DNA of 64,000 bases, taken from assembly GCF_004348825.1 (NCBI RefSeq), contig NZ_SMJU01000005.1:283747-347746 (forward strand), written 5' to 3'. The number at the start of each line of letters is the position of its first letter. Position 1 is the stretch's first letter. Source of the stretch: Arundinibacter roseus. GTDB taxonomy: Bacteria > Bacteroidota > Bacteroidia > Cytophagales > Spirosomataceae. Below, piece by piece: positions 1 through 64,000 of the stretch. The translations under genes and the position numbers were made by a program. The notes beneath the pieces were generated by a model that did not search any database, was not told where the DNA came from, and saw nothing but the letters and a program-made list of their open reading frames with translations.

Positions 1-1
1 C

Positions 2-1339
2 GCAAAGCAGATGCCCATTATAGATTATCACTGCCACCTTCCGCCCGATCAGATTGCAGAAGATCGGCAGTTTGAGAATCTTACACAGATATGGCTCTAC
101 GGCGATCATTACAAATGGCGGGCGATGCGCACCAATGGCGTTGCTGAGCGGTACTGTACGGGCGATGCGTCCGATTGGGAAAAGTTTGAGCAATGGGCCG
201 CTACCGTACCCTACACGATGCGCAACCCGCTCTATCACTGGACACACCTGGAACTGCTCCGATATTTTGATATTGACTATATTCTGAATCCTGATACCGC
301 CCGGGAGATTTATGAGGAATGTTCCGCCAAGCTGCAAACGCCCGAATACAGCGTAAAAAGTTTGCTTCGCAAAATGAATGTGAAGGTCATTTGTACCACG
401 GATGATCCGACCGATTCGCTGGAATATCATCAGATGATTCGTGAAAGTGGCTTTGAAATCAAGGTGTTGCCTACTTTCAGGGCTGACAAATCTATGCTCC
501 TCATTAATGATCCGGAGGCTTATAAAGCCTACGTTCAGAAAATTTGTGAAGTAGCCGGTGTTACCTACAATGGCGAGTATTATAACCTCGTAGAAGCGCT
601 GCACAAGCGGCATGATTTCTTCGCAGAAATGGGCGGACGCCTGTCTGATCATGGTCTGGAACATATTTATGCAACCCAATTTGACGATCAGGCCGCTTAT
701 CGTGCGGCCGCGGTGGCACTTGCCGGGAGCGTGCCCGACAACGACGCTCAAAATGCGTACAAGTCTACGCTGCTTTATGAATTAGCCACGATGGATCATG
801 CCAAAAACTGGACGCAGCAATTTCACCTTGGCGCCCTGCGAAACAACAATTCACGGCTACTCAAAACTCTTGGCCCTGATACCGGATGGGATTCCATTGG
901 CGATTTTAGTCAGGCGCAGGCACTTTCCAAATTTATGGACAAGCTCGATTCTACGGATCAGCTGGCCAAAACGATTTTGTACAATCTCAACTCGGGTGAC
1001 AACGAAGTCATCGCTACTATGGTTGGCAACTTCAACGACGGCAGCGTAGCTGGCAAAATTCAGTTTGGCTCCGGTTGGTGGTTTCAGGATCAGAAAGATG
1101 GCATGGAAAAACAAATGAATGCCTTGTCCAATATGGGCCTTTTGAGTCGTTTCGTAGGAATGCTCACCGATTCCCGCAGCTTTTTGTCGTATCCTCGTCA
1201 CGAATATTTCCGCCGCATTCTATGTAATTTGATCGGAAATGATGTTGAAAATGGCGAACTGCCAAACGACATGCCGTGGCTCGGAAAAATGGTTCAGGAT
1301 ATTTCCTACAACAATGCCAAACAGTATTTTGGCTTCTAA
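2..1339 (+). CDS. uxaC: Glucuronate (uronate) isomerase, 5' end cut by window
   Basis: UxaC isomerises D-glucuronate to fructuronate (and galacturonate to tagaturonate), the first cytoplasmic step of hexuronate catabolism. Visible family features are the metal-site opening DYHCHLPPDQI, TTDDPTDSLEYH near residue 130, LPTFRADK and GWDSIGDF. The first ATG is at 11, but the frame is open to the window edge (A-K-Q precede it) and UxaC proteins normally carry about 25 residues before this His-x-His motif. The true start is therefore upstream of the window and the gene is 5'-partial. kdgK and kdgA follow on the same strand, so the three genes together take uronates towards pyruvate and glyceraldehyde-3-phosphate. 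The identification is firm; only the start is missing. Confidence 0.95.
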   Translation, partial: AKQMPIIDYHCHLPPDQIAEDRQFENLTQIWLYGDHYKWRAMRTNGVAERYCTGDASDWEKFEQWAATVPYTMRNPLYHWTHLELLRYFDIDYILNPDTAREIYEECSAKLQTPEYSVKSLLRKMNVKVICTTDDPTDSLEYHQMIRESGFEIKVLPTFRADKSMLLINDPEAYKAYVQKICEVAGVTYNGEYYNLVEALHKRHDFFAEMGGRLSDHGLEHIYATQFDDQAAYRAAAVALAGSVPDNDAQNAYKSTLLYELATMDHAKNWTQQFHLGALRNNNSRLLKTLGPDTGWDSIGDFSQAQALSKFMDKLDSTDQLAKTILYNLNSGDNEVIATMVGNFNDGSVAGKIQFGSGWWFQDQKDGMEKQMNALSNMGLLSRFVGMLTDSRSFLSYPRHEYFRRILCNLIGNDVENGELPNDMPWLGKMVQDISYNNAKQYFGF

Positions 1340-1383
1340 TCCGGCTTTTCTCTCCATATAGTTCTTCACTCAGAAGTACCCTT

Positions 1384-1436
1384 GTATGAACTTTCGGAAA
1401 GTATTTTAAACCACTTTCCGAAAGTTCATACCTTTG
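1384..1436 (+). promoter_or_regulatory. Perfect 19-bp inverted repeat overlapping the kdgK promoter
   Basis: The arms GTATGAACTTTCGGAAAGT (1384-1402) and its exact reverse complement (1413-1431) flank a 10-nt spacer. Each arm itself contains a near-palindrome, ACTTTCSGAAAGT. The right arm overlaps TACCTTTG at 1429-1436, a match to the Bacteroidota -7 element TAnnTTTG, 34 nt before the kdgK ATG. There is no following T-run, so this looks like a paired operator for a sugar-acid regulator rather than a terminator. The regulator's identity is unknown. Confidence 0.65.
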
Positions 1437-1469
1437 TTTTATCCTTTCAGCAGAATAGACCTAACACAA

Positions 1470-2465
1470 ATGGCCCAAATTGTTACCATCGGTGAAGTAT
1501 TGATGCGCCTGAGCACTCCCGGATTTTCCCGTTTTGAACAAGCACGCTCACTCAATGTAACCTACGCCGGAGGCGAGGCAAACGTCGCCGCGGCATTGGC
1601 CTACTGGGGGCACTCAACCGCTCATGTAACCCGCTTTCCAGATTCGCCTATTGGGAGAGCAGCAGCTCAATATTTGCACTTTCACGGAGTAGATATTTCA
1701 AGTATTCTTTACGGTGGACCGCGAATGGCCGTTTATTTTCTGGAAACCGGCGCAGCTATGCGCGGAAGTCAGATTGTGTACGACCGGGCCGGATCTTCGT
1801 TTGCTACCATTGACCCGGCAGAGTTAAATTGGGACGAGATCCTGAAAGATGCCAAGTGGTTTCACTGGGCGGGCATTACGCCGGCCCTTTCGCAGGAAGC
1901 AGCCGATGCCTGTTTGCAGGGCATACAGGCAGCCCGGCAGCGGGGCATTACGGTTTCGGGGGATATTTTTTACCGATCCAATCTTTGGAAATACGGAAAA
2001 GGACCCGCTGATGTGCTTCCGCTGCTCACCGCCGGAACCGATGTGGTGATTGCCAATGCCGAAAACATCCGGGATATTTTTGGCATCGAAAGCGTTGGTT
2101 TTCAGGATGCCTGTATCAAATTGCAACAAGCGTTTCCTCAGGTAAGCCGGGTCGTTGATACCAAACGTACTTCCCTGAGTGCCAGTCATAATTTATTGCG
2201 GGCCTACCTTTGGAATGGAGAAACAATGCTCGAAACCTCCGATATTGACATCAATCCGATCATCGACCGTGTAGGTGGTGGAGATGCATTTATTGCCGGG
2301 CTCATTCATGGCTTGATGACGTTTGACGACGAACAAAAAGCCCTGGAATTTGGTGTAGCAGCTTCTGCACTAAAACACACAATAGAAGGTGACGCCCTTA
2401 TTTCCACCGAAGCCGAAGTAGAAGCGATTCGACAGGGAGAAACTTCGGGGCGGATCAAAAGATAA
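1470..2465 (+). CDS. kdgK: 2-dehydro-3-deoxygluconokinase (PfkB family)
   Basis: PfkB/ribokinase-family sugar kinase, 331 residues, predicted to phosphorylate 2-keto-3-deoxygluconate to KDPG. The N-terminal substrate-side motif GGEANVAAALAYWG and the C-terminal anion-hole/catalytic motif DRVGGGDAFIAG are both visible. The longest frame opens at a TTG at 1434, but the ATG at 1470 gives the usual N-terminus MAQIVTIGEVLMRL and leaves the -7 box at 1429-1436 outside the gene, so 1470 was chosen. It lies between uxaC and kdgA; the latter starts 24 nt after its stop, consistent with a kdgKA transcript in the Entner-Doudoroff arm of uronate breakdown. The inverted repeat upstream suggests substrate-responsive control. 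Confidence 0.92.
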   Translation: MAQIVTIGEVLMRLSTPGFSRFEQARSLNVTYAGGEANVAAALAYWGHSTAHVTRFPDSPIGRAAAQYLHFHGVDISSILYGGPRMAVYFLETGAAMRGSQIVYDRAGSSFATIDPAELNWDEILKDAKWFHWAGITPALSQEAADACLQGIQAARQRGITVSGDIFYRSNLWKYGKGPADVLPLLTAGTDVVIANAENIRDIFGIESVGFQDACIKLQQAFPQVSRVVDTKRTSLSASHNLLRAYLWNGETMLETSDIDINPIIDRVGGGDAFIAGLIHGLMTFDDEQKALEFGVAASALKHTIEGDALISTEAEVEAIRQGETSGRIKR

Positions 2466-2489
2466 TCGATACTAATCAAAACTTTTCTC

Positions 2490-3155
2490 ATGGCTCACCT
2501 GGAAAAAAATATCATTCTGAATGCTTTGCATGAAGGCGGCATGCTGCCTTTGTTTTACCACGACGACCTGAACGTAGCCATTGAAGTGGTAAAAGCTACG
2601 TACCAAGCAGGGCTTCGGGTTTTTGAGTTTACCAATCGGGGCGCAAATGCTCTGGAAACTTTTACAAAACTGGTGGAGTATGCCAATGCAGAACTACCCG
2701 AAATGGGCATGGGCATTGGTACCATTTACGATGCGCCCACGGCTCATCAGTTCATTGACGCCGGTGCTGACTTCATCGTCACACCAATTCTAAACCCCAG
2801 CGTTGGAGCCGTTTGCGTAGCTGCCGGTGTACCCTGGATTCCGGGAGTAACCACGCTTACGGAGATTTACAATGCCCGTCAGGCGGGCGCCGAGGTAGTT
2901 AAGCTTTTTCCGGGCGAAGTAGTAGGTTCTGTTTTTTTACGGGCAGTGCGCGGCCCTATGCCTGATTTGAAAATTATGGTAACCGGAGGTGTACGACCTA
3001 CGCGTGAAAGTTTTACGGAGTGGTTTGGGGCAGGTGCGTACTGTGTGGGTATGGGCTCCAATCTTTTTCCAAAAGATGTTTTGGCAGAAGAAAACTACGG
3101 TTGGATTGAGCAGAAAATCGCTGAATGCATGGGTTTTGTGAAGGAATTGCGTTGA
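2490..3155 (+). CDS. kdgA: KDPG aldolase (bifunctional KHG/KDPG aldolase family)
   Basis: Class I Schiff-base aldolase of 221 residues that splits 2-keto-3-deoxy-6-phosphogluconate into pyruvate and glyceraldehyde-3-phosphate. The Schiff-base lysine sits in VVKLFPGEVVG. The acidic/basic pair of the active site is in FEFTNRG, and GIGTIYDAPTAHQFIDAGADF and TGGVRPT are typical strands of the TIM barrel. It follows kdgK after 24 nt and ends in front of a strong hairpin (3281-3318), closing the uxaC-kdgK-kdgA run. Some Bacteroidota annotations call this family a 2-dehydro-3-deoxyphosphogluconate aldolase with relaxed specificity; the genomic context supports KDPG as substrate. Confidence 0.93.
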   Translation: MAHLEKNIILNALHEGGMLPLFYHDDLNVAIEVVKATYQAGLRVFEFTNRGANALETFTKLVEYANAELPEMGMGIGTIYDAPTAHQFIDAGADFIVTPILNPSVGAVCVAAGVPWIPGVTTLTEIYNARQAGAEVVKLFPGEVVGSVFLRAVRGPMPDLKIMVTGGVRPTRESFTEWFGAGAYCVGMGSNLFPKDVLAEENYGWIEQKIAECMGFVKELR

Positions 3156-3159
3156 GTAG

Positions 3160-3189
3160 TTATTAGCCGTTAGGTTATTAGCCGTTAGG
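3160..3189. repeat. Two perfect tandem copies of a 15-bp unit
   Basis: TTATTAGCCGTTAGG occurs twice head to tail directly after the kdgA stop codon. It is a short intergenic direct repeat with no coding role that I can see; it may be a slippage product. Confidence 0.9.
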
Positions 3190-3280
3190 ATCTATATTGT
3201 TGTAAATCAATACTTTGTAATAATTTCAAACATAATATAATTTTGCTCAAACACTTAAAGAAAATCTAAATACATAAAGA

Positions 3281-3318
3281 AAGTCCGCCGACGGTATTTT
3301 CCATCGGCGGACTTTTTA
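3281..3318. terminator. Bidirectional hairpin between kdgA and fadN
   Basis: The arms AAGTCCGCCGA (3281-3291) and TCGGCGGACTT (3304-3314) pair perfectly and extend by GG/CC after one mismatch. The loop is TATTTT. T-runs follow on both strands (CTTTTTAATTT on plus, CTTTCTTTATG on minus), so it can end both converging transcripts. Confidence 0.9.
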
Positions 3319-3344
3319 ATTTACTTCTCCTGTTTTTTAAAAAC

Positions 3345-5750
3345 CTAGTTTCTTGGTGGCTTGCCGCCCGTGAGCAGACCCTGCATGCGTTCGAGGGTTT
3401 TCTTTTCTCCGCACAACGAAAGGAATGCTTCTCTTTCGAGATCCAGCAGATACTGCTCCGAAACGGTTTGGGGATAGCTCAAATCGCCGCCACAAATTAC
3501 ATACGCCAGCTTGTTAGCCAGCTTCATATCGTGATCGCTGATGTAGTTGGCCAGGCGCATTTGGGCAACACCCGCCATAAACAACGCCATGCCCGTTTTA
3601 CCTTGCACCTTAATATCCGTCCGCTGCTTAGGTTGCGTATAGCCATTATCCGCAAGATCAAGAGCGGCTTGCTTGGCCTCGGCAATCAGGCGGCTGCGGT
3701 TGAGTACAATCTGATCTTTTTCCTGCAGATAATTCATGGCAAAAGCCTCCTGTGCCGACGTTGACACTTTGGCCTGCGCAATATTCATGAACGCACTTTG
3801 CAGAATATTCAGCTCCGGATCGCCCGCCTGATACATATCCGAGCAGCGCACAGCCATTTCCTTGGTGCCACCACCGGCCGGAATCAGTCCAACGCCGAGT
3901 TCTACAAGGCCCATGTAAGTTTCGGCATGCGCCACTACTTTATCAGCATGCAGGTTCAGCTCGCAGCCACCACCCAACGTAAGGGTGTGGGGGGCCGTCA
4001 CGACCGGAATCGACGAGTAGCGCGCCCGCATGATGGTTTGCTGAAACTGTGCAATCATCAGGTTTATTTCGTCAAACTCCTGCTCAATGGCAAACATAAA
4101 CAGCATGGCCAAATTGGCTCCCGCCGAAAAAGCCTCCGAAGAATCGTTGCCAATTACCAGTCCACGAAAATCCTTCTCAGCCAGGCTAATGCTTTTTTGA
4201 ACGCCTTCGACAACCTCAGCACCGAACGTGTTCATCTTGGAATGGAATTCCAGATTTACAATCCCATCACCCAGGTCATAAAGCGTCGCTCCGGCGTTTT
4301 TCCAGACCACATTTTGCGACAAATTGTTGAGAAGAATAAACGAATCCTGACCAGGAATTACTTTATAGCTTTTGGAAGGAATATCATAGTACTGCTTTCG
4401 GCCTTTTTCAATTTTGTAGAAAGACTCATGCCCGGCTTCCAGCATTTCGTAGACCCAGGCCGCTGGTTTTTTGCCGAGTTCTTCCATGATACCCAACATT
4501 TTCTTTACCCCAATAGCATCCCAGGTTTCGAAAAGGCCCATTTGCCAGCCAAACCCGGCTGTAATCGCCTGATCGATGCGGTATAATTCGTCCGAAATTT
4601 CAGGAATCCGGAAGGTAGCGTAGCGGAAACCATCGGCAAAGGTTTTACGGTAAAATTCTCCCGCCTGATCGGTCCCGGCTAAAAGTACGCCAAAACGCTT
4701 CGACAGATTGTCGATTGCCTTGGTGCCTTCCAGCGTCTGGAATTTCACTTTTTCCGAAGGACGATATTCCTGAGTTTTAAAGTCAAGAGCCAGAATAACC
4801 GACTTGCCTTTTTCGTCCTTAACTTTTTTATAAAAACCCTGACCCGACTTATCACCCAGCCATTTTTTGTTAAATAATTCCTGCATCACACCCGGCACTA
4901 CAAATGCCTCGTGCGATTCGTCAGTCTCTTTTCCTGACTCAAACAGGTTGTTGGCCACGTGCACGGTCGTATCTAGCCCTACCACATCCGACAGCCGGAA
5001 CGTGCCCGACTTGGGCCGCCCAACCACCGGCCCGGTCAGCTTGTCGACCTGCTCCACGGTCAGCCCCATTTCTTCGGCTACCCGGATGGTTTGTACCATG
5101 GCGTAAATCCCCAGGCGATTGGCAATAAAACCCGGTGTATCCTTACAGAAAACCGTCGTTTTACCCAAAAATAAATCGCCGTAATGCATCAGAAAATCAA
5201 TGACGGACGGGTCGGTCTGCGGGCCGGGAATAATTTCGAGCAAGCGTAAATAGCGGGGCGGATTAAAAAAATGGGTGCCACAAAAATGCTTCTGAAAATC
5301 GTCGCTTCGTCCTTCTGACATCAGATGAATCGGAATGCCCGACGTGTTGGAACTTACCAGCGAACCCGGCTTGCGCAGGGCATCTACTTTTTCAAAAAGG
5401 CTTTTCTTAATATCAAGCCGCTCGACGATAACCTCAATGATCCAGTCATAATTTTTTATTTCTGACAAATTATCATCAAAATTTCCCAACCGAACCCTGC
5501 TGGCAAACGAAGGATCATAGAGCGCAGCCGGCGATCCTTTCAGGGTATTTTGGAACGACTCCTGAACAATCCGGTTTCGGACTGCCGGGTGTTCCGTAGT
5601 TAGTCCTTTGGCTTGTTCGGCGGTATTTGGTTCTTTGGGGACAATATCCAGAAGTAGTACCTCCACGCCTATATTGGCAAAATGACAGGCAATGCGTGAG
5701 CCCATAATCCCGGAACCCAGCACAGCTACCTTACGAATAGTACGATTCAT
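3345..5750 (-). CDS. fadN: 3-hydroxyacyl-CoA dehydrogenase/enoyl-CoA hydratase, FadN type
   Basis: 801-residue bifunctional beta-oxidation enzyme. The dehydrogenase half comes first: Rossmann motif GSGIMGS at 12-18, the catalytic His160 in GTHFFNPP and Glu172 in LLEIIPG, then KDTPGFIANRLG. A crotonase-fold half follows (AFSAGANL, GGGCELNLHAD, VELGVGLIPAGGGT). This order is that of Bacillus FadN and the reverse of E. coli FadB. It hydrates enoyl-CoA and oxidises 3-hydroxyacyl-CoA in the cytoplasm. The MarR gene lies 45 nt upstream on the same strand, so the two are probably cotranscribed. The thiolase and acyl-CoA dehydrogenase that usually accompany FadN are not in the window. Confidence 0.9.
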   Translation of the reverse strand: MNRTIRKVAVLGSGIMGSRIACHFANIGVEVLLLDIVPKEPNTAEQAKGLTTEHPAVRNRIVQESFQNTLKGSPAALYDPSFASRVRLGNFDDNLSEIKNYDWIIEVIVERLDIKKSLFEKVDALRKPGSLVSSNTSGIPIHLMSEGRSDDFQKHFCGTHFFNPPRYLRLLEIIPGPQTDPSVIDFLMHYGDLFLGKTTVFCKDTPGFIANRLGIYAMVQTIRVAEEMGLTVEQVDKLTGPVVGRPKSGTFRLSDVVGLDTTVHVANNLFESGKETDESHEAFVVPGVMQELFNKKWLGDKSGQGFYKKVKDEKGKSVILALDFKTQEYRPSEKVKFQTLEGTKAIDNLSKRFGVLLAGTDQAGEFYRKTFADGFRYATFRIPEISDELYRIDQAITAGFGWQMGLFETWDAIGVKKMLGIMEELGKKPAAWVYEMLEAGHESFYKIEKGRKQYYDIPSKSYKVIPGQDSFILLNNLSQNVVWKNAGATLYDLGDGIVNLEFHSKMNTFGAEVVEGVQKSISLAEKDFRGLVIGNDSSEAFSAGANLAMLFMFAIEQEFDEINLMIAQFQQTIMRARYSSIPVVTAPHTLTLGGGCELNLHADKVVAHAETYMGLVELGVGLIPAGGGTKEMAVRCSDMYQAGDPELNILQSAFMNIAQAKVSTSAQEAFAMNYLQEKDQIVLNRSRLIAEAKQAALDLADNGYTQPKQRTDIKVQGKTGMALFMAGVAQMRLANYISDHDMKLANKLAYVICGGDLSYPQTVSEQYLLDLEREAFLSLCGEKKTLERMQGLLTGGKPPRN

Positions 5751-5795
5751 TTTATTAGGTTTTTAGGTTGATTTAAATGGAATAGGTGATAGTTG

Positions 5796-6260
5796 TTACA
5801 ATTCATCCGGCATTTCCCCGGCTTTTAGCTTTTGGTTTTCTTCTTCCACGATGTGGTTAATTTCCTTAATCACGTCCAGAAAAACGACCAGTTTTTCCAG
5901 CGGAATTTTTTCACGAATCATTTGATTAAACGTAATGACCCCTTCGCGGGCCTGCTCCCGGCGGACTTTCCCTTCTTCCGTCAGGATGATCCGTACAAAG
6001 CGTTTATCGCTGCCGCTTACTTCCCGACGAATCAGCCCCTTTTCTTCCAGATTTTTCAGCATTCGCACCAGGCTGCGCGGCTCCATGCCCAGCAAAGGAG
6101 CAATTTTTGTAGCAGGTGTGCCCTTTTCCAGATCGATATTCAATAGAACATACCCTACTGCCATCGTCATACCATACTGAGCCGCGTGGGTGTTGTACAT
6201 GCGTGAAATCGAATGCCAGGCCCACTTTATATGAAAATCAATTGTTTTTTCTTTGCGCAT
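5796..6260 (-). CDS. MarR family transcriptional regulator
   Basis: 154-residue winged-helix repressor with the MarR fold: an N-terminal dimerisation helix, HTH around TPATKIAPLLGMEPRSLVRMLKNLEEKGLI, and the wing VSGSDKRFVRIILTEEGK. It is the first gene of a likely two-gene operon with fadN, so its effector is plausibly a fatty acid or acyl-CoA; that is inference from position. Its own promoter contains a 16-bp palindrome typical of MarR operators, which argues for autoregulation. Confidence 0.9.
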   Translation of the reverse strand: MRKEKTIDFHIKWAWHSISRMYNTHAAQYGMTMAVGYVLLNIDLEKGTPATKIAPLLGMEPRSLVRMLKNLEEKGLIRREVSGSDKRFVRIILTEEGKVRREQAREGVITFNQMIREKIPLEKLVVFLDVIKEINHIVEEENQKLKAGEMPDEL

Positions 6261-6303
6261 CAGCTATCAAAAGTCAAGGTGTCAGTTTCATTGCGACCAT
6301 TCA

Positions 6304-6342
6304 CAAATGTACTAAAATCTGGTATTAGTATGCAAGCATACT
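6304..6342 (-). promoter_or_regulatory. marR-fadN promoter with MarR-type operator
   Basis: Read on the minus strand, the -7 box is TACATTTG (6304-6311) and the -33 box is TTG (6333-6335), with a 21-nt spacer. Straddling the -33 box is AGTATGCAAGCATACT (6327-6342), 7-bp perfect arms around AA. A dimeric repressor bound here would block the promoter. Confidence 0.75.
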
Positions 6343-6448
6343 TTTATTAAAAGCAGGGAGCATCAGGAATTTCAGGAGAAATACGAGGCCGGAGGAAGAA
6401 ATGTGTTATTTAGAATGACCAAAAATTTGGCAAAACAACGGCATCTGA

Positions 6449-6480
6449 TTTGGTGGTTTTGGAAAAGGCCTTTACTTTTG
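6449..6480 (+). promoter_or_regulatory. Bacteroidota-type promoter of the small lipoprotein
   Basis: TTTG at 6449-6452, 20 nt, then TACTTTTG at 6473-6480, matching the -33/-7 consensus; the gene's ATG is at 6509. Confidence 0.75.
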
Positions 6481-6508
6481 CACAAAACCTATTTACAAAA
6501 ACTCGAAA

Positions 6509-6757
6509 ATGAAACTCAGAAAGATAGCCGCAGTTGTAGCAGGTGTAGCATTGTTATCATCCTGCGAATATCAGAAATACAACAAAGCCGAGCAGATCGA
6601 TGTTCGTGCAGGAAATGAGTGGGTATATGGCGTTAGCCCCGATTCGTCGGCTCGTCAGCTTGCCAACAAATACGAAGACAATCCAGAAGTAGAAAAGCGT
6701 GTAAACGCTATCCGGGCCAAGCTTTTTGATGGCAGCACCGGTGCAGGCGAAAACTAA
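6509..6757 (+). CDS. Small hypothetical lipoprotein
   Basis: 82-residue protein with a lipoprotein signal (MKLRKIAAVVAGVALLSSC): basic start, hydrophobic core, and lipobox LSSC with Cys19 as the predicted lipidated residue. The mature part is short, polar and rich in charged residues (EYQKYNKAEQIDVRAGNEW). It has its own consensus promoter and its own terminator, so it is a monocistronic, probably well-expressed envelope protein. I do not recognise a family and assign no function. Confidence 0.8.
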   Translation: MKLRKIAAVVAGVALLSSCEYQKYNKAEQIDVRAGNEWVYGVSPDSSARQLANKYEDNPEVEKRVNAIRAKLFDGSTGAGEN

Positions 6758-6782
6758 GCCTGTACTTATACATTCTTAATGG

Positions 6783-6816
6783 AAGCAGCATCTTTTCGCA
6801 GATGCTGCTTTTTTTG
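6783..6816 (+). terminator. Intrinsic terminator of the small lipoprotein gene
   Basis: Perfect 11-bp stem AAGCAGCATCT/AGATGCTGCTT (6783-6793, 6800-6810) with loop TTTCGC, followed by a long T-run. Confidence 0.93.
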
Positions 6817-6977
6817 TTTTTGCATGGTTCTTCCCGGCATCCATTTGCTAAATGATGCATAGAAGCATGACGGCAGTTTGGGACAATTGAACTTTTTTAA
6901 TTTACTTTACGAGTCTTTTGCCCGTTTGAATTGCATTTTTCCGACATACATACTTCAAAAAAACAACACAATCAACC

Positions 6978-8054
6978 ATGAATATTGCCTTAGTTACTGG
7001 GTCTGCCGGTCTTATTGGAAGTGAATCTGTGGCTTTTCTGGCCGACAAATTTGACCTCGTGATCGGAATCGACAACAACCTGCGCCAGTACTTTTTTGGT
7101 GCAGATGGCAGCACGGAATGGAACCGCACTCGAATTTCAGAAGCCTATTCCAATTATAAACACTACCCCGCCGATATCCGTGAGGTAAGTCAGCTGGAAC
7201 CTATTTTTAAGGAATTTGGCACCGACATAAAAATGATTGTGCACACAGCCGCACAGCCAAGCCACGACTGGGCTGCCCGCGAACCCTTTACTGATTTTGG
7301 AGTAAATGCCGTTGGTACGCTCAACATGCTCGAAATGACCCGCTTGAACTGCCCGGAGGCTGTTTTTATCTTTACTTCTACCAACAAAGTATACGGCGAC
7401 AATCCTAATTATCTGCCGTTGGTTGAGCTCGAAACTCGCTGGGAAATTGACGAAAACCATCCTTATTTTGAAAATGGCATCGACGAAAATCACAGCATTG
7501 ACCACACGAAGCACTCTATTTTTGGGGCGTCCAAGGTAGCTGCTGATATTATGGTTCAGGAATATGGCCGTTATTTTGGCATGAAAACGGGCACGTTCCG
7601 GGGAGGATGCCTCACAGGCCCCAACCACTCGGGAGCACAGCTGCACGGATTTCTGGCTTATCTCATGAAATGCGCCATTACGGGCAATCACTACACAATT
7701 TTTGGTTATAAAGGCAAGCAGGTGCGCGACAACATTCATAGCCACGATCTGGTAAATATGTTTTGGCATTTTTATCAAAATCCGCGTCCCGGTGAGGTCT
7801 ATAATGCCGGAGGCGGCCGCTATGCCAACTGCTCCATGTTGGAAGCAATTACGCTATGTGAGCAGATTTCGGGCAAAAAATTATCTTACTCGTATTCCGA
7901 CACCAACCGCATTGGCGATCATATCTGGTACGTAAGCGACCTTTCCAAGTTTAAGGCTCATTATCCCGGATGGAACTGGGAGTACGGCCTTGAAGAAACC
8001 CTGACGCAGATCCATGATGGCATTGCGGCCCGTCTTGCCGGAACTATTGCCTGA
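6978..8054 (+). CDS. NAD-dependent epimerase, CDP-paratose 2-epimerase-like (extended SDR)
   Basis: 358-residue extended short-chain dehydrogenase with the NAD motif GSAGLIG (8-14) and a substrate region resembling CDP-paratose/tyvelose epimerases ([20 protein letters not shown], then [15 protein letters not shown]). It presumably interconverts a nucleotide-linked sugar in the cytoplasm. The usual Tyr-x3-Lys pair reads Phe182-x3-Lys186 (FGASK), so the catalytic tyrosine is replaced; TST at 133-135 supplies the serine/threonine position. It heads a tight three-gene run with a GT2 transferase (24 nt) and a GT-C-like membrane protein (3 nt), suggesting synthesis and transfer of a sugar to an envelope acceptor. 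The exact substrate is not known. Confidence 0.8.
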
Positions 8055-8078
8055 CCCATTTTATTTCAAGCCTGAACC

Positions 8079-9026
8079 ATGCCGGAAAAGTACATTATTC
8101 TGATTCCTCAATTTAATGACTGGGAGGCACTGAATTTACTCATTGAAAAAATCAACACGGATGTGGCTCACGACTTACTTGTGCGCACATCCGTGTTGGT
8201 CGTTGATGACTGTTCTTCCCGCGACCGCACAGAACCTTTTCCGATTTTTAAAGGTACCGGGATAAAAGTCCTGAGGCTTCATCGAAACCTGGGGCATCAG
8301 CGGGCTATTGCCATTGGTCTCTCCTATATTGCCACGGAGCTCCCCTGCGACAAGGTGATTGTGATGGATGCGGACGGTGAAGATGCCCCGCGAGACATTA
8401 ATTTGCTGTTTGCCAAATCAGCGGACCTCCCCGATACGATCATTTTTGCCCAACGAAGCAAGCGGCAGGAAAGCTTCCTGTTTCAAAGCTTTTATTTGAT
8501 TTATAAATTTGTTTTTAAAATCCTGACCGGAAAAGTAATCACCTTTGGGAATTTTAGTTTGGTTCCACAGCGACGGCTTCAAAATCTGGTACGGGTTTCG
8601 GAAATCTGGAATAACTACCCCGGCGGCGTCATCCGGTCGCGTATTCCCTACGATGGTGTGCCAATTGAGCGTGCCAAACGGCTGGCCGGAAGCAGCAAGA
8701 TGAATTTCGTGTCATTAATTCTGCACGGCCTGAGTGCTATCTCTGTTTTGATTGACACGACAGCTGTACGGATTCTGATTTTTTCAATTTTAATGTCAGG
8801 CTTCGCCGTTGCCATCATTTGTGTAATCTTATTTCTGAAACTCATCGGCAATGCCACGCCGGGCTGGGCGTCTACCCTTAGTACTACCCTGCTCATTGTG
8901 ATGATGCAGTCTTTTCTGATTTCGCTGTTTCTGGTCTTTATGGTGCTTCAATACCGCACACAGCAACATTTTATCCCGGCGATTCACTACCGCGATTTTG
9001 TAGAAGGTGTAGAAACTATCGCCTAG
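8079..9026 (+). CDS. Family 2 glycosyltransferase with C-terminal membrane helices
   Basis: 315-residue GT2 enzyme. The cytoplasmic catalytic domain shows VVDDCSSRD and the metal-binding stretch MDADGEDAP near residue 95, with RNLGHQRAI between them. Two hydrophobic helices follow in the C-terminal third (about 220-250 and 262-290). The layout resembles polyprenyl-phosphate sugar synthases of the DPM1/GtrB type, which load a sugar on undecaprenyl phosphate. The next gene encodes a GT-C-type membrane protein that would use such a lipid-linked donor. The sugar is unknown. Middle gene of a three-gene operon. Confidence 0.85.
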   Translation: MPEKYIILIPQFNDWEALNLLIEKINTDVAHDLLVRTSVLVVDDCSSRDRTEPFPIFKGTGIKVLRLHRNLGHQRAIAIGLSYIATELPCDKVIVMDADGEDAPRDINLLFAKSADLPDTIIFAQRSKRQESFLFQSFYLIYKFVFKILTGKVITFGNFSLVPQRRLQNLVRVSEIWNNYPGGVIRSRIPYDGVPIERAKRLAGSSKMNFVSLILHGLSAISVLIDTTAVRILIFSILMSGFAVAIICVILFLKLIGNATPGWASTLSTTLLIVMMQSFLISLFLVFMVLQYRTQQHFIPAIHYRDFVEGVETIA

Positions 9027-9029
9027 CCT

Positions 9030-10661
9030 ATGATTACTTTTGATGCTTCGCCGATGGTTTACTGGGCCCTTGCCTACGGGCTGGCGCTGATCGTGCTCTG
9101 GCTTAGTCAACACAAGCGGATTTCTACCCCGGTTTATTTAACGGTTTCCATTCTTCTGTTTGTTGCTATGCGATTGCCCGCGGTAGTACTGAATCGCGAG
9201 CTCAACGCCGATGAAAGTCAGATGCTCAGCCACGCCTTGACGCTCTTTCAGGACCCCGTCTACTGGCGCTCCGTAGACGGCACCACAATTGGCCCTCTTG
9301 ATAATTACCTGCTTGTTCTGCCCCGGTTGCTGGGTTTTCAGCTCGACTATACCTCTGCACGAGTCATGAGTGTTCTTTGCAATATAGGCTCGCTCCTGTT
9401 TTTCTTTGTTGCCATGCAGCGATGGTTTGGCAGTCAAACGGCTCGCACAGCCCTTCTGCTTCCACTATTTTTTCTTGCTTTTACTCAGGAAACCGATTTT
9501 GTTCATTATTCCAGCGAGCAGCTTCCAGTTTTTCTTTTGAGTATTTGCCTGGCACTTTTAGCCTATTTGCCGGACGGATTTCAGGCAAACCGCCTTTCTG
9601 TTACTGCGTATGTATTCGGTTTTGTAGCCGGGATGATTCCTTTTGCCAAATTACAAGCTGTTCCGCAAGCGGTGATTTTGGTACTGGGTGCCGGATATGA
9701 AATCTGGCGAATGCATAGGCATTCAAACCAAATCAAACCCTTTTTTCTGCTGGCATTGGGCGGTATTTCCTTTCCGGCACTTGCACTGATTTGGGTCCTT
9801 TGGCAAGGGGTTTTTCAGGATTTTATCAATTTTTATATCCTGGGAAATGCCGTCTATGCAGGTGGTAGCAGCTGGTCCCAAATCCCAACTCAATTTGGCA
9901 AACTGGTTTTGCTTAGTCCGGACTTCACCGCCCTGCTGGTTATACTTGCTGCTTTTCAGCTGGCGAGTTTTTTTACACAAAGAAAAAAAGACGCAACCGC
10001 AACAGCCTCAGATAAAGCACTACACCTACCGCTCATAATCGCAACTTATAGCTTCGCTGCGCTATATGCCGCTACCAAATCCGGCAATCTTTTTGTGCAT
10101 TATCTGGCCTTTTGTGTGTATCCGCTTGCCTTATTTGGCGCTGCCGCTGCGCAGCGTTTTGCTTTCAGGCCTTTATTTGCCATACTGGCACCGCTGTTGA
10201 TGCTCGGCTGGTTTGGGCTAGATGATGGAATTTCATTTATCAAAAAAAGAGAACTCAATTCTCTCGTATCGGTAGAAGCCCGCCACTTACTGCAGAGCCC
10301 GGTAGTAATGGCTATGCATCCTTTTCAGAAATCTGGCGATCAAATGGTGGTTTGGGGCTGGCAATGCCGCTATTATGTAGAAGCACAGCTGGCGCAGGGC
10401 ACCGCTGAAAATCACTCTGAACGATGCATTTTTGAACATCCCCTGCGCGACGTGTATCGTGAGCGTTTTATTCGCGACATGCAGCGCAATCAACCCGCCT
10501 TTTTTCTGGATGCAGTAGGTAAGAATAGTCTGTGGTTACAGAATAAAGACACACAGGGGCATGAGATTTTCCCTGAATTGGCCGCCTATATTAGCACTCA
10601 CTATCAGCTAGTTGAAGACATAGACGACACACGACTGTACATCCGTAGGGACAGGCTTTAA
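9030..10661 (+). CDS. Polytopic GT-C/ArnT-like membrane glycosyltransferase
   Basis: 543-residue integral membrane protein with many hydrophobic segments from residue 8 to about 400 and a soluble C-terminal part. In the first external loop it carries LNADESQ (Asp61-Glu62), the acidic pair typical of GT39/GT83 transferases that use polyprenyl-phosphate sugars. It starts 3 nt after the GT2 stop, so the two are almost certainly cotranscribed and act in sequence: the GT2 loads the lipid, this protein transfers the sugar outside the membrane. The acceptor (protein, lipid or polysaccharide) cannot be told from sequence. It converges with the Rrf2 gene with a 6-nt gap and no visible terminator. Confidence 0.7.
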   Translation: MITFDASPMVYWALAYGLALIVLWLSQHKRISTPVYLTVSILLFVAMRLPAVVLNRELNADESQMLSHALTLFQDPVYWRSVDGTTIGPLDNYLLVLPRLLGFQLDYTSARVMSVLCNIGSLLFFFVAMQRWFGSQTARTALLLPLFFLAFTQETDFVHYSSEQLPVFLLSICLALLAYLPDGFQANRLSVTAYVFGFVAGMIPFAKLQAVPQAVILVLGAGYEIWRMHRHSNQIKPFFLLALGGISFPALALIWVLWQGVFQDFINFYILGNAVYAGGSSWSQIPTQFGKLVLLSPDFTALLVILAAFQLASFFTQRKKDATATASDKALHLPLIIATYSFAALYAATKSGNLFVHYLAFCVYPLALFGAAAAQRFAFRPLFAILAPLLMLGWFGLDDGISFIKKRELNSLVSVEARHLLQSPVVMAMHPFQKSGDQMVVWGWQCRYYVEAQLAQGTAENHSERCIFEHPLRDVYRERFIRDMQRNQPAFFLDAVGKNSLWLQNKDTQGHEIFPELAAYISTHYQLVEDIDDTRLYIRRDRL

Positions 10662-10667
10662 ACAAAC

Positions 10668-11099
10668 TTACAGTTCCAGCTCCCCGGATTTATTCAACAT
10701 ATCTGACAACGTCGTTGAGTCCAAGACGGCGAGGTTCGCATCGCGCCATTTTTCCATGACAGCCCGTAAAGAGCAGGTGCCTTCGTCGGCACAGTCGTCG
10801 CATTTTCCATAAAAATACAGCGAGACACAGAGCGTTGGAGCAATGGGTCCGTCAATAATGCGGAGTACTTTTGAAAATTTCACTTCATCCGGCGGAATCC
10901 GTAGCAGGTAGCCGCCACCTTTGCCTTTTTGACTTTGCAGAACACCGTTATTTCGTAAATCCAGAAGGATTGCTTCCAGAAATTTCTTTGGAATTTTTTC
11001 TTTTTCGGCAATGTAAGAAATCAATACCGGGCCCTTGCCGTATTGTTCGGCCAGCACTTTTAGAGCTTTGAGGGCATATTTTGCTTTTTTAGAAATCAT
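10668..11099 (-). CDS. Rrf2 family transcriptional regulator with cysteine cluster
   Basis: 143-residue Rrf2-fold regulator: N-terminal winged helix (KAKYALKALKVLAEQY, IAEKEKIPKKFLEAILLDLRNNGVLQS), a glycine-rich wing (KGKGGGYLL) and a dimerisation helix. Four cysteines cluster at 91, 100, 103 and 109 (CDDCADEGTC in part), in the region where IscR and NsrR bind an Fe-S cluster, though the spacing differs from theirs. It could sense iron-sulfur status, NO or redox; the target genes are not evident. It has its own consensus promoter, which touches the 3' end of the upstream cytochrome gene. Confidence 0.88.
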   Translation of the reverse strand: MISKKAKYALKALKVLAEQYGKGPVLISYIAEKEKIPKKFLEAILLDLRNNGVLQSQKGKGGGYLLRIPPDEVKFSKVLRIIDGPIAPTLCVSLYFYGKCDDCADEGTCSLRAVMEKWRDANLAVLDSTTLSDMLNKSGELEL

Positions 11100-11136
11100 A
11101 AAGGTCGTATGTATAAATTTGGACGGGTGTGTAAAT

Positions 11137-11170
11137 CAAAAGTACTCATTCTTTCAAAAATTTATCCAAA
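11137..11170 (-). promoter_or_regulatory. Promoter of the Rrf2 regulator
   Basis: On the minus strand: TTTG (11167-11170), 22-nt spacer, TACTTTTG (11137-11144); the gene starts at 11099, giving a leader of roughly 30 nt. Confidence 0.7.
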
Positions 11171-11171
11171 C

Positions 11172-12233
11172 TCACTCAGGAATGCTCCGAATCCATTCTT
11201 TTATTAGCGCAATACCTTCCTGATGCACCAACTTACGGCCAAGTTCGGGCATCATTTCGCCGGGGTCGCTGGATTCAAGCCGATAGACCAAAATCGACTG
11301 CTCCGGGTGTCCGGGCACAATGTCGTATAGACGGCCGCCTGAGCCGCGTCCGGCTGCAACCGGAGTCTTTTTGATTCCAATGTGAGTCGGGTTTGTTTCC
11401 TCTGTTTGCAAAAATAAACCCGACGTGCGGGCCGGGCCTTCGGGGCGGTGGCAGTGAGCGCAATTGATGGCGAGCCATTCGCGGGCCCGCTCGGCCACGG
11501 TGCCCGTAGTAGTATCGTCCCAAACGGCGGCTTTTGGAACTTCTGATAAAGCAGGCAAAGAGATTAGTAAACCCTTTTTTTGCCAATAAATCAACTGATT
11601 TTCGGCACCTTCCTCATACGCAAACAGGCCGTTGAGCTGCCGGGAAGAAGGTCCAATGGGTGTAAGCTTCTCGTTGGAATTATGACATCCTTTGCACTGA
11701 TTCAGGTTCGGAATCGAATACGTCTGCGTACGGGTTTGACCGCTACGGTCTACCCATGAAAGCTCTTTGGTATCACCGGCAACTTCCAGAAAAGCGTCGG
11801 TTTGCTCCTCATTCCAGACATATTCCAGCGCTTTCCAGCCTTTGGGTTCATGAATTAAAAGGCGGGTTTCTATCAGGCGGCGGCCTTTTTCAGGAGAACG
11901 GGCATCTAGTGGAAAATAAAACGTTTTGATCAGCGTGGTTCCTACCGGAAAATCAAGTACCTGCTCAGCCGCATAGGCAACCGATTGACCGTCCGGGAAC
12001 TTCACAAATCGGAGTTTTTCGGCATAGTCCGTAAAAAGAGGCGTGTTCAGGCGGTACGGCACCACCCCTTCGGCTGGTTTTTGCGCGGCAGGCAAGCCTT
12101 CAAAAAATCCATAGTCGGATAATTTTTCTTTGGGGGCAGCAGGAAGAAGTTCCGACGTTTGTTCAAACACAGAATGAAAGGAAAGCAGCCCAATGCTCAA
12201 AAGCGAACCAAAAAGAATCCAGAGTTTTTTCAT
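11172..12233 (-). CDS. SO_2930/HNE_0200-family diheme c-type cytochrome
   Basis: 353-residue exported protein with an N-terminal hydrophobic signal (LWILFGSLLSIGLLSF) and two c-type heme motifs, CKGCH (180-184) and CAHCH (258-262). It matches what I know of the TIGR03806 family, whose genes typically sit beside a parallel beta-helix protein (TIGR03805), as here. Its ATG follows the TAG of that gene directly, so translation is coupled. The role is unestablished; two hemes imply periplasmic or surface electron transfer tied to whatever the beta-helix protein binds. Confidence 0.85.
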   Translation of the reverse strand: MKKLWILFGSLLSIGLLSFHSVFEQTSELLPAAPKEKLSDYGFFEGLPAAQKPAEGVVPYRLNTPLFTDYAEKLRFVKFPDGQSVAYAAEQVLDFPVGTTLIKTFYFPLDARSPEKGRRLIETRLLIHEPKGWKALEYVWNEEQTDAFLEVAGDTKELSWVDRSGQTRTQTYSIPNLNQCKGCHNSNEKLTPIGPSSRQLNGLFAYEEGAENQLIYWQKKGLLISLPALSEVPKAAVWDDTTTGTVAERAREWLAINCAHCHRPEGPARTSGLFLQTEETNPTHIGIKKTPVAAGRGSGGRLYDIVPGHPEQSILVYRLESSDPGEMMPELGRKLVHQEGIALIKEWIRSIPE

Positions 12234-13421
12234 CTATTTTTGGGACAAAACCGCTTCTTTCAACGACAGTAACGTGCAGTCGAAAGGACTGCTATCGCGG
12301 GAAACATTCTTGAAATTATTGCCTGCATCCAGATTTGCAAAGGTTGCATTTTGATTTTGTCGCAGACACAGGGCTGGGCGATTGGTTTGATTTTTATCCA
12401 AAATTCCATCAAAAACTATATCCGGCACCTTCTTGCCAAAACGGAGTTTATACTTAAACAAAAGCCCCAAACGTCCTTTCCCCTGATATTTTACCCGGTC
12501 CCGGTCAAACTGATTGCTATGAATTGAAATTTGGCTTGGATACGGATAGTACAGCGAATCGGTCATTGGTTTTTCGGTCATAAAATAGCTGATAATGCCT
12601 ACTCCAATGCTGTTGTTGGCGGTGAGGGTATTATTAAAAACCTCTACCTCGTTAGTTGCCAAAATCAGTACACCCGTTCCCTGCGGAACGGTAGCCACGA
12701 TATTTCCGGCGGGAGCAAAATTGGGGAAATTATTATGGTGAATTTTATTATTAAAAACCCGCACATTCCCTCCCTTTTTCTGAATCAGATCGGGCAGATC
12801 AAACACCAAAATCCCTCCCGTATTTTCGGTCGCTTCGTTGTTGTAGACATCAGCCATCTGGGAGTTTTCGATTTCGATACCGGCTACGTTGTGAAAAGCC
12901 CGTGAATGCCGCACAATGATGTGCTTTGACTGCCCTACATAAATACCTGCGTCCGAAGCACCGATAGCCTCACAGTACTCAATCAGTACGTTTTGGCACA
13001 GCACCGGGTACAGCCCGTAGCCCCCGTTTTCGGGTTTGGGTTCTCCGGTCCATTCCGTTTTGACCCGGCGGAACGTGATACCATCGATCTGCATGGTTTT
13101 GATGGCGTCTCCTTTGGCATCCTGCACCGTAAAATCTTCCAGAACGATTTGTTGCCCATTGCTGACGTGCAGGCCTTCGGCTCCTTCGGTTTGGCCTTTG
13201 AAGCTCAGCACCGTTTGGTCTACGCCCGCACCTTTCAGCACGATTCTGTTTTTCCCTTCCAGCGACAGTGTTTGAGTAAGGGAAAATTTACCCGCCGGAA
13301 TTTGAATGGTATCGCCATCTTCGGCCAGGATTAGTTCTCGTTGTAGGTTTTTCTGAAAATCGGCCTGAGCAAACGTGAGTTGCGCAACCAAAATACCCAG
13401 TAAAGTACACTTATATTTCAT
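12234..13421 (-). CDS. Parallel beta-helix repeat protein (TIGR03805-like)
   Basis: 395-residue exported protein with a signal peptide (MKYKCTLLGILVAQLTFAQA) and a right-handed beta-helix built from PbH1-type turns (for example IVLEDFTVQDAKGDAIKT, VLIEYCEAIGASDAGIYVG, HIIVRHSRAFHNVAGIEIE). Such folds usually bind or cleave polysaccharides, but this family is annotated as uncharacterised and I see no obvious lyase catalytic set. It is the first gene of a two-gene operon with the diheme cytochrome (TAGATG junction). Conserved pairing suggests a common function, perhaps oxidative attack on a carbohydrate; that is speculation. Confidence 0.85.
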   Translation of the reverse strand: MKYKCTLLGILVAQLTFAQADFQKNLQRELILAEDGDTIQIPAGKFSLTQTLSLEGKNRIVLKGAGVDQTVLSFKGQTEGAEGLHVSNGQQIVLEDFTVQDAKGDAIKTMQIDGITFRRVKTEWTGEPKPENGGYGLYPVLCQNVLIEYCEAIGASDAGIYVGQSKHIIVRHSRAFHNVAGIEIENSQMADVYNNEATENTGGILVFDLPDLIQKKGGNVRVFNNKIHHNNFPNFAPAGNIVATVPQGTGVLILATNEVEVFNNTLTANNSIGVGIISYFMTEKPMTDSLYYPYPSQISIHSNQFDRDRVKYQGKGRLGLLFKYKLRFGKKVPDIVFDGILDKNQTNRPALCLRQNQNATFANLDAGNNFKNVSRDSSPFDCTLLSLKEAVLSQK

Positions 13422-13531
13422 AAGACAGGATTATCACTTCTAGTATTTGAACTATAAATATAAAGAACTGTACTATTTTTATTGTATTCTATTTCTTATT
13501 ACCTACTATTTTTTCTTAATCAGGCTTTATT

Positions 13532-14179
13532 TCAAGCATTTATCGCTTCTTTATTTTCTTTCAAACATCCCCAGACAATGAAAAACTGGGCTAAACCGTA
13601 GGTAAGCATGACCCAAATTCCTGAATAGGGAATGGGGGTTGAAAATTTATTCAGGGCAATAAATGAATCAGAAAGTATAAATAAAATGGCTCCAACAAGT
13701 ACAAAGTCATAGCCCGGAAGCTGTCCCAGGCGCAAGGCTGCCATGATGCCCATGCTGATAATCGCTCCCATGTAGAAGTAAATCGGTACTTGCAAAGGTT
13801 CGGGAAGCGTTCCGTGCAAAGGGCCGCCAAGCACCAGGCCCATGTAGGCCAGAAATGGCAACGCACGAATAAGTTCAAACGTGGCGGTTTTGCTGAATAA
13901 GCGGATATAAACCAACTGCGCAACCAAAAAAGCACCTAAACCTGCCAGAAAGTACATTTCACCGCTGAACATAAGCAAAATGTCACCCAGCCAGGAAAAA
14001 AGCAAGGCACTCAGCAGAAGTTCATTGCCCTTGAATGAACGGCTTTTCTGCCACACAAGTCCAATCAAAAAAGGCATCAGCAACGGTTTGGTTGCTGCAC
14101 TAAGCATCGAAACATGAAATAAAATGGCCAGCAAATGCAAGCTGAGAAGAATCAGAAAGGCATTTCTAATGAGGGTCAT
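13532..14179 (-). CDS. YhhN family integral membrane protein (lysoplasmalogenase-like)
   Basis: 215 residues, about eight hydrophobic helices, with the family landmarks TKPLLMPFL in the second helix, LFSWLGDILLMF, and ILFILSDSFIALNKF near the C-terminus. The mammalian relative TMEM86 hydrolyses lysoplasmalogens; bacterial YhhN proteins are mostly uncharacterised though one has such activity. It stands alone on the minus strand with 110 nt to the beta-helix gene downstream. Family assignment is good, substrate uncertain. Confidence 0.85.
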   Translation of the reverse strand: MTLIRNAFLILLSLHLLAILFHVSMLSAATKPLLMPFLIGLVWQKSRSFKGNELLLSALLFSWLGDILLMFSGEMYFLAGLGAFLVAQLVYIRLFSKTATFELIRALPFLAYMGLVLGGPLHGTLPEPLQVPIYFYMGAIISMGIMAALRLGQLPGYDFVLVGAILFILSDSFIALNKFSTPIPYSGIWVMLTYGLAQFFIVWGCLKENKEAINA

Positions 14180-14347
14180 AGCGGTACTTTTTGGACAAAC
14201 GGAGCGATTACTAAACTGCGCTTACCTCAGAAATCTGCTTTGAACTAAACGCAACTTTTCTCAAAAGTCGACCGAAATTGTCGCCTACTCTTTCAGCATC
14301 TTCACAGGCCAGGCAAAACGATACTATTTTCAAAAAGTACCTAATTC

Positions 14348-15271
14348 CTAAAAAGTGAAACCCTGCACTCCCAATTGCTGACGCAACGTGGTGTCGGCGG
14401 GGGCGTTATGCGTCCAATAATCGGTCCGTTCGGTGTGCGTGCGGGTAGCACGGGTCGTCAGCATTTTACCCCCTGAGGTGTAGTTTTCTTCCCACCCAAC
14501 GATTTCGTGCGGAAACTGCTGTTCATAAATAAGCGTAAGCATGCGTCCGGCGTTGGGATATTGGAGAGAATATTGCAGCAGGCTGATTCCTTTAAAATCG
14601 GCACCTGCATATGCTTGTCGGGTACCCACCGCAGGTTGAGGTTCCAGTTTTTGGCCGGTCAGGCGGGCAGCGTAGGTGGCCGGAATCACGGTAGTTTCAC
14701 CCGTTGGCAAAGACTCAGGGTTGATCCGAAGGCGGGTCCAAAGCTCGTCTTCGAGCCAGGCTGCGTCGATAGAAAAATCTTCCGTTGCATTTTTTTCAAA
14801 ATAAGAGCGACCCATAACATCGTAGGAATCTTTTTTCAGATTTAGCTGCGTGTACGTCTGCCCACACCAATCCTGTGCCGACATGGTAACTTTCAGGCTA
14901 TGCCCAAATTTCGTGGTTTGAATGGGCGTAAAAACGGAGCTATACAACGAATAGTCGTAAATTCCGGTCACAAAGCGACGAATAGCATTGAGTTTCAAAA
15001 CGGACGTAGCCCGTCGTTTTTCGTCCGATTCCAGCTTCACCTGTGCATCGGTACGAAAGTCTTCCGTCACAAAAATCAGCACGGCTTCTCCCGGATTTGC
15101 AGCGCCATAGTGGCCCTGCGAAAGTGTGTATCGACTGATTTCGGCTTGCCCCTTGTACCAGTACTCCCGAAAAGCCTGCGGGACTTCCTCCTCGCCGGAT
15201 GAGTCTTTGCCACAGCCGACGAAAAGAAAAGCAATTAAAAAAAGTAGGGTGAATGAGTATTTAAATTTCAT
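14348..15271 (-). CDS. Hypothetical lipoprotein
   Basis: 307-residue protein with a lipoprotein signal (MKFKYSFTLLFLIAFLFVGC), lipobox FVGC and an acidic post-Cys linker (GKDSSGEEE). The mature part has the look of a beta-rich soluble domain, with an AEISRYTLSQGHYG segment and repeated Tyr/Trp, ending in LGVQGFTF. I recognise no characterised family; similar Cytophagales proteins are often listed as hypothetical or wrongly as septum formation inhibitor Maf. Probably an outer-membrane-anchored protein of unknown role, transcribed alone. Confidence 0.75.
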   Translation of the reverse strand: MKFKYSFTLLFLIAFLFVGCGKDSSGEEEVPQAFREYWYKGQAEISRYTLSQGHYGAANPGEAVLIFVTEDFRTDAQVKLESDEKRRATSVLKLNAIRRFVTGIYDYSLYSSVFTPIQTTKFGHSLKVTMSAQDWCGQTYTQLNLKKDSYDVMGRSYFEKNATEDFSIDAAWLEDELWTRLRINPESLPTGETTVIPATYAARLTGQKLEPQPAVGTRQAYAGADFKGISLLQYSLQYPNAGRMLTLIYEQQFPHEIVGWEENYTSGGKMLTTRATRTHTERTDYWTHNAPADTTLRQQLGVQGFTF

Positions 15272-15515
15272 AGAATAGTTAGTTTAGACTCCTTTTGCTA
15301 AAAAAACCATACCGATCAGACGATTGTTCGTAGAGAGGCGAGTTATTGGTTATCAGGCATTTTCATAATCAACCCCCAATTGACCCGAATAAAAAGAGAA
15401 GAAAACCGTGAATTAGTTGAGTAAAAGGAAGGGAATGTCCAAAATTCTGGGTGGCAAGAGCCTGGGATTCCAAAAAAATGGTATTTTCGGAACGCTCCTT
15501 ACACTCTTTCTTTAC

Positions 15516-16856
15516 ATGCAAAAATCAGCGGAACGCCCCCGAAACGAATTATTAAAAATCTTAGGTGTTGGATTTGGCATAGCCGTAACAATCGGTGGCA
15601 CGATTGGGACGGGCATCCTGCGCAAGCCCGGACCAATTGCCGAGCAACTGGGCGATCCATGGCTGATCATGGGGTTATGGATTTTGGTCAGTCTCTATGC
15701 ATTTTTGGGCACCCTCTGTACCATCGAACTGGGCACTTCTGTGCCCAAAGCGGGTGCCTGGTACGTATACGCCAAGCGGGCCTTTGGCGGCTATGCAGGT
15801 TTTGTGGTAGGGATCAACAGCTGGCTGGGAACCTGCGCAGCTTTGGGGTTTGGGGCGTATACGATGAGTGAATACCTGGCGCTGCTGCTTCCGATTTTTG
15901 GTGGCTACGAACCTTACCTTGCCGCAGCAATGCTCTTAACGCTGGGTGCACTTCATTGGTTGGGGCTGGCGCTGGCGAGCCGTTTTCAAAACATCATGAG
16001 TTTTCTGAAAGCCCTGGGCTTGTTTGCGTTTGTGGCGCTTTGCTATGTGTATGGTCAGGAAGTAACTCCCGAACAAACACTTGCCACTACGAGTCAAATT
16101 GCCCAAACCGGAAGCTGGCTTGGACCGGTAATTTTTTCATTACAGGCCATTTTTTATACTTACGACGGCTGGCACACGGCTGCCTATTTTGCAGAAGAAG
16201 ACCGCAATCCGACACGCAACCTGCCCCGATCCATGATTGGTGGAGTGGGTCTTATCATCTTGATATATCTCCTTTGCAACCTGGCCATTCTGTACATATT
16301 GCCTATGGATCAGCTGGCGCAATCCAAACTGGCGGCGGCGGATGCCGTACGGTTAATCTTTGGCGAGCGTTCGGGCAAATTTGTCACGCTTTTTCTTATG
16401 ATTTCAATTTTAGGGATTGTCAATGCGCAGCTTATGTTCAATCCCCGCGTGCTTTATTCAATGAGCCGGGATGGGCTGTTTTTGCGTCAGGGCACGCGCG
16501 TAAACAAAGGAGGCACACCATCATTGGGTATGCCGCTCACGGCAGGATTGGCCATTCTTTTGATTTTGATTGGCAAAGAAGCCTGCGAAAAGCTATCTGA
16601 TATTGCTACGTTCTTTTTTGTGATTAGCTATACTTCTGGTTTTGCCTCTTTGCTGGCACTTCGCAAAAAAGAGCCCACATTACCCCGTCCCTGGAAAGTA
16701 CCCGCCTACCCGGTTTTGCCGATTGTGATGCTCGTTGCTTCCCTGGCATTTCTGGTCGGGGCGGTGATTCAGGACTTGCCAAGTTCACAGTTTGCACTGC
16801 TGTTCCTGGTCCTTAGTTATCCGCTGTATCTGGGAGTCAAAAAGCTGAATTCCTGA
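15516..16856 (+). CDS. APC superfamily amino acid permease
   Basis: 446-residue inner-membrane transporter with about twelve hydrophobic helices and the APC helix-1 signature GVGFGIAVTIGGTIGTGILRKPG (GxIGxGI type). KAGAWYVYAKRAFGGYAGF and FYTYDGWHTAAYFAEEDRNPTRNLPRS are typical of LAT/CAT-like permeases. The open frame runs back to a TTG at 15417, but the ATG at 15516 (MQKSAERPRNELLKI) gives the usual short cytoplasmic N-terminus. Substrate, probably an amino acid, is not predictable. Transcribed alone and ended by a strong hairpin at 16932. Confidence 0.88.
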   Translation: MQKSAERPRNELLKILGVGFGIAVTIGGTIGTGILRKPGPIAEQLGDPWLIMGLWILVSLYAFLGTLCTIELGTSVPKAGAWYVYAKRAFGGYAGFVVGINSWLGTCAALGFGAYTMSEYLALLLPIFGGYEPYLAAAMLLTLGALHWLGLALASRFQNIMSFLKALGLFAFVALCYVYGQEVTPEQTLATTSQIAQTGSWLGPVIFSLQAIFYTYDGWHTAAYFAEEDRNPTRNLPRSMIGGVGLIILIYLLCNLAILYILPMDQLAQSKLAAADAVRLIFGERSGKFVTLFLMISILGIVNAQLMFNPRVLYSMSRDGLFLRQGTRVNKGGTPSLGMPLTAGLAILLILIGKEACEKLSDIATFFFVISYTSGFASLLALRKKEPTLPRPWKVPAYPVLPIVMLVASLAFLVGAVIQDLPSSQFALLFLVLSYPLYLGVKKLNS

Positions 16857-16931
16857 ACATTGAGTTTATTCAGTGTTTCCATTAAAAATTAATAAGGACA
16901 AGTAACCCGGCACTCAGAAGCACCATAAACG

Positions 16932-16978
16932 GAGAAGGGAAGAGTGTGCCTCTTCCCTTCTCTCAGGTTGTTGTTTTT
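16932..16978. terminator. Hairpin between the permease and DUF3127 genes
   Basis: The arms GAGAAGGGAAGAG (16932-16944) and CTCTTCCCTTCTC (16950-16962) pair over 13 bp with loop TGTGC. A T-rich tail with TTTTTT follows on the plus strand just before the converging DUF3127 stop. Confidence 0.85.
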
Positions 16979-17341
16979 TCAGAATGGCAAATCATCGTCC
17001 GACTCACTCGGCGCAAAGGCCGGGTTCGGCGGTGGGCCAAAGTCGCCAGGTGCGTTGGCAGGAGCCGCCTGAGCACTACCGGCTTTTTCTACTTTCCAGG
17101 CTTTCACCTCCGTGTACCAGCGTTGATTATACTCACGGCTTTCGACGTCAATAGAGGCTACGACTGCATCGCCGGGGGTTAGTCCAAACTGATCGATTTT
17201 ATCGCCCCAAACGGCGATACATACTTTTTTAGGATATTGTCCTTCGGTTTCGAGAACAAATTCCTGCTTGCGCCAGGTGCCATTCTTACCTTGTCCATTT
17301 ACTTCTGGAAGAATTGTGACGACGGTTCCTGTTATTTCCAT
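16979..17341 (-). CDS. DUF3127 protein with SSB-like acidic C-terminal tail
   Basis: 120-residue protein. Residues 1-90 form a DUF3127 domain (MEITGTVVTILPEV, GTWRKQEFVLET, CIAVWGDKIDQF), likely an OB-fold. A flexible Ala/Pro/Gly linker follows, and the chain ends in SDDDLPF. Single-stranded DNA-binding proteins end in almost the same motif (DDDIPF), the docking peptide for repair and replication proteins. Together these suggest a compact ssDNA-binding or SSB-partner protein; the tail match is seen directly, the function is inference. It has a textbook promoter and appears monocistronic. Confidence 0.88.
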   Translation of the reverse strand: MEITGTVVTILPEVNGQGKNGTWRKQEFVLETEGQYPKKVCIAVWGDKIDQFGLTPGDAVVASIDVESREYNQRWYTEVKAWKVEKAGSAQAAPANAPGDFGPPPNPAFAPSESDDDLPF

Positions 17342-17381
17342 AATACCCTGATCTAGCTATGTGTTGGGGAAGAATACGGGC

Positions 17382-17412
17382 CAAAAGTAAGAGATTTGGG
17401 CGGTAAATCAAA
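17382..17412 (-). promoter_or_regulatory. Promoter of the DUF3127 gene
   Basis: On the minus strand: TTTG (17409-17412), 19-nt spacer, TACTTTTG (17382-17389), about 40 nt before the start codon at 17341. It is a very close match to the Bacteroidota consensus. Confidence 0.8.
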
Positions 17413-17428
17413 AACTCTTTGGCCCCTC

Positions 17429-18112
17429 TTAACCCATCAGTTTAAAGCCTTCGCCGTGCAGATTCATAATCTGAATGGATGGATCTTCCCGGAAATGCTT
17501 GCGCAATTTTGTTATATACACATCCATACTTCGGGCGTTGAAATAGGAGTCATCGCCCCATATTACTTTCAACGCAAAACTACGGCTGATAGGTTGGTTG
17601 AGGTTTTGACAAAACAACTTCAACAGCTCCGATTCTTTACTGGTAAGCCGGGCGCTATCGCCGCCCCGGCTTAGTTGCTGATGTGCATAATCGAAGGTAT
17701 AGCTGCCAACCTGAAATACACTTTGCGGCAATTCGGGTGCCGCTTGCCGGGAGTAGCGCCGCAAAATAGCCTCCATCCGCAGCAGAAGTTCTTCACGATC
17801 AAAGGGTTTGGTCAGATAGTCATCGGCACCTACTCTAAACCCCTGAATGGTATCTTCCTTCATGGATTTGGCCGTCAAAAAAATAATCGGCACATCGCGC
17901 CCGCTCATGCGTACTTCCCGCGCCAGCGAAAACCCATCTTTGCGGGGCATCATGACATCGAAAATACACATGTCGTACTGACCCGCCACAAACTGCTCCC
18001 ATCCGTCCTGCCCATCTTTGGCGAGTGTGGTGGGGTAGCCTTTATCCGTCAAATATTCCTGAAGCAGCACGCCCAGGTTGGGATCATCTTCAACAAGTAA
18101 AATAGTGGGCAT
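17429..18112 (-). CDS. OmpR/PhoB-family response regulator
   Basis: 227-residue two-component regulator. The receiver domain has the acidic pocket VEDD (7-10), phosphoacceptor Asp52 in FDVMMPRKDG, Thr80 and Lys82. The C-terminal winged-helix DNA-binding domain carries LTSKESELLKLFCQNLNQPISR and SYFNARSMDVYITKLRKHFREDP. It lies 85 nt downstream of the histidine kinase gene on the same strand, so the pair is a cotranscribed cognate system. OmpR-type regulators bind direct repeats spaced by about one helical turn; such a repeat sits in the divergent promoter region at 20131-20150. Confidence 0.95.
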   Translation of the reverse strand: MPTILLVEDDPNLGVLLQEYLTDKGYPTTLAKDGQDGWEQFVAGQYDMCIFDVMMPRKDGFSLAREVRMSGRDVPIIFLTAKSMKEDTIQGFRVGADDYLTKPFDREELLLRMEAILRRYSRQAAPELPQSVFQVGSYTFDYAHQQLSRGGDSARLTSKESELLKLFCQNLNQPISRSFALKVIWGDDSYFNARSMDVYITKLRKHFREDPSIQIMNLHGEGFKLMG

Positions 18113-18197
18113 AGCAGCGAATTTCTTATCGGGTAAATAAACTATACATCAACCAGATTCCTGGTTTTCTTTTCTAAACCTATTTTTCAGGCAGCAG

Positions 18198-20033
18198 CTA
18201 CTGCACATCTTCCGGCGAAATGGTCGGGAGCCAGAAGCTGAATTCGCTTCCTTTTCCGGGTTGACTGCGTGCCTGAATAGATCCTTTATGCGCTTCAACC
18301 ATTTTTTTTACATAACTCAACCCTAACCCAAACCCTTTGACATTGTGAAGGTTACCAGTCGGAACCCGGTAAAATTTATCAAAAATACGGGTAATTTGAT
18401 CAGACGAAAGCCCCATTCCCTGATCGGCAACTACCATGCGAATGCCCCCTTTTTCATTTTGGGTGCTGAGGGTTAAGTGCAGCGTATCGGGCGAGTACTT
18501 GATAGCGTTGTCTACCAGATTGTACAGGACATTGGAAAGATGGACTTCGTCGCCTTCTACGAGTTCGTCTACGGCCTCAAAATCCATTTCCACAACCCCC
18601 TGTCGCTGCTCAATTTGAACGCTCAGGCTGTTCAGTACTTTGGCGATCACGTCGTGCATATTGACCAGGCTGCGTTTGAGCTTCACTTCTCCTTTATCAA
18701 GCAAAGCCATTTGCAGCACTTTTTCGACGTGCGTACCCAACCGCCGGTTTTCTTCCCGAATAATTCCCAAATAGCGGTCAATTCGGGAAGTCAGATCAGG
18801 TACTTCTTTACCGGATTGCATGTTTTCGTGCGCCATTTCGGTAGCGAGTGCAATGGTAGAAATAGGCGTTTTGAATTCATGCGTCATATTATTGATAAAA
18901 TCATTCTTAATATCAGACAGTTTTTTCTGCCGCAGAATGATGACCACGGCGCTGTAAAAACAAATCAGAATGACCAACACCAATATACCTGAGCTGGCAA
19001 ACATGACACTCATGTTTTGGAGTATAAATTGCTTTTGGTCAGGAAAATAAACGTACAATAGATTATTTCCACTCAGCATTTCACTCGGAAACAATGAAGC
19101 TTTATACGCGTGCTGTTCCCATTCAGAACTGTATAATTCTACGGTTGAAAACAGCAGGTTTCGGCCGGTTTGCGCACGAACGGCAAACTCGTACGGCAGG
19201 CTGATTCCGTTTTGGGTAAATTCCTTTTTAAGGAGAGAATCCAGCAAAAACCGATTGACACGCTCTTCTATGGGTCTTTGTGTGTAAAGCAAATCCTGCA
19301 TAACTTCCCGCAGCAGTCCGGCTTTATCGACGGGCTTGGCCGGGAGCGGATTATATGAAGCTTCGGGTACACTATTTTGAACTTTTCCCCTTTTTTCTGG
19401 TACTTTTTCGGCACTTTGTGAAGGTTTGGTCCGCTGATTATGGTCCGTCAATGCTAGTCTGTCACCCGATTTTCCGGCCGCCACGGCATCCATAGCCGAG
19501 CCAAGATTCTGTTCTTCTGCCAACCGGCGACGCACGAACTCATCCAACCCGGCTGCACCGAGTTTTTGTGCCTGAAAAAACTCGTCAATAATGCGTTGCT
19601 GACGGTCGATCATCACTCGGAAATTGGGGCTCAGAACGTCCGAAGGCGCCACTTCCGAAAAATATTGATAGCTGATTTCGCCCGTCGGACCCACCGAAAT
19701 TTCCACACCTGTCGGGGCAGGCTGCAACGCTATCGCCTCGGCAGGCTGGTTTCGAAGGGCTTTTTTTCTGTTTTTGGGAGGCTGATTTACTTTGGTAATC
19801 TCTTCGAGTCGACTTTTTTGCTGTTCATTTTCAATGCGTTGTTGCAGCAAATACATCATTTCCTGCTTTTCAAGGCGATGTACAACCTTCTGCACCGACT
19901 CGGCTACTTTATGATTAAACTGCTCATTTCGTACAGCAATAGCTTCTCTGATAAAATACCACTGAAACCCAATCAGCCCCATCAGCGCCACACACATCAA
20001 TCCGACGATTCGTTGTATTTTTTGTTTTGTCAT
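18198..20033 (-). CDS. Membrane sensor histidine kinase
   Basis: 611-residue kinase. A first membrane helix (about 9-28) is followed by a large extracytoplasmic region of some 310 residues, partly helical and rich in Gln/Lys, then a second helix (343-366). The HisKA domain has phospho-His385 in NMTHEFKTP, and the ATPase domain shows DNAIKYSP, DQGMGL and GFGLGLSYVKKMV. No HAMP or PAS domain is evident, so the external domain senses directly. It is the first gene of the kinase-regulator operon and is divergent from a secreted protein gene that may be its target or ligand. Confidence 0.93.
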   Translation of the reverse strand: MTKQKIQRIVGLMCVALMGLIGFQWYFIREAIAVRNEQFNHKVAESVQKVVHRLEKQEMMYLLQQRIENEQQKSRLEEITKVNQPPKNRKKALRNQPAEAIALQPAPTGVEISVGPTGEISYQYFSEVAPSDVLSPNFRVMIDRQQRIIDEFFQAQKLGAAGLDEFVRRRLAEEQNLGSAMDAVAAGKSGDRLALTDHNQRTKPSQSAEKVPEKRGKVQNSVPEASYNPLPAKPVDKAGLLREVMQDLLYTQRPIEERVNRFLLDSLLKKEFTQNGISLPYEFAVRAQTGRNLLFSTVELYSSEWEQHAYKASLFPSEMLSGNNLLYVYFPDQKQFILQNMSVMFASSGILVLVILICFYSAVVIILRQKKLSDIKNDFINNMTHEFKTPISTIALATEMAHENMQSGKEVPDLTSRIDRYLGIIREENRRLGTHVEKVLQMALLDKGEVKLKRSLVNMHDVIAKVLNSLSVQIEQRQGVVEMDFEAVDELVEGDEVHLSNVLYNLVDNAIKYSPDTLHLTLSTQNEKGGIRMVVADQGMGLSSDQITRIFDKFYRVPTGNLHNVKGFGLGLSYVKKMVEAHKGSIQARSQPGKGSEFSFWLPTISPEDVQ

Positions 20034-20095
20034 TTTTTTTCAGAACCTAATGCAACTTTGTCCAGTCTCTGAACGACTATTCATGAGCAGGAAAA

Positions 20096-20177
20096 CAAAT
20101 TTACGAGCCTGCCTATTCTTCTGCGAGGCTTTTAACATACTTTAACATACGTTTTTTTATTTAGATACCTAAGTTTA
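20096..20177. promoter_or_regulatory. Divergent promoter region with tandem TTTAACATAC operator
   Basis: TTTAACATAC occurs twice back to back at 20131-20150, an exact 10-bp direct repeat (TTAAC-N5-TTAAC), the form expected for an OmpR-family dimer. On the minus strand the kinase operon has a -7-like TAAATTTG at 20096-20103. On the plus strand TAAGTTTA (20170-20177, one mismatch to TAnnTTTG) lies 20 nt after the repeat, placing the repeat just upstream of the -33 position of the secreted-protein gene, as for an activator. Confidence 0.7.
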
Positions 20178-20216
20178 CAACCAATTGATTTATAAATTAA
20201 AACCTGTTTTTTAGTC

Positions 20217-21017
20217 ATGAAAAAACCAAATGCAAACCTCCTGTTGCTGTCTTTTGCTCTGCTGCTTGGTATGAGCGCAACTCAGCTTCGTGCACAATCT
20301 GCGAACGATAAAAAAGAAAAATCCATTCGGGTAAAAGTTGTTGAAAAAAAGAACGGCAAGACGACTGTTCAGGAACGGAATTATACGCTCACTGAACCGC
20401 TTTCTGACTCAGAACAAAAAGCCTTTGTAGATAAAGTGCTCGACTCCATGAACGTCGACGGCATGAGCCAAAAACAAATCAGCATCAGGATTGATGAAGA
20501 TGGCGACAATGAGATCAAATGGAACCAAAAAAACGACCGTCGCCGCGTGGAAGTCATTGAAGGCGAGCACGAACCGATGGTTTGGGGCTATGATAACGAC
20601 CGTGACCGGACGTTTCATTTTGATACGCGCGAGTTTGAAGGAAATATGCGGCGTTTGGAAAAAGAAATGAAGCCGAAAGTCAACATCATGATGAAAGATA
20701 TGGAACGGCTCGGTGAGCGCATGGGCGATTTCTGGACGCACGACGTGCTGCAAAGCGGAAGTGTGCGGGCGCTTAATGCTTTCCCGAACAATCCGGACAA
20801 CGGCGTGCTCAACCTGCGGTTTACTGCTCCGGAAAAAGGGGATATTACGATAACTGTCACCGACACAGACGGTAAAGAAGTTGGCAAGAAACAAATTAAA
20901 GATTTCAGTGGTGAATTTGTAGGGCAAATTGAACTGAAAAAAAATACCAAAGGCACGCTTTTTGTTACAGTTACGCAAAAAGAAGATGGCGCCGTACGGC
21001 GCGTCGTGATTAAATAA
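20217..21017 (+). CDS. Secreted protein with degenerate T9SS-type C-terminal domain
   Basis: 266 residues: signal peptide (cleavage near LRAQS), a charged region containing RIDEDGDNEIKWNQ and HFDTREFEGNMRRLEKEMK, and a C-terminal 80-residue beta domain (AFPNNPDNGVLNLRF ... GKEVGKKQI ... GTLFVTVTQ ... RRVVIK). The last part resembles type IX secretion sorting domains, with the typical N-P motif and closing KRIVIK-like strand, though it is divergent. It could therefore be exported or surface-linked. It is transcribed divergently from the kinase/regulator pair across a tandem operator, so it is a likely regulon member. No enzymatic motif is seen. Confidence 0.75.
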   Translation: MKKPNANLLLLSFALLLGMSATQLRAQSANDKKEKSIRVKVVEKKNGKTTVQERNYTLTEPLSDSEQKAFVDKVLDSMNVDGMSQKQISIRIDEDGDNEIKWNQKNDRRRVEVIEGEHEPMVWGYDNDRDRTFHFDTREFEGNMRRLEKEMKPKVNIMMKDMERLGERMGDFWTHDVLQSGSVRALNAFPNNPDNGVLNLRFTAPEKGDITITVTDTDGKEVGKKQIKDFSGEFVGQIELKKNTKGTLFVTVTQKEDGAVRRVVIK

Positions 21018-21057
21018 TGGGAACATTATCCCGGCAATTCAGGGATTCCTCAACAGC

Positions 21058-21092
21058 TGCCTGTACTCCAAAACGAGTACAGGCATTTTTTT
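21058..21092 (+). terminator. Terminator of the secreted-protein gene
   Basis: Perfect 11-bp stem TGCCTGTACTC/GAGTACAGGCA (21058-21068, 21075-21085) with loop CAAAAC, followed by seven T. Confidence 0.93.
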
Positions 21093-21138
21093 AAGCTAAA
21101 AAAACCAAGAAAAATAGCACGGGCTTAGGTAAGAATTG

Positions 21139-21146
21139 TAAATTTG
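21139..21146 (+). promoter_or_regulatory. Candidate -7 element of adk
   Basis: TAAATTTG matches TAnnTTTG 48 nt before the adk ATG. No clear TTG lies at the -33 distance, so this is tentative. Confidence 0.45.
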
Positions 21147-21194
21147 CCGGTTCTAATCCTCCTGTTACACTAGAAAGCATCTAACTACATACCT

Positions 21195-21767
21195 ATGCTC
21201 AATCTCGTACTATTTGGTCCTCCGGGCGCTGGAAAAGGCACCCAAAGTGAAAAAATCATTGAAAAATACAAATTGGTGCACCTCTCAACCGGAGACTTGC
21301 TACGTTCTCAGATTCAGGCAGGAACCGAGCTTGGCCTCAAAGCCAAAACGCTGATGGATCAGGGAATTCTGGTTCCAGATGAAGTAGTAATCGGGATGAT
21401 TGACACCAAACTTAGCGAGAACAAAGAAGCCGCCGGATTTATATTTGATGGCTTTCCGCGTACCGTGAAACAGGCCGAAGCGCTGGATCAACTACTGGCA
21501 TCGTACGAAGAAAGTATCACGGTGATGGTTGCTTTAAATGTACCGGACGAAGAGCTGAAAAAGCGTCTCCTGAACCGTGGACAAACCTCGGGCCGGCCGG
21601 ATGATCAGGATGAGGAGAAAATTAAAACCCGAATTCACGAGTATAACAGCAAGACTGCACCCGTTGCAGAATATTACCGTCAGCAGGACAAGTTTGTGCC
21701 CATTGAAGGAGTTGGAGCGATTGAAGAAATTTTTGATGGCATTTGTGGTGCCATTGAACATAAATAG
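21195..21767 (+). CDS. adk: Adenylate kinase
   Basis: 190-residue enzyme catalysing ATP + AMP = 2 ADP in the cytoplasm. The P-loop GPPGAGKGTQ is at residues 8-17. AMP-site landmarks HLSTGDLLR and FDGFPRTVKQAEAL follow, with a short LID (RGQTSGRPDDQDEEKI) lacking the zinc-binding cysteines, the usual form in Bacteroidota. Length is normal. obgE follows on the same strand after 122 nt with its own SD-like sequence, so cotranscription is possible but not required. Confidence 0.96.
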   Translation: MLNLVLFGPPGAGKGTQSEKIIEKYKLVHLSTGDLLRSQIQAGTELGLKAKTLMDQGILVPDEVVIGMIDTKLSENKEAAGFIFDGFPRTVKQAEALDQLLASYEESITVMVALNVPDEELKKRLLNRGQTSGRPDDQDEEKIKTRIHEYNSKTAPVAEYYRQQDKFVPIEGVGAIEEIFDGICGAIEHK

Positions 21768-21889
21768 TAGTCCAACCATTTGACGTAAAATCGCCTCTGT
21801 ATCATAAATAAACTCAGAGGCATAAGGTCGCAGATAAAACTTGTCTGCGATAAATTTACTTTATAGAAAACTACCGGAGGCAGCAGGGC

Positions 21890-22897
21890 ATGGCATCATC
21901 TAATTTTATTGACTACGTAAAAATTCACGCCCGTTCAGGGGCAGGTGGAGCAGGTTCTATTCACTTTCGACGGGAAAAATACGTAGACAAAGGCGGGCCG
22001 GACGGTGGCGATGGTGGCCGGGGGGGGCACGTTATTTTAAAAGGTAATACGCAGCTCTGGACTTTGCTGCACCTAAAATACACCAAGCACGTCAAAGCGG
22101 ATGCCGGCAAAGCTGGCGAAGGCGGACGGCGGGCGGGCGCACAGGGCAAGGATATTTTTCTGGAAGTCCCCTTGGGTACAATTGCCAAAGATGCCGAAAC
22201 CGGGAAAATCCTGGCTGAAATTACCGAAGAAGGACAGGAAATTATTTTACTGCCCGGTGGCCGTGGTGGCTTAGGAAATGATCATTTTAAAACGTCAACC
22301 AAGCAGACTCCGCAATATGCCCAACCGGGTGAACCTGAGCAGGAAATGTGGGTTGTACTGGAACTGAAAGTACTGGCCGATGTAGGTCTTGTTGGTTTTC
22401 CGAATGCCGGAAAATCCACACTGCTTTCGGTTGTGTCAGCCGCACGACCCGAAATTGCCGATTACCCTTTTACAACCTTAACTCCTAACCTTGGCGTAGT
22501 AGCCTATCGGGATTATAAATCCTTTGTGATGGCGGACATTCCGGGCATCATTGAGGGGGCTTCTCAGGGCAAAGGACTGGGACTCCGCTTTTTACGCCAC
22601 ATTGAACGAAACTCTCTGCTTTTATTCATGATTCCAGCTGATTCAGAAGATCTTGCTGCCGAATATGAAACCCTTCTAAACGAGCTCCGCCAATACAATC
22701 CTTCGTTGCTGGATAAACAACGCCTCATTGCTATTTCAAAAATTGATTTGATTGAAGCAGGTCAACGAGATGAATTAATCAAACAACTACCCGCCGAGAT
22801 TCCCAATATACTTATATCAGCAATTACTCAGGAAGGAATTGAACAATTAAAAGATTTGATATGGACAACACTAAATAAGTCGTTATCCGTTTACTAA
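21890..22897 (+). CDS. obgE: GTPase Obg (ribosome assembly/stress GTPase)
   Basis: 335-residue Obg GTPase. The N-terminal glycine-rich Obg fold ([25 protein letters not shown]) spans about 1-158, then the G domain with P-loop GFPNAGKST, switch [24 protein letters not shown] and the base-recognition motif as SKID rather than NKID. There is no extra C-terminal domain. Obg binds the 50S subunit and couples ribosome maturation to GTP/ppGpp. A GGAGG sits 9 nt before the ATG, unusual for this phylum, where Shine-Dalgarno sites are generally weak. Confidence 0.95.
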
Positions 22898-22978
22898 TTT
22901 GAGGTTGAATTTATTGCTAGTCCGGCGTACTTAATTCATATTGTATACTAGTTTTTAATTAAGAAGAGTTAAGATGGC

Positions 22979-25900
22979 ATGAAATTTACCATTTTTTTAG
23001 CCGTGATATTTCAGGCTATACTGGTTGTGGGCGAGGTAATGGGCCAAATTTCTATAAGTGTTCCCACCAATCGAACTGTATTACAAAGAGACAAAAATAA
23101 CGCAGCAACCGTTTACATCCGTGGCGCATATTCTCAGCCCATAGACCGTATAGAAGTGCAGTTGCGCGCCATAAACGGAGGAGCTACTTCTGATTGGATC
23201 ACTATTCAGAACAATCCGCAGGGAGGTACCTATTCTGGTCAGTTAGACTGGACTGGCGGCTGGTACGAAATGGAAGTAAGAGGACGGCGGGGAGATCAGG
23301 TTGTGGGTAGCTCTACCCTTCAGCGCTTCGGGATTGGCGAGGTTTTTCTGATAGCCGGTCAGTCCAATGCGCAGGGCTATTTCAATTATGGCGGCCCCGG
23401 TGCCTCTGATGATCGGGTGAATTGCGTAAATCATTATAATTCAGGCTCTATTTCTGAACTACCTGCTCCCCAATTTATTCATCTCAATTCTGATTCATAC
23501 ATTGCGCCTCGCGGCAATTCGGCATGGAGTTGGGGCCGTCTCGGCGACCGGCTTACGCAGCGTTTGGGTGTACCGGTTCTGTTTTACAACGTTGCATGGC
23601 ACGGATCAGCCGTACAAAACTGGCGCCAAAGCATTAATGGGACTGCTTATTCGGTATACAATGGCGAGCCATTCCAGCCCTCCGGTATGCCTTATGGCAA
23701 CCTACGACTTTCGCTTCAGTATTATATTCCAATCACAGGACTAAGAGCGATTTTGTGGCATCAGGGTGAAGCCGATAATTTTACAAAAACGTCCCAAAGT
23801 TCGTATACAAATGATCTTCGGGCCATTATAGACCAAACCCGGGGTGAAACTGGCCGGAATATTTCCTGGGTTATTGCGCGTTGTTCATACGACAATCAAA
23901 GAGGATCTGATGCGGCGATAATCAATGCCCAAAACGAAACGGTTGCCAACACTTCCAATACCTTTTATGGCCCCGAAACGGATCGTATTCAGGCACCGAG
24001 ACCCGACGGAGCTCATTTTCAGGACGGTGGGCTTTATGAACTGGGCGATGCCTGGAATGACGCCCTGACGGACGACTTTTTTTCCCGCTCAGAGCCATTT
24101 CGTTCAGCGGTAGCTCCTCGAATTACGGTAGCATGCGCCGACAACAACTCGGTTTCACTTACAATTGAAGGAGAAAATATTAACTCGATTCAATGGAATA
24201 ATGGCCGCACAGATTCGAAAATTTGGGTAGGTGGAGGTCGATATGTTGCCCGGGTGCGCGATTCGTTCGGAAATATTCTGAGTACACCGGAATTACAGAT
24301 TCCCGATCAGGTTCAACCGTCCGTTCCAACCATTAACCTTGACGGCAGCAACACACTTTGCCAGGGCAGTACTCTTGCACTCACCGCTTCAACGTCAGAA
24401 AATATTCGATGGAATACCGGACAAACCGAACAACGCATTACCACCAATGCTCCCAATACGTTTTGGGTAAGTACTCAAAATGTATATGGCTGTGAGGCAG
24501 TTTCTGCGCCGGTTACCATTGGCATATTTTCAACTCCGCCGCCGCCTCGCCCTTCGGTTAGTGTGCAAGGTGCCACAACGTTCTGTCAGGGTGGTAAGGT
24601 AGAACTTCGCTCAAATGCCGAAGTTCGCAGTGCGTGGTCTAATGGACAGGAAGGTGCCGTGCTAACGGTTACCCAAAGCGGCGATTATCGTGTACGGGCT
24701 ATTGACCAAAATGGTTGCCCCTCGCCAGATTCTGACCCAATTTCTGTGACCGTAAATGCCTTGCCCGTTAAACCAACCATAGCCACAAGCCGCAACCCAA
24801 CCTTTTGTGCAGGAGAAAACGTTCAGCTAACGTCTAGCTACACCACCGGAAACCGTTGGAACACGACCTCCGCCGAACCTTCGATTGTGGTTAATCAATC
24901 AGGAGAATTTTCAGTAAGCGTAACCGATGCCAACGGCTGTGTCAATACATCCGATGTGGTCCGGGTGCGGGTTAACCCCTTGCCAGAAGTACCAACAATT
25001 GCGGCACTTCGCCCAACGACCTTTTGTGACCGCGACTATTCTTTGTTGAAAGCCAGTCCTGCACATTCTTACCAATGGAGCAATGGAAGCAATCAACAGG
25101 AAATCAATGTCAAAACCCCGGGAAATTATTCCTTAACCACAACAGATGCCAACGGCTGTACTTCACCGGCTTCGGCCCCTATACAAATACTTGTAAATCC
25201 GCTTCCGGCACAGCCAACGATTGAGGCAGTTGGACCTACGACCTTTTGTGCCGACCAAAGCATCACGCTTAAAGCCCCTGCATCAGCGGGTTATGTGTGG
25301 AGCAACGGAGCTACTACTCAGGAATTATCAACCAACATAGCCAATTCGTATTGGGTCGTAACTCGAAATGAATTCGGATGCAATTCGGACCCTTCCCCAT
25401 CCATAAGCCTTACCGTGCTTCCATTGCCGCAAGCACCAACGACCTCTGCTCTTGGGCCGACGGTCTTTTGTGATGGAGATCAGGTTGAGCTCGTAGTTAA
25501 TGGCACAGAAAATACGATTTGGAATACGGGGGCCACGGAAAAAGCAATTACAGCCACAGAATCAGGCAATTACTCAGCCCGAGTCATTGGCACGAATGGT
25601 TGTTTTTCACCTTTTTCAACACCGATTCGGCTGGATGTCAAACGAACGCCCCCACAACCGACGATCGTTCAGGCAGGTACGTTTACCCTGGCGGTAGAGA
25701 ATGGAATTCCTCTGGAAGAATATGTCTGGAAAAAAAACAATACGCAACTCCCTGACAAATCAGCGGCCATTAAAGTAAACCAAACCGGTACGTTTTCAGT
25801 ATACGGTATAGTTGAATACAGCGCTACTTTGAGTTGTTTGTCCGAAGAATCCGATGTTTTTACATTCGCACTTCCACTAGATGGCTCAGACGGAGTGAGT

Positions 25901-26134
25901 ATTTATCCAAATCCAACAACTGACGGACGATTGACCATTGAAACGCTGGAAAATCTGGAAAATACAGTCGTACAGATTTTTGATGCCAAAGGCGTACAAG
26001 TGCAGCATTTCAATATCCTGGTCATGAACGAACGGAAATACCTGGATTTATCCTTGTTACCGAATGGCATATATTTTGTTCGTCTCATTTCAGGTACACT
26101 CAGTAGCGTAAAAAAGGTCATTATTCAGCAATGA
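22979..26134 (+). CDS. Exported SASA-family esterase with six Ig-like repeats and T9SS sorting domain
   Basis: 1051 residues: signal peptide (to about MGQ), a domain with the sialate O-acetylesterase/SGNH motifs FLIAGQSNAQG (catalytic Ser block), ILWHQGEADNF and RPDGAHFQ (Asp/His block), then six repeats of about 74 residues (pattern PTTFC...WSNG...NGC.SP), and a T9SS type A sorting domain (SIYPNPTTDGRLTIETL ... VKKVIIQQ). It probably removes acyl groups from glycans at the cell surface. A shorter paralogue follows directly. The true substrate is unknown; SASA proteins also act as xylan or pectin acetylesterases. Confidence 0.85.
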   Translation: MKFTIFLAVIFQAILVVGEVMGQISISVPTNRTVLQRDKNNAATVYIRGAYSQPIDRIEVQLRAINGGATSDWITIQNNPQGGTYSGQLDWTGGWYEMEVRGRRGDQVVGSSTLQRFGIGEVFLIAGQSNAQGYFNYGGPGASDDRVNCVNHYNSGSISELPAPQFIHLNSDSYIAPRGNSAWSWGRLGDRLTQRLGVPVLFYNVAWHGSAVQNWRQSINGTAYSVYNGEPFQPSGMPYGNLRLSLQYYIPITGLRAILWHQGEADNFTKTSQSSYTNDLRAIIDQTRGETGRNISWVIARCSYDNQRGSDAAIINAQNETVANTSNTFYGPETDRIQAPRPDGAHFQDGGLYELGDAWNDALTDDFFSRSEPFRSAVAPRITVACADNNSVSLTIEGENINSIQWNNGRTDSKIWVGGGRYVARVRDSFGNILSTPELQIPDQVQPSVPTINLDGSNTLCQGSTLALTASTSENIRWNTGQTEQRITTNAPNTFWVSTQNVYGCEAVSAPVTIGIFSTPPPPRPSVSVQGATTFCQGGKVELRSNAEVRSAWSNGQEGAVLTVTQSGDYRVRAIDQNGCPSPDSDPISVTVNALPVKPTIATSRNPTFCAGENVQLTSSYTTGNRWNTTSAEPSIVVNQSGEFSVSVTDANGCVNTSDVVRVRVNPLPEVPTIAALRPTTFCDRDYSLLKASPAHSYQWSNGSNQQEINVKTPGNYSLTTTDANGCTSPASAPIQILVNPLPAQPTIEAVGPTTFCADQSITLKAPASAGYVWSNGATTQELSTNIANSYWVVTRNEFGCNSDPSPSISLTVLPLPQAPTTSALGPTVFCDGDQVELVVNGTENTIWNTGATEKAITATESGNYSARVIGTNGCFSPFSTPIRLDVKRTPPQPTIVQAGTFTLAVENGIPLEEYVWKKNNTQLPDKSAAIKVNQTGTFSVYGIVEYSATLSCLSEESDVFTFALPLDGSDGVSIYPNPTTDGRLTIETLENLENTVVQIFDAKGVQVQHFNILVMNERKYLDLSLLPNGIYFVRLISGTLSSVKKVIIQQ

Positions 26135-26189
26135 GGAAATGATACTTACCAAAAAAATAATCTGTATAACCGAAGCAAAAATAATCTGC

Positions 26190-26197
26190 TAATTTTG
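26190..26197 (+). promoter_or_regulatory. Candidate -7 element of the second SASA gene
   Basis: TAATTTTG matches TAnnTTTG 95 nt before the preferred start at 26292; no clear -33 box. It suggests the second gene has its own promoter. Confidence 0.45.
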
Positions 26198-26291
26198 CAT
26201 ACATCTTACATGCAAAAAAAGTGGACAATCTTGTATCGGTCCAAAACCCATGCTCTTGTTCTTGAATCTATACTTTACCACCGCCCAAAGA

Positions 26292-28394
26292 ATGCTCACC
26301 AAGTCTTTTACCTCTATTTTTTTGAATGCCTGGTTGTTATGCGCTACCTGCGCAATGGTTGCTCAGGCCCAAATTACGATCACCTCACCCACAGATCGTT
26401 CAGTATATCAGCGCGATATTACCGGACAAACGACTATTTCAATTTCCGGAACTTATACCCAACCCATCGATAAAGTGGAGGTTAGAGCAGTTCCGGTAAT
26501 CCCCGGCCAGGGAATTGCTACGGAATGGAGTACGTTACAGAACAACCCTACCGGAGGTATTTTTGTGGGTACGCTACGCCTTCAAGGCGGCTGGTATACG
26601 CTTGAAGTGCGGGCGCTGCTGGCAGGAAGCATCATTGGCCGGGACGTAGTTTCACGGATGGGCGTGGGAGAGGTATTCATGATTGCCGGACAGTCCAATG
26701 CTCAGGGACTTAGTAACGCGCCCGGCCCCGCCGCAACGGATGACCGCGTAAATTATATCGTTTATGACAACACAGTTAACTCGATACTTGACCCCCCGGC
26801 CCCAACATTTGCTCATCTCGAATCCAATGTAACAGTAGGCCCCCGTGGCCAAACCGCCTGGTGCTGGGGAATTTTAGGTGACTTATTAACCCGAAAGTTA
26901 AACGTACCCGTTTTGTTTATTAACACTGCCTGGGAAGGTACATCCGTACGAAACTGGGCCGAAAGCGCTGCCGGCAAAAGTACCATTAACTATTACGGTG
27001 GTTTTCCTTATCCTGCCCGAATGCCGTATGGAAACATGCTGATTTCAACGCAGCACTACGTACATCAGTTGGGTGTTCGAGCCATCCTTTGGATGCAGGG
27101 AGAAACCGATACAACTCCCATCAACATGAGCGCGCGGGAATATCAGGACAATCTTCAATTTGTCATTAATAAACTTAGCGGAGATACGGGCAAGCGTATC
27201 AACTGGGTTATTGCCCGAACTTCCCGCACAGTCTCTCTCTCTGGCGAATCGATTACAAGTCAGGCGGTAATTAATGGCCAAAATGCCGTACTTAATACGA
27301 CCTTTAACAGTACTTTTCCCGGCCCCGAAACAGATAATTTTCTTCTTCCAAGACCCGATGGCCTTCACTTTGTAGGGCAGGAAGGAAACCGTCTGTTGGC
27401 AGAGCTTTGGAATAACTCGTTAAATACTACGTTTTTTTCGACCATTACACCCGTTACCCCCTCTCCTATTCCGGCTTTGACAACCTCCTGCGGAACTGAT
27501 AATGCAACTGTAACTTTAACGCTGCCGGACGGATATTCTTCATACACCTGGTCTACCGGGCAAACCGGTAAAACAATTGCAGTATCATCGGCCGGAACCT
27601 ACCGGGCTACTTTGAAAGATGCCAGTGGGAATGCCCTTCGGAGTCCACAAATTACGATTCCGGGTACCGTGAGGCCGGTAAGGCCCGTGATTATTCCGGG
27701 AGGTCAGCAGCAGGCATGTGCCGATTCCGGGCTTCTTTTGGCTGCGTCGGGCGGCACCGACTATTTTTTATGGAGCAATGGTTCTACCACAAAATCACTG
27801 AAAGCGCTGCAAACAGGAAATTATACCGTGAAAGCCCGCAACGTGTTTGGGTGCGAATCAGAAGTCTCTGCTCCGGTAAATTTGACGGTTCGGCCTGCGC
27901 TGAGTGCGCCTGTGGTTGAACAATCCGGCCCATATAGCCTGAGTGCAGCTATTTCTGAAACCGGACTAAACGAAAAATATGAATGGAGATACAATACGGG
28001 GTTTCTTAAACCTGAAACACCAGCCGTTAAAGTAACCGAAACTGGCAGCTATTCGGCCAGAGCACGAGCCGTGTTTACCCTCGGCTCTACAAACTCCTTG
28101 ACCTGCTATTCCGCTTATTCTGCTCCTTTCCCTTATACCATATCCGAAGGAGATGGGGTTGTTATTTTTCCAAATCCCAGTCGAGGAGGCGTTATTGCCA
28201 TCGAAACCCGGGAAGACCTTACTAATGCGGAAGTGGCTTTCTACAATATTGACGGCACAATTATACGAACCCAGAAATTTCCAATTCTTAACGAAAGACG
28301 AACCATCAACGCCGGTACACTTCCAACCGGCACCTACATTGTCCGTGTAAGAGCTCCCGGCCTGGACGTGACCAAACGTATTGTTATTGATTGA
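26292..28394 (+). CDS. Exported SASA-family esterase with T9SS sorting domain (paralogue)
   Basis: 700 residues when started at the ATG at 26292, which gives a clean signal peptide (MLTKSFTSIFLNAWLLCATC to AQA); an upstream in-frame ATG at 26250 would add 14 residues ahead of it. The esterase domain repeats the upstream protein's motifs: FMIAGQSNAQG, ILWMQGETD and RPDGLHF. Only one full PTTFC/WSNG-type repeat remains, against six in the neighbour, then a T9SS domain (VIFPNPSRGGVIAIET ... TKRIVID). The pair looks like a tandem duplication with later change in repeat number. Ended by a hairpin at 28412. Confidence 0.85.
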   Translation: MLTKSFTSIFLNAWLLCATCAMVAQAQITITSPTDRSVYQRDITGQTTISISGTYTQPIDKVEVRAVPVIPGQGIATEWSTLQNNPTGGIFVGTLRLQGGWYTLEVRALLAGSIIGRDVVSRMGVGEVFMIAGQSNAQGLSNAPGPAATDDRVNYIVYDNTVNSILDPPAPTFAHLESNVTVGPRGQTAWCWGILGDLLTRKLNVPVLFINTAWEGTSVRNWAESAAGKSTINYYGGFPYPARMPYGNMLISTQHYVHQLGVRAILWMQGETDTTPINMSAREYQDNLQFVINKLSGDTGKRINWVIARTSRTVSLSGESITSQAVINGQNAVLNTTFNSTFPGPETDNFLLPRPDGLHFVGQEGNRLLAELWNNSLNTTFFSTITPVTPSPIPALTTSCGTDNATVTLTLPDGYSSYTWSTGQTGKTIAVSSAGTYRATLKDASGNALRSPQITIPGTVRPVRPVIIPGGQQQACADSGLLLAASGGTDYFLWSNGSTTKSLKALQTGNYTVKARNVFGCESEVSAPVNLTVRPALSAPVVEQSGPYSLSAAISETGLNEKYEWRYNTGFLKPETPAVKVTETGSYSARARAVFTLGSTNSLTCYSAYSAPFPYTISEGDGVVIFPNPSRGGVIAIETREDLTNAEVAFYNIDGTIIRTQKFPILNERRTINAGTLPTGTYIVRVRAPGLDVTKRIVID

Positions 28395-28411
28395 TAAAAT
28401 GTAATTTCAAC

Positions 28412-28440
28412 AAGGCTCCTGAGTTCAGGAGCCTTTCTTA
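28412..28440 (+). terminator. Terminator after the SASA pair
   Basis: Perfect 10-bp stem AAGGCTCCTG/CAGGAGCCTT (28412-28421, 28426-28435) with tetraloop AGTT and a short T-run, separating the esterases from the nuo operon. Confidence 0.85.
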
Positions 28441-28483
28441 TGAATTTTCCTGTCAAAATTCGGGAATCCAGTCATTTGGTTGG

Positions 28484-28491
28484 TAAATTTG
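28484..28491 (+). promoter_or_regulatory. Candidate -7 element of the nuo operon
   Basis: TAAATTTG matches TAnnTTTG, 92 nt before the nuoA ATG and after the upstream terminator; the -33 box is not clear. Confidence 0.5.
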
Positions 28492-28582
28492 CACCTCGTA
28501 ATTTTGAACACCGGGATTGGCAACCTGAATCCAGCAGTGCCTGAACAAATCCCATTAACAATCCGTTGAAAGCACGATTATC

Positions 28583-28957
28583 ATGAATACAAACTATCTT
28601 CCATCCGATTTTTTACCCATTATCGTACAGTTTGTACTGGCGGCAGCGTTTATTGTTGTAACAATGATCGTAACGCACCGCATTGGCCCCAGCCGCAAAA
28701 GCAAAGCCAAGGACGATCCTTTTGAGTGTGGAATTGAGGTAGTTGGAAATGCCCGTACCCCCATTTCGGTAAAGTACTTCCTGGTAGCAATCCTGTTTGT
28801 ACTTTTCGATGTCGAGGTAATTTTTATGTATCCATGGGCCGTAAATTTCAAGAAGCTGGGCATGCTCGGTTTTATCGAAATGGTTCTTTTTATGGCTCTT
28901 CTTCTCGCCGGCTTCTATTACATTCTTCGCAAAGGAGTATTGAAGTGGGAAGAATAG
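28583..28957 (+). CDS. nuoA: NADH-quinone oxidoreductase subunit A
   Basis: 124-residue membrane subunit with three helices (about 12-32, 68-90 and 95-115). The conserved loop DPFECGIEVVG precedes helix 2, and FLVAILFVLFDVEVIFMYPWA carries the acidic residues of this subunit. It is the first gene of nuoABCDEFGHIJ, and part of the membrane/Q-module junction of complex I, which couples NADH oxidation to ion translocation. Confidence 0.95.
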   Translation: MNTNYLPSDFLPIIVQFVLAAAFIVVTMIVTHRIGPSRKSKAKDDPFECGIEVVGNARTPISVKYFLVAILFVLFDVEVIFMYPWAVNFKKLGMLGFIEMVLFMALLLAGFYYILRKGVLKWEE

Positions 28958-28992
28958 TCCTTATTTATTTTTTAGACATTGATTGATCCTAT

Positions 28993-29535
28993 ATGAAATC
29001 CGTTGAGATAGTTAAAGCTCCCGAAGGGCACAGTGGATCCGGTTTCTTTGCCACTTCTTTTGATGAAGTCATTGGTATAGCCCGAAGCAACTCGCTATGG
29101 CCGTTACCTTTTGCTACGTCCTGTTGCGGTATTGAGTTTATGGCCACTATGGGCTCTCATTACGATATTGCACGCTTTGGCTCCGAACGCCCAAGCTTTT
29201 CACCTCGTCAGGCTGACATTCTGATGGTGATGGGGACAATTGCAAAAAAAATGGCCCCTATCGTAAAACAGGTGTATCTTCAAATGGCCGAACCCCGCTG
29301 GGTAATGGCCATGGGTGCCTGTGCATCAAGTGGTGGTATTTTTGATACATACAGCGTTTTACAGGGTATTGACCGAATTATACCTGTTGATGTATACGTA
29401 CCCGGCTGCCCGCCACGACCCGAGCAGGTAATTGATGGCCTGATGCAGATTCAGGAACTTGCCCGCAACGAATCGCTGCGCCGCCGCAATTCGGATGAAT
29501 ACCAACAGTTGCTTCAGTCCTATAATATTCAATAG
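28993..29535 (+). CDS. nuoB: NADH-quinone oxidoreductase subunit B
   Basis: 180-residue peripheral subunit that binds the terminal Fe-S cluster N2 next to the quinone. The ligand cysteines are seen in TSCCGIEFMA, MGACASSGG and VPGCPPRPEQ. Length and motifs are normal. It follows nuoA after 35 nt and precedes nuoC by 6 nt. Confidence 0.96.
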   Translation: MKSVEIVKAPEGHSGSGFFATSFDEVIGIARSNSLWPLPFATSCCGIEFMATMGSHYDIARFGSERPSFSPRQADILMVMGTIAKKMAPIVKQVYLQMAEPRWVMAMGACASSGGIFDTYSVLQGIDRIIPVDVYVPGCPPRPEQVIDGLMQIQELARNESLRRRNSDEYQQLLQSYNIQ

Positions 29536-29541
29536 CCCCCT

Positions 29542-30042
29542 ATGCTCAGTAATCAGAAAGTAGCCGAAACCCTCGTTAAAAAATTCGGGGATGACGTGTT
29601 TGATTTTGAAGAACCATACGGATTATTAACCCTCTCGACCACCCGCGAGCAGATTTTACCCATGCTTGAATTTTTATTCAATCATGAAAAAATCAAGGGA
29701 AATTTTTTGACTGATCTCACAGGAGTCCATTTTCCAGACTGGAAAGGACAGGAGTTTGCCGTAGTGTACCATGTGCATAGCCTGGTTCATAACTTTCGGC
29801 TGCGAATCAAAGTTTATCTGTCTGAGGCAGATCTGCATATTCCAAGTGCGACACCGGTGTATTCATCTGCCAATTGGATGGAACGCGAAACCTACGATTT
29901 CTTTGGAATTATCTTTGATGGACATCCCAACCTGATCCGGATTCTTAATATTGAAGAGATGGATTATTTCCCGATGCGGAAACAATATCCACTCGAAGAT
30001 GCGACCCGTGAAGACAAACTAGATGCGTTGTTTGGACGCTGA
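29542..30042 (+). CDS. nuoC: NADH-quinone oxidoreductase subunit C
   Basis: 166-residue 30-kDa-type subunit with the family signature region ANWMERETYDFFGIIFDGHPNLIRIL near the C-terminus. It is separate from nuoD here, not fused as in enterobacteria. It helps assemble the quinone-binding peripheral arm. The small gaps to nuoB (6 nt) and nuoD (20 nt) support one transcript. Confidence 0.95.
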   Translation: MLSNQKVAETLVKKFGDDVFDFEEPYGLLTLSTTREQILPMLEFLFNHEKIKGNFLTDLTGVHFPDWKGQEFAVVYHVHSLVHNFRLRIKVYLSEADLHIPSATPVYSSANWMERETYDFFGIIFDGHPNLIRILNIEEMDYFPMRKQYPLEDATREDKLDALFGR

Positions 30043-30062
30043 GACCCACAAAAAAGAGATTC

Positions 30063-31292
30063 ATGGCAGATATAGAACTAGTCCCTAATGCAAAATCCCC
30101 CGCGCGGATCGGCCAACCTGAACTGGTTGGTGAACTGACCACGCTGAACCTAGGCCCAACCCACCCGGCTACCCACGGCATTTTCCAGAATATCCTGCAA
30201 ATGGACGGAGAAAAAATTGTGAGCACCGAGCAGACCATCGGGTATATTCACCGGGCTTTTGAAAAAATTGCCGAACGCCGCCCCTACTACCAAATTACGA
30301 CGCTTACCGACCGCATGAATTACTGCTCGTCGCCAATTAATAACCTTGGCTGGCACATGACGATGGAGAAATTTCTGGAAGTAGACGTTCCCAAGCGGGC
30401 ACAATACATCCGGGTCATTATGATGGAGTTGGCCCGAATTGCCGATCACCTGATCTGTAATGGCATTTTGGGAGTAGATACCGGCGCATTTTCAGGCTTT
30501 TTGTACCTTTTTGAAAAACGCGAAGAGATTTACGAAATATACGAGGAAGTTTGCGGCGCACGCTTAACTACCAATATGGGCCGCCTTGGCGGTATGGAAA
30601 GAGACTTGTCCAGTGAGGCTATTCGCAAACTTCGGGCTTTTATCAAGTCGTTTCCACCCGTGATGCAGGAGTTTGAAAATCTGTTTAACCGAAACCGGAT
30701 TTTCATGGATCGCCTGATTAATGTTGGTGCGATTTCGGCAGAACGAGCTTTGAACTATGGCTTTACCGGACCCAACCTGCGCGCTGCGGGAGTTGATTAC
30801 GACGTTCGGGTAATGAATCCTTACTCTTCCTATGAAGATTTTGATTTTATAATTCCTGTTGGCCAAAGCGGCGATACCTACGATCGCTTTATGGTACGAA
30901 ATGCGGAAATCTGGGAAAGCCTCAAAATTATTGAGCAGGCTCTTGAAAACCTTCCGCAGGGTCCCTATTATGCCGATGCTCCCGAATATTACCTTCCTCC
31001 CAAAGATGAGGTATATTCCAATATGGAAGCGCTCATTTACCATTTCAAGATTGTTATGGGAGAAATTGACGCACCTGCCGGCGAGATTTATCATGCCGTA
31101 GAAGGCGGGAATGGTGAGCTTGGATTTTATATGATCAGTGATGGCGGACGAGCGCCCTACCGGCTGCATTTTCGTCGTCCTTCGTTCATTTATTACCAGG
31201 CATTCCCCGAGATGTGCATCGGAAGCACGTTGTCGGACGCAATCGTAATTATGAGTAGTTTGAACGTAATCGCAGGCGAATTAGACTCCTGA
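30063..31292 (+). CDS. nuoD: NADH-quinone oxidoreductase subunit D
   Basis: 409-residue 49-kDa-type subunit, which with NuoB forms the quinone pocket. It carries GPTHPATHGIF near residue 31 (the conserved quinone-site His), DRMNYCSSPINN, GMERDLSSEA and the usual C-terminal CIGSTLSDAIVIMSSLNVIAGELD. Full length; next gene nuoE starts 51 nt on. Confidence 0.96.
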   Translation: MADIELVPNAKSPARIGQPELVGELTTLNLGPTHPATHGIFQNILQMDGEKIVSTEQTIGYIHRAFEKIAERRPYYQITTLTDRMNYCSSPINNLGWHMTMEKFLEVDVPKRAQYIRVIMMELARIADHLICNGILGVDTGAFSGFLYLFEKREEIYEIYEEVCGARLTTNMGRLGGMERDLSSEAIRKLRAFIKSFPPVMQEFENLFNRNRIFMDRLINVGAISAERALNYGFTGPNLRAAGVDYDVRVMNPYSSYEDFDFIIPVGQSGDTYDRFMVRNAEIWESLKIIEQALENLPQGPYYADAPEYYLPPKDEVYSNMEALIYHFKIVMGEIDAPAGEIYHAVEGGNGELGFYMISDGGRAPYRLHFRRPSFIYYQAFPEMCIGSTLSDAIVIMSSLNVIAGELDS

Positions 31293-31342
31293 TCCCGACT
31301 GGAACCCTCCGACGGGAAGTTTGCCAATTTCTAGAAAATCAA

Positions 31343-31840
31343 ATGACCGAGATACCAACCACTAGTGCATTTACGCCAGAGCGACTGGCCAAAGTTAAGG
31401 AGATCATTGCCCGCTATCCCGAAGGACGGCAGAAATCCGCCCTTTTACCCGTTTTGCACCTGGCTCAGGAGCAGTGGGGATGGCTGAGCAGCGAGGTGAT
31501 GGATCAGGTGGCTGAGCTGCTCAGCATCGAACCCATTGAGGTCTACGAAGTTGCTACCTTTTATACCATGTTTCACCTGCAACCGGTAGGCAAACATGTC
31601 ATCGAATATTGCCGCACAGGGCCGTGCTGCCTGATGGGAGCCGAAGGCGTCTATGATCATTTGCAGGCACGCCTGGGAATCAAAACCGGGCAGACGACTC
31701 CGGATGGACTTTTTACCCTAAAAGAAGTTGAATGCCTCGCCGCCTGTGGCTGGGGACCGGTGTTCCAGATCAGGGAAAAATACTATATGAATCTGACCAA
31801 TGAAAAGGTAGATTCTATCCTAGATGAATTGAGTAAATAG
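31343..31840 (+). CDS. nuoE: NADH-quinone oxidoreductase subunit E
   Basis: 165-residue thioredoxin-like subunit of the NADH-dehydrogenase module, binding a [2Fe-2S] cluster through CRTGPC (C-x4-C) and CLAAC (C-x3-C). An N-terminal helical region has GRQKSALLPVLHLAQEQWGWLS. It partners NuoF. Confidence 0.95.
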   Translation: MTEIPTTSAFTPERLAKVKEIIARYPEGRQKSALLPVLHLAQEQWGWLSSEVMDQVAELLSIEPIEVYEVATFYTMFHLQPVGKHVIEYCRTGPCCLMGAEGVYDHLQARLGIKTGQTTPDGLFTLKEVECLAACGWGPVFQIREKYYMNLTNEKVDSILDELSK

Positions 31841-31864
31841 CTCTCCGCAGAAAAAAACAGACTA

Positions 31865-33205
31865 ATGGCAATAAAAATTCTGACCGAACATAGCCACATT
31901 CCCGGCATTGAGACTTTTGACGTGTATCGCAAAAACGGTGGATACACTGCGCTTGAAAAAGCGATCAAAACTATGTCTCCTGAGGAGGTTGTGGAAGAAG
32001 CCAAAAAATCGGGAGTACGAGGTCGCGGTGGTGCGGGCTTCCCGATGGGTATGAAATGGGGCTTCCTGGCAAAGCCCGAAGGCGTGCCCCGGTATCTGGT
32101 ATGCAATGCCGACGAATCGGAGCCCGGCACATTTAAAGATCATTACCTGATGAAAACCATCCCTCATTTATTAATTGAAGGGATGATTATATCGAGCTAT
32201 GCCCTGGGAGCAAACAAATCTTTTATCTACGTACGGGGCGAGCTCATGTATGTGATTCAGATTTTGGAAAAAGCAATCGCAGAGGCAACCGCCAATGGTC
32301 TCCTGGGTAATAACATTCTGGGTTCAGGCTATGACCTTGAACTCGTTGTACAGCCCGGAGGCGGTGCTTACATCTGCGGCGAAGAAACCGCCCTGCTTGA
32401 ATCACTCGAAGGGAAAAGAGGAAATCCACGGAATAAACCCCCTTTCCCGGCGGTTAAAGGGCTTTACCAAAGTCCAACAGTTGTTAATAACGTAGAGTCA
32501 ATTGCCAATATGGCCTGGATTATTAACCACGGAGGAGAAGCCTATGCTTCTGTCGGTATTGGCCGCAGCACAGGTACCAAGCTAATTTCGGCCTCGGGAC
32601 ATATTAAAAAACCGGGGGTCTACGAAATTGAACTCGGGCTTTCGGTGGAAGAATTTATGAATTCGGACGAATACTGCGGTGGCATTCGGGACGGGCATCA
32701 TCTGAAAGCCCTTGTGGCCGGAGGTTCTTCCGTACCGATTATTCCTGCACATCTTGTCTATAAAACAGCGAATGGCGAAGATCGGCTCATGAGCTACGAA
32801 TCGCTGTCGGACGGCGGCTTTGCAACGGGCACAATGCTAGGTTCGGGTGGATTTATTGTTTTTGACGAAACCGCCTGCATCGTGCGCAATACCTGGAATT
32901 TTTCACGCTTTTACCACCACGAATCCTGCGGGCAATGCAGTCCGTGCCGTGAAGGTACTGGCTGGATGGAAAAAGTATTGCATCGCCTTGAACACGGACA
33001 CGGAAGCATGCACGACATTGACCTGCTGGTAGATGTCGCTAAAAAAATAGAAGGAAATACTATTTGCCCCCTTGGCGATGCAGCCGCATGGCCCGTGGCA
33101 AGTGCAATCCGGCATTTCCGGGAAGAATTCGAGTGGCATGTTTCGCATCCCAAAGAAGCTACTCTGCCCGGAGCAGTGTACAAAGGAGCAGCCGTATTGG
33201 CCTAG
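31865..33205 (+). CDS. nuoF: NADH-quinone oxidoreductase subunit F
   Basis: 446-residue flavoprotein that takes electrons from NADH. The NADH/FMN site GRGGAGFPMGMKW is near residue 53, with CNADESEPGTFKD and GAYICGEETALLESLEG. The [4Fe-4S] cluster N3 ligands are in ESCGQCSPCREGT, plus a cysteine in NTICPLGDAA. Complete. A 94-nt gap without a recognisable promoter separates it from nuoG. Confidence 0.96.
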   Translation: MAIKILTEHSHIPGIETFDVYRKNGGYTALEKAIKTMSPEEVVEEAKKSGVRGRGGAGFPMGMKWGFLAKPEGVPRYLVCNADESEPGTFKDHYLMKTIPHLLIEGMIISSYALGANKSFIYVRGELMYVIQILEKAIAEATANGLLGNNILGSGYDLELVVQPGGGAYICGEETALLESLEGKRGNPRNKPPFPAVKGLYQSPTVVNNVESIANMAWIINHGGEAYASVGIGRSTGTKLISASGHIKKPGVYEIELGLSVEEFMNSDEYCGGIRDGHHLKALVAGGSSVPIIPAHLVYKTANGEDRLMSYESLSDGGFATGTMLGSGGFIVFDETACIVRNTWNFSRFYHHESCGQCSPCREGTGWMEKVLHRLEHGHGSMHDIDLLVDVAKKIEGNTICPLGDAAAWPVASAIRHFREEFEWHVSHPKEATLPGAVYKGAAVLA

Positions 33206-33299
33206 GTTTTAAATTTTGAATGATCTAATCCGTGATTGAGTGAATAAGAGTAGTAAAAAACATCTTTCCCTCATTCTGTCATTCTCTCATTACTGAAAC

Positions 33300-34412
33300 A
33301 TGGAAGATAACAAACCGCAAGTAATCAAAATAACCTTCGACGGAATTGAGGTCGAGGTAGAACCGGGAACGACGATCATGCAGGCCGCCCGACGGATTGC
33401 CGAAGCCGATTCCAGTCAGCATCATTTGGTACCTCCTGCCATGTGCTACTATGAGCCCCTCAAAGGCAGTGGTGGCAAATGCCGGGCCTGTCTCGTGAAG
33501 GTGGCGCAGGGCTCTGCCAAAGACACCCGCCCGATGCCTAAGCTTGTGCCTTCCTGCATTACTCAGGTACAGGACGGAATGGTGGTTGAGAATGTGACCA
33601 ACCCCGCCGTGCTTGAAGAACGCAAAGGCATCGTGGAGTTTTTGCTTCTGAACCACCCGCTCGACTGCCCCGTGTGCGATCAGGCTGGCGAATGCCATTT
33701 ACAGGATTTTGCCTTTGAACATGGCTCCGCCAAAACACGCTACGAAGAAGAACGCCGTACGTTTGAAAAACAGGACATTGGGCCGTACGTACAGCTTCAC
33801 ATGACCCGCTGTATTTTGTGCTATCGCTGTGTATATACAGCCGATCAGATTACAGACAAGCGCGTTCATGGCGTGTTGGGCCGGGGCGATGCTGCCGAAA
33901 TTGGTACGTATATCGAGAAAGCAATTGATAATGATTTCTCAGGAAATGTGATTGACGTGTGCCCCGTAGGTGCACTAACAGACAAAACGTATCGCTTCAA
34001 AAATCGCGTTTGGTTTTCCAAACCCGTAGATGCACACTGTCAATGTGATAAGTGTAGTGGTCGTGTGACGCTTTGGTACCGTGGAGAAGAAGTAATTCGG
34101 GTAACGGCACGCAAAAACGAATGGGGAGAAGTAAAAGAGTTTATTTGCAATACCTGCCGTTTTGAGAAGAAAAAAACCAGCGATTGGGTCATTGAAGGCC
34201 CAACCAAAGTACAGCGCAGCTCAGTAATTTCTGCCAACAAATACCGTGCAGACGTAATCAAAAAGCCTGATTTTGCGCTTAAACTCGCTGCTTCACAATA
34301 CAAGCCCATAGACGATTCCCGGCCTTACATAACGGATGATCAAACGATTCGTGAGCTGAGTATTGAAAATAACAACAAAGCCAATCAACGCTCACTTGCC
34401 GAAAAAAACTAG
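33300..34412 (+). CDS. nuoG: NADH-quinone oxidoreductase subunit G, short form
   Basis: 370 residues, against about 700-900 for NuoG of E. coli or Thermus. The N-terminal [2Fe-2S] ferredoxin domain (MCYYEPLKGSGGKCRACLVK), the His/Cys cluster region (HPLDCPVCDQAGECHLQDFAFEHG) and the [4Fe-4S] motif CILCYRC...CPVGAL are present. A further cysteine set follows (CQCDKC with a later CNTC), and the chain stops just where the large molybdopterin-oxidoreductase-like domain would begin. There is no frameshift or second frame holding the missing domain. It still has the clusters needed to pass electrons from NuoF to NuoI; the short form is probably a lineage trait. Confidence 0.92.
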   Translation: MEDNKPQVIKITFDGIEVEVEPGTTIMQAARRIAEADSSQHHLVPPAMCYYEPLKGSGGKCRACLVKVAQGSAKDTRPMPKLVPSCITQVQDGMVVENVTNPAVLEERKGIVEFLLLNHPLDCPVCDQAGECHLQDFAFEHGSAKTRYEEERRTFEKQDIGPYVQLHMTRCILCYRCVYTADQITDKRVHGVLGRGDAAEIGTYIEKAIDNDFSGNVIDVCPVGALTDKTYRFKNRVWFSKPVDAHCQCDKCSGRVTLWYRGEEVIRVTARKNEWGEVKEFICNTCRFEKKKTSDWVIEGPTKVQRSSVISANKYRADVIKKPDFALKLAASQYKPIDDSRPYITDDQTIRELSIENNNKANQRSLAEKN

Positions 34413-34469
34413 TAGTTCTGTTTTAGATAAATTTCTCTAACGGGTAGGCAGCTACCCTCCTATACGAAG

Positions 34470-35549
34470 ATGGAGTTAACCGCATTTATAATTAAGGCTA
34501 TCATTATTCTGGTCATTTTTGGACTTACATTGCTTATAGCCATGTATTCTACCTATGGCGAGCGCAAAGTAGCAGGCTTTATTCAGGATCGTCTGGGGCC
34601 CGACCGCGCCGGCCCCTGGGGTCTTTTGCAACCGCTGGCCGATGCCGGAAAAATGTTTTTTAAGGAAGATTTTATCCCCGCACAGGCCAACAAATGGCTG
34701 TTTATTGCTGGTCCTTGTTTAGCCATGCTTACTGCCCTAATGGCAAGTGCTGTTATTCCTTTTGGCAGCACCTTGCGCTACGACGGCATTGAAGTGGCCG
34801 TTCAGGGCGTAGAGGCTAACATCGGGATTCTCTACATTTTTGGCGTTGTTTCGCTGGGTGTCTACGGAATCATGGTTGGTGGCTGGGCTTCCAATAATAA
34901 GTTCTCACTGTTAGGTGCCATTCGTGCGGCTTCACAAAACATCAGCTACGAAGTAGCCATGGGACTTTCCATTGTGGCCATTCTGATGATGAGCGAATCG
35001 CTTTCGGTAGGTTCAATCGTAGCACAGCAGCACGGAGGCAACTGGAATATCTGGTATCAGCCACTGGGCTTTATTATTTTTCTGACCTGCGCTTTTGCCG
35101 AATGTAATCGTACGCCTTTCGATTTGCCTGAGTGCGAAACTGAGCTCGTAGGTGGTTACCACACCGAGTACAGTAGCATGAAGCTGGGCTTTTATCTATT
35201 TGCCGAATATATCAATATGTTTATTTCGTCAGCGGTTGTGTCAGCTCTTTATTTTGGTGGCTACAACTATCCCGGAATGGACTGGGTATATACGCAATTA
35301 ACGGCTGCTTTCGGAGATATAGCCGGGCACAATGTAGCTACCTTGCTGGGTACAGCGGTGTTCTTTGGTAAGGCTTTATTTGGCGTATTCTTTTTCATGT
35401 GGGTACGCTGGACGCTCCCCCGCTTCCGCTACGATCAGCTCATGAACCTTGGATGGAAAGGGTTAATTCCTCTGGCCATTCTTAATATTTTAATTACAGG
35501 CATTGGCGTGTTGTTTATTCAACCCAGCCTGACCGCCTTCCTGAAATAA
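34470..35549 (+). CDS. nuoH: NADH-quinone oxidoreductase subunit H
   Basis: 359-residue membrane subunit with about eight helices, anchoring the peripheral arm and lining the quinone channel. Family landmarks are YGERKVAGFIQDRLGPDRAGPWGLLQPLADAGKMFFKEDF near the N-terminus, SYEVAMGLS, and the loop ECNRTPFDLPECETELVGGYHTEYSSMK. Complete. nuoI starts 28 nt after its stop. Confidence 0.96.
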   Translation: MELTAFIIKAIIILVIFGLTLLIAMYSTYGERKVAGFIQDRLGPDRAGPWGLLQPLADAGKMFFKEDFIPAQANKWLFIAGPCLAMLTALMASAVIPFGSTLRYDGIEVAVQGVEANIGILYIFGVVSLGVYGIMVGGWASNNKFSLLGAIRAASQNISYEVAMGLSIVAILMMSESLSVGSIVAQQHGGNWNIWYQPLGFIIFLTCAFAECNRTPFDLPECETELVGGYHTEYSSMKLGFYLFAEYINMFISSAVVSALYFGGYNYPGMDWVYTQLTAAFGDIAGHNVATLLGTAVFFGKALFGVFFFMWVRWTLPRFRYDQLMNLGWKGLIPLAILNILITGIGVLFIQPSLTAFLK

Positions 35550-35576
35550 TCCTGACACGAAAAAACGAGTAGTGCC

Positions 35577-36173
35577 ATGCAACAACTGACCAATCGCTCC
35601 AAGCAAGTAAGTAATAAAGAAATGACGCTGGCCGAGCGGATTTATCTGCCGGCTATCGCCCACGGAATGGCCATTACGATCAAGCACTTTTTCCAAAAGA
35701 AAGTGACCATCCGGTATCCCGAAGTGAAACGATATCTGGGCCCCGTGTTCAGAGGCCGCCATGTGTTGAAACGGGACGCCGATGGCCGCGAACGCTGCAC
35801 TGCCTGTGGCTTGTGCGCCGTGGCGTGCCCCGCAGAGGCCATTTCGATGGTTGCTGAGGAACGTCAAAAAGGCGAAGAACATCTGTATCGTGAAGAAAAA
35901 TATGCGGCTGTGTACGAAGTAAATATGCTTCGCTGTATATTTTGTGGACTGTGCGAAGAAGCCTGCCCCAAGCAAGCCGTGTACCTGCGCCACGATGAAT
36001 TTGTACCAGTTTTTACCGAACGTGATCAGGTAATCTGGGGAAAAGATTTGTTGGTAGAAGATATGAACAACCGCTACCTTCGTGAAGCATGGACCAAAGA
36101 AGAGGCCCATGCGCAGGATTTGAAAAAAGCAGCCGGAGCAATCAGTCACGTAGAACCACGGGCCATTCCCTGA
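35577..36173 (+). CDS. nuoI: NADH-quinone oxidoreductase subunit I
   Basis: 198-residue ferredoxin-like subunit with two [4Fe-4S] motifs, CTACGLCAVACP and CIFCGLCEEACP, carrying electrons from NuoG to NuoB. Length is within the family range. The last 25 residues form a charged tail. Confidence 0.96.
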   Translation: MQQLTNRSKQVSNKEMTLAERIYLPAIAHGMAITIKHFFQKKVTIRYPEVKRYLGPVFRGRHVLKRDADGRERCTACGLCAVACPAEAISMVAEERQKGEEHLYREEKYAAVYEVNMLRCIFCGLCEEACPKQAVYLRHDEFVPVFTERDQVIWGKDLLVEDMNNRYLREAWTKEEAHAQDLKKAAGAISHVEPRAIP

Positions 36174-36229
36174 GTCTGCCTTTTTGTAGCAGGTATCAAC
36201 AGTTCTCGTTTTTTTTAATTGAATTTCCA

Positions 36230-36748
36230 ATGAATCCGACACTCTCATTTTTTTACTTTTTGTCATTTCTGACTATCCTGAGCGCCATCATGGTTGTGGT
36301 GTCCCGGAGCCCCATCCATAGCGTTCTATATCTGATCCTGACATTTTTTTGTTTGTCGGGCCATTACATTTTATTAAACGCGCAATTTCTGGCGGCAGTA
36401 AATATTATCGTTTATGCGGGCGCAATTATGGTACTTTTCCTTTTTGTAATCATGTTTTTGAATATGAAAGAAGAAGAAGAAAAATTCCGCGGGAACGTCA
36501 CCAAAATTGCGGCGGCTATTGTTGGCGGCACCATTTTCATCATTCTATTTGGTGCATATCGCAAGACTCAGGTCGGAACGTATAATCCTTATGAATTCAA
36601 ATCACAAACCGGCATGGTCGAAAGCCTTGGAATGGTGCTGTTCCGGGACTATCTCCTTCCTTTCGAGCTTGCATCTGTACTTTTCCTGATTGCGATGGTA
36701 GGTGCTGTCATGTTAGGAAAAAGAGAAATTGGCGAACGTCATTTTTGA
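36230..36748 (+). CDS. nuoJ: NADH-quinone oxidoreductase subunit J
   Basis: 172-residue membrane subunit with five helices; NIIVYAGAIMVLFLFVIMFLNM is the conserved third-helix region with its pi-bulge. The longest frame begins at 36089 inside nuoI, but the ATG at 36230 gives the proper N-terminus MNPTLSFFYFLSFL, so it was chosen. It is the last nuo gene here: a strong terminator follows at 36769 and the next gene is on the other strand, so nuoK-N must lie elsewhere. Confidence 0.94.
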   Translation: MNPTLSFFYFLSFLTILSAIMVVVSRSPIHSVLYLILTFFCLSGHYILLNAQFLAAVNIIVYAGAIMVLFLFVIMFLNMKEEEEKFRGNVTKIAAAIVGGTIFIILFGAYRKTQVGTYNPYEFKSQTGMVESLGMVLFRDYLLPFELASVLFLIAMVGAVMLGKREIGERHF

Positions 36749-36768
36749 TCAAAAATATTTTTTTAAGT

Positions 36769-36811
36769 AAAAAGGTAGCGATCAGCTTGAAACTGACTGC
36801 TACCTTTTTTT
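36769..36811. terminator. Bidirectional hairpin ending the nuo operon
   Basis: The arms AAAAAGGTAGC (36769-36779) and GCTACCTTTTT (36799-36809) are perfect, and the stem continues inward (TCAG/CTGA) after a G-T pair and one mismatch. It is flanked by A- and T-runs, serving both nuoJ and the converging GMC gene. Confidence 0.92.
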
Positions 36812-36829
36812 ATAGGAAAATCTTGATTA

Positions 36830-38434
36830 TTAGCTATTAATAATCAGATCCGCTCCTTTTTCACCAATCATCAGGCAGGCGGCATTGGTATTGCCGGCCA
36901 CAATCCGTGGCATAATGGAGGCGTCCACCACGCGTAGCCCTTCTATGCCATGCACGCGTAGTTTTTCATCTACTACCGAACCTTCATCCTGACCCATTGT
37001 ACAGGTCCCTACCGGGTGATAGACCGTTTCAAGGCTTTGTTTAATATGCAGAATTAACGCATCATCGGTGGCACAATCGGGCGGGGCAATCAGCTGCTTG
37101 CGGTAAGGTGCAAACGCATCAGCCCCCATAACCTCAATGGCGCTTCGGGTTCCTGCCAAAAGCGTCGTCAAATCTGCTTCATGCGATAAAAATCGGGGCT
37201 GAATTATGGGCGCTTCCGCCGGATTGGCGGAGCGAAGGGCTACAAATCCACGACTTTCTGGCTTTAATAGCGTCGGTAAAATAGTATAGCCGTTGGTAAA
37301 TGGAAAAGTTTTTAGATCATACAAATCCGCTTTATAATCGTTACCCAAATGAATGGGCGTAAAATGAAACTGAAAGTCCACCGGATCCGGCGAATCAGTC
37401 AGTTTTAGAAAAGCTACCGCTTCCAGCGGGCTTATAGTCAAAGGCCCTTTTCCAAAAACAGCATAGTTTAAAGCCCCCTTGATTTGATTAATCATCCTCA
37501 GTTCGTTGTTGGCCAACGGAATAGTTGCAAGCGAGCTAACGGCCAAAAACAAATGATCCTGAAGATTTTTTCCCACACCCGGCAAATGCTTTTTGATAGC
37601 TATTCCATGTGCTTTTAACTCCTCTTCGTCACCAATACCCGACAACATCAACAGCTGCGGAGAATTGAACGCTCCTGCCGACAAAATCACTTCTTTGGCT
37701 GCAAATGCCTGCTCAACGGCAGACCTCCCTACCGTAAACTCAACTCCCGTAGCCCGGTCATTTTCGATCAAAACCCGCCGGGTTAAGGCATGCGTCCGTA
37801 CCGTCAGATTGGGTCGTTGAAGTGCTGGTTTGAGAAAGGCCGTAGCAGCGCTGTGCCGCTTTTGATTCTTGATTGTAAATTGAAATAACCCGGCTCCCAG
37901 TTGCAAAGCACCGTTATAATCTTGATTTTCAGGAAGTCCTTTTTCAATACACGCCTGCACAAAAGCATCAGCCACGGGCGTACGATACCGTTGTGCAAAC
38001 GTAACGTTTAACTCGCCGCCCTGCCCATGAAACTCATTTTTCAGTTGCTCGTTATGCTCTGATTTAATAAAATATGGAAGAACGTTTTCATAGCCCCAGC
38101 CATTGTTTCCGGCGGCAGCCCAGCCATCAAAATCTGCGCGATTGCCTCGTACATAGGCCATAGCATTGGTAGAGCTACATCCTCCCAGTGTTTTACCCCG
38201 GGGCAAATAAATTTTCCGGTTCAGCACATGGGTTTGTGGCTCCGTCTGATAGCCCCAGTCCACCTCGGTGCGATTGAGTTTGGAATAGGCCGCCGGAATC
38301 TGTAATTCCAGTTTTTTATCCGGGCCGCCTGCTTCCAGAAGCAGCACCGAAACAGAGGGGTCAAGTGAAAGTCGGTTGGCTAACACGCACCCGGCCGAGC
38401 CTGCACCAACAATGATGTAATCAAATTTTTTCAT
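36830..38434 (-). CDS. GMC family FAD-dependent oxidoreductase (choline dehydrogenase-like)
   Basis: 534 residues from the ATG at 38434 (MKKFDYIIVGAGSAGCVLANRLS), where the FAD-binding motif starts at once; the longer frame to 38515 adds an unlikely leader. GMC signatures are LPRGKTLGGCSSTNAMAYVRGN, GAFNSPQLLMLSGIG and the C-terminal catalytic His region YHPVGTCTMG. Such enzymes oxidise choline or other alcohols with FAD. No betaine or transport genes are adjacent, so the substrate is open. It is divergent from the GlxA-like regulator, which might control it. Confidence 0.9.
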   Translation of the reverse strand: MKKFDYIIVGAGSAGCVLANRLSLDPSVSVLLLEAGGPDKKLELQIPAAYSKLNRTEVDWGYQTEPQTHVLNRKIYLPRGKTLGGCSSTNAMAYVRGNRADFDGWAAAGNNGWGYENVLPYFIKSEHNEQLKNEFHGQGGELNVTFAQRYRTPVADAFVQACIEKGLPENQDYNGALQLGAGLFQFTIKNQKRHSAATAFLKPALQRPNLTVRTHALTRRVLIENDRATGVEFTVGRSAVEQAFAAKEVILSAGAFNSPQLLMLSGIGDEEELKAHGIAIKKHLPGVGKNLQDHLFLAVSSLATIPLANNELRMINQIKGALNYAVFGKGPLTISPLEAVAFLKLTDSPDPVDFQFHFTPIHLGNDYKADLYDLKTFPFTNGYTILPTLLKPESRGFVALRSANPAEAPIIQPRFLSHEADLTTLLAGTRSAIEVMGADAFAPYRKQLIAPPDCATDDALILHIKQSLETVYHPVGTCTMGQDEGSVVDEKLRVHGIEGLRVVDASIMPRIVAGNTNAACLMIGEKGADLIINS

Positions 38435-38553
38435 AGGAGGAAACGCATGCATTCTGAGTAAAATTACTCTCCAAAGGCTGATTACGACACCAGTTACCCA
38501 TCCTTTTACATACAAAAACCGGCGGTCTATGCGAGAAAGAAGGAGAAAGAATC

Positions 38554-38561
38554 TATTTTTG
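38554..38561 (+). promoter_or_regulatory. Candidate -7 element of the GlxA-like regulator
   Basis: TATTTTTG matches TAnnTTTG 55 nt before the ATG at 38617; no good -33 box. Confidence 0.4.
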
Positions 38562-38616
38562 AGGATAGTATAAGCTTCCTAATTATTCGTAACCAGAAAG
38601 ACTATTTCCTGAATCC

Positions 38617-39600
38617 ATGAAACATATTACTATTCTCGTTTTGGAATCCTGCGTGCTGGAAGCCGTAGCTGATCCACGCTACATGTTTACAGCCGTAAAC
38701 CAATTTCTGGAAGCCAATAATCAATCCCCGCTTTTTCAGATTCATATGGTAGGTATGACACCGGAAGTCAATCTTCAAAATGGACTTTTCTCCGTGCATA
38801 CCGATAAATTGCTTGACGATATTCAGGACACTGACCTGATCATTATTCCTGCCCTGTTTGGCGACATGACCTCTGCACTGGAACAAAATCGCCGCGTAAT
38901 TCCCTGGATTGTGCAGCACTATGACCGTGGCGCCGAAGTGGCTTCTCTTTGTGTAGGTGCCTTTTTGCTTGCCTCCACAGGTTTGCTCGACGGAAAGCGC
39001 TGCTCGACCCACTGGGCCTACGCCCGTGAATTCAGGCAGATGTTTCCGAAAGTTGAACTGGTAGACGGCAGTATCATTACGGAGGAAAAACGGCTCTATT
39101 CCAGCGGCGGCGCACTGTCTTACTGGAATCTTTTGCTATATCTGGTTGAAAAATATACCGGTCGGGAAATGGCTATTCTGGCTTCCAAATATTTTGCCAT
39201 TGATATTGACCGCGACAATCAAATGGCTTTTACCCTCTTCAATGGGCAAAAAGATCATGAGGATCTGGAAATAAAAAAAGCGCAGGAATACATTGAGAAA
39301 AACTATACCGAAAAAATTAGTGTAGATGAGCTGGCAGACCTGGTAGCGCTGGGGCGCCGAAGTTTTGAACGCCGCTTCAAAAAAGCTACCAACAATTCAG
39401 TAATGGAGTACATTCAACGCGTTAAAGTGGAAGCCGCCAAGCGTAGTTTTGAAAGTACTCAAAAGAATATTTCCGAAGTTATGTTTGATGTAGGCTACAC
39501 CGATACGAAGGCTTTTCGGGAAGTATTTAAAAAAATAACCGGGCTCACGCCCCTGGAATACCGAAACAAATACCACAAGCGCCCGGCAATGGCTGCGTAA
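38617..39600 (+). CDS. GlxA family transcriptional regulator (DJ-1/PfpI + AraC HTH)
   Basis: 327 residues: an N-terminal class I amidotransferase-like/DJ-1 domain (about 1-190) with the nucleophile-elbow-like VASLCVGAFLLASTG, then a C-terminal AraC/XylS double helix-turn-helix (KISVDELADLVALGRRSFERRFKKATN ... NISEVMFDVGYTDTKAFREVFKKITGLTPLEYRNKY). Family members often control amine, amino-acid or betaine metabolism. It is transcribed divergently from the GMC oxidoreductase, a plausible target. The ligand is unknown. Confidence 0.92.
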   Translation: MKHITILVLESCVLEAVADPRYMFTAVNQFLEANNQSPLFQIHMVGMTPEVNLQNGLFSVHTDKLLDDIQDTDLIIIPALFGDMTSALEQNRRVIPWIVQHYDRGAEVASLCVGAFLLASTGLLDGKRCSTHWAYAREFRQMFPKVELVDGSIITEEKRLYSSGGALSYWNLLLYLVEKYTGREMAILASKYFAIDIDRDNQMAFTLFNGQKDHEDLEIKKAQEYIEKNYTEKISVDELADLVALGRRSFERRFKKATNNSVMEYIQRVKVEAAKRSFESTQKNISEVMFDVGYTDTKAFREVFKKITGLTPLEYRNKYHKRPAMAA

Positions 39601-39719
39601 GTGTATTCGTTTTCTTTTTTACTAAATAATCTCTTTTAACAATTTCAAAACAGGACTCCGACATCGAACCCTATTCCGCCGCAGCTGCACCCAGCCCGGA
39701 CACGACTCACAATCCCCGA

Positions 39720-40517
39720 TTGAAAATCTGGAACTTATGGGTGATTCTGTTGGCCAATGGCGCTTTTGCCCTACTTACCAATCTGCTATTTTTTTTTGAT
39801 GGCATTCCCCTGTTCAAAAATTCCACAAGTCGCTGGGCACTGATTTTTCTTGGCTTGCTGATTTACAGCTTACAGGCAGGGCTAATTTTTGTATTGGTCC
39901 GAAAATTTGCATTAAACCATTGGCTGCAAAGACCGTTTCATGCCGTACAGTGGCTGTGGGCGCTCGCTGTGGGCCTGACGCTATGGTTGTTGACCAATGC
40001 GTTCCTGTTTTTCAAACTTCCCGAAGCTACATTGCGGCTTAACTCCGGACAAAGCTTTTGGCGTTTTTTCACGACTTTCCTTCTCAACTCCATTCCCGGA
40101 GCATTAATTGAGGAATTCCTTTTTCGCTACCTGCCCGTTCGTTATGCGCACATGATGCAATTGTCAAGAACCAAAACGCTGCTGCTCTTCATGGCCGTTG
40201 TAGTCTTTTTTACAATTACCCACATTCCGGCTTATTTATGGCAATATAAGTACACACTTTGGTCTCTCTGGAATCCATTCACGATGGGTATTGCGTTCTT
40301 TTTTGTCTATTACGCTACGCGTAATCTGGCTTTTACTACCCTCTTTCATGCCTTTCACAACAACTCATGGTACCTTTTCGGTCATGCCGAGCATAAAGAT
40401 TATTCGTTCATTATCCTGGTCAGTATTTTTTGGTTTTTACTGCGAACAAGGACGCAGGCTACGCTTTGGCAGGACGATGAATCGCACGAAAGCCCGAACC
40501 CAAAAGCATCAGTATAA
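39720..40517 (+). CDS. CPBP family intramembrane metalloprotease
   Basis: 265-residue polytopic protein with the CPBP (CAAX protease/bacteriocin-processing) motifs: Glu131-Glu132 in EEFLFRY, His168 in FTITHIP, and His210/His213 in FHAFHNN. These residues form a metal site within the membrane. The role may be proteolysis or processing of a membrane peptide. The start is uncertain: the first usable codon is TTG at 39720, yet the frame is open back to 39630 with plausible coding sequence and no ATG or GTG, so the true N-terminus may be longer, perhaps from ATT at 39642. Confidence 0.82.
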   Translation: MKIWNLWVILLANGAFALLTNLLFFFDGIPLFKNSTSRWALIFLGLLIYSLQAGLIFVLVRKFALNHWLQRPFHAVQWLWALAVGLTLWLLTNAFLFFKLPEATLRLNSGQSFWRFFTTFLLNSIPGALIEEFLFRYLPVRYAHMMQLSRTKTLLLFMAVVVFFTITHIPAYLWQYKYTLWSLWNPFTMGIAFFFVYYATRNLAFTTLFHAFHNNSWYLFGHAEHKDYSFIILVSIFWFLLRTRTQATLWQDDESHESPNPKASV

Positions 40518-40639
40518 TCAATAGTGGTGATTAATAATATAACCTTTATACAGTAGAGGCAGTAAAAATTCCTGCTTTTGGGTTCATTTGTATGGACAAT
40601 CTATTTACTTCCTGTATCATAATTTTACTCATTGACCCC

Positions 40640-41422
40640 ATGAAAATGTACGTTGCTTGTGTTGTTTTAGGATTAAGCGCGCTGGTAGTTCTTCCCGGAT
40701 TTATAGGAAAAGAAACCTCTAAAACTCAGGTTATTGCGCACCGTGGAGCCTGGAAAAAACAGGGGCTTCCCCAAAATTCACTGGCCGCGCTCGACAACGC
40801 CATTCGATTGGGATGCTTTGGCAGCGAATTTGACGTTCATATGGCAGCTGACATGGGGCTGTTTGTAAGTCATGATCATGTTATTCAGAATGTTGCTATC
40901 GAAAAAAGCACTTCTGCGGAGCTTGCCGCCGTCAAATTAAGCAATGGTGAATCGCTTCCGACCCTTGAAGCGTACTTGTTACAAGGTAAAAAACAGAAGA
41001 AAACCCGGCTGGTTCTGGAAATAAAACCTTCGCAACTTGGAAAAGAGCGCTCTCTTTTATTGGCTCAAAAGTGTGTGGAAATGGTTCAGAAAACCAAAAC
41101 TCAACGTCTGGTCGACTACATAAGTTTTGACTATGAAGTCTGTAAAAAGGTAAAAGAACTCGATCCGAAAGCGCAGGTTGCTTATCTAAATGGCGATAAA
41201 ACTCCCGCCGAATGTGCCGCTGACGGATTGGACGGGCTGGATTACAACCAAAATGTGTATAAGAAAAAGGAAGAGTGGATACAGCAAGCGCAACAACTTA
41301 ACCAAACGCTGAACGTCTGGACGGTCAATACACAGCAACAAATGGAATGGTTTGTAGAAAAAAACTTTGATTTCATAACCACCGATGAGCCCGAACGTCT
41401 GTTGGAAATGTTAAAAAAATAG
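40640..41422 (+). CDS. Glycerophosphodiester phosphodiesterase
   Basis: 260 residues from the ATG at 40640, which provides a signal peptide or anchor (MKMYVACVVLGLSALVVLPG); an in-frame ATG at 40592 is less likely. The GDPD barrel shows the catalytic HR pair in VIAHRGAW, metal-binding Glu/Asp in GSEFDVHM, and the catalytic His in LFVSHDHV, ending ITTDEPERLLEML. It hydrolyses glycerophosphodiesters from phospholipid turnover to glycerol-3-phosphate and alcohol, probably in the periplasm. Monocistronic. Confidence 0.9.
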   Translation: MKMYVACVVLGLSALVVLPGFIGKETSKTQVIAHRGAWKKQGLPQNSLAALDNAIRLGCFGSEFDVHMAADMGLFVSHDHVIQNVAIEKSTSAELAAVKLSNGESLPTLEAYLLQGKKQKKTRLVLEIKPSQLGKERSLLLAQKCVEMVQKTKTQRLVDYISFDYEVCKKVKELDPKAQVAYLNGDKTPAECAADGLDGLDYNQNVYKKKEEWIQQAQQLNQTLNVWTVNTQQQMEWFVEKNFDFITTDEPERLLEMLKK

Positions 41423-41488
41423 CCCGAAAACAGGTGAGTAAACACGCAGCTGCATTCTGGGCTATTGATTAAAATTCACTCTTTTTAC

Positions 41489-42013
41489 CTAGAAATCAAC
41501 CAAGGATTTTACTTGTTCATTCACTAATTGTCTGATAAAACTATCGGTAATCTGGCCTTCTGCAAAGTTTTTTTTCATGAGCGGAATCCGTACTTTCTGG
41601 GCAAGCACATGCATGCCTAAATAATTAAAAACATCTGTCAAATGACTCAGACCTAGCGCGTTGCCTTGTACGCCATCCGAGAGCCCCACGAGTGCGCATT
41701 TTTTATGAATCAACGAATTTGGGTAGCTTAGCCCGTCGATAAACGCCTTAAATACGCCTGGATACGAATTGTTATATTCAGGAACCACAAATATAAACTT
41801 CCGGGAAGTATCCATCCGGGCCCGCATTTGATTAAAGGCTTCGTTACGCCCGGAATTTGCGTAAAGTGCCGAGGTTGTAAAATCAGGCGGGAGATCTACC
41901 AAATCCAGAATCTGGCAGTCAATTTGATTGGATTCGAGAATAGTCTGATAGAAATTTGCGACTTCACGAGATTTGGATAGAGGGCGATTGGTACCTACAA
42001 CAATGGTAATCAT
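41489..42013 (-). CDS. NADPH-dependent FMN reductase family protein
   Basis: 174-residue flavodoxin-like protein. N-terminal TIVVGTNRPLSKSREVANFY binds the FMN phosphate, and VPEYNNSYPGVFKAFIDGLSYP is the family's conserved PEYN region. Members reduce FMN, quinones, azo compounds or chromate with NAD(P)H. It stands alone, with no partner to indicate its physiological acceptor. Confidence 0.9.
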   Translation of the reverse strand: MITIVVGTNRPLSKSREVANFYQTILESNQIDCQILDLVDLPPDFTTSALYANSGRNEAFNQMRARMDTSRKFIFVVPEYNNSYPGVFKAFIDGLSYPNSLIHKKCALVGLSDGVQGNALGLSHLTDVFNYLGMHVLAQKVRIPLMKKNFAEGQITDSFIRQLVNEQVKSLVDF

Positions 42014-42170
42014 ACAAGTTTATATTTTTTATATAAATAAAAACTACCTCTAAAAAGTTTTGATTATACGTGAATAAATCCGGCGAGCCGCTATTCGCTG
42101 GCAATTGTCCTCCGCCAATTGTAACTTGCCTGTCGGACCCAACCTATTCAACTATTGATTATTTATTCCT

Positions 42171-43406
42171 ATGTCTTTACCTCATCATGACCGTCGTGGT
42201 TTTATAAAAAAAAGTGTTTTGGCATCTCTTGCCAGCGTTTTGGGCACCGAACTTGTATTTGCCGGGTCTATGCCTGCTGGTTACACACCTTTGGTACTTT
42301 CAGCTCTTGAAGGGGAGCTTCCGACAGGTAAGCACAAAGATTTGATTATACGCAGCGATCGGCCCTGGAACGTAGAAACTCCGGCGCATTTGCTGGATGA
42401 TGCCATAACGCCCGCCGACAAGATGTTCATCCGAAACAACGGAGCTTTACCTACCGACATTGACATTAAAAACTGGACACTAACCATTGATGGTGAGTCG
42501 GTTAATTCCAAAAAAACCTTTACTTTACAAGATCTAAAAACGAACTTTAAGCACTATACGTATCAACTTACTTTGGAATGTGCGGGCAATGGCCGCAGCG
42601 GTTTCAATCCACCTACATCCGGCAATCAATGGGCCGAAGGAGCCGTAAGTTGTGCGGAGTGGACGGGTGTGCGCCTGCGCGACGTCCTCGAAAAAGTGGG
42701 ACTCAAACCCGACGCCGTGTATGTTGGGTACTACGGAACGGATATTCACCTGAGTGGTGATCCGGGGAAATCAACAATTTCGCGTGGAGTGCCGATGCGC
42801 AAAGCACTGGAAGACGAAACACTTCTGGCATGGGCAATGAACGGCGCGGATATTCCCCTAATGCATGGACATCCGTTGCGGTTGGTCGTTGGTGGTTGGC
42901 CCGCCTCTGTATCAGGCAAATGGCTGTCGCGCCTGTCGGTCAGAAACATTATTCATGATGGTGAAAAAATGGGTGGAGATAGCTATCGGGTACCTGCGTT
43001 TCCGGTGGAACCCGGCGCCAAAGTGGCCGCTGCCGATATGAAAATAATAGAGTCGATGCCCGTAAAGTCTGTCATTACCTATCCTCGTTCGGGGGCGATT
43101 CTTGAACTGGGAGACGAACTCCCCCTGAGAGGACATTCCTGGGCGGGCGATTTGTCGGTTAAAGAAATGATGATTTCGATTGACTATGGCGCTACCTGGC
43201 AAAAATGCTCTTTACAGAATCCGAAGAATCGTCTGGCGTGGCAACACTGGTCCGCCTCGGTGCGTTTTCCTAAAAAAGGCTACTACGAAGTTTGGGCCAA
43301 AGCCACAGATAGTGAAGGCACTTCACAAACGATGGTGATGCCCGCCTGGAATCCGAAAGGCTACATCAATAATGCCTGCCACCGGATTGCGATAAAGGTG
43401 GTTTAA
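42171..43406 (+). CDS. Sulfite oxidase-like molybdopterin oxidoreductase, Tat-exported
   Basis: 411 residues with a twin-arginine leader (DRRGFIKK at 7-14, then a hydrophobic stretch), an oxidoreductase molybdopterin domain with the Mo-ligand cysteine Cys137 in LTLECAGNGRSGFNPP, and a C-terminal Mo-co dimerisation domain (RSGAILELGDELPLRGHSWAG). It resembles SorA-type sulfite dehydrogenases that oxidise sulfite to sulfate in the periplasm. A small cytochrome c gene begins 19 nt downstream and is the obvious electron acceptor, as SorB is for SorA. Substrate by family and context only. Confidence 0.88.
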   Translation: MSLPHHDRRGFIKKSVLASLASVLGTELVFAGSMPAGYTPLVLSALEGELPTGKHKDLIIRSDRPWNVETPAHLLDDAITPADKMFIRNNGALPTDIDIKNWTLTIDGESVNSKKTFTLQDLKTNFKHYTYQLTLECAGNGRSGFNPPTSGNQWAEGAVSCAEWTGVRLRDVLEKVGLKPDAVYVGYYGTDIHLSGDPGKSTISRGVPMRKALEDETLLAWAMNGADIPLMHGHPLRLVVGGWPASVSGKWLSRLSVRNIIHDGEKMGGDSYRVPAFPVEPGAKVAAADMKIIESMPVKSVITYPRSGAILELGDELPLRGHSWAGDLSVKEMMISIDYGATWQKCSLQNPKNRLAWQHWSASVRFPKKGYYEVWAKATDSEGTSQTMVMPAWNPKGYINNACHRIAIKVV

Positions 43407-43425
43407 CTACATACTGATTCTAAAA

Positions 43426-43836
43426 ATGAACAGAATTCGACCGATACAAATATTTTGCCTGATGGCAGTAGGTATGCTTTGGATGGCGGCTCGTCAACCC
43501 GTAAGCAATACGGTACAAAACCACTCAATAAAGACAGACACCTTGCGTGGCCTGGACCCCGAAACCGGTTTTGTAATAGCGCAGGGACTCGATTTGATGC
43601 GGGCACACTGTACCGGTTGCCACTCGGCAAATCTGATTACCCAATACAGAGCTACTCGTGAAGTTTGGCTGGAAAAAATTCGATGGATGCAGAAAACCCA
43701 AAATCTGTGGGAGCTGGGTGAAGCCGAACCAAAAATTCTGGATTATCTGGCTAAACACTACGGCCCGGTGCAGACGTTTGATCGCCGGCAGCCATTGAAA
43801 ACTACCGAGTGGTATTCGCTTCCGAAAGGAAACTAA
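43426..43836 (+). CDS. Small monoheme c-type cytochrome (SorB-like)
   Basis: 136 residues: N-terminal hydrophobic signal (IFCLMAVGMLWMAA), heme motif CTGCH (62-66), and possible axial Met in KIRWMQKTQNLW. One heme; length as for SorB-type partners of sulfite dehydrogenase. It lies 19 nt after the molybdoenzyme gene, so they form a two-gene operon in which this protein passes electrons to the respiratory chain. The end converges on the NlpC/P60 gene with 12 nt between. Confidence 0.88.
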   Translation: MNRIRPIQIFCLMAVGMLWMAARQPVSNTVQNHSIKTDTLRGLDPETGFVIAQGLDLMRAHCTGCHSANLITQYRATREVWLEKIRWMQKTQNLWELGEAEPKILDYLAKHYGPVQTFDRRQPLKTTEWYSLPKGN

Positions 43837-43848
43837 GCAGCAGACGGA

Positions 43849-44358
43849 TTACTCAGTGGGAAGCAAAACCCGCCGCACTGCCACAAACCGGCGACGATAG
43901 TAGTCCGAACTTAGCAAATCGTATCGAACACCTCCCTTAAAAGCCGAATGAATAAATCGGACCGTTTGGTTGGGTTTAACTTCTGTAATAATGCCCACAT
44001 GACCAATTTGGCTACTTTTGGTGCTGCTTCCTTTGAAAAAAATGAGATCGCCCGGCTGGGCTTCTTCCAGAGAAATATCTTCGCCTTTGTGCGCCTGAGC
44101 TGCGCTCGAATGCGGCAATAGGACGTTCCACTGTTGATAACAATAACGCACGAAACCGGAGCAATCAAACCCTTTTTTGCTCATGCCGCCCGAGCGGTAA
44201 GGAATATGAAGATGTCGAGATGCAAAATCCAAAAGAGACTCTACCGGATTTTCTGGGGTTTGACTCTTAACCGACTGTGCCTGAGAACGATTGGGACTAC
44301 CAATGAAGAATAAAATAGATAAAAAGAGGCAAGTGTACCGAACAATCAATTTTAACAT
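43849..44358 (-). CDS. NlpC/P60 family C40 peptidase
   Basis: 169-residue exported peptidase with a signal peptide (LIVRYTCLFLSILFFIG) and the NlpC/P60 triad: Cys66 in GFDCSGFVRY, His120 in SQIGHVGII and His137 in FIHSAF. These enzymes cut peptide stems of peptidoglycan (gamma-D-Glu-diaminopimelate bonds). There are no SH3 or LysM modules, so it is the minimal form. Monocistronic on the minus strand. Confidence 0.93.
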   Translation of the reverse strand: MLKLIVRYTCLFLSILFFIGSPNRSQAQSVKSQTPENPVESLLDFASRHLHIPYRSGGMSKKGFDCSGFVRYCYQQWNVLLPHSSAAQAHKGEDISLEEAQPGDLIFFKGSSTKSSQIGHVGIITEVKPNQTVRFIHSAFKGGVRYDLLSSDYYRRRFVAVRRVLLPTE

Positions 44359-44452
44359 TTCTAGTAAAAGGACGGTTTTGGAAGCCCTAGTTTACGAAAA
44401 AAATGTTGATTCCTCTAAAAATGCACCAAAACTCTCAGGAGTTTAACCAAAA

Positions 44453-44479
44453 CCAGTAAGACTATTAAAATCTTACTGG
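44453..44479 (-). terminator. Hairpin downstream of the MDR oxidoreductase gene
   Basis: Perfect 9-bp arms CCAGTAAGA/TCTTACTGG (44453-44461, 44471-44479). On the minus strand it is followed by TTTTGGTT, so it can end the transcript of the gene stopping at 44538. Confidence 0.7.
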
Positions 44480-44537
44480 CCTGATTATCAATACCTAACT
44501 TTTATAGATTTCAAAATCCATAAGAGTTGAATATTTT

Positions 44538-45512
44538 TTACGAAAGTTGAAGCAAAATTTTCCCCCAACGGCCGGGTTTATCTGCGTGTTCGACGGCTTT
44601 CACGATCTCATCCAGGCCGTAGGTTGCTTCTACCGGCAGCGACACTTCATCGCTCACCAGCCAGCCGATTACATTTCCGGCTACCTGAGCGCGTGTAGCT
44701 GCATCCACTTTACGCATCCATTCGGATAGCCAAAAACCCTTAACCGTTAGTTCTTTAAAGATCATCAGGCCAACGTCAAGCCTTGGATTTTGTGCACTAA
44801 GAAGTCCGAAAATCAGCAATAAACCGTTTTGACCCAGGCATTTCATCGCCTCTTCGGTCAGGTGCCCTCCGACGGCATCTACCACGCATTTCACGCCCGT
44901 ACCGCCCGTAATTTCCCGAACGCGGGCCGGCAGTTTTTCGGTTTCGGTATTGATAACCTCATCGAGTCCCAGTCTTTTCAATTCTTCGTTCAGATCGTCC
45001 CTCCGGACCGTGCCGATGGTACGGATGCCTTTTTTGCGGCAAAGCTGAATCACAAGTTTTCCGTAAGCCGAGCCACAGGCCGTAATCATCAGCCACTCGC
45101 CCGGTTGCACGCCTGACTCTTCTACCATGGCATAGGCCGTAAATGGATTGACAAAAAGCTGGGCAGCTACCTGATCCGATAATTGGTCCGGAACGGGAAT
45201 CACCGCCCGGTGATTAACAAGCGCATACTCAGACCAGGAACCAATGGTCGTAAAAGAAACCCGGCTTCCAACCGGAATCTCCACACCTTCACCCACGGCT
45301 TCTACCGTACCTACACCTTCAAATCCGGCGGCAGAAGGCAGTTCGGGACGTAGGCCGTAGCGTCCGTGCACAAAGGAAAGATCGGATGGATTGACGGGCG
45401 CAGCAATGACTTTCACTAAAAGTTCTCCCTTAGAAGGTTTCGGAACCGCACTTTCGTGTACAAATAAAACTTCGGCAGGCGGACCTGCTTTTTCAAATTG
45501 AATGGTTTTCAT
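44538..45512 (-). CDS. Zinc-independent MDR oxidoreductase, enoyl reductase/quinone oxidoreductase-like
   Basis: 324-residue medium-chain dehydrogenase/reductase. The N-terminal GroES-like domain has PVNPSDLSFVHGRYG and PSAAGFEGVGTVEAVGEGV, as in ETR/MECR-type 2-enoyl thioester reductases; the nucleotide domain has ITACGSAYGKLVIQLCRKKG. No zinc-ligand cysteines are evident. It probably reduces an enoyl or quinone substrate with NADPH. The divergent neighbour is a HupE-like protein, with no evident functional link. Confidence 0.85.
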   Translation of the reverse strand: MKTIQFEKAGPPAEVLFVHESAVPKPSKGELLVKVIAAPVNPSDLSFVHGRYGLRPELPSAAGFEGVGTVEAVGEGVEIPVGSRVSFTTIGSWSEYALVNHRAVIPVPDQLSDQVAAQLFVNPFTAYAMVEESGVQPGEWLMITACGSAYGKLVIQLCRKKGIRTIGTVRRDDLNEELKRLGLDEVINTETEKLPARVREITGGTGVKCVVDAVGGHLTEEAMKCLGQNGLLLIFGLLSAQNPRLDVGLMIFKELTVKGFWLSEWMRKVDAATRAQVAGNVIGWLVSDEVSLPVEATYGLDEIVKAVEHADKPGRWGKILLQLS

Positions 45513-45657
45513 GAATTGATGAATTAATAAAAGATGGTAAATTTAACTTTTTCCTGAAAAAATTAGACCCTGCACGGCAATTGCTCCTTAGCAAAATAGT
45601 AGTATATAGACTATGAAAAGTCTTTTCTAACTTTATTGCTTTAACAACTTGATTTGC

Positions 45658-46290
45658 ATGACTGAGTTCCAGGCTTACCTTCAATTAGGATTTGAACATA
45701 TTACTGACCCCAACGGCTACGATCACATTTTATTCGTAATTGCTTTGTGCGCCATTTATACGTTACGTGACTGGAAAAAAGTTTTAATTTTAGTAACTGC
45801 TTTTACCCTTGGACATTCTGTTACGCTGGCATTAGCTACATTGCGGGTTGTATCGTTTCGGCCTGATGTGATTGAATTACTAATTCCGATTACAATTTTG
45901 ATTACAGCGGTAGTCAATATGTTTCATCGGATTCCGAAAACAACACTCGTAACGCAGGAAAAAAGCTCGCCTCTGCGCTACCCGCTGGCACTCGGTTTTG
46001 GGTTGATTCACGGGCTGGGTTTTTCTACCTACTTACAGAGCTTACTGGGCGAAGAATCCAGCATTTTTGAACCCTTGCTGGCGTTCAATCTAGGTCTCGA
46101 ATTAGGTCAAATTCTGATTGTGCTGATTGTGCTGATTCTCGCATTTGGGCTGATAGAATTGGCACGCATACCCAAAAGAACCTGGAATTATATTTTGTCA
46201 GGAATTATTGCCGGAATGGCGCTTTCGCTTATTCTTAACAATGAGCTTTTTCAATCGATGCTGGCAACGCTCTTTTCAAGAAACAATTAA
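45658..46290 (+). CDS. HupE/UreJ family membrane protein
   Basis: 210-residue membrane protein with six or so helices. The N-terminal loop GFEHITDPNGYDHILFVIAL and helix motif LILVTAFTLGHSVTLALATL are the HupE/UreJ hallmarks (His/Asp pair and HSxTL). Family members transport nickel or cobalt, though many Bacteroidota copies lack hydrogenase or urease partners, as here. The frame opens at a TTG at 45649; the ATG at 45658 is preferred. Confidence 0.88.
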   Translation: MTEFQAYLQLGFEHITDPNGYDHILFVIALCAIYTLRDWKKVLILVTAFTLGHSVTLALATLRVVSFRPDVIELLIPITILITAVVNMFHRIPKTTLVTQEKSSPLRYPLALGFGLIHGLGFSTYLQSLLGEESSIFEPLLAFNLGLELGQILIVLIVLILAFGLIELARIPKRTWNYILSGIIAGMALSLILNNELFQSMLATLFSRNN

Positions 46291-46304
46291 TACACCATTT
46301 TTAT

Positions 46305-46320
46305 ATAAACATTTGTTTAT
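46305..46320. promoter_or_regulatory. 16-bp palindrome between the HupE-like and M1 peptidase genes
   Basis: ATAAACATTTGTTTAT: perfect 7-bp arms around TT, all A/T-rich. It lies 15 nt after the HupE stop and 58 nt before the peptidase ATG. It could be an operator or a weak terminator; the sequence does not decide. Confidence 0.4.
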
Positions 46321-46377
46321 CAAAAACTTAAAACACAAAAACACTTTTACCAAACCTAACCAAATCATTTTACATTC

Positions 46378-48756
46378 ATGAAAAAAATTCTTTCTCTGGT
46401 AGTAGCTTGTCTGGTCAGCTGGGGTATTCACGCTCAGCGTGCCTCAAACCCGGCCAACTACAAAGCAAATACTACCTTCGAGCAACTGGGCTCGGCCCTG
46501 CCGACTCCCAACACCTACCGTACAGCCTCCGGAGCACCCGGTAAGGACTACTGGCAACAGCGTGCTGACTATGATATTAAGGTAGAACTGGACGACGAAA
46601 AGCAGCGCATCATTGGTTCTGAAATCATTACGTATTTCAATAATTCTCCTGACGAGTTGAAATACATCTGGCTTCAACTGGATCAAAATCTGTTTGCAAA
46701 AGACGCTATCGGCGGTTCAAGCCGCACGGGTGCTATCAGCGAAAAAGGCATGAGCACTCGTCAGCTGCAATCCATGAATACGGGTCGCGGCTCTACTCTT
46801 GCCCCGGAAAAGCAATTTGGTTATGAAATTTTCGCAGTTAAGGATAAAGCCGGAAAGGCACTTCCCTACACGATCAACGGAACAATGATGCGGATTGACC
46901 TTCCCGTAGCCATGAAGCCCGGCACAAACGTAGTTTTTGGCGTAGACTGGGCCTACAACATTACGGAGTACTATGGTCGGAGTGGCTATGAGTTTTTTGA
47001 AAAAGACGGCAACTACAACTACTTCATTGCGCACTGGTTTCCACGTCTTGCTCCTTATGACGACGTAAATGGCTGGCTGCACAAGCAGTTTTTGGGTCAG
47101 GGAGAATTTTCTCTGATTTTTGGAAACTACAAAGTGGCGATTACCGTACCCGACGACCACGTGGTGGCCGCTTCCGGCGAATGTCAAAACTACGCTCAGG
47201 TACTAACCAATGACCAGAAAAAACGCATGAAAGAGGCCGAAACGGCCACGAAGCCCATTATTATAGTTACGCAGGCAGAAGCCGTAGAAAACGAGAAAAC
47301 AAAGCCAACGGGTAAGAAAACCTGGATTTACAAAGCCGACAACGTTCGTGATTTTGCCTTTGCCAGCAGCCGGAAGTTTATTTGGGATGCCATGAAAACC
47401 GATGTGTATGGCAATGGCCGCAAGATTTGGTCGATGTCTTTTTATCCAAAAGAAGGCAACCCGTTGTGGGAGCAGTACTCCACCCGCGCCGTAGAGCATA
47501 CGCTCAAATCGTATGGCAATCGTACGTTTGAGTATCCGTATCCGGTAGCGATTTCGTGCCATGCCACGGCTGGCGGTGGTATGGAATACCCGATGATTTC
47601 GTTTAATGGCGGACGGCCCGAAGAAGATGGAACGTATAGTGAAAGTGTGAAATATGGCATGATTGGCGTGATTATTCACGAAGTGGGCCATAATTTCTTC
47701 CCCATGATTGTAAACTCTGACGAACGTCAGTGGGCGTGGATGGACGAAGGATTGAATACCTTTTGCCAATATCTGGCCGAAAAAGAATGGGACTACAACT
47801 ACCCCACCCGCCGCGGCGAAGCACAGTCAATTGTAGACTATATGTCTTCTGACAAAGACGTACTCTCTCCGATCATGACTAACGCAGACAACGTAATCGG
47901 TCTGGGGCCCAATGCTTACGCAAAACCCGCTGCGGGGCTGAACATCCTGCGCGAAACTATCATGGGCCGTGAGCTTTTTGACTATGCATTTAAGGAATAC
48001 GCCAACCGCTGGCGCTTCAAAAGCCCTACACCCGCTGACTTTTTCCGTACCATGGAAGATGCTTCCGGTGTAGATTTGGACTGGTTCTGGAAAGGGTGGT
48101 TTTATGGCGTTGAGCCCGTTGATCAGGATATTGTGAGTGTCAACTGGTTTAGCGTAGATACCCAAAATCCTGAAATCGAGAAAGAACTCGCACGGCAGGA
48201 AGCAGCTCGCAAAGCCAAAACAATCAGTAAAATGCGGGATGCCGAAACGAAGGATCAAACCGTAGTTGCACAAGACTCAACGATGGCGGATTTTTATAAC
48301 ACCTACGATCCGTTTAAAGTAACCAACTCAGATCGTAAGAAATACGAGGATTATCTGGCAAGTCTATCTCCGGAGGAGCGCGACCTGGTGCAGTCAAATA
48401 CTAATTTCTATACACTGAGTCTCAAAAACAAAGGTGGACTTGTGATGCCGGTGATTGTGCGGATGGAGTTTGAAGATGGTACCGACTCGGTGGCCCGCTT
48501 TCCGGCAGAAATCTGGCGTTTCAATGATCAGGATATCCAAAAAGTAATTTCTACCAAGAAAAAAGTTGTTCAGTGGACACTCGATCCTTACTTTGAAATT
48601 GCGGATATTGATACCGAAAATAACTCCTTTCCACGCGTAGCCAAGCCTACCCGTTTCCAGATTTATAAGCAGCAGCAATTCCGCCGTCCGGCCAATCCGA
48701 TGCAGGCTGAACAACAAGAAAGCGGTGCCGGAAAACTCGGGACAGGAAATAAATAA
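46378..48756 (+). CDS. M1 family zinc metallopeptidase (exported)
   Basis: 792 residues with a signal peptide (MKKILSLVVACLVSWGIHAQ). The gluzincin site is complete: HEVGHN with the third ligand Glu downstream in RQWAWMDEG, preceded by the exopeptidase-type motif GGGMEYPM (GAMEN variant). The C-terminal 150 residues are a beta-rich extension. It probably trims peptides from N-termini in the periplasm. Monocistronic; no sorting domain seen at the C-terminus, which is Gln/Glu-rich. Confidence 0.93.
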   Translation: MKKILSLVVACLVSWGIHAQRASNPANYKANTTFEQLGSALPTPNTYRTASGAPGKDYWQQRADYDIKVELDDEKQRIIGSEIITYFNNSPDELKYIWLQLDQNLFAKDAIGGSSRTGAISEKGMSTRQLQSMNTGRGSTLAPEKQFGYEIFAVKDKAGKALPYTINGTMMRIDLPVAMKPGTNVVFGVDWAYNITEYYGRSGYEFFEKDGNYNYFIAHWFPRLAPYDDVNGWLHKQFLGQGEFSLIFGNYKVAITVPDDHVVAASGECQNYAQVLTNDQKKRMKEAETATKPIIIVTQAEAVENEKTKPTGKKTWIYKADNVRDFAFASSRKFIWDAMKTDVYGNGRKIWSMSFYPKEGNPLWEQYSTRAVEHTLKSYGNRTFEYPYPVAISCHATAGGGMEYPMISFNGGRPEEDGTYSESVKYGMIGVIIHEVGHNFFPMIVNSDERQWAWMDEGLNTFCQYLAEKEWDYNYPTRRGEAQSIVDYMSSDKDVLSPIMTNADNVIGLGPNAYAKPAAGLNILRETIMGRELFDYAFKEYANRWRFKSPTPADFFRTMEDASGVDLDWFWKGWFYGVEPVDQDIVSVNWFSVDTQNPEIEKELARQEAARKAKTISKMRDAETKDQTVVAQDSTMADFYNTYDPFKVTNSDRKKYEDYLASLSPEERDLVQSNTNFYTLSLKNKGGLVMPVIVRMEFEDGTDSVARFPAEIWRFNDQDIQKVISTKKKVVQWTLDPYFEIADIDTENNSFPRVAKPTRFQIYKQQQFRRPANPMQAEQQESGAGKLGTGNK

Positions 48757-48876
48757 GAGTGCTTTTCAGATGAGTTGAAAGGTATTTCAGTAAGAAATAA
48801 TCAGGCATCGAATGAGTGGAAAGCGTTGGTAGCTCCTGCTCATTCGGTGCTTTTTAAATTAAAAAAAGAAAATTTC

Positions 48877-49848
48877 ATGCCCCTTGTTTTTCCCAGTAGC
48901 TATCCGGGCGCACCGCGCTATCTTTTCAATGGGCATTTGCAGACCATTATTCCCGGCGCACTCCGGCAGATTCATGGGCTGTCCTACCAACGGGAACGGC
49001 TCGAATTGCCCGATGGAGATTTTCTGGATCTGGATTGGGTACGAACTCATCAGAAGCGGCTGGTCATTGTTACTCATGGTTTGGAAGGAGACTCCGGCCG
49101 GCACTATGTTAAGGGAACTGCCAAGCTTTTTTCGCAGGAAGGCTGGGACGCTCTCGCCTGGAACTGCCGCTCGTGCAGTGGTGAAATGAACCGGGCTTTC
49201 CGGCTCTATAATCATGGCGAAATCGGTGATATTGAGGTCGTGATCCGACATGCTTTACAGGTAGGAAAGTATGAGGAAATTTGCCTGGTCGGATTCAGTA
49301 TGGGAGGAAATATCACACTCAAATATCTGGGCGTGTATGGGTCTCAGGTTCCCAAAGAGATAAAAACGGCCGTCGCTTTTTCAGCACCGCTTGACTTGCA
49401 TTCCAGCGCTAAACTACTCGATCACAGCTCAAACGCATTCTATAAAAAACGCTTCCTTACAAAATTATCCCGCAAAATCAGGGCAAAAGCGCTGCAACAT
49501 CCGGGTCTTCTTGATCTTGCCAAACTGAAAACTGTAAAAGTCTGGCGTGATTTTGACGAAGCCTTTTCGGCTGTTTTAGGAGGGTATCAAAATGCCGATG
49601 ACTTTTATACTCAGGCCTCAGCACGCTACTTTCTGGCAGCTATCAGCGTTCCGGTTTTGGTAGTAAATGCTCAAAATGACCCCATACTCACCCCCGAATG
49701 TACACCCACTGACCTGGCAAAAGAACATCCGTTTGTTTTTCTGGAATCGCCAAAAAGTGGCGGACACGTTGGTTTTCTGGTCGCTGGTGACGAATTTAGC
49801 TGGGCCGAGCGGAGAGCGCTGGCATTTGCTCAATCTACTTTTTCCTAA
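48877..49848 (+). CDS. YheT family alpha/beta hydrolase
   Basis: 323 residues from the ATG at 48877 (MPLVFPSSYPGAPRYLFNGHLQTIIPG), the standard YheT/EMB8 N-terminus; the longer frame from 48775 is rejected. The catalytic triad is visible: nucleophile Ser in GFSMGGN, Asp in NAQNDPI and His in GGHVGF. Probably a cytoplasmic esterase or lipase of unknown substrate. The next gene begins 30 nt on and may be cotranscribed. Confidence 0.9.
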   Translation: MPLVFPSSYPGAPRYLFNGHLQTIIPGALRQIHGLSYQRERLELPDGDFLDLDWVRTHQKRLVIVTHGLEGDSGRHYVKGTAKLFSQEGWDALAWNCRSCSGEMNRAFRLYNHGEIGDIEVVIRHALQVGKYEEICLVGFSMGGNITLKYLGVYGSQVPKEIKTAVAFSAPLDLHSSAKLLDHSSNAFYKKRFLTKLSRKIRAKALQHPGLLDLAKLKTVKVWRDFDEAFSAVLGGYQNADDFYTQASARYFLAAISVPVLVVNAQNDPILTPECTPTDLAKEHPFVFLESPKSGGHVGFLVAGDEFSWAERRALAFAQSTFS

Positions 49849-49878
49849 ATCAACTCCTGACTTTTACCTGATATACTC

Positions 49879-50829
49879 ATGAATATCGTTTTTTTGGATG
49901 GCTATACCCTCAACCCCGGCGACATGAGCTGGAACCCGCTGGAAACATTGGGAAATTTCACGGTATATGACCGCACCGCACCCGAAGACATCGTGACACG
50001 CGCATTGGATGCCGATATAGTTCTTTCCAATAAAGTAATGCTTTCTGCCGAAACTTTGCAGCAATTGCCCAAACTCCGGTACATAGGTGTGACAGCCACT
50101 GGATACAACAATGTGGATATTCAGGCTGCACAAAGGCTGGGAATTACAGTAACTAATGTTCGGGGATATAGCACACCGGCGGTTGCACAGCATACACTTT
50201 CGCTGCTTCTGGCGTTGACCAATCATACCGAGCTACACAGCCAAAGTACCCGGCAGGGCGATTGGGCGAATGCCAAAGACTGGTGTTACTGGAAAACCCC
50301 TTTGGTAGAACTTTCCGGGAAAACGATGGGATTGATTGGTTTGGGGGACATTGGAGCGCAGGTCGCCAAAATTGCTCTTGCCATGGGTATGCGCGTGTTG
50401 GCGCATCGAAAAAGTCAGCTACCGGCAGGGGCAGGTATTGAACTGGTAGCGTTGGAAACGCTTTTCCGGGAAAGTGACGTAGTGAGTTTGCACTGCCCGC
50501 TGACCGACGAAACGCGTGAAATTATCAATGCTGATTCTCTGGCTTTACTGAAAAAAACGGCTTACCTAATCAATACCGGACGTGGGCCGTTGATCCATGA
50601 AGGTGCGTTGGCACATGCGCTTCATGCCGGAGATTTGGCCGGTGCGGCTTTGGACGTTCTTTCCAACGAACCACCCAAAGCCGACAATCCGCTTCTCACT
50701 GCTCCAAATTGTATAATTACTCCACACATTGCGTGGGCTTTTCAGGAGTCCCGCATACGGCTTTTACAGCTTGTGGCGGAAAACATTGCGGCTTTTCAGC
50801 ATGGAGAGGCCATTAACGTAGTAAGTTAG
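49879..50829 (+). CDS. D-2-hydroxyacid dehydrogenase (hydroxypyruvate/glycerate type)
   Basis: 316-residue NAD-dependent dehydrogenase. The Rossmann motif GLGDIGAQVAKIAL is near residue 154, substrate-binding Arg in NTGRGPLIHEGAL, Glu in VLSNEPPK and catalytic His in TPHIAWAF. The overall pattern (VTATGYNNVDIQAAQRLGITVTNV) fits glycerate/hydroxypyruvate reductases. Its TAG stop interlocks with the TAA stop of the converging MerR gene (50826-50829). Confidence 0.9.
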   Translation: MNIVFLDGYTLNPGDMSWNPLETLGNFTVYDRTAPEDIVTRALDADIVLSNKVMLSAETLQQLPKLRYIGVTATGYNNVDIQAAQRLGITVTNVRGYSTPAVAQHTLSLLLALTNHTELHSQSTRQGDWANAKDWCYWKTPLVELSGKTMGLIGLGDIGAQVAKIALAMGMRVLAHRKSQLPAGAGIELVALETLFRESDVVSLHCPLTDETREIINADSLALLKKTAYLINTGRGPLIHEGALAHALHAGDLAGAALDVLSNEPPKADNPLLTAPNCIITPHIAWAFQESRIRLLQLVAENIAAFQHGEAINVVS

Positions 50830-51704
50830 TGAGCAGCCAATTGCATCAAATCTTCAATTTTATTAATCAAAATGGTATTTTCCGAAGGCTGAATATCCTG
50901 ACCAACGACCTGATAACCCGTTAAAAGGATAGTAGATTGAGGAAAATTAGCTGCCAGTTTGTCTACATAAGGCTGCACGTCGTTGCTGGAAGGAACCGAC
51001 GTAATAGCAGTAAAAATGTAGTCCGGCTTGTGAAGTTTGTAGGCAAACTCTATTTCATTAAAAGGCAGACTTTGCCCCAAATAAACCACTTTGTGATTGC
51101 GGGCCCGGATGATATAATTAGCAAAGAGCAGGCCCATTTCGTGCAGTTCACCTTCGGGTAGAAACAGCAGGAATTTTTTTGACGTTGGCAGTTGCTTCAC
51201 AACCTGACCATCAATAGCCACAATGACTTTCTGACGAATGAGATTTGTAATAAAATGCTCCTGAGCGGGGCCAATTGAGCCCGTTACCCAAAGCGTACCA
51301 ATGCGGCTCAAAAACGGATAGATGATGTGAATCATCGTATTTTCAAACCCAAATTGCAAAATATTGGTACTAATAATTTTCTCAAAACGCTCTTCGTCCA
51401 GATCAATCATCGAGATTGTGAGCGCATGTATTTGATCGGGGTAGCTTAATTTCCGGTCTGAAATAGTCATAACCTCGGCGTTGAGCTCGTCCGAAGTCAT
51501 TTTTGAAATTTCTGAAATTTTATATCCGTGCTCTTTCAGCAACGAAATATTCAGCACCAATTTCAGGTCCTGATCATCGTAAAGCCGAATGTTTGTGTCT
51601 GTCCGTTTGGGAGCAATAATGTTGTATCGCTGTTCCCAAATACGCAGCGTATGCGCTTTGATACCAGACAGTTGTTCAAGATCGCGGATTGAATAATTAC
51701 TCAT
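50826..51704 (-). CDS. MerR-type regulator with B12-binding domain (CarH/LitR-like photoreceptor)
   Basis: 292 residues. The N-terminal MerR winged helix (SIRDLEQLSGIKAHTLRIWEQRYNII) is followed by a B12-binding helical cap with the photoreceptor signature Trp139-x9-Glu149-His150, and a Rossmann cobalamin domain with ELHEMG (186-191), where His188 would be the lower axial ligand. In Thermus and Myxococcus relatives adenosylcobalamin makes a DNA-binding tetramer that falls apart in light, switching on carotenoid genes. The carotenoid gene cruF lies just upstream on the same strand. The family call is strong; light control in this organism is inference. Confidence 0.9.
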   Translation of the reverse strand: MSNYSIRDLEQLSGIKAHTLRIWEQRYNIIAPKRTDTNIRLYDDQDLKLVLNISLLKEHGYKISEISKMTSDELNAEVMTISDRKLSYPDQIHALTISMIDLDEERFEKIISTNILQFGFENTMIHIIYPFLSRIGTLWVTGSIGPAQEHFITNLIRQKVIVAIDGQVVKQLPTSKKFLLFLPEGELHEMGLLFANYIIRARNHKVVYLGQSLPFNEIEFAYKLHKPDYIFTAITSVPSSNDVQPYVDKLAANFPQSTILLTGYQVVGQDIQPSENTILINKIEDLMQLAAH

Positions 51705-51800
51705 GTCTAAATAGTGCTTTGAGGGTGTTTATCAATTTACTTCAAAATATCTTTCTCACGTGTCAACCTCAGCCTGTGAATCTCTGAAATCTGTTTAACT

Positions 51801-51852
51801 TAGGTTCTACATTAAACACAAAAGTAATCACTTTCGTGAACGAACCTACAAA
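51801..51852 (-). promoter_or_regulatory. Promoter of the CarH-like regulator with possible operator
   Basis: Minus strand: TTTG (51849-51852), 22-nt spacer, TACTTTTG (51819-51826). TAGGTTC (51801-51807) and GAACCTA (51842-51848) form a 7-bp inverted repeat flanking the -7 box, and the spacer holds TTCGTGAACGAA, a near-palindrome. MerR proteins bind such spacers, so autoregulation is plausible. Confidence 0.6.
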
Positions 51853-51955
51853 AACGAATTCTGTTCATGCTGCCACCACAGGATCATATTAAGTATAAGC
51901 AGTTTAGGCCTATTAATTGAAGAACAATCTTTTTGACAAATTGTTTAATTTGTTG

Positions 51956-52618
51956 TTAATCAAGGAGGTTAACCAGGTTATTTAGAGCAAAAAATAAAAA
52001 TTGCAGCAAGAGAAGCAGGGAAGCAATTGGGTTATTTTTTCGGAAGGGTAAATAGTAAAATACGGCAAATAAAGCGGCAGAAATAACGTACCAGGCAACA
52101 TAGTTTTGCAAAGGAATTTCCCCCAGATGCCACTGCCAGAAGTCCAGCCGAATCGCTACCGGTTCAATGAACACATCCAAAAAAGTCATGCAAGCTGCGG
52201 CAAGCAGAATTTTTACAGGTTTTGTGGTAGAAATTTTATCAACAAAACTGCCACAACAGTAAGTCAGGATCAGCCAATTGACCCCAATTACCACCGGAAC
52301 CTCCGCGATTTTCCATCCGAGTGCTGCGCCATAGGAATAATCGCCAAAAATCAGCCCGGTATGCACCCCGATTACTTCTACGAAAAAACCAGTCAGAAAT
52401 GCCATCAGGCAATATAGTCCAAAAGTTGGACGCCAATCGTCGTGAAAAAGCAGTAAAATGCCCAGCGAAGCCAGCAGGTTGAAAGGAATCAGGGGCTGAA
52501 AAAAGGGCAAAAGTACAGAAACATTGAGCCCCACCAGGCCGGCGAGGTACATCAAAGGAAGTATAATAAATAATACCCGGCGAACAGGTGGAGACAGGCG
52601 CAAAGCGGAACTGACCAT
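51956..52618 (-). CDS. cruF: Carotenoid biosynthesis protein, CruF family (DUF422)
   Basis: 220-residue membrane protein with about seven helices. The family core FVEVIGVHTGLIFGDYSYGAALGWKIAEVPVVIGVNWLIL and the later FLDVFIEPVAIRLDFWQW fit CruF, the 1',2'-hydratase that acts on gamma-carotene or related psi-ends during myxol- or flexixanthin-type pigment synthesis. The frame opens with TTG at 52624, the ATG at 52618 is preferred. It begins only about 20 nt past the tRNA-His terminator, so no separate promoter is obvious. The B12-type regulator is next downstream. Confidence 0.85.
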   Translation of the reverse strand: MVSSALRLSPPVRRVLFIILPLMYLAGLVGLNVSVLLPFFQPLIPFNLLASLGILLLFHDDWRPTFGLYCLMAFLTGFFVEVIGVHTGLIFGDYSYGAALGWKIAEVPVVIGVNWLILTYCCGSFVDKISTTKPVKILLAAACMTFLDVFIEPVAIRLDFWQWHLGEIPLQNYVAWYVISAALFAVFYYLPFRKNNPIASLLLLLQFLFFALNNLVNLLD

Positions 52619-52634
52619 ACGCAAATTGAATTAT

Positions 52635-52662
52635 AAAAAAAACCCCGACAGGCGGGGTTTTT
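52635..52662 (-). terminator. Terminator of tRNA-His
   Basis: Perfect 10-bp stem AAAAACCCCG/CGGGGTTTTT (52638-52647, 52653-52662) with loop ACAGG. On the minus strand it follows the tRNA by 6 nt and ends in a T-run. Confidence 0.9.
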
Positions 52663-52668
52663 AAAGAG

Positions 52669-52743
52669 GGAGAAAGACGGGGTTCGAACCCGCGACCTTC
52701 GGAACCACAATCCGACGCTCTAACCTGCTGAGCTACAATCTCC
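52669..52743 (-). tRNA. tRNA-His (anticodon GTG)
   Basis: Cloverleaf on the minus strand: D-stem GCTC/GAGC, anticodon stem TCGGA/TCCGA with loop TTGTGGT (anticodon GTG), T-arm GCGGG-TTCGAAC-CCCGT, and the extra G at -1 opposite C73 that marks tRNA-His. CCA is not encoded. The acceptor arms GGAGATTG and CTTTCTCC leave two adjacent U-U oppositions (5-68 and 6-67), which is odd for an essential tRNA. Confidence 0.92.
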
Positions 52744-52755
52744 GTTTTGGGCTTA

Positions 52756-52786
52756 CAAAAGTAGGAAAAAGGTTTACAGCTTGCAA
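52756..52786 (-). promoter_or_regulatory. Promoter of tRNA-His
   Basis: Minus strand: TTG (52784-52786), 20-nt spacer, TACTTTTG (52756-52763), ending 12 nt before the tRNA 5' end. Confidence 0.82.
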
Positions 52787-52849
52787 CGTTATCTGAGAGA
52801 TTTTTTCACAAGTAGTAAACCTTTTTCGCGTCTTCCTGAGTATCAGGAC

Positions 52850-53458
52850 TTATTTTGCAGATTGATACAGCGCTTCGGCAGCATTCCAGTCTACCACGTT
52901 CCAGTAAGCGTCTACATAATCAGGACGTTTGTTTTGGTATTTGAGGTAATAAGCATGTTCCCAAACATCAAGTCCGAGCACGGGCGTACCCTTGGTTTCG
53001 GCTACGTCCATCAGAGGATTGTCCTGATTAGGAGTTGAGGTAACGGCAAGTTCACCTCCTTCGGTTACGATCAGCCAGGCCCATCCTGAACCGAAGCGTC
53101 CGCCTGCGGCTTTTTTAAATTCAGCTTTTAAGGCATCAAATGAGCCAAACTTGCTGTCAATCGCTTTGGCCAGTTCGCCGGTGGGTGCACCACCGCCATC
53201 ACCTGACAGAGACTTCCAGAAAAAAGAGTGGTTCCAGTGGCCACCTCCGTTGTTGCGAACAGCAGCGGGTAAGGCACCTACGCCTGCCATTAGCTCTTCA
53301 ATGCTTTTGCCTTCCATGTCAGTGCCGGCAACGGCTGCATTCAGGTTGGTTACGTAGGCTTGATGATGACGGTCATGATGAATTTCCATGGTCAATGCAT
53401 CAATATGCGGTTCGAGAGCGTCGTTAGCGTAGGGTAAAGGATCGAGTGTAAAAGCCAT
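52850..53458 (-). CDS. sodA: Superoxide dismutase, Mn-type (Fe/Mn family)
   Basis: 202-residue SOD converting superoxide to oxygen and hydrogen peroxide. Metal ligands are in the N-terminal [12 protein letters not shown], in [11 protein letters not shown], and in [20 protein letters not shown] (Asp and His). The stretch [11 protein letters not shown] places Gln in the second shell as in manganese enzymes; iron enzymes have another pattern here. No signal peptide, so it is cytoplasmic. Metal preference is by motif only; a cambialistic enzyme is possible. Confidence 0.94.
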
Positions 53459-53523
53459 TTTGTTTGTGGTTTTATGCGTTCTAAAAATAGTTTTAGTTGT
53501 TTTTCTAACAGAGGAATACGATT

Positions 53524-53967
53524 TTATGTTCTTAGTCGCTTAAAAAAAATCTTCAAAAGCGATTCTGATTCCTCGGCCAGTACACCCGCTGAAAGTCGGG
53601 TCTTTGGGTGTAAGATCGCGGGAGAAATCTGAGAAAAACCTCGTTTGGTATCCCGGGCTGCAAAAACAACGCGTCCTATCTGTGCCCAAAAAAGCGCGCC
53701 AGCACACATGACACAGGGTTCGAGCGTCACGTACAGCGTACAATTGTTGAGGTATTTGGCTCCCAGATAGTTGGATGCCGCTGTAAGTGCCAGAATTTCG
53801 GCATGAGCTGTCACATCCTGACCACGTTCAGTCTGATTGTATCCTTTTCCAATAATTTTATCCTGACAAACCACCACCGCACCTACGGGTATTTCGCCTT
53901 CTTCCATAGCTTGTTGAGCCAGTTGCAGGGCTTTTTGCATAAAATACACATCTGTATTCGGGCTCAT
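53524..53967 (-). CDS. tadA: Nucleoside deaminase, TadA-like (tRNA adenosine-34 deaminase)
   Basis: 147-residue cytidine-deaminase-fold enzyme with the zinc/proton-shuttle motif HAEILAL and the zinc cysteines in [25 protein letters not shown]. The best family fit is TadA, which makes inosine at the wobble base of tRNA-Arg. Guanine-deaminase-like members share these motifs, so the assignment is likely but not certain. It lies 66 nt upstream of sodA on the same strand. Confidence 0.85.
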
Positions 53968-53982
53968 GAGTAGGGGTTTTGT

Positions 53983-54017
53983 AGCAAAAAGCGGGAGAGC
54001 CTGAGGCCTCCCGCTTT
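53983..54017 (-). terminator. Terminator of the 1440-residue repeat protein gene
   Basis: The arms AAAGCGGGAG/CTCCCGCTTT (53988-53997, 54008-54017) are perfect and extend inward by GCC/GGC past a bulged A. On the minus strand a T-run (TTTTTGC) follows. Confidence 0.88.
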
Positions 54018-54042
54018 GGAAGTAGTCGATAATTGATAGTGT

Positions 54043-57000
54043 TTAATCCTGTTTCAAAATTCTTTTTACGGCACGTTTCCCACCATTTTCCACACTCAGG
54101 AAATAAACTCCGGCGGGTTGATCCGTAAAATCAACTTCGGTACGGGTTGCCCGTACTATTTTTGAAAGGATCGAACGGCCATTCATGTCGGTTACCTGAA
54201 TCGTGGACTCATCGCCTGTTCTTGTGGAATTTATTTCTACTACACAAATTGTCTGCACCGGACTTGGATACGCGTTTAGCCAGGTAGCAGTATAGATAGG
54301 CTCATTGCTCAAAATTGGATCCACCTGAATACGCGCCAACCCGCTTACCTTTCCGTCTCCGCATTGATTGGTTACCGAAGTCAGCGAATAGGTCGTTGTT
54401 ACTGCGGGTTTCACAGGTATAACAAAGGGTGTTACGCTGGTAGTAATAAGTGAATCACGGCCTGAATCATTGAACCGGAACGTCCAGGGACTATCGCCGG
54501 TAAAGGCTACATTTACGGTGGTCGACTCGCCGATCAGGATCGTGTTGTTTCCGCTAAGCGTTGCGGTTGGCAAAGGCCGAACGGTTACGTTGACAGGGCT
54601 GATACTTCCCGGAATCAAAAACTGTGCACTTTGACCAACTACCCGCACAAAGTAATTTCCACCCAGTGTCGTATCGGGTACCGTTGCTACAACTTCATTG
54701 CCCGTTCTGACGCTGGGGATAGTTTTAAATCCAGAAGTTTCTTCGGTTAACGAAATTTGTACATTAAATCTATTGTCAGCTACAAAATCGCCTGACGCCT
54801 GGAACGGAATGGTAAACGATTTGCCTGCGCACAGGCTGGCAATTGTTGGGTTTCCGGTACTGATTGTAGGAATCCGTACGGTTACGATAGCGCTACCATT
54901 GGGAATACCTTTGCCGCAAACATTCTCCACCTCAGTTACCACGTAAGTTGTCGTTACCGAAGGACTTACCGTAATCCGAAGTGGATTTTGGGTTTCGCCT
55001 TTTCCGGTCAAGCCATTGGAAAGCACATAGTCCCAAGGGCCATCGCCGGTAAAGGTAACGGTAATCTGTGCGGATTGCCCAAGGCTAATTGAGTTGTCGC
55101 CGGTAATGGTTGCAGAAGGTAATGGTTTAATACGTACATCAATTTTCTCTTTTGGACTTTCGCAGCCATTGCCACCCGTTTGGGTAACGTAGAAAGCAAA
55201 ATTCCCTACATTCGCAGTAAAGGGTGTAAATGGATTTGTTTGAAATTCAGAAGCAGCAGCTTCACGATACCACTTCAAACTGGCTCCCTGTGCCGAAAGC
55301 GGAGTTGCGGTGGTATTCTGGCAATATTCTACAGGAGTGACCACCGCCGGTTTGGGAGTAGTATTGATTCGAATCAGGATTTGGGTCCGATCGCCTTCGC
55401 AACCTTCCAGGCTTTGACTTACAAAAAAGGCCGTTTCGCCACCATCTGCCGTACTTGGCGTTGGAGCATTGCCTGAGGGAGAACCTCCTGAGGCATTGGT
55501 TCCGTACCAGTTCAGAATACCATTGGTTTCGGGAGTGGCCGTAAGTTGCCGGGATTGATCAAACTGGCAATACTCAATCAGTGAGCTCACGACCGGCAAA
55601 ACGGGCAGACGCTTGACCCGCACTTTCATTTCAGCGCGACTTCCTTCACAGCTTTTGTCGGTTACCTGACTTACATAAAATGTGGTTTCTTTTGCTTCTT
55701 TCAGGTTTATGGAAGGAGCTGAGTTTTCGCCTGCGCCACCGGTAGAGGCAGTATACCATTTCAGATTAGTACCATTTGCTGAAAACGTAAAACTCTTGTC
55801 CTGTCTTTCCTGACAAAACTCCTGAAACGAAATCACTGAGGGTAAACCAGGAAGCGGATTGATGGTCACATTAATTCTCGCACGGGGTCCTTCACAAGCC
55901 AGGCTGCCAGTACCTACGGGATATGTAGTTGTTTGACTCACATAGTAGGCAGTTGTTGTGACAGACACAGTTGAAGGAGTTGGCGCGGTAGTAGTCACTC
56001 CGGTTGTACCTGTGGGGGTTGTATACCATTTCAGGGCAGTTCCTGTGGCTGATAGGGGACTTGCCGTTGCTTTTTCGCAGTATTCTACCAATGCAGTAAC
56101 AGTGGGAGCCGTAGGATTAGCTTTTGTTTCAAAAGCAATGGAAGCTCTTGGACTTTCACAATTATTGACCGTTTGACTTACATAAAATGTTGCTGTACCA
56201 GCGGTGGCTGTGGAAGGTATCGGTGCGGTAGCATTGCTTGTTCCGCCCGTTGCTGCTGTATACCACTTTAAGGTGCCCGTTACCCCGCTTACCTGCCCAA
56301 GCAGGGATGTTGAAGTACCAAGCTGACAAATAGGCGCAGGGGCAGTTGTGACAGGAACTGCCGGGATGGCCTTTACCAAAACATCTACCCGGGCCCGGTC
56401 ACTTTCACAGCCATTGAGTGTTTGTGTTACAAAGTAGGGAGTTGATCCAACGGCGGTGGTTGGAGGTATGGGAGCAGTTGCCGCCCCTACTCCACCCGCA
56501 GAGCTTGTATACCATTTTAGCGATGTGCCATTGGCCAACAAAGCTACGGCTGACTCGCCAAGGCAATACTCAACCAGAGCATTTACGGTCGGAGAATTGG
56601 TTCTGTAAACAGTAACGACAATAGACGCCTTTGGGCTTTCACAAGAGTTAGCTGTCTGACTTACCTGAAAAGTTGTAGAGCCTGCCGCAGCCGTGCTGGG
56701 GGTTGGTGCAGCGCCTAATGCTCCACCAGCTGCCGTATACCATTTTAAACCTGTCCCGGTAGCCGTAAGTGCCGTAGCGACTTCTCCAAAGCAATAAGTT
56801 ACGGGAGAAGTAACAGCTGGTGCATTGGGTGTATCTCGGATGGTTACAGATAGCTGAGTTCGGGGACTTTCGCATCCGTTTACGGTTTGAGAAACATAGA
56901 AGAAACTAGTACCTACCGTGGCTGTACTGGGTGTGGGTGCGGTGCCTGAACCTGAACCACCGGAAGCGGCCGCATACCAGGTTAGATTGGCGCCTGTAGC

Positions 57001-58365
57001 TGTAAGCGGGCCGGTCGAGCTGCCTTCGCAAACACTTACCGGGCTAACGGTAGGTGCAGCTGGAATGGCTTTTACCGTAACCACTATTTGGGCTCTACCA
57101 CTTTCGCAACCATCTATGGTTTGGCTTACGTAAAAATTAAATGTTCCTGGGGAGCCAGTTGAGGGGGTAGGTGCACCTGCCAAGGGAGATCCACCAGAGT
57201 TGCTGCTATACCACTTCAATGCCGTGCCGGTGGCGGTCAACGTTGGGGCTGACTCGCCAACGCAATACGAAAGCGCTGAGTTGACAGTTGGCAAAGGTGT
57301 TTGTGTTATTGTCACTGTAATTGTGGCTTTATCGCTTTCACAACCGCCTACGGTTTGTGTTACTTTATAGCTGGAATTAGCCGTATTTCCGGGAACAGGT
57401 GCAGAGCCAAGGGGTGTATCATTGGAAGTATACCACTTCAATGCACTTCCTGTAGCGGTGAGCGTTGAAATTGTTGCCCCAAAACAAGCGGTAACATTTG
57501 CCACAGCGGGGGGAGCTGGCTTAGCTTTTACCGTAACCGTAATTGTGCTCTTCGGGCTTTCACAGCCATTAATTGTTTGAGAAACGCTGTAACTGGAAGA
57601 AGTAGTATTACTGGGAGTAGGTGCACCTCCCAATAGTGTATTGGAAGAATCGTACCACTTCAAACTATTTCCCGTAGCGGTTAAAGCTGATACTCCACTA
57701 CCGGCACAAATTTCGAGCGGAGTACTTACAATAGGTGCGGCCGGAATGGCAAAAACCTCAATGGAGATCGGAACGCGTGCACTTTCACATCCGCCGGTGG
57801 TTATTTGTGAAACGCTGAAATTCTGAGTACCAGTACTAGCGGTAGATATCGTGGGCGGGCCGGCAATTGCTCCTCCACCCGCATTGTACCATTGCAGCGT
57901 ATTACCTCCCGAAGCCGTGGCGGTAAGAGGTGTAGCAGGAGCATCTTTACAGTAGGAAAAACTTGTAACAGGCACCACCGGAGCCGCGGGTGTTTGTTGA
58001 ATAGAAAGTACCGTGCCACTCGTGGAACCAATCACCTGAGGGCTGCTTGATACTACGCGCACCCGGTAGGCATTACCATTCGCTACATCACTGGGAATTG
58101 TTACTATAATTGGACTTGCTGCACCCGAAGGTGCAAGCGTGCGCGGGGAGGCAAAACTCCCGGCTGCATTGGAAAGTTGAACGCTAAATGTATTGCCCGC
58201 TCCAAAGACCCCGGTAGTAGAAAAAGGGACAGAAAGGGAAGTTCCGCCGCAAATTTCGGAAACGGCTAAGGCGCTTGTGGTTATTGTTTGAGCCTTTGAC
58301 TCACTTACCCATCCCAACACGATCAATCCAACTACCAGCCAGTGAGTAAAATATCTACGTTGCAT
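54043..58365 (-). CDS. Giant secreted repeat protein with 12 Ig-like repeats and T9SS sorting domain
   Basis: 1440 residues: signal peptide (to about SKAQT), an N-terminal beta domain, twelve repeats of about 75-88 residues with the pattern YC.GE.A..LTATGT.LKWYT ... PTPSTA.G...FYVSQT.NGCES.RA.I.VTVK, two further beta domains (TATLSGNNTILIGES-type segments appear twice), and a T9SS type A sorting domain (AYPSPVQTICVVEIN ... AVKRILKQD). Each repeat has paired cysteines. The build suggests an adhesin or surface stalk secreted through the type IX system. No enzymatic domain is seen. The next upstream gene on the same strand is the GH3 fusion. Confidence 0.88.
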   Translation of the reverse strand: MQRRYFTHWLVVGLIVLGWVSESKAQTITTSALAVSEICGGTSLSVPFSTTGVFGAGNTFSVQLSNAAGSFASPRTLAPSGAASPIIVTIPSDVANGNAYRVRVVSSSPQVIGSTSGTVLSIQQTPAAPVVPVTSFSYCKDAPATPLTATASGGNTLQWYNAGGGAIAGPPTISTASTGTQNFSVSQITTGGCESARVPISIEVFAIPAAPIVSTPLEICAGSGVSALTATGNSLKWYDSSNTLLGGAPTPSNTTSSSYSVSQTINGCESPKSTITVTVKAKPAPPAVANVTACFGATISTLTATGSALKWYTSNDTPLGSAPVPGNTANSSYKVTQTVGGCESDKATITVTITQTPLPTVNSALSYCVGESAPTLTATGTALKWYSSNSGGSPLAGAPTPSTGSPGTFNFYVSQTIDGCESGRAQIVVTVKAIPAAPTVSPVSVCEGSSTGPLTATGANLTWYAAASGGSGSGTAPTPSTATVGTSFFYVSQTVNGCESPRTQLSVTIRDTPNAPAVTSPVTYCFGEVATALTATGTGLKWYTAAGGALGAAPTPSTAAAGSTTFQVSQTANSCESPKASIVVTVYRTNSPTVNALVEYCLGESAVALLANGTSLKWYTSSAGGVGAATAPIPPTTAVGSTPYFVTQTLNGCESDRARVDVLVKAIPAVPVTTAPAPICQLGTSTSLLGQVSGVTGTLKWYTAATGGTSNATAPIPSTATAGTATFYVSQTVNNCESPRASIAFETKANPTAPTVTALVEYCEKATASPLSATGTALKWYTTPTGTTGVTTTAPTPSTVSVTTTAYYVSQTTTYPVGTGSLACEGPRARINVTINPLPGLPSVISFQEFCQERQDKSFTFSANGTNLKWYTASTGGAGENSAPSINLKEAKETTFYVSQVTDKSCEGSRAEMKVRVKRLPVLPVVSSLIEYCQFDQSRQLTATPETNGILNWYGTNASGGSPSGNAPTPSTADGGETAFFVSQSLEGCEGDRTQILIRINTTPKPAVVTPVEYCQNTTATPLSAQGASLKWYREAAASEFQTNPFTPFTANVGNFAFYVTQTGGNGCESPKEKIDVRIKPLPSATITGDNSISLGQSAQITVTFTGDGPWDYVLSNGLTGKGETQNPLRITVSPSVTTTYVVTEVENVCGKGIPNGSAIVTVRIPTISTGNPTIASLCAGKSFTIPFQASGDFVADNRFNVQISLTEETSGFKTIPSVRTGNEVVATVPDTTLGGNYFVRVVGQSAQFLIPGSISPVNVTVRPLPTATLSGNNTILIGESTTVNVAFTGDSPWTFRFNDSGRDSLITTSVTPFVIPVKPAVTTTYSLTSVTNQCGDGKVSGLARIQVDPILSNEPIYTATWLNAYPSPVQTICVVEINSTRTGDESTIQVTDMNGRSILSKIVRATRTEVDFTDQPAGVYFLSVENGGKRAVKRILKQD

Positions 58366-58467
58366 ACAGTCTATTTTATGGAGTTACAATTCTGAACTAA
58401 GCTTTTAATTTGGGGTTAAAGTTAGCTATAATTTTCAAAACTGAGACATCCATCCGTATTCCTTCCC

Positions 58468-61400
58468 TTAGGAATGAAGCAGCGACTGATAGATAATATC
58501 GTGTAATTTTCGTCGGGTACGATGAGTTGTAATTCCTTTATTCTCCGGGTCCGGATGCACGCGATTCGACAGGAAAACAAAAACCAGATCTTCGTCAGGA
58601 TCAGCCCAGACAATTGCTCCCGTAAATCCGGTATGCCCAAAAGAATTGGCAGAGGCTTTATCAGAAACATAGGAACTAGTACCAGAAGTCAGTACTTTTT
58701 CCCATCCTAAGCCCCGGTGATGCGCTTCATCGTACAGGCGGGAAAATGTAGGTACAGTCGATGGCTGAAAGAATGTTTTTCCACCATATTTTCCTTTCCA
58801 CAAATTCATTTGCATCAGCATAGCCAGATCGGTGGCGGTACCAAACAAACCTGCATGTCCCGATACCCCTCCCATTACAGCGGCCATTTGGTCATGAACC
58901 GTACCTTGAAGCAACTGTCCCCGAAACCGATAATCCTGTTCTGTGGGTGCAATTCGGCTGGAAGGAAAACGTCGCAGTGGATTATACCCCAGAGACGAAA
59001 GGCCCATAGGTTCATAAAATGTTTTCCACACAAAAATGTCCAACGGCTGGGCTGTCAGTCTTTCCACGATTTTCTGAAGCGTCAAAAAGCCTAAATCGCT
59101 ATACACAAAGGTATTTTGCCCCGAACGATCACGACGGTTTGTGAGGGGCGATTCTACAATCCATTTCCAGACCGAATCGCGTAGCATTGGCCTGGCAAAC
59201 AGCTTAGGGGCTACCTGCAGGTAGTAACTACTGTCAGCTTGTGAACTATAATATTCTGGTAAAAGCCCGCCACCTCCGGTCATCGTGCGTGACCATAGTT
59301 TAGGATAAAACGAAACCATTCCTGACCGATGCTGAAGCAACTCTCTGACTGTAATATGCTGTTTGTTAGTCCCTTTCAGTTCGGGCAAATAGAATGATGC
59401 TTTTTGTTCAAGATCAAGTTTCTTTTTATCATAAAGCCACATAACTGCCTGTAAAGTGGCCGAAACTTTCGTTACAGACGCCACGTCGTACAGGGTTTCG
59501 GTTGTAACCCGCTCGGTAGTTCGGTAGGTAAGGTTTCCGAAGCCCTTGGAATAAACTACTTTCCCTTTTCGGGCTACAACTACCTGACAGCCCGGAAAAA
59601 CATGCTGATCAATAGCTTCTGCTACCACATGATCAATGTTTCGGAGCATGTTGGCATTCATCCCCACGCTTTCGGGTGTACCGTAGCTCATACGATCCAC
59701 TACCGACGTTTCGACAAACGTTCCGGGATGATAGCCCGCTACCGACACGGGCAACATTCCTCGGGCCGGAAGCGCACCAAACATAATCTGAGACGCCACT
59801 TGCTGCGTAGTTTCATTATCTTCATTCGCACAAATCAGGGCATCCGTAGGAGGGAAAAACCGGATGCTGTATGGCGTACCAAACAGGCACAGCACCACTT
59901 TTTTCCCTTCCGCTTTGAGCCTCGCCACAAACGCAGCAGTTCCGTTGGAAATGCCATGCCGCCGCTTCGGCGAATTGCTAATGCCATGTACTCCAACCAC
60001 AACCGTTTCGTACGGGGCCAGATGTTGCATCATTTCGGAAATTTCCTGCTCGCCATTTGGTTTATCCTCAAACACAAATTGCTTGACCGGCGCATAGCGG
60101 TTCATCATTTTCTGGAAAGGTGTTCCTACTCCCGCCCCAACCGTAACCGATGCAACATGTACTCCTTCCAGGCTCGCAAATGGCAACAGCGACTTTTCGT
60201 TTTTAATTACCGTTACCGAAGCTTCACTCAATTCACGACTCAATTCACGGCTTTCTTCACCATTAAGATCCTGATATAAGTTTGGTAAAACAATTGGCTG
60301 ATAGGCGTTTAGGCCAGCCCAGTATTTGCCTCTCAATATTTTATGTACTTTTTTATCAATAAACTCTTCGGTAATAACCCCCTGTTCAACAGCCTCTTTA
60401 ATCCGTTGAATTGTTTCGGCAATGCTTTCGGGATATAGCAAAATGTCGTTTCCGGCCAGTAAAGCTTTCAGGTTTACTTCCGAAGCCTTGCCGGTTTTTA
60501 ACACACCCCGCATATTCATGGCATCAGTGAAAATGAGTCCTTTAAAGCCCATTTGATTTTGTAACAGTTGGGTCACCACTTTTTCAGAAAGTGAGGTTGC
60601 CAATTGAGGTGTATTGTCAAGAACAGGTACGTACAAATGCCCCGTCAAAACCCCCATGAGGCTATCGGCGATGAGTCTTTTGTAGGGATACAGGTCAATT
60701 TCCCGAAGTTGATCGGAAGAGTGGCTCACTACCGGTAAGGTATAATGCGAGTCTGCGTCGGTATCGCCATGTCCGGGAAAGTGTTTGGCGGTGGCAATCA
60801 CCCGGTTGCGTTGCAGGCCTTTCATATAGGCCACCGCTTTTTGGGTTACATTGTCGCGATCTTCCCCAAAAGAACGGAACCCAATCACAGGATTATCCGG
60901 ATTGCTGTTAATATCTGATACAGGCGCAAAGTTGATGTGAATGCCCATCCGCCGACAATGCTGCCCAATCAAATCGCCCATACGATAGACCAGCGTTTCA
61001 TCACGAATAGCACCAAGCACCATTTGTTTTGGAAAAGAAATAGTGCTGTCGAGCCGCATGCCCAGTCCCCACTCACCATCTATTCCAATGAACAGCGGCA
61101 CTTTGGCCAGTGCCTGATAGCGATTGGTAAGCACGGCCTGCCGATAAGGCCCGCCCTGAAAGAAGATTAGTCCACCTAGTTTGTAGTCGGTCACAAGGCG
61201 ATCTACAATACGGTAATAAGACTCATCGCGATTGGAAAATGTGGCTACCATAAAAAATTGGCCAATCTTTTCGTCCAGCGTGAGCGTACGTAACGTACTG
61301 TCTGCCCAATCACTTTCGGGCAGTACTTCCAGCGGCAATTGCTTAACAACTGCCTTTGGGCGTTTTTTTACAACCTTTACGGGTTCCTCCGGTTGTTTGG

Positions 61401-61536
61401 TTGGGTAGTAAAACGGCAATGCCTCTTTACCCTTCCAGCCAATAGCAACCACAGATGTGACCACAATGAGGAGTACTATTCCAACTAAAACACGAACTAT
61501 ATATAAACGAGGGCCAAGATCAAACCAATTTTTCAT
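58468..61536 (-). CDS. GH3 (NagZ-like) glycosidase fused to a beta-lactamase-family serine hydrolase
   Basis: 1022 residues. An N-terminal membrane anchor (about 11-32) is followed by a glycoside hydrolase family 3 barrel carrying the NagZ signature KHFPGHG (251-257) with DADSH (260-264) and nucleophile Asp338 in FTDAM. The GH3 C-terminal domain follows, then a serine beta-lactamase/penicillin-binding fold from about 620 with Ser687-x2-Lys690 (SVTK), Tyr812-Ser-Asp (YSD) and HTG (968-970). The first half would release N-acetylglucosamine from muropeptides; the second may be an esterase, peptidase or amidase. Anchored outside the cytoplasm, it suggests wall turnover. The fusion recurs in Cytophagales as far as I recall; the combined role is uncharacterised to my knowledge. 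Confidence 0.88.
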   Translation of the reverse strand: MKNWFDLGPRLYIVRVLVGIVLLIVVTSVVAIGWKGKEALPFYYPTKQPEEPVKVVKKRPKAVVKQLPLEVLPESDWADSTLRTLTLDEKIGQFFMVATFSNRDESYYRIVDRLVTDYKLGGLIFFQGGPYRQAVLTNRYQALAKVPLFIGIDGEWGLGMRLDSTISFPKQMVLGAIRDETLVYRMGDLIGQHCRRMGIHINFAPVSDINSNPDNPVIGFRSFGEDRDNVTQKAVAYMKGLQRNRVIATAKHFPGHGDTDADSHYTLPVVSHSSDQLREIDLYPYKRLIADSLMGVLTGHLYVPVLDNTPQLATSLSEKVVTQLLQNQMGFKGLIFTDAMNMRGVLKTGKASEVNLKALLAGNDILLYPESIAETIQRIKEAVEQGVITEEFIDKKVHKILRGKYWAGLNAYQPIVLPNLYQDLNGEESRELSRELSEASVTVIKNEKSLLPFASLEGVHVASVTVGAGVGTPFQKMMNRYAPVKQFVFEDKPNGEQEISEMMQHLAPYETVVVGVHGISNSPKRRHGISNGTAAFVARLKAEGKKVVLCLFGTPYSIRFFPPTDALICANEDNETTQQVASQIMFGALPARGMLPVSVAGYHPGTFVETSVVDRMSYGTPESVGMNANMLRNIDHVVAEAIDQHVFPGCQVVVARKGKVVYSKGFGNLTYRTTERVTTETLYDVASVTKVSATLQAVMWLYDKKKLDLEQKASFYLPELKGTNKQHITVRELLQHRSGMVSFYPKLWSRTMTGGGGLLPEYYSSQADSSYYLQVAPKLFARPMLRDSVWKWIVESPLTNRRDRSGQNTFVYSDLGFLTLQKIVERLTAQPLDIFVWKTFYEPMGLSSLGYNPLRRFPSSRIAPTEQDYRFRGQLLQGTVHDQMAAVMGGVSGHAGLFGTATDLAMLMQMNLWKGKYGGKTFFQPSTVPTFSRLYDEAHHRGLGWEKVLTSGTSSYVSDKASANSFGHTGFTGAIVWADPDEDLVFVFLSNRVHPDPENKGITTHRTRRKLHDIIYQSLLHS

Positions 61537-61623
61537 ACCTTCTGTTTGCGACTTAAAGAGTGGGCAATCACATTATAGGGGGGGCATCCCGGGAAAGTTT
61601 TTAATATACTAGTATAACGCAAT

Positions 61624-62130
61624 ATGATAAAGAAGTTAGCAATATTTACTTATTTTTTCTTGCAATTATCCTGTTTTTTGACGTCCGCACAGATAAAAAG
61701 TAACTCGTACCGCACGTTGCTCAAAACTTTATATAAAGACGACGTACCGTTAATCAGCTGTGCAGATGCTCATAAAACCCGGGCTGCCCTATTCTTAGAC
61801 ACCCGGGCAAAGGAAGAGTTTAATGTAAGCCATATTCCAAATGCCCGATGGGTTGGTTATGAGGACTTTACGCTGGATCGAGTAAAGGACATGGATAAAA
61901 ATATGCCAGTGATTGTCTATTGTTCCGTTGGCGTCAGGAGCGAAAAAGTAGGCAGGCAATTAATGCAGGCCGGTTTTACGAATGTGCAAAATTTGTACGG
62001 AAGTCTCTTTGAATGGGTCAATCAGGACTATCCGATTGTCGATAGCACCGGGAAGCCAACGAAAAAGGTACATGCCTACTCCCGAAGTTGGGGTGTTTGG
62101 CTGCAAAAAGGAGATAAAGTGTATGAATAA
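61624..62130 (+). CDS. Exported rhodanese-like domain protein
   Basis: 168 residues with a signal peptide (LAIFTYFFLQLSCFLTSAQ) and one rhodanese domain: FLDTRAKEEFNVSHIPNARWVGY, then the active-site loop VYCSVGVRSEKVG with the catalytic Cys, then NLYGSLFEWVNQDYPIVD. Rhodaneses transfer sulfane sulfur; single-domain periplasmic forms have varied and mostly unknown partners. Transcribed alone and divergent from the GH3 gene. Confidence 0.9.
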   Translation: MIKKLAIFTYFFLQLSCFLTSAQIKSNSYRTLLKTLYKDDVPLISCADAHKTRAALFLDTRAKEEFNVSHIPNARWVGYEDFTLDRVKDMDKNMPVIVYCSVGVRSEKVGRQLMQAGFTNVQNLYGSLFEWVNQDYPIVDSTGKPTKKVHAYSRSWGVWLQKGDKVYE

Positions 62131-62132
62131 AC

Positions 62133-62159
62133 GCGGGAAAGTAAGAAAGACTTTCCCGC
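62133..62159 (+). terminator. Hairpin after the rhodanese gene
   Basis: Perfect 10-bp arms GCGGGAAAGT/ACTTTCCCGC (62133-62142, 62150-62159), starting 3 nt after the stop. The following T-run is weak (ATGTTTCT). Confidence 0.65.
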
Positions 62160-62232
62160 ATGTTTCTAGAGTAATTCTGAAAAGTTATTGATAAACTCTT
62201 GGCTTATTAAATTCCAGCGAAGTTATTTTCCT

Positions 62233-63021
62233 TTACAAACTCCCCGTTTTTCCACCATCCACTGGCAGATTGATTCCGCTAATGCTTGCTGCGGCAGGGC
62301 TGCACAAAAAGGCAACCGCCGCCGCCACTTCACGGGCCTCGACAAACCGGCCGGTTGGCATTTCGGATTCCATTTCAGTCGAAAGCTGGTCAACTGTCTT
62401 CCCCTGAGCTTCGGCCCGCATAGTAAGCACGGCATCCAAACGGCCCGTGCGGGTGTAGCCCGGCAGCACGTTGTTTACGGTAATACTCTCTTTGCCCAAT
62501 TCAAGCGAAAGTGTTTTGGCCCAATTGGCCACTGCCGCCCGAATGGTGTTAGACACGCCCAGGCCCACGATGGGTTGTTTCACAGACGTGCTGATAATGT
62601 TGACGATTCGCCCAAAACCCGCTTTTTTCATCGACGGCACCACTGCCTGAACCAGGGTTTGGTTGTTGATGAGGTGCATTTGAAACGTCTTCAAAAATTG
62701 TTCAGCAGCGGCATCTATTAGTGGCCCGCCCGCTGGCCCACCCGTATTGTTGACCAAAATGTGAATATCCGGCACAAGGCGAAGATAATCTTCCAGTGCT
62801 TTTTTGACTCCTTCTACTTCCTCAAAATCAGCTACAATGTATCGATGGATTTGCCCCAATGAAGTATCCAATGTATCCATTACATCTTTTAAAGAGTCTT
62901 CATTTCGGGCCATAAGCGTTACGTTTGCCCCTAAAAGCGCCAGCTCCTCTGCCGAAGCCCGGCCTATCCCCTGCGTACTGCCGCATACAAGGGCTGTTTT
63001 TCCGGTTAAATCAAGATTCAT
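62233..63021 (-). CDS. SDR family protein with altered catalytic residues
   Basis: 262 residues from the ATG at 63021 (MNLDLTGKTALVCGSTQGIG); the longer frame to 63063 is not supported. The NAD(P) motif GSTQGIG and NNTGGP are intact, but the classical Tyr-x3-Lys position reads Ser157 to Arg161 (SNTIR), so the standard proton-relay is missing. This is the pattern of the BKR-like SDR subgroup I know as cd05344, which lacks the catalytic tetrad. It may use other residues or bind without catalysis. The next gene upstream is the Gfo/Idh/MocA oxidoreductase. Confidence 0.88.
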   Translation of the reverse strand: MNLDLTGKTALVCGSTQGIGRASAEELALLGANVTLMARNEDSLKDVMDTLDTSLGQIHRYIVADFEEVEGVKKALEDYLRLVPDIHILVNNTGGPAGGPLIDAAAEQFLKTFQMHLINNQTLVQAVVPSMKKAGFGRIVNIISTSVKQPIVGLGVSNTIRAAVANWAKTLSLELGKESITVNNVLPGYTRTGRLDAVLTMRAEAQGKTVDQLSTEMESEMPTGRFVEAREVAAAVAFLCSPAAASISGINLPVDGGKTGSL

Positions 63022-63054
63022 CTGATGATACGTTTGAATTAATTTTAGTTGAAA

Positions 63055-63092
63055 CAAAAACACCGTTGCAGACCGGATGGTGCAACGGTGGT
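63055..63092 (-). terminator. Terminator of the Gfo/Idh/MocA gene
   Basis: Perfect 10-bp arms CACCGTTGCA/TGCAACGGTG (63061-63070, 63081-63090). On the minus strand a T-run (TTTTTGTTT) follows. Confidence 0.85.
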
Positions 63093-63117
63093 GATTTTTT
63101 ATTGATAAAAAGAAAAC

Positions 63118-64000
63118 TTACCAACCCGTTCGATAGTCCCGTTTCACAAACTGATTGGCGGGTTCAAAGTTGGTAATCTTCATTGCTTCTCCATTCCAAA
63201 GCAATTTTTGCCTTCCAGGAAATGAAAAACCCCCGGTAGACTTTGGCTCCCGATACAGGAAAGAACGTACGGCGAGATTCCCCATCAACACGGTTTCGGT
63301 GAGCGGGCCGGACTCCGCAAAAGCAGAACTAGTGTAGGTTCCTACGCCCTTTTTACAGGCTTTTACCCACTGCTGCTGATGTCCCTCTTCGCCACCTTCT
63401 ACGAGTGGGCGGGCGGGCGGTGGCAGCTTCACATCCTTAAAGGACGATTCAGGCCACAGCCTGGGATTTGCCCCAAAAAGCTCAGCACTCAACATTCCTT
63501 TGGTTCCGATAAATAGCATGCCGCCATCTTCATTTCCAAAGACTGTTTCGTACGCACAGCCTTCGGGTAGCCGGGGCCGGATGCCGCCATCGTACCACGA
63601 AAGGCTCAACTCTTTTCCATTCGAATCTTTTGCAGGAAATTTGAGGTGAATGGCCGATGAAGGCGGGCACACATCATCAAAAAATGCTTCCTGAAAAAAA
63701 TCTGCATAAACTGATCCAACACTACATTCCACCGAATTGGGATAGCCAAGGTTCAGGGCCCGAAAGGGAACGTCCATAAAATGGCAACCCATATCGCCCA
63801 ATGCTCCCGTGCCAAAATCCCAGTAGCCCCGCCAGCGAAAAGGCATATAAGCTTCGTGATACGGGCGTTTGGGCGCAGTTCCCAGCCACAAGTCCCAGTC
63901 TACTCCGGCCGGAACGGGCTGCGACTCGCCCCGATCTTTAGGCGATTTGACACCCTGTGGCCATACCGGGCGGTTGGTCCAAACTTCTACCGTATGAACC
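63118..64000 (-). CDS. Gfo/Idh/MocA family oxidoreductase, C-terminal part
   Basis: The 3' end of a gene whose start lies beyond the right edge; the frame is open through 64000 and encodes VEVWTNRPVWPQGVKSP upstream of the first TTG at 63891. The visible 294 residues are the substrate-binding half: VDWDLWLGTAPKRPYHEAY, MPFRWRGYWDFGTGALGDMGCH (conserved GD-x-GxH region), and the glycine-rich end. This large subfamily (GFO_IDH_MocA C-terminal, often Tat-exported in this phylum) acts on sugars or sugar alcohols with bound NAD. Substrate unknown. Confidence 0.9.
   Translation of the reverse strand, partial: VHTVEVWTNRPVWPQGVKSPKDRGESQPVPAGVDWDLWLGTAPKRPYHEAYMPFRWRGYWDFGTGALGDMGCHFMDVPFRALNLGYPNSVECSVGSVYADFFQEAFFDDVCPPSSAIHLKFPAKDSNGKELSLSWYDGGIRPRLPEGCAYETVFGNEDGGMLFIGTKGMLSAELFGANPRLWPESSFKDVKLPPPARPLVEGGEEGHQQQWVKACKKGVGTYTSSAFAESGPLTETVLMGNLAVRSFLYREPKSTGGFSFPGRQKLLWNGEAMKITNFEPANQFVKRDYRTGW

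Follow-up and report, generated by a model that had tools for sequence, protein, structure and literature searches.

A CarH-type regulator in Arundinibacter roseus and a gapped dyad that may connect it to carotenoid, retinal and rhodopsin genes of Bacteroidota

The locus lies in a 64,000-nucleotide stretch of DNA, the whole of which was analyzed (the window), and consists of a gene for a MerR-family regulator with cobalamin-binding domains and a carotenoid gene of the cruF type. A preliminary description had proposed a light- and B12-controlled carotenoid locus here, with the regulator next to cruF on the same strand; the two genes do share a strand, separated by a gap of 251 bp. The features are as follows.

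50826..51704, minus strand: carH-type regulator gene, 292 aa (Pfam, phmmer, AlphaFold2/Foldseek)
51132..51149, minus strand: codons of ELHEMG (residues 186–191), with H188 as the expected lower axial cobalt ligand (alignment with TtCarH, the CarH of Thermus thermophilus)
51255..51290, minus strand: codons of the adenosyl-capping motif of CarH, W139-x9-E149-H150 (sequence and alignment)
51285..51287, minus strand: codon of V140, at the position of TtCarH His132, the upper axial ligand in the light state (alignments)
51792..51818, minus strand: weak dyad TGTTTAA-N13-TTAAACA, following the −7 box, with half-sites that fit the predicted operator and a spacing of 13 instead of 16/17
51801..51848, no strand assigned: inverted repeat TAGGTTC/GAACCTA, present and judged a chance occurrence (shuffles, orthologues)
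51819..51826, minus strand: TAnnTTTG-type −7 box (TACTTTTG), 122 bp ahead of the carH ATG (flavobacterial consensus)
51956..52624, minus strand: gene for a cruF-type carotenoid hydratase, immediately upstream of carH (PF04240, E 1.3e-27)

The product of carH is a MerR plus B12-binding protein of the CarH type from Bacteroidota. Its MerR winged helix-turn-helix (residues 4–71; MerR_1, PF13411, Pfam E 7.7e-17) provides the N-terminal DNA-binding domain of CarH/LitR and is followed by a B12-binding_2 helical domain (residues 93–160; Pfam E 3.4e-8) and a Rossmann-like cobalamin domain. Thermus CarH/LitR is the nearest solved structure (phmmer E 3.2e-20), and the AlphaFold2 model (mean pLDDT 89.3) retrieved TtCarH (5c8e/5c8d) as the top Foldseek matches with E about 1e-15. 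Against the NCBIfam equivalog NF052513, which asks for >400 bits, the protein scored 92.6 bits; this was still the best-scoring model in the library.

The Trp-x9-Glu-His signature and the cobalamin-ligating His that had been read from the sequence were both confirmed by alignment. Wx9EH is kept in 54/54 aligned CarH rows, four of which duplicate a gene present in overlapping loci, while ExHxx[GPS] and the lower axial His are each found in 53/54, with Gln replacing H188 in one relative (L038). The light signature GxxW, EH, GxxH, GxxxP of SignatureFinder (PMC11796333) is present as GTLW (136–139), EH (149–150), GELH (185–188) and GQSLP (210–214). The remainder of the CarH cobalamin motif, SxV/T...GG as given in PMC8156234, aligns to T232-A-I234 and T262-G263, which are conservative and not the stated letters. 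The upper ligand His132 of TtCarH has no equivalent: the V140 position carries no His in any of the 54 rows (V18 Q16 M6 L4 T4 I3 A2 G1). The genome encodes this one full-length CarH-like protein and a cobalamin adenosyltransferase (PF01923, E 9.5e-60).

The carotenoid association known for CarH/LitR extends to relatives. The cruF gene, which scored 84.8 bits against TIGR03460 (cut-off 154.7), precedes carH in the order seen here in 23/40 loci, and crtI-crtB adjoins the carH homologue in eight further, more divergent cases. Because of these neighbors, the objection that the regulator might lie beside unrelated genes in all relatives, which the preliminary description had raised against itself, does not hold.

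Upstream of carH, single half-sites TTAAAC/GTTTAA showed a mild excess (35 versus 21.3 ± 4.3; 30 loci), and gapped dyads were therefore searched for. The recurrent predicted operator is a dyad, TTGTTTAA-N16/17-TTAAACAA, of 32–33 bp with 8-bp arms. Among 108 loci picked by gene, 62 pairs had N16 and 12 had N17, and no other gap between 0 and 40 had more than six. Read on the other strand, the near-invariant core TGTTTA gives TAAACA, in agreement with the published CarH element TnnACA (PMC9304148). Thus, the half-site fits the known tandem 11-bp repeat operator nnnnTnnACAn, while the arrangement differs, being a dyad with a 16/17-bp gap.

In the 5.83-Mb genome, the sole perfect dyad (gap 12–18) is located 83 bp before the rhodopsin-crtY-blh operon. 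The rhodopsin dyad of this genome is at C40:206201–206232. Allowing ≤1 mismatch gave seven sites compared to two for a reversed control pattern: two at rhodopsin, two at sigma-crtI-crtB, two before fasciclin genes and one before a TonB receptor. At ≤3 mismatches the signal was lost (116 sites versus 135 control sites). No operator dyad at ≤3 mismatches was found in the cruF-carH region of the window, where the best candidates had 4–6. The weak N13 dyad in that region is a doubtful operator; the −7 box in front of it is of the type defined by the flavobacterial consensus TTGnTAnnTTTG (PMC3587595).

Relatives were scored gene by gene at ≤2 mismatches and a gap of 16/17. As the start of the query protein for the sigma genes had been called ~22 codons too far upstream, the scored stretch was widened alike for targets and controls. 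In genomes with carH, the dyad was present at 35/48 scored crtI-crtB operons (30/37 scored first and 5/11 added later) and missing at 13/48. Rhodopsin genes carried it in 22/29 cases (22/27 scored first, 0/2 read later), 21 of them at N16, compared to 4/556 other open reading frames. The crt figures derive from 56 crtB places: 37 loci scored first, all from carH genomes; 17 added loci, 13 with carH (11 scorable, G013 and G032 being cut by contig ends) and four without; and two second synthases (L109 and G015:C24), which were left out. L121 (rhodopsin) and L130 (carH) were excluded as non-crt loci. For rhodopsin, 30 of the 40 matches were obtained as loci, of which L186, L188 and L193 were omitted from the first scoring for lack of a recognized helix-C motif; 29/40 matches were finally scored, the two later ones, both without a dyad, being a distant rhodopsin in G004 and the rhodopsin of G085, a genome without carH.

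Only 9/39 relatives had the dyad ahead of carH. Since a clear dyad was absent at the other 30/39 and at the carH of the window, self-control of carH is not general. No clear dyad was found ahead of cruF in 22/22 relatives, so control of cruF is unsupported and cruF was dropped as a direct target. Of the light- and B12-type carotenoid locus initially proposed, a CarH-type system accompanied by carotenoid genes is well supported, and a local operator with direct control of cruF is not.

Looser matching blurs the signal in relatives as well: with ≤1 mismatch, 99 relatives contained 212 dyad sites versus 67 control sites, control matches outnumbering true ones in nine genomes. In its exact form, the dyad tracks carH on a larger scale. 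Of 395 genomes from the class, it occurred in 146/253 with a CarH-type gene versus 4/142 without, an association for which Fisher's test treats genomes without regard to shared ancestry; the reversed pattern was found in 5/395. The 107/253 carH genomes that lack the exact dyad are counted without weaker sites. Where the only MerR match was weak (E above 1e-20; 50 genomes), carH was taken as absent, and as the search scored up to six candidates per genome, it may have overlooked a few carH genes.

The analysis establishes the family of the protein and its key residues, the dyad and where it lies, the co-occurrence of dyad and carH among genomes, and the presence of an adenosyltransferase gene. 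From these observations we infer that the protein binds the dyad, represses transcription and is controlled by adenosylcobalamin (AdoCbl) and light. It is probably an AdoCbl-dependent dark repressor of the CarH type that acts in trans, through dyads, on carotenoid, retinal and rhodopsin genes. In the dark, dimers or tetramers of the AdoCbl-bound protein would occupy TTGTTTAA-N16/17-TTAAACAA sites at the sigma-crtI-crtB promoter and upstream of both the rhodopsin-crtY-blh operon and two fasciclin genes, where they would block transcription. Light would break the cobalt–carbon bond and the protein would leave the DNA, so that carotenoids, retinal and rhodopsin could be made together. We lean, by a narrower measure, toward a generalization: across much of the Bacteroidota, a green-light receptor based on B12 may switch one regulon of rhodopsin, retinal synthesis, carotenoid and fasciclin genes via the 32–33-bp dyad, with light release that needs no bis-His cobalt state.

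The protein could instead bind the dyad but sense cobalamin status, or work without cobalamin, and respond little to light directly, being unable to form the bis-His light state. The Val at the His132 position and the lack of His there in all 54 rows point this way, as do the degenerate SxV/T...GG part, the Gln in L038 and the H132A variant of TtCarH, most of which stays tetrameric after light, although the same study refers to earlier work in which disassembly was reported (PMC10442372). We nevertheless consider this unlikely. CtMerR of Chloracidobacterium thermophilum (PDB 8jbs/8jbt), whose CarH-type cobalamin domain likewise lacks the His132 ligand, carries Arg at that place, yet its tetramer comes apart into monomers in light (PMC11796333), and the adenosyl-capping W, E and H are invariant in the aligned CarH rows (54/54). 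The light response of CtMerR is experimental and that of the protein described here is predicted; by analogy with CtMerR and its Arg, V140 would imply a light switch that dispenses with the bis-His state.

It is improbable that the dyad is owned by another regulator that travels with the carotenoid genes, such as the sigma factor ahead of crtI, with CarH a mere neighbor. In many crt loci, the dyad is followed first by the sigma gene, and one genome in which no carH was found (G010, 88% complete) has a perfect dyad before its sigma-crtI-crtB operon; a second (G012, 82% complete) has a dyad before rhodopsin. However, a symmetric element suits a dimer and not a sigma promoter, and the core of the dyad matches the half-site published for CarH. 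The dyad also stands before rhodopsin and, in divergent carH clusters without a sigma gene (L122, L123 and L129), between carH and crtI. In addition, its presence follows carH over the 395 genomes, and the crt loci of carH-less G029, G041 and G043 have none.

A MerR-type activator, which would bend the promoter when bound and turn the genes on, is suggested by a TAnnTTTG box within the dyad gap at 11/31 sigma-operon sites, a MerR-like position. We regard this as very unlikely, as characterized CarH proteins are repressors and the left half-site overlaps the TAnnTTTG box at 4/11 carH sites. Finally, the TAGGTTC/GAACCTA repeat (51801–51807 and 51842–51848), initially put forward as a possible operator and, in this reading, controlling carH and cruF locally, is real and perfect, with no second such repeat in the window, but this role is scarcely credible and was dropped: the cruF-carH gap holds three perfect 7-bp inverted repeats (gap ≤60) versus 1.8 expected, a number reached by 29% of shuffles; the best matches in 350 bp upstream of 29 orthologues have 3–5 mismatches of 14; and TAGGTTC is absent from the two stretches holding the crtI-crtB and rhodopsin operons of this genome.

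Compared to known systems, the protein resembles Thermus CarH/LitR (PDB 5c8d, 5c8e and 3whp) in its MerR, four-helix and cobalamin domain order, Wx9EH, ExHxxG, carotenoid gene association and TnnACA half-site, and differs from it in the predicted dyad in place of tandem 11-bp direct repeats, the missing His132 and predicted targets that take in the rhodopsin-retinal operon. In Myxococcus xanthus and other myxobacteria, CarH/CarA control carotenoid operons, as is predicted here, through operators of variable design; as far as the accounts in PMC9304148 and PMC8156234 go, these operators are direct repeats and no rhodopsin target is described. RpoS1, which controls proteorhodopsin in Vibrio campbellii, shares the light-raised rhodopsin expression predicted here but is a stress sigma factor, whereas a photoreceptor repressor is proposed here (PMC3380642).

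Light-raised rhodopsin expression is thus already known, and what we suggest is that CarH-type sensors regulate rhodopsin and retinal genes; our literature search found no publication connecting CarH with rhodopsin. The 2012 paper on V. campbellii states that rhodopsin regulators were unknown in any other rhodopsin bacterium (PMC3380642), and the account of a Chryseobacterium with light-induced carotenoids identifies no regulator (PMC7064467). Both questions become directly testable once a regulator can be paired with a defined DNA site and a target list. Such control would also tie B12 supply to the decision on using light. If this CarH lineage does respond to light, it would have to do so without a bis-His state. 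The genome contains one B12 riboswitch.

The preliminary description had assigned the following gene to a CarH-type regulator, and its domains and signature motifs confirmed this.

50826-51704, minus strand: carH-type gene, 292 aa, MerR domain and B12-binding helical domain

The best solved relatives of the encoded protein were Thermus CarH/LitR. An AlphaFold2 model built from 37 aligned sequences (mean pLDDT 89.3) gave Thermus thermophilus CarH (TtCarH) with adenosylcobalamin (AdoCbl) as the top Foldseek matches (E ~1e-15; TM ~0.6 for the whole chain and ~0.8 for the cobalamin domain), with the CarH-type protein CtMerR of Chloracidobacterium thermophilum and a photocobilin also among the matches. 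Because the top-scoring NCBIfam model, the CarH equivalog, scored only 92.6 bits (cut-off 400), the protein is, judged by sequence score, a divergent branch. Within the collection searched, the named organisms nearest by carH gene were Bacteroidota such as Rhabdobacter, Persicitalea, Telluribacter, Larkinella, Spirosoma and Runella, which we take to belong to the Spirosomataceae. A full-length relative was found in 50 of 59 genomes (its own genome and relatives) and any match in 53, three of these being weak MerR matches; the 5.83-Mb genome containing the window encodes a single full-length CarH-type protein. CarH homologues are described as broadly distributed (PMC8156234).

The sensor motifs were highly conserved, with Wx9EH present in 54/54 aligned CarH rows (four of which duplicate a gene present twice) and ExHxx[GPS] in 53/54. 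The sole exception, L038 from relative G019, is 67% identical to the window's protein and keeps Wx9EH with Gln at the lower axial His (residue 188), making this homologue a candidate cobalamin-independent or altered CarH. All four elements of a published light signature (GxxW, EH, GxxH and GxxxP; PMC11796333) are found in the window's protein. It differs from TtCarH in the cobalamin motif, where SxV/T...GG is replaced by T-A-I...T-G, and at V140, which takes the position of His132, the cobalt ligand of the TtCarH light state; His occurred there in 0/54 rows. For TtCarH H132A, one study saw most of the protein still tetrameric following illumination and cites previous work that had reported disassembly (PMC10442372). 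CtMerR has Arg at this place, yet is reported to convert from tetramer to monomer (PMC11796333), and V140 is therefore compatible with a light response. As far as sequence can tell, the protein likely works like CarH.

The described adjacency of carH and cruF on one strand also held in many relatives: cruF lies directly upstream of carH in the same orientation in 23 of 40 wide loci, and the linkage is real. On its other side, cruF is parted from the superoxide dismutase gene by the stretch 52636-52742, which contains a tRNA gene and a G+C-rich hairpin plus T run (identified by eye); cruF may therefore have its own promoter.

52668-52742, minus strand: tRNA-His gene, between cruF and the superoxide dismutase gene

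Divergent carH homologues (36-50% identity) adjoin crtI-crtB in eight genomes. Three further members of the cluster at locus L122 also have relatives among these eight loci: a photolyase gene (4/8), a Lycopene_cyc-type gene (5/8) and a short crtZ-like gene (7/8; called by eye, without a Pfam match).

The 7-bp inverted repeat TAGGTTC/GAACCTA, proposed as the carH operator, is present in the 251-bp carH-cruF gap, but its reading as an operator did not survive. The gap contains three perfect 7-bp inverted repeats versus 1.8 in shuffles, and the closest match in 29 orthologue promoters still had 3-5 mismatches of 14; chance is the best reading. Its place as predicted operator is taken by a recurrent dyad, and the scope widens from cruF to the operons of the crt and rhodopsin genes. 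The dyad first showed as recurring half-sites, TGTTTAA and TTAAACA, in orthologue promoters. One perfect copy of TTGTTTAA-N(12-18)-TTAAACAA was found in the window's genome, on contig C40 (C40:206201-206232, gap 16), 83 bp upstream of a gene for rhodopsin (PF01036, E 4e-42).

Rhodopsin operon, downstream genes: lycopene cyclase (PF05834, E 1.2e-40), then Brp/Blh beta-carotene dioxygenase (TIGR03753, 154 bits, cut-off 95)

With at most one mismatch, the same genome contained seven dyads, versus two matches to the reversed control pattern.

Ahead of the rhodopsin operon: two of the seven
C11:380437 and C11:380649, ahead of the sigma factor-crtI-crtB operon: two of the seven
One-mismatch dyads ending 66 and 71 bp short of the start codons of separate fasciclin-domain genes: two of the seven
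L146:1501-1532, one mismatch, directly before a TonB-dependent receptor gene: one of the seven

The receptor dyad may belong to the regulon or be a chance match. At up to three mismatches the genome-wide signal was lost (116 sites vs 135 for the control), and no dyad was found in 52636-52742 at this threshold.

The dyad was then assessed across relatives. Half-site pairs (up to one mismatch) were counted at gaps of 0 to 40 in 108 loci picked by gene: gap 16 gave 62, gap 17 gave 12 and no other gap gave more than six. Direct and everted half-site orders gave maxima of 13 and 4. In a position test (up to two mismatches, gap 16 or 17, from 400 bp before to 130 bp past the called start), the dyad preceded 30/37 crt operons and 22/27 rhodopsin genes (window's genome among both), 9/39 relatives' carH genes and 0/22 relatives' cruF genes. 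Other ORFs, serving as control, gave 4/556, all in L050, L051 and L067, which are carH loci themselves. Rhodopsin dyads at gap 16 began 104-126 bp before the start in 17 of 21 cases. Seventeen more crtB loci were added: 11 scorable and two contig-end-cut in carH genomes, and four in genomes without carH. The dyad occurred in five of the 11, giving 35/48 for all scored crt loci of carH genomes; among the four, it occurred in G010 (88% complete) and was absent in G029, G041 and G043. Two further rhodopsin genes, one in carH-free G085, had no dyad.

Of 395 genomes from the class, 253 had a CarH-type gene at E 1e-40 or better, and 146 of these contained the exact dyad; among the remaining 142 it occurred in four (odds ratio 47, Fisher p 2e-32, shared ancestry ignored). 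The reversed control pattern occurred in 5/395. At one mismatch, 99 relatives gave 212 dyad matches versus 67 control matches, with the control exceeding the true pattern in nine genomes. The near-invariant core TGTTTA reads TAAACA on the complementary strand, in agreement with TnnACA, the half-site given for characterised CarH operators (PMC9304148). Against the CarH link stand G012 (82% complete), with a dyad before rhodopsin, and G010, with one before a sigma gene, in neither of which carH was found, and the missing exact dyad in 107 of the 253 carH genomes.

A TAnnTTTG box falls within the dyad gap at 11 of 31 sigma-operon sites; protein bound there would therefore block RNA polymerase from the promoter, an arrangement that fits the dark repression known for CarH. 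Rhodopsin and fasciclin sites had no such box at a fixed position, making this mode of action less certain for them. The window's genome contains a cobalamin adenosyltransferase gene (PF01923, E 9.5e-60) and a cobalamin riboswitch, making AdoCbl plausibly available. From these sequence features we infer that the single full-length CarH-type protein would act in trans, repressing carotenoid, retinal and rhodopsin genes with AdoCbl in the dark and releasing them in light. Compared with CarH, the system would be a divergent variant that lacks the bis-His residue and has a different predicted arrangement of its operator.

Among the open-licence matches listed, no title concerned the dyad operator or CarH-rhodopsin control, and prior work may exist elsewhere; texts naming both CarH and proteorhodopsin, such as PMC12627116, appeared to do so incidentally. 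A report on a Chryseobacterium with light-induced carotenoids identified no regulator (PMC7064467), and another, of 2012, called proteorhodopsin regulators outside V. campbellii 'unknown' (PMC3380642).

The two fasciclin genes, L142:1599-2549 (contig C1) and L143:1604-2116 (C6), are unlinked and may be regulon members. In another family, a gene 30% identical to the former lies behind a perfect dyad (L164). Carotenoid-binding fasciclin proteins are reported from green algae, whereas a cyanobacterial relative did not bind (PMC10147662), and a pigment role for these two is therefore a guess. The CrtI of the window's genome, at L102:8272-9756 (minus strand), matched NCBIfam CrtID, a bifunctional phytoene desaturase/3,4-desaturase (750.6 bits, cut-off 640); together with cruF, it hints at hydroxylated, partly acyclic carotenoids. 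Relative G050 has two carH genes (L051, L166, L127), one (47% identity) flanked by dyads on either side and the other (39%) inside a crtI-crtB cluster, a pair that suggests two old CarH branches.
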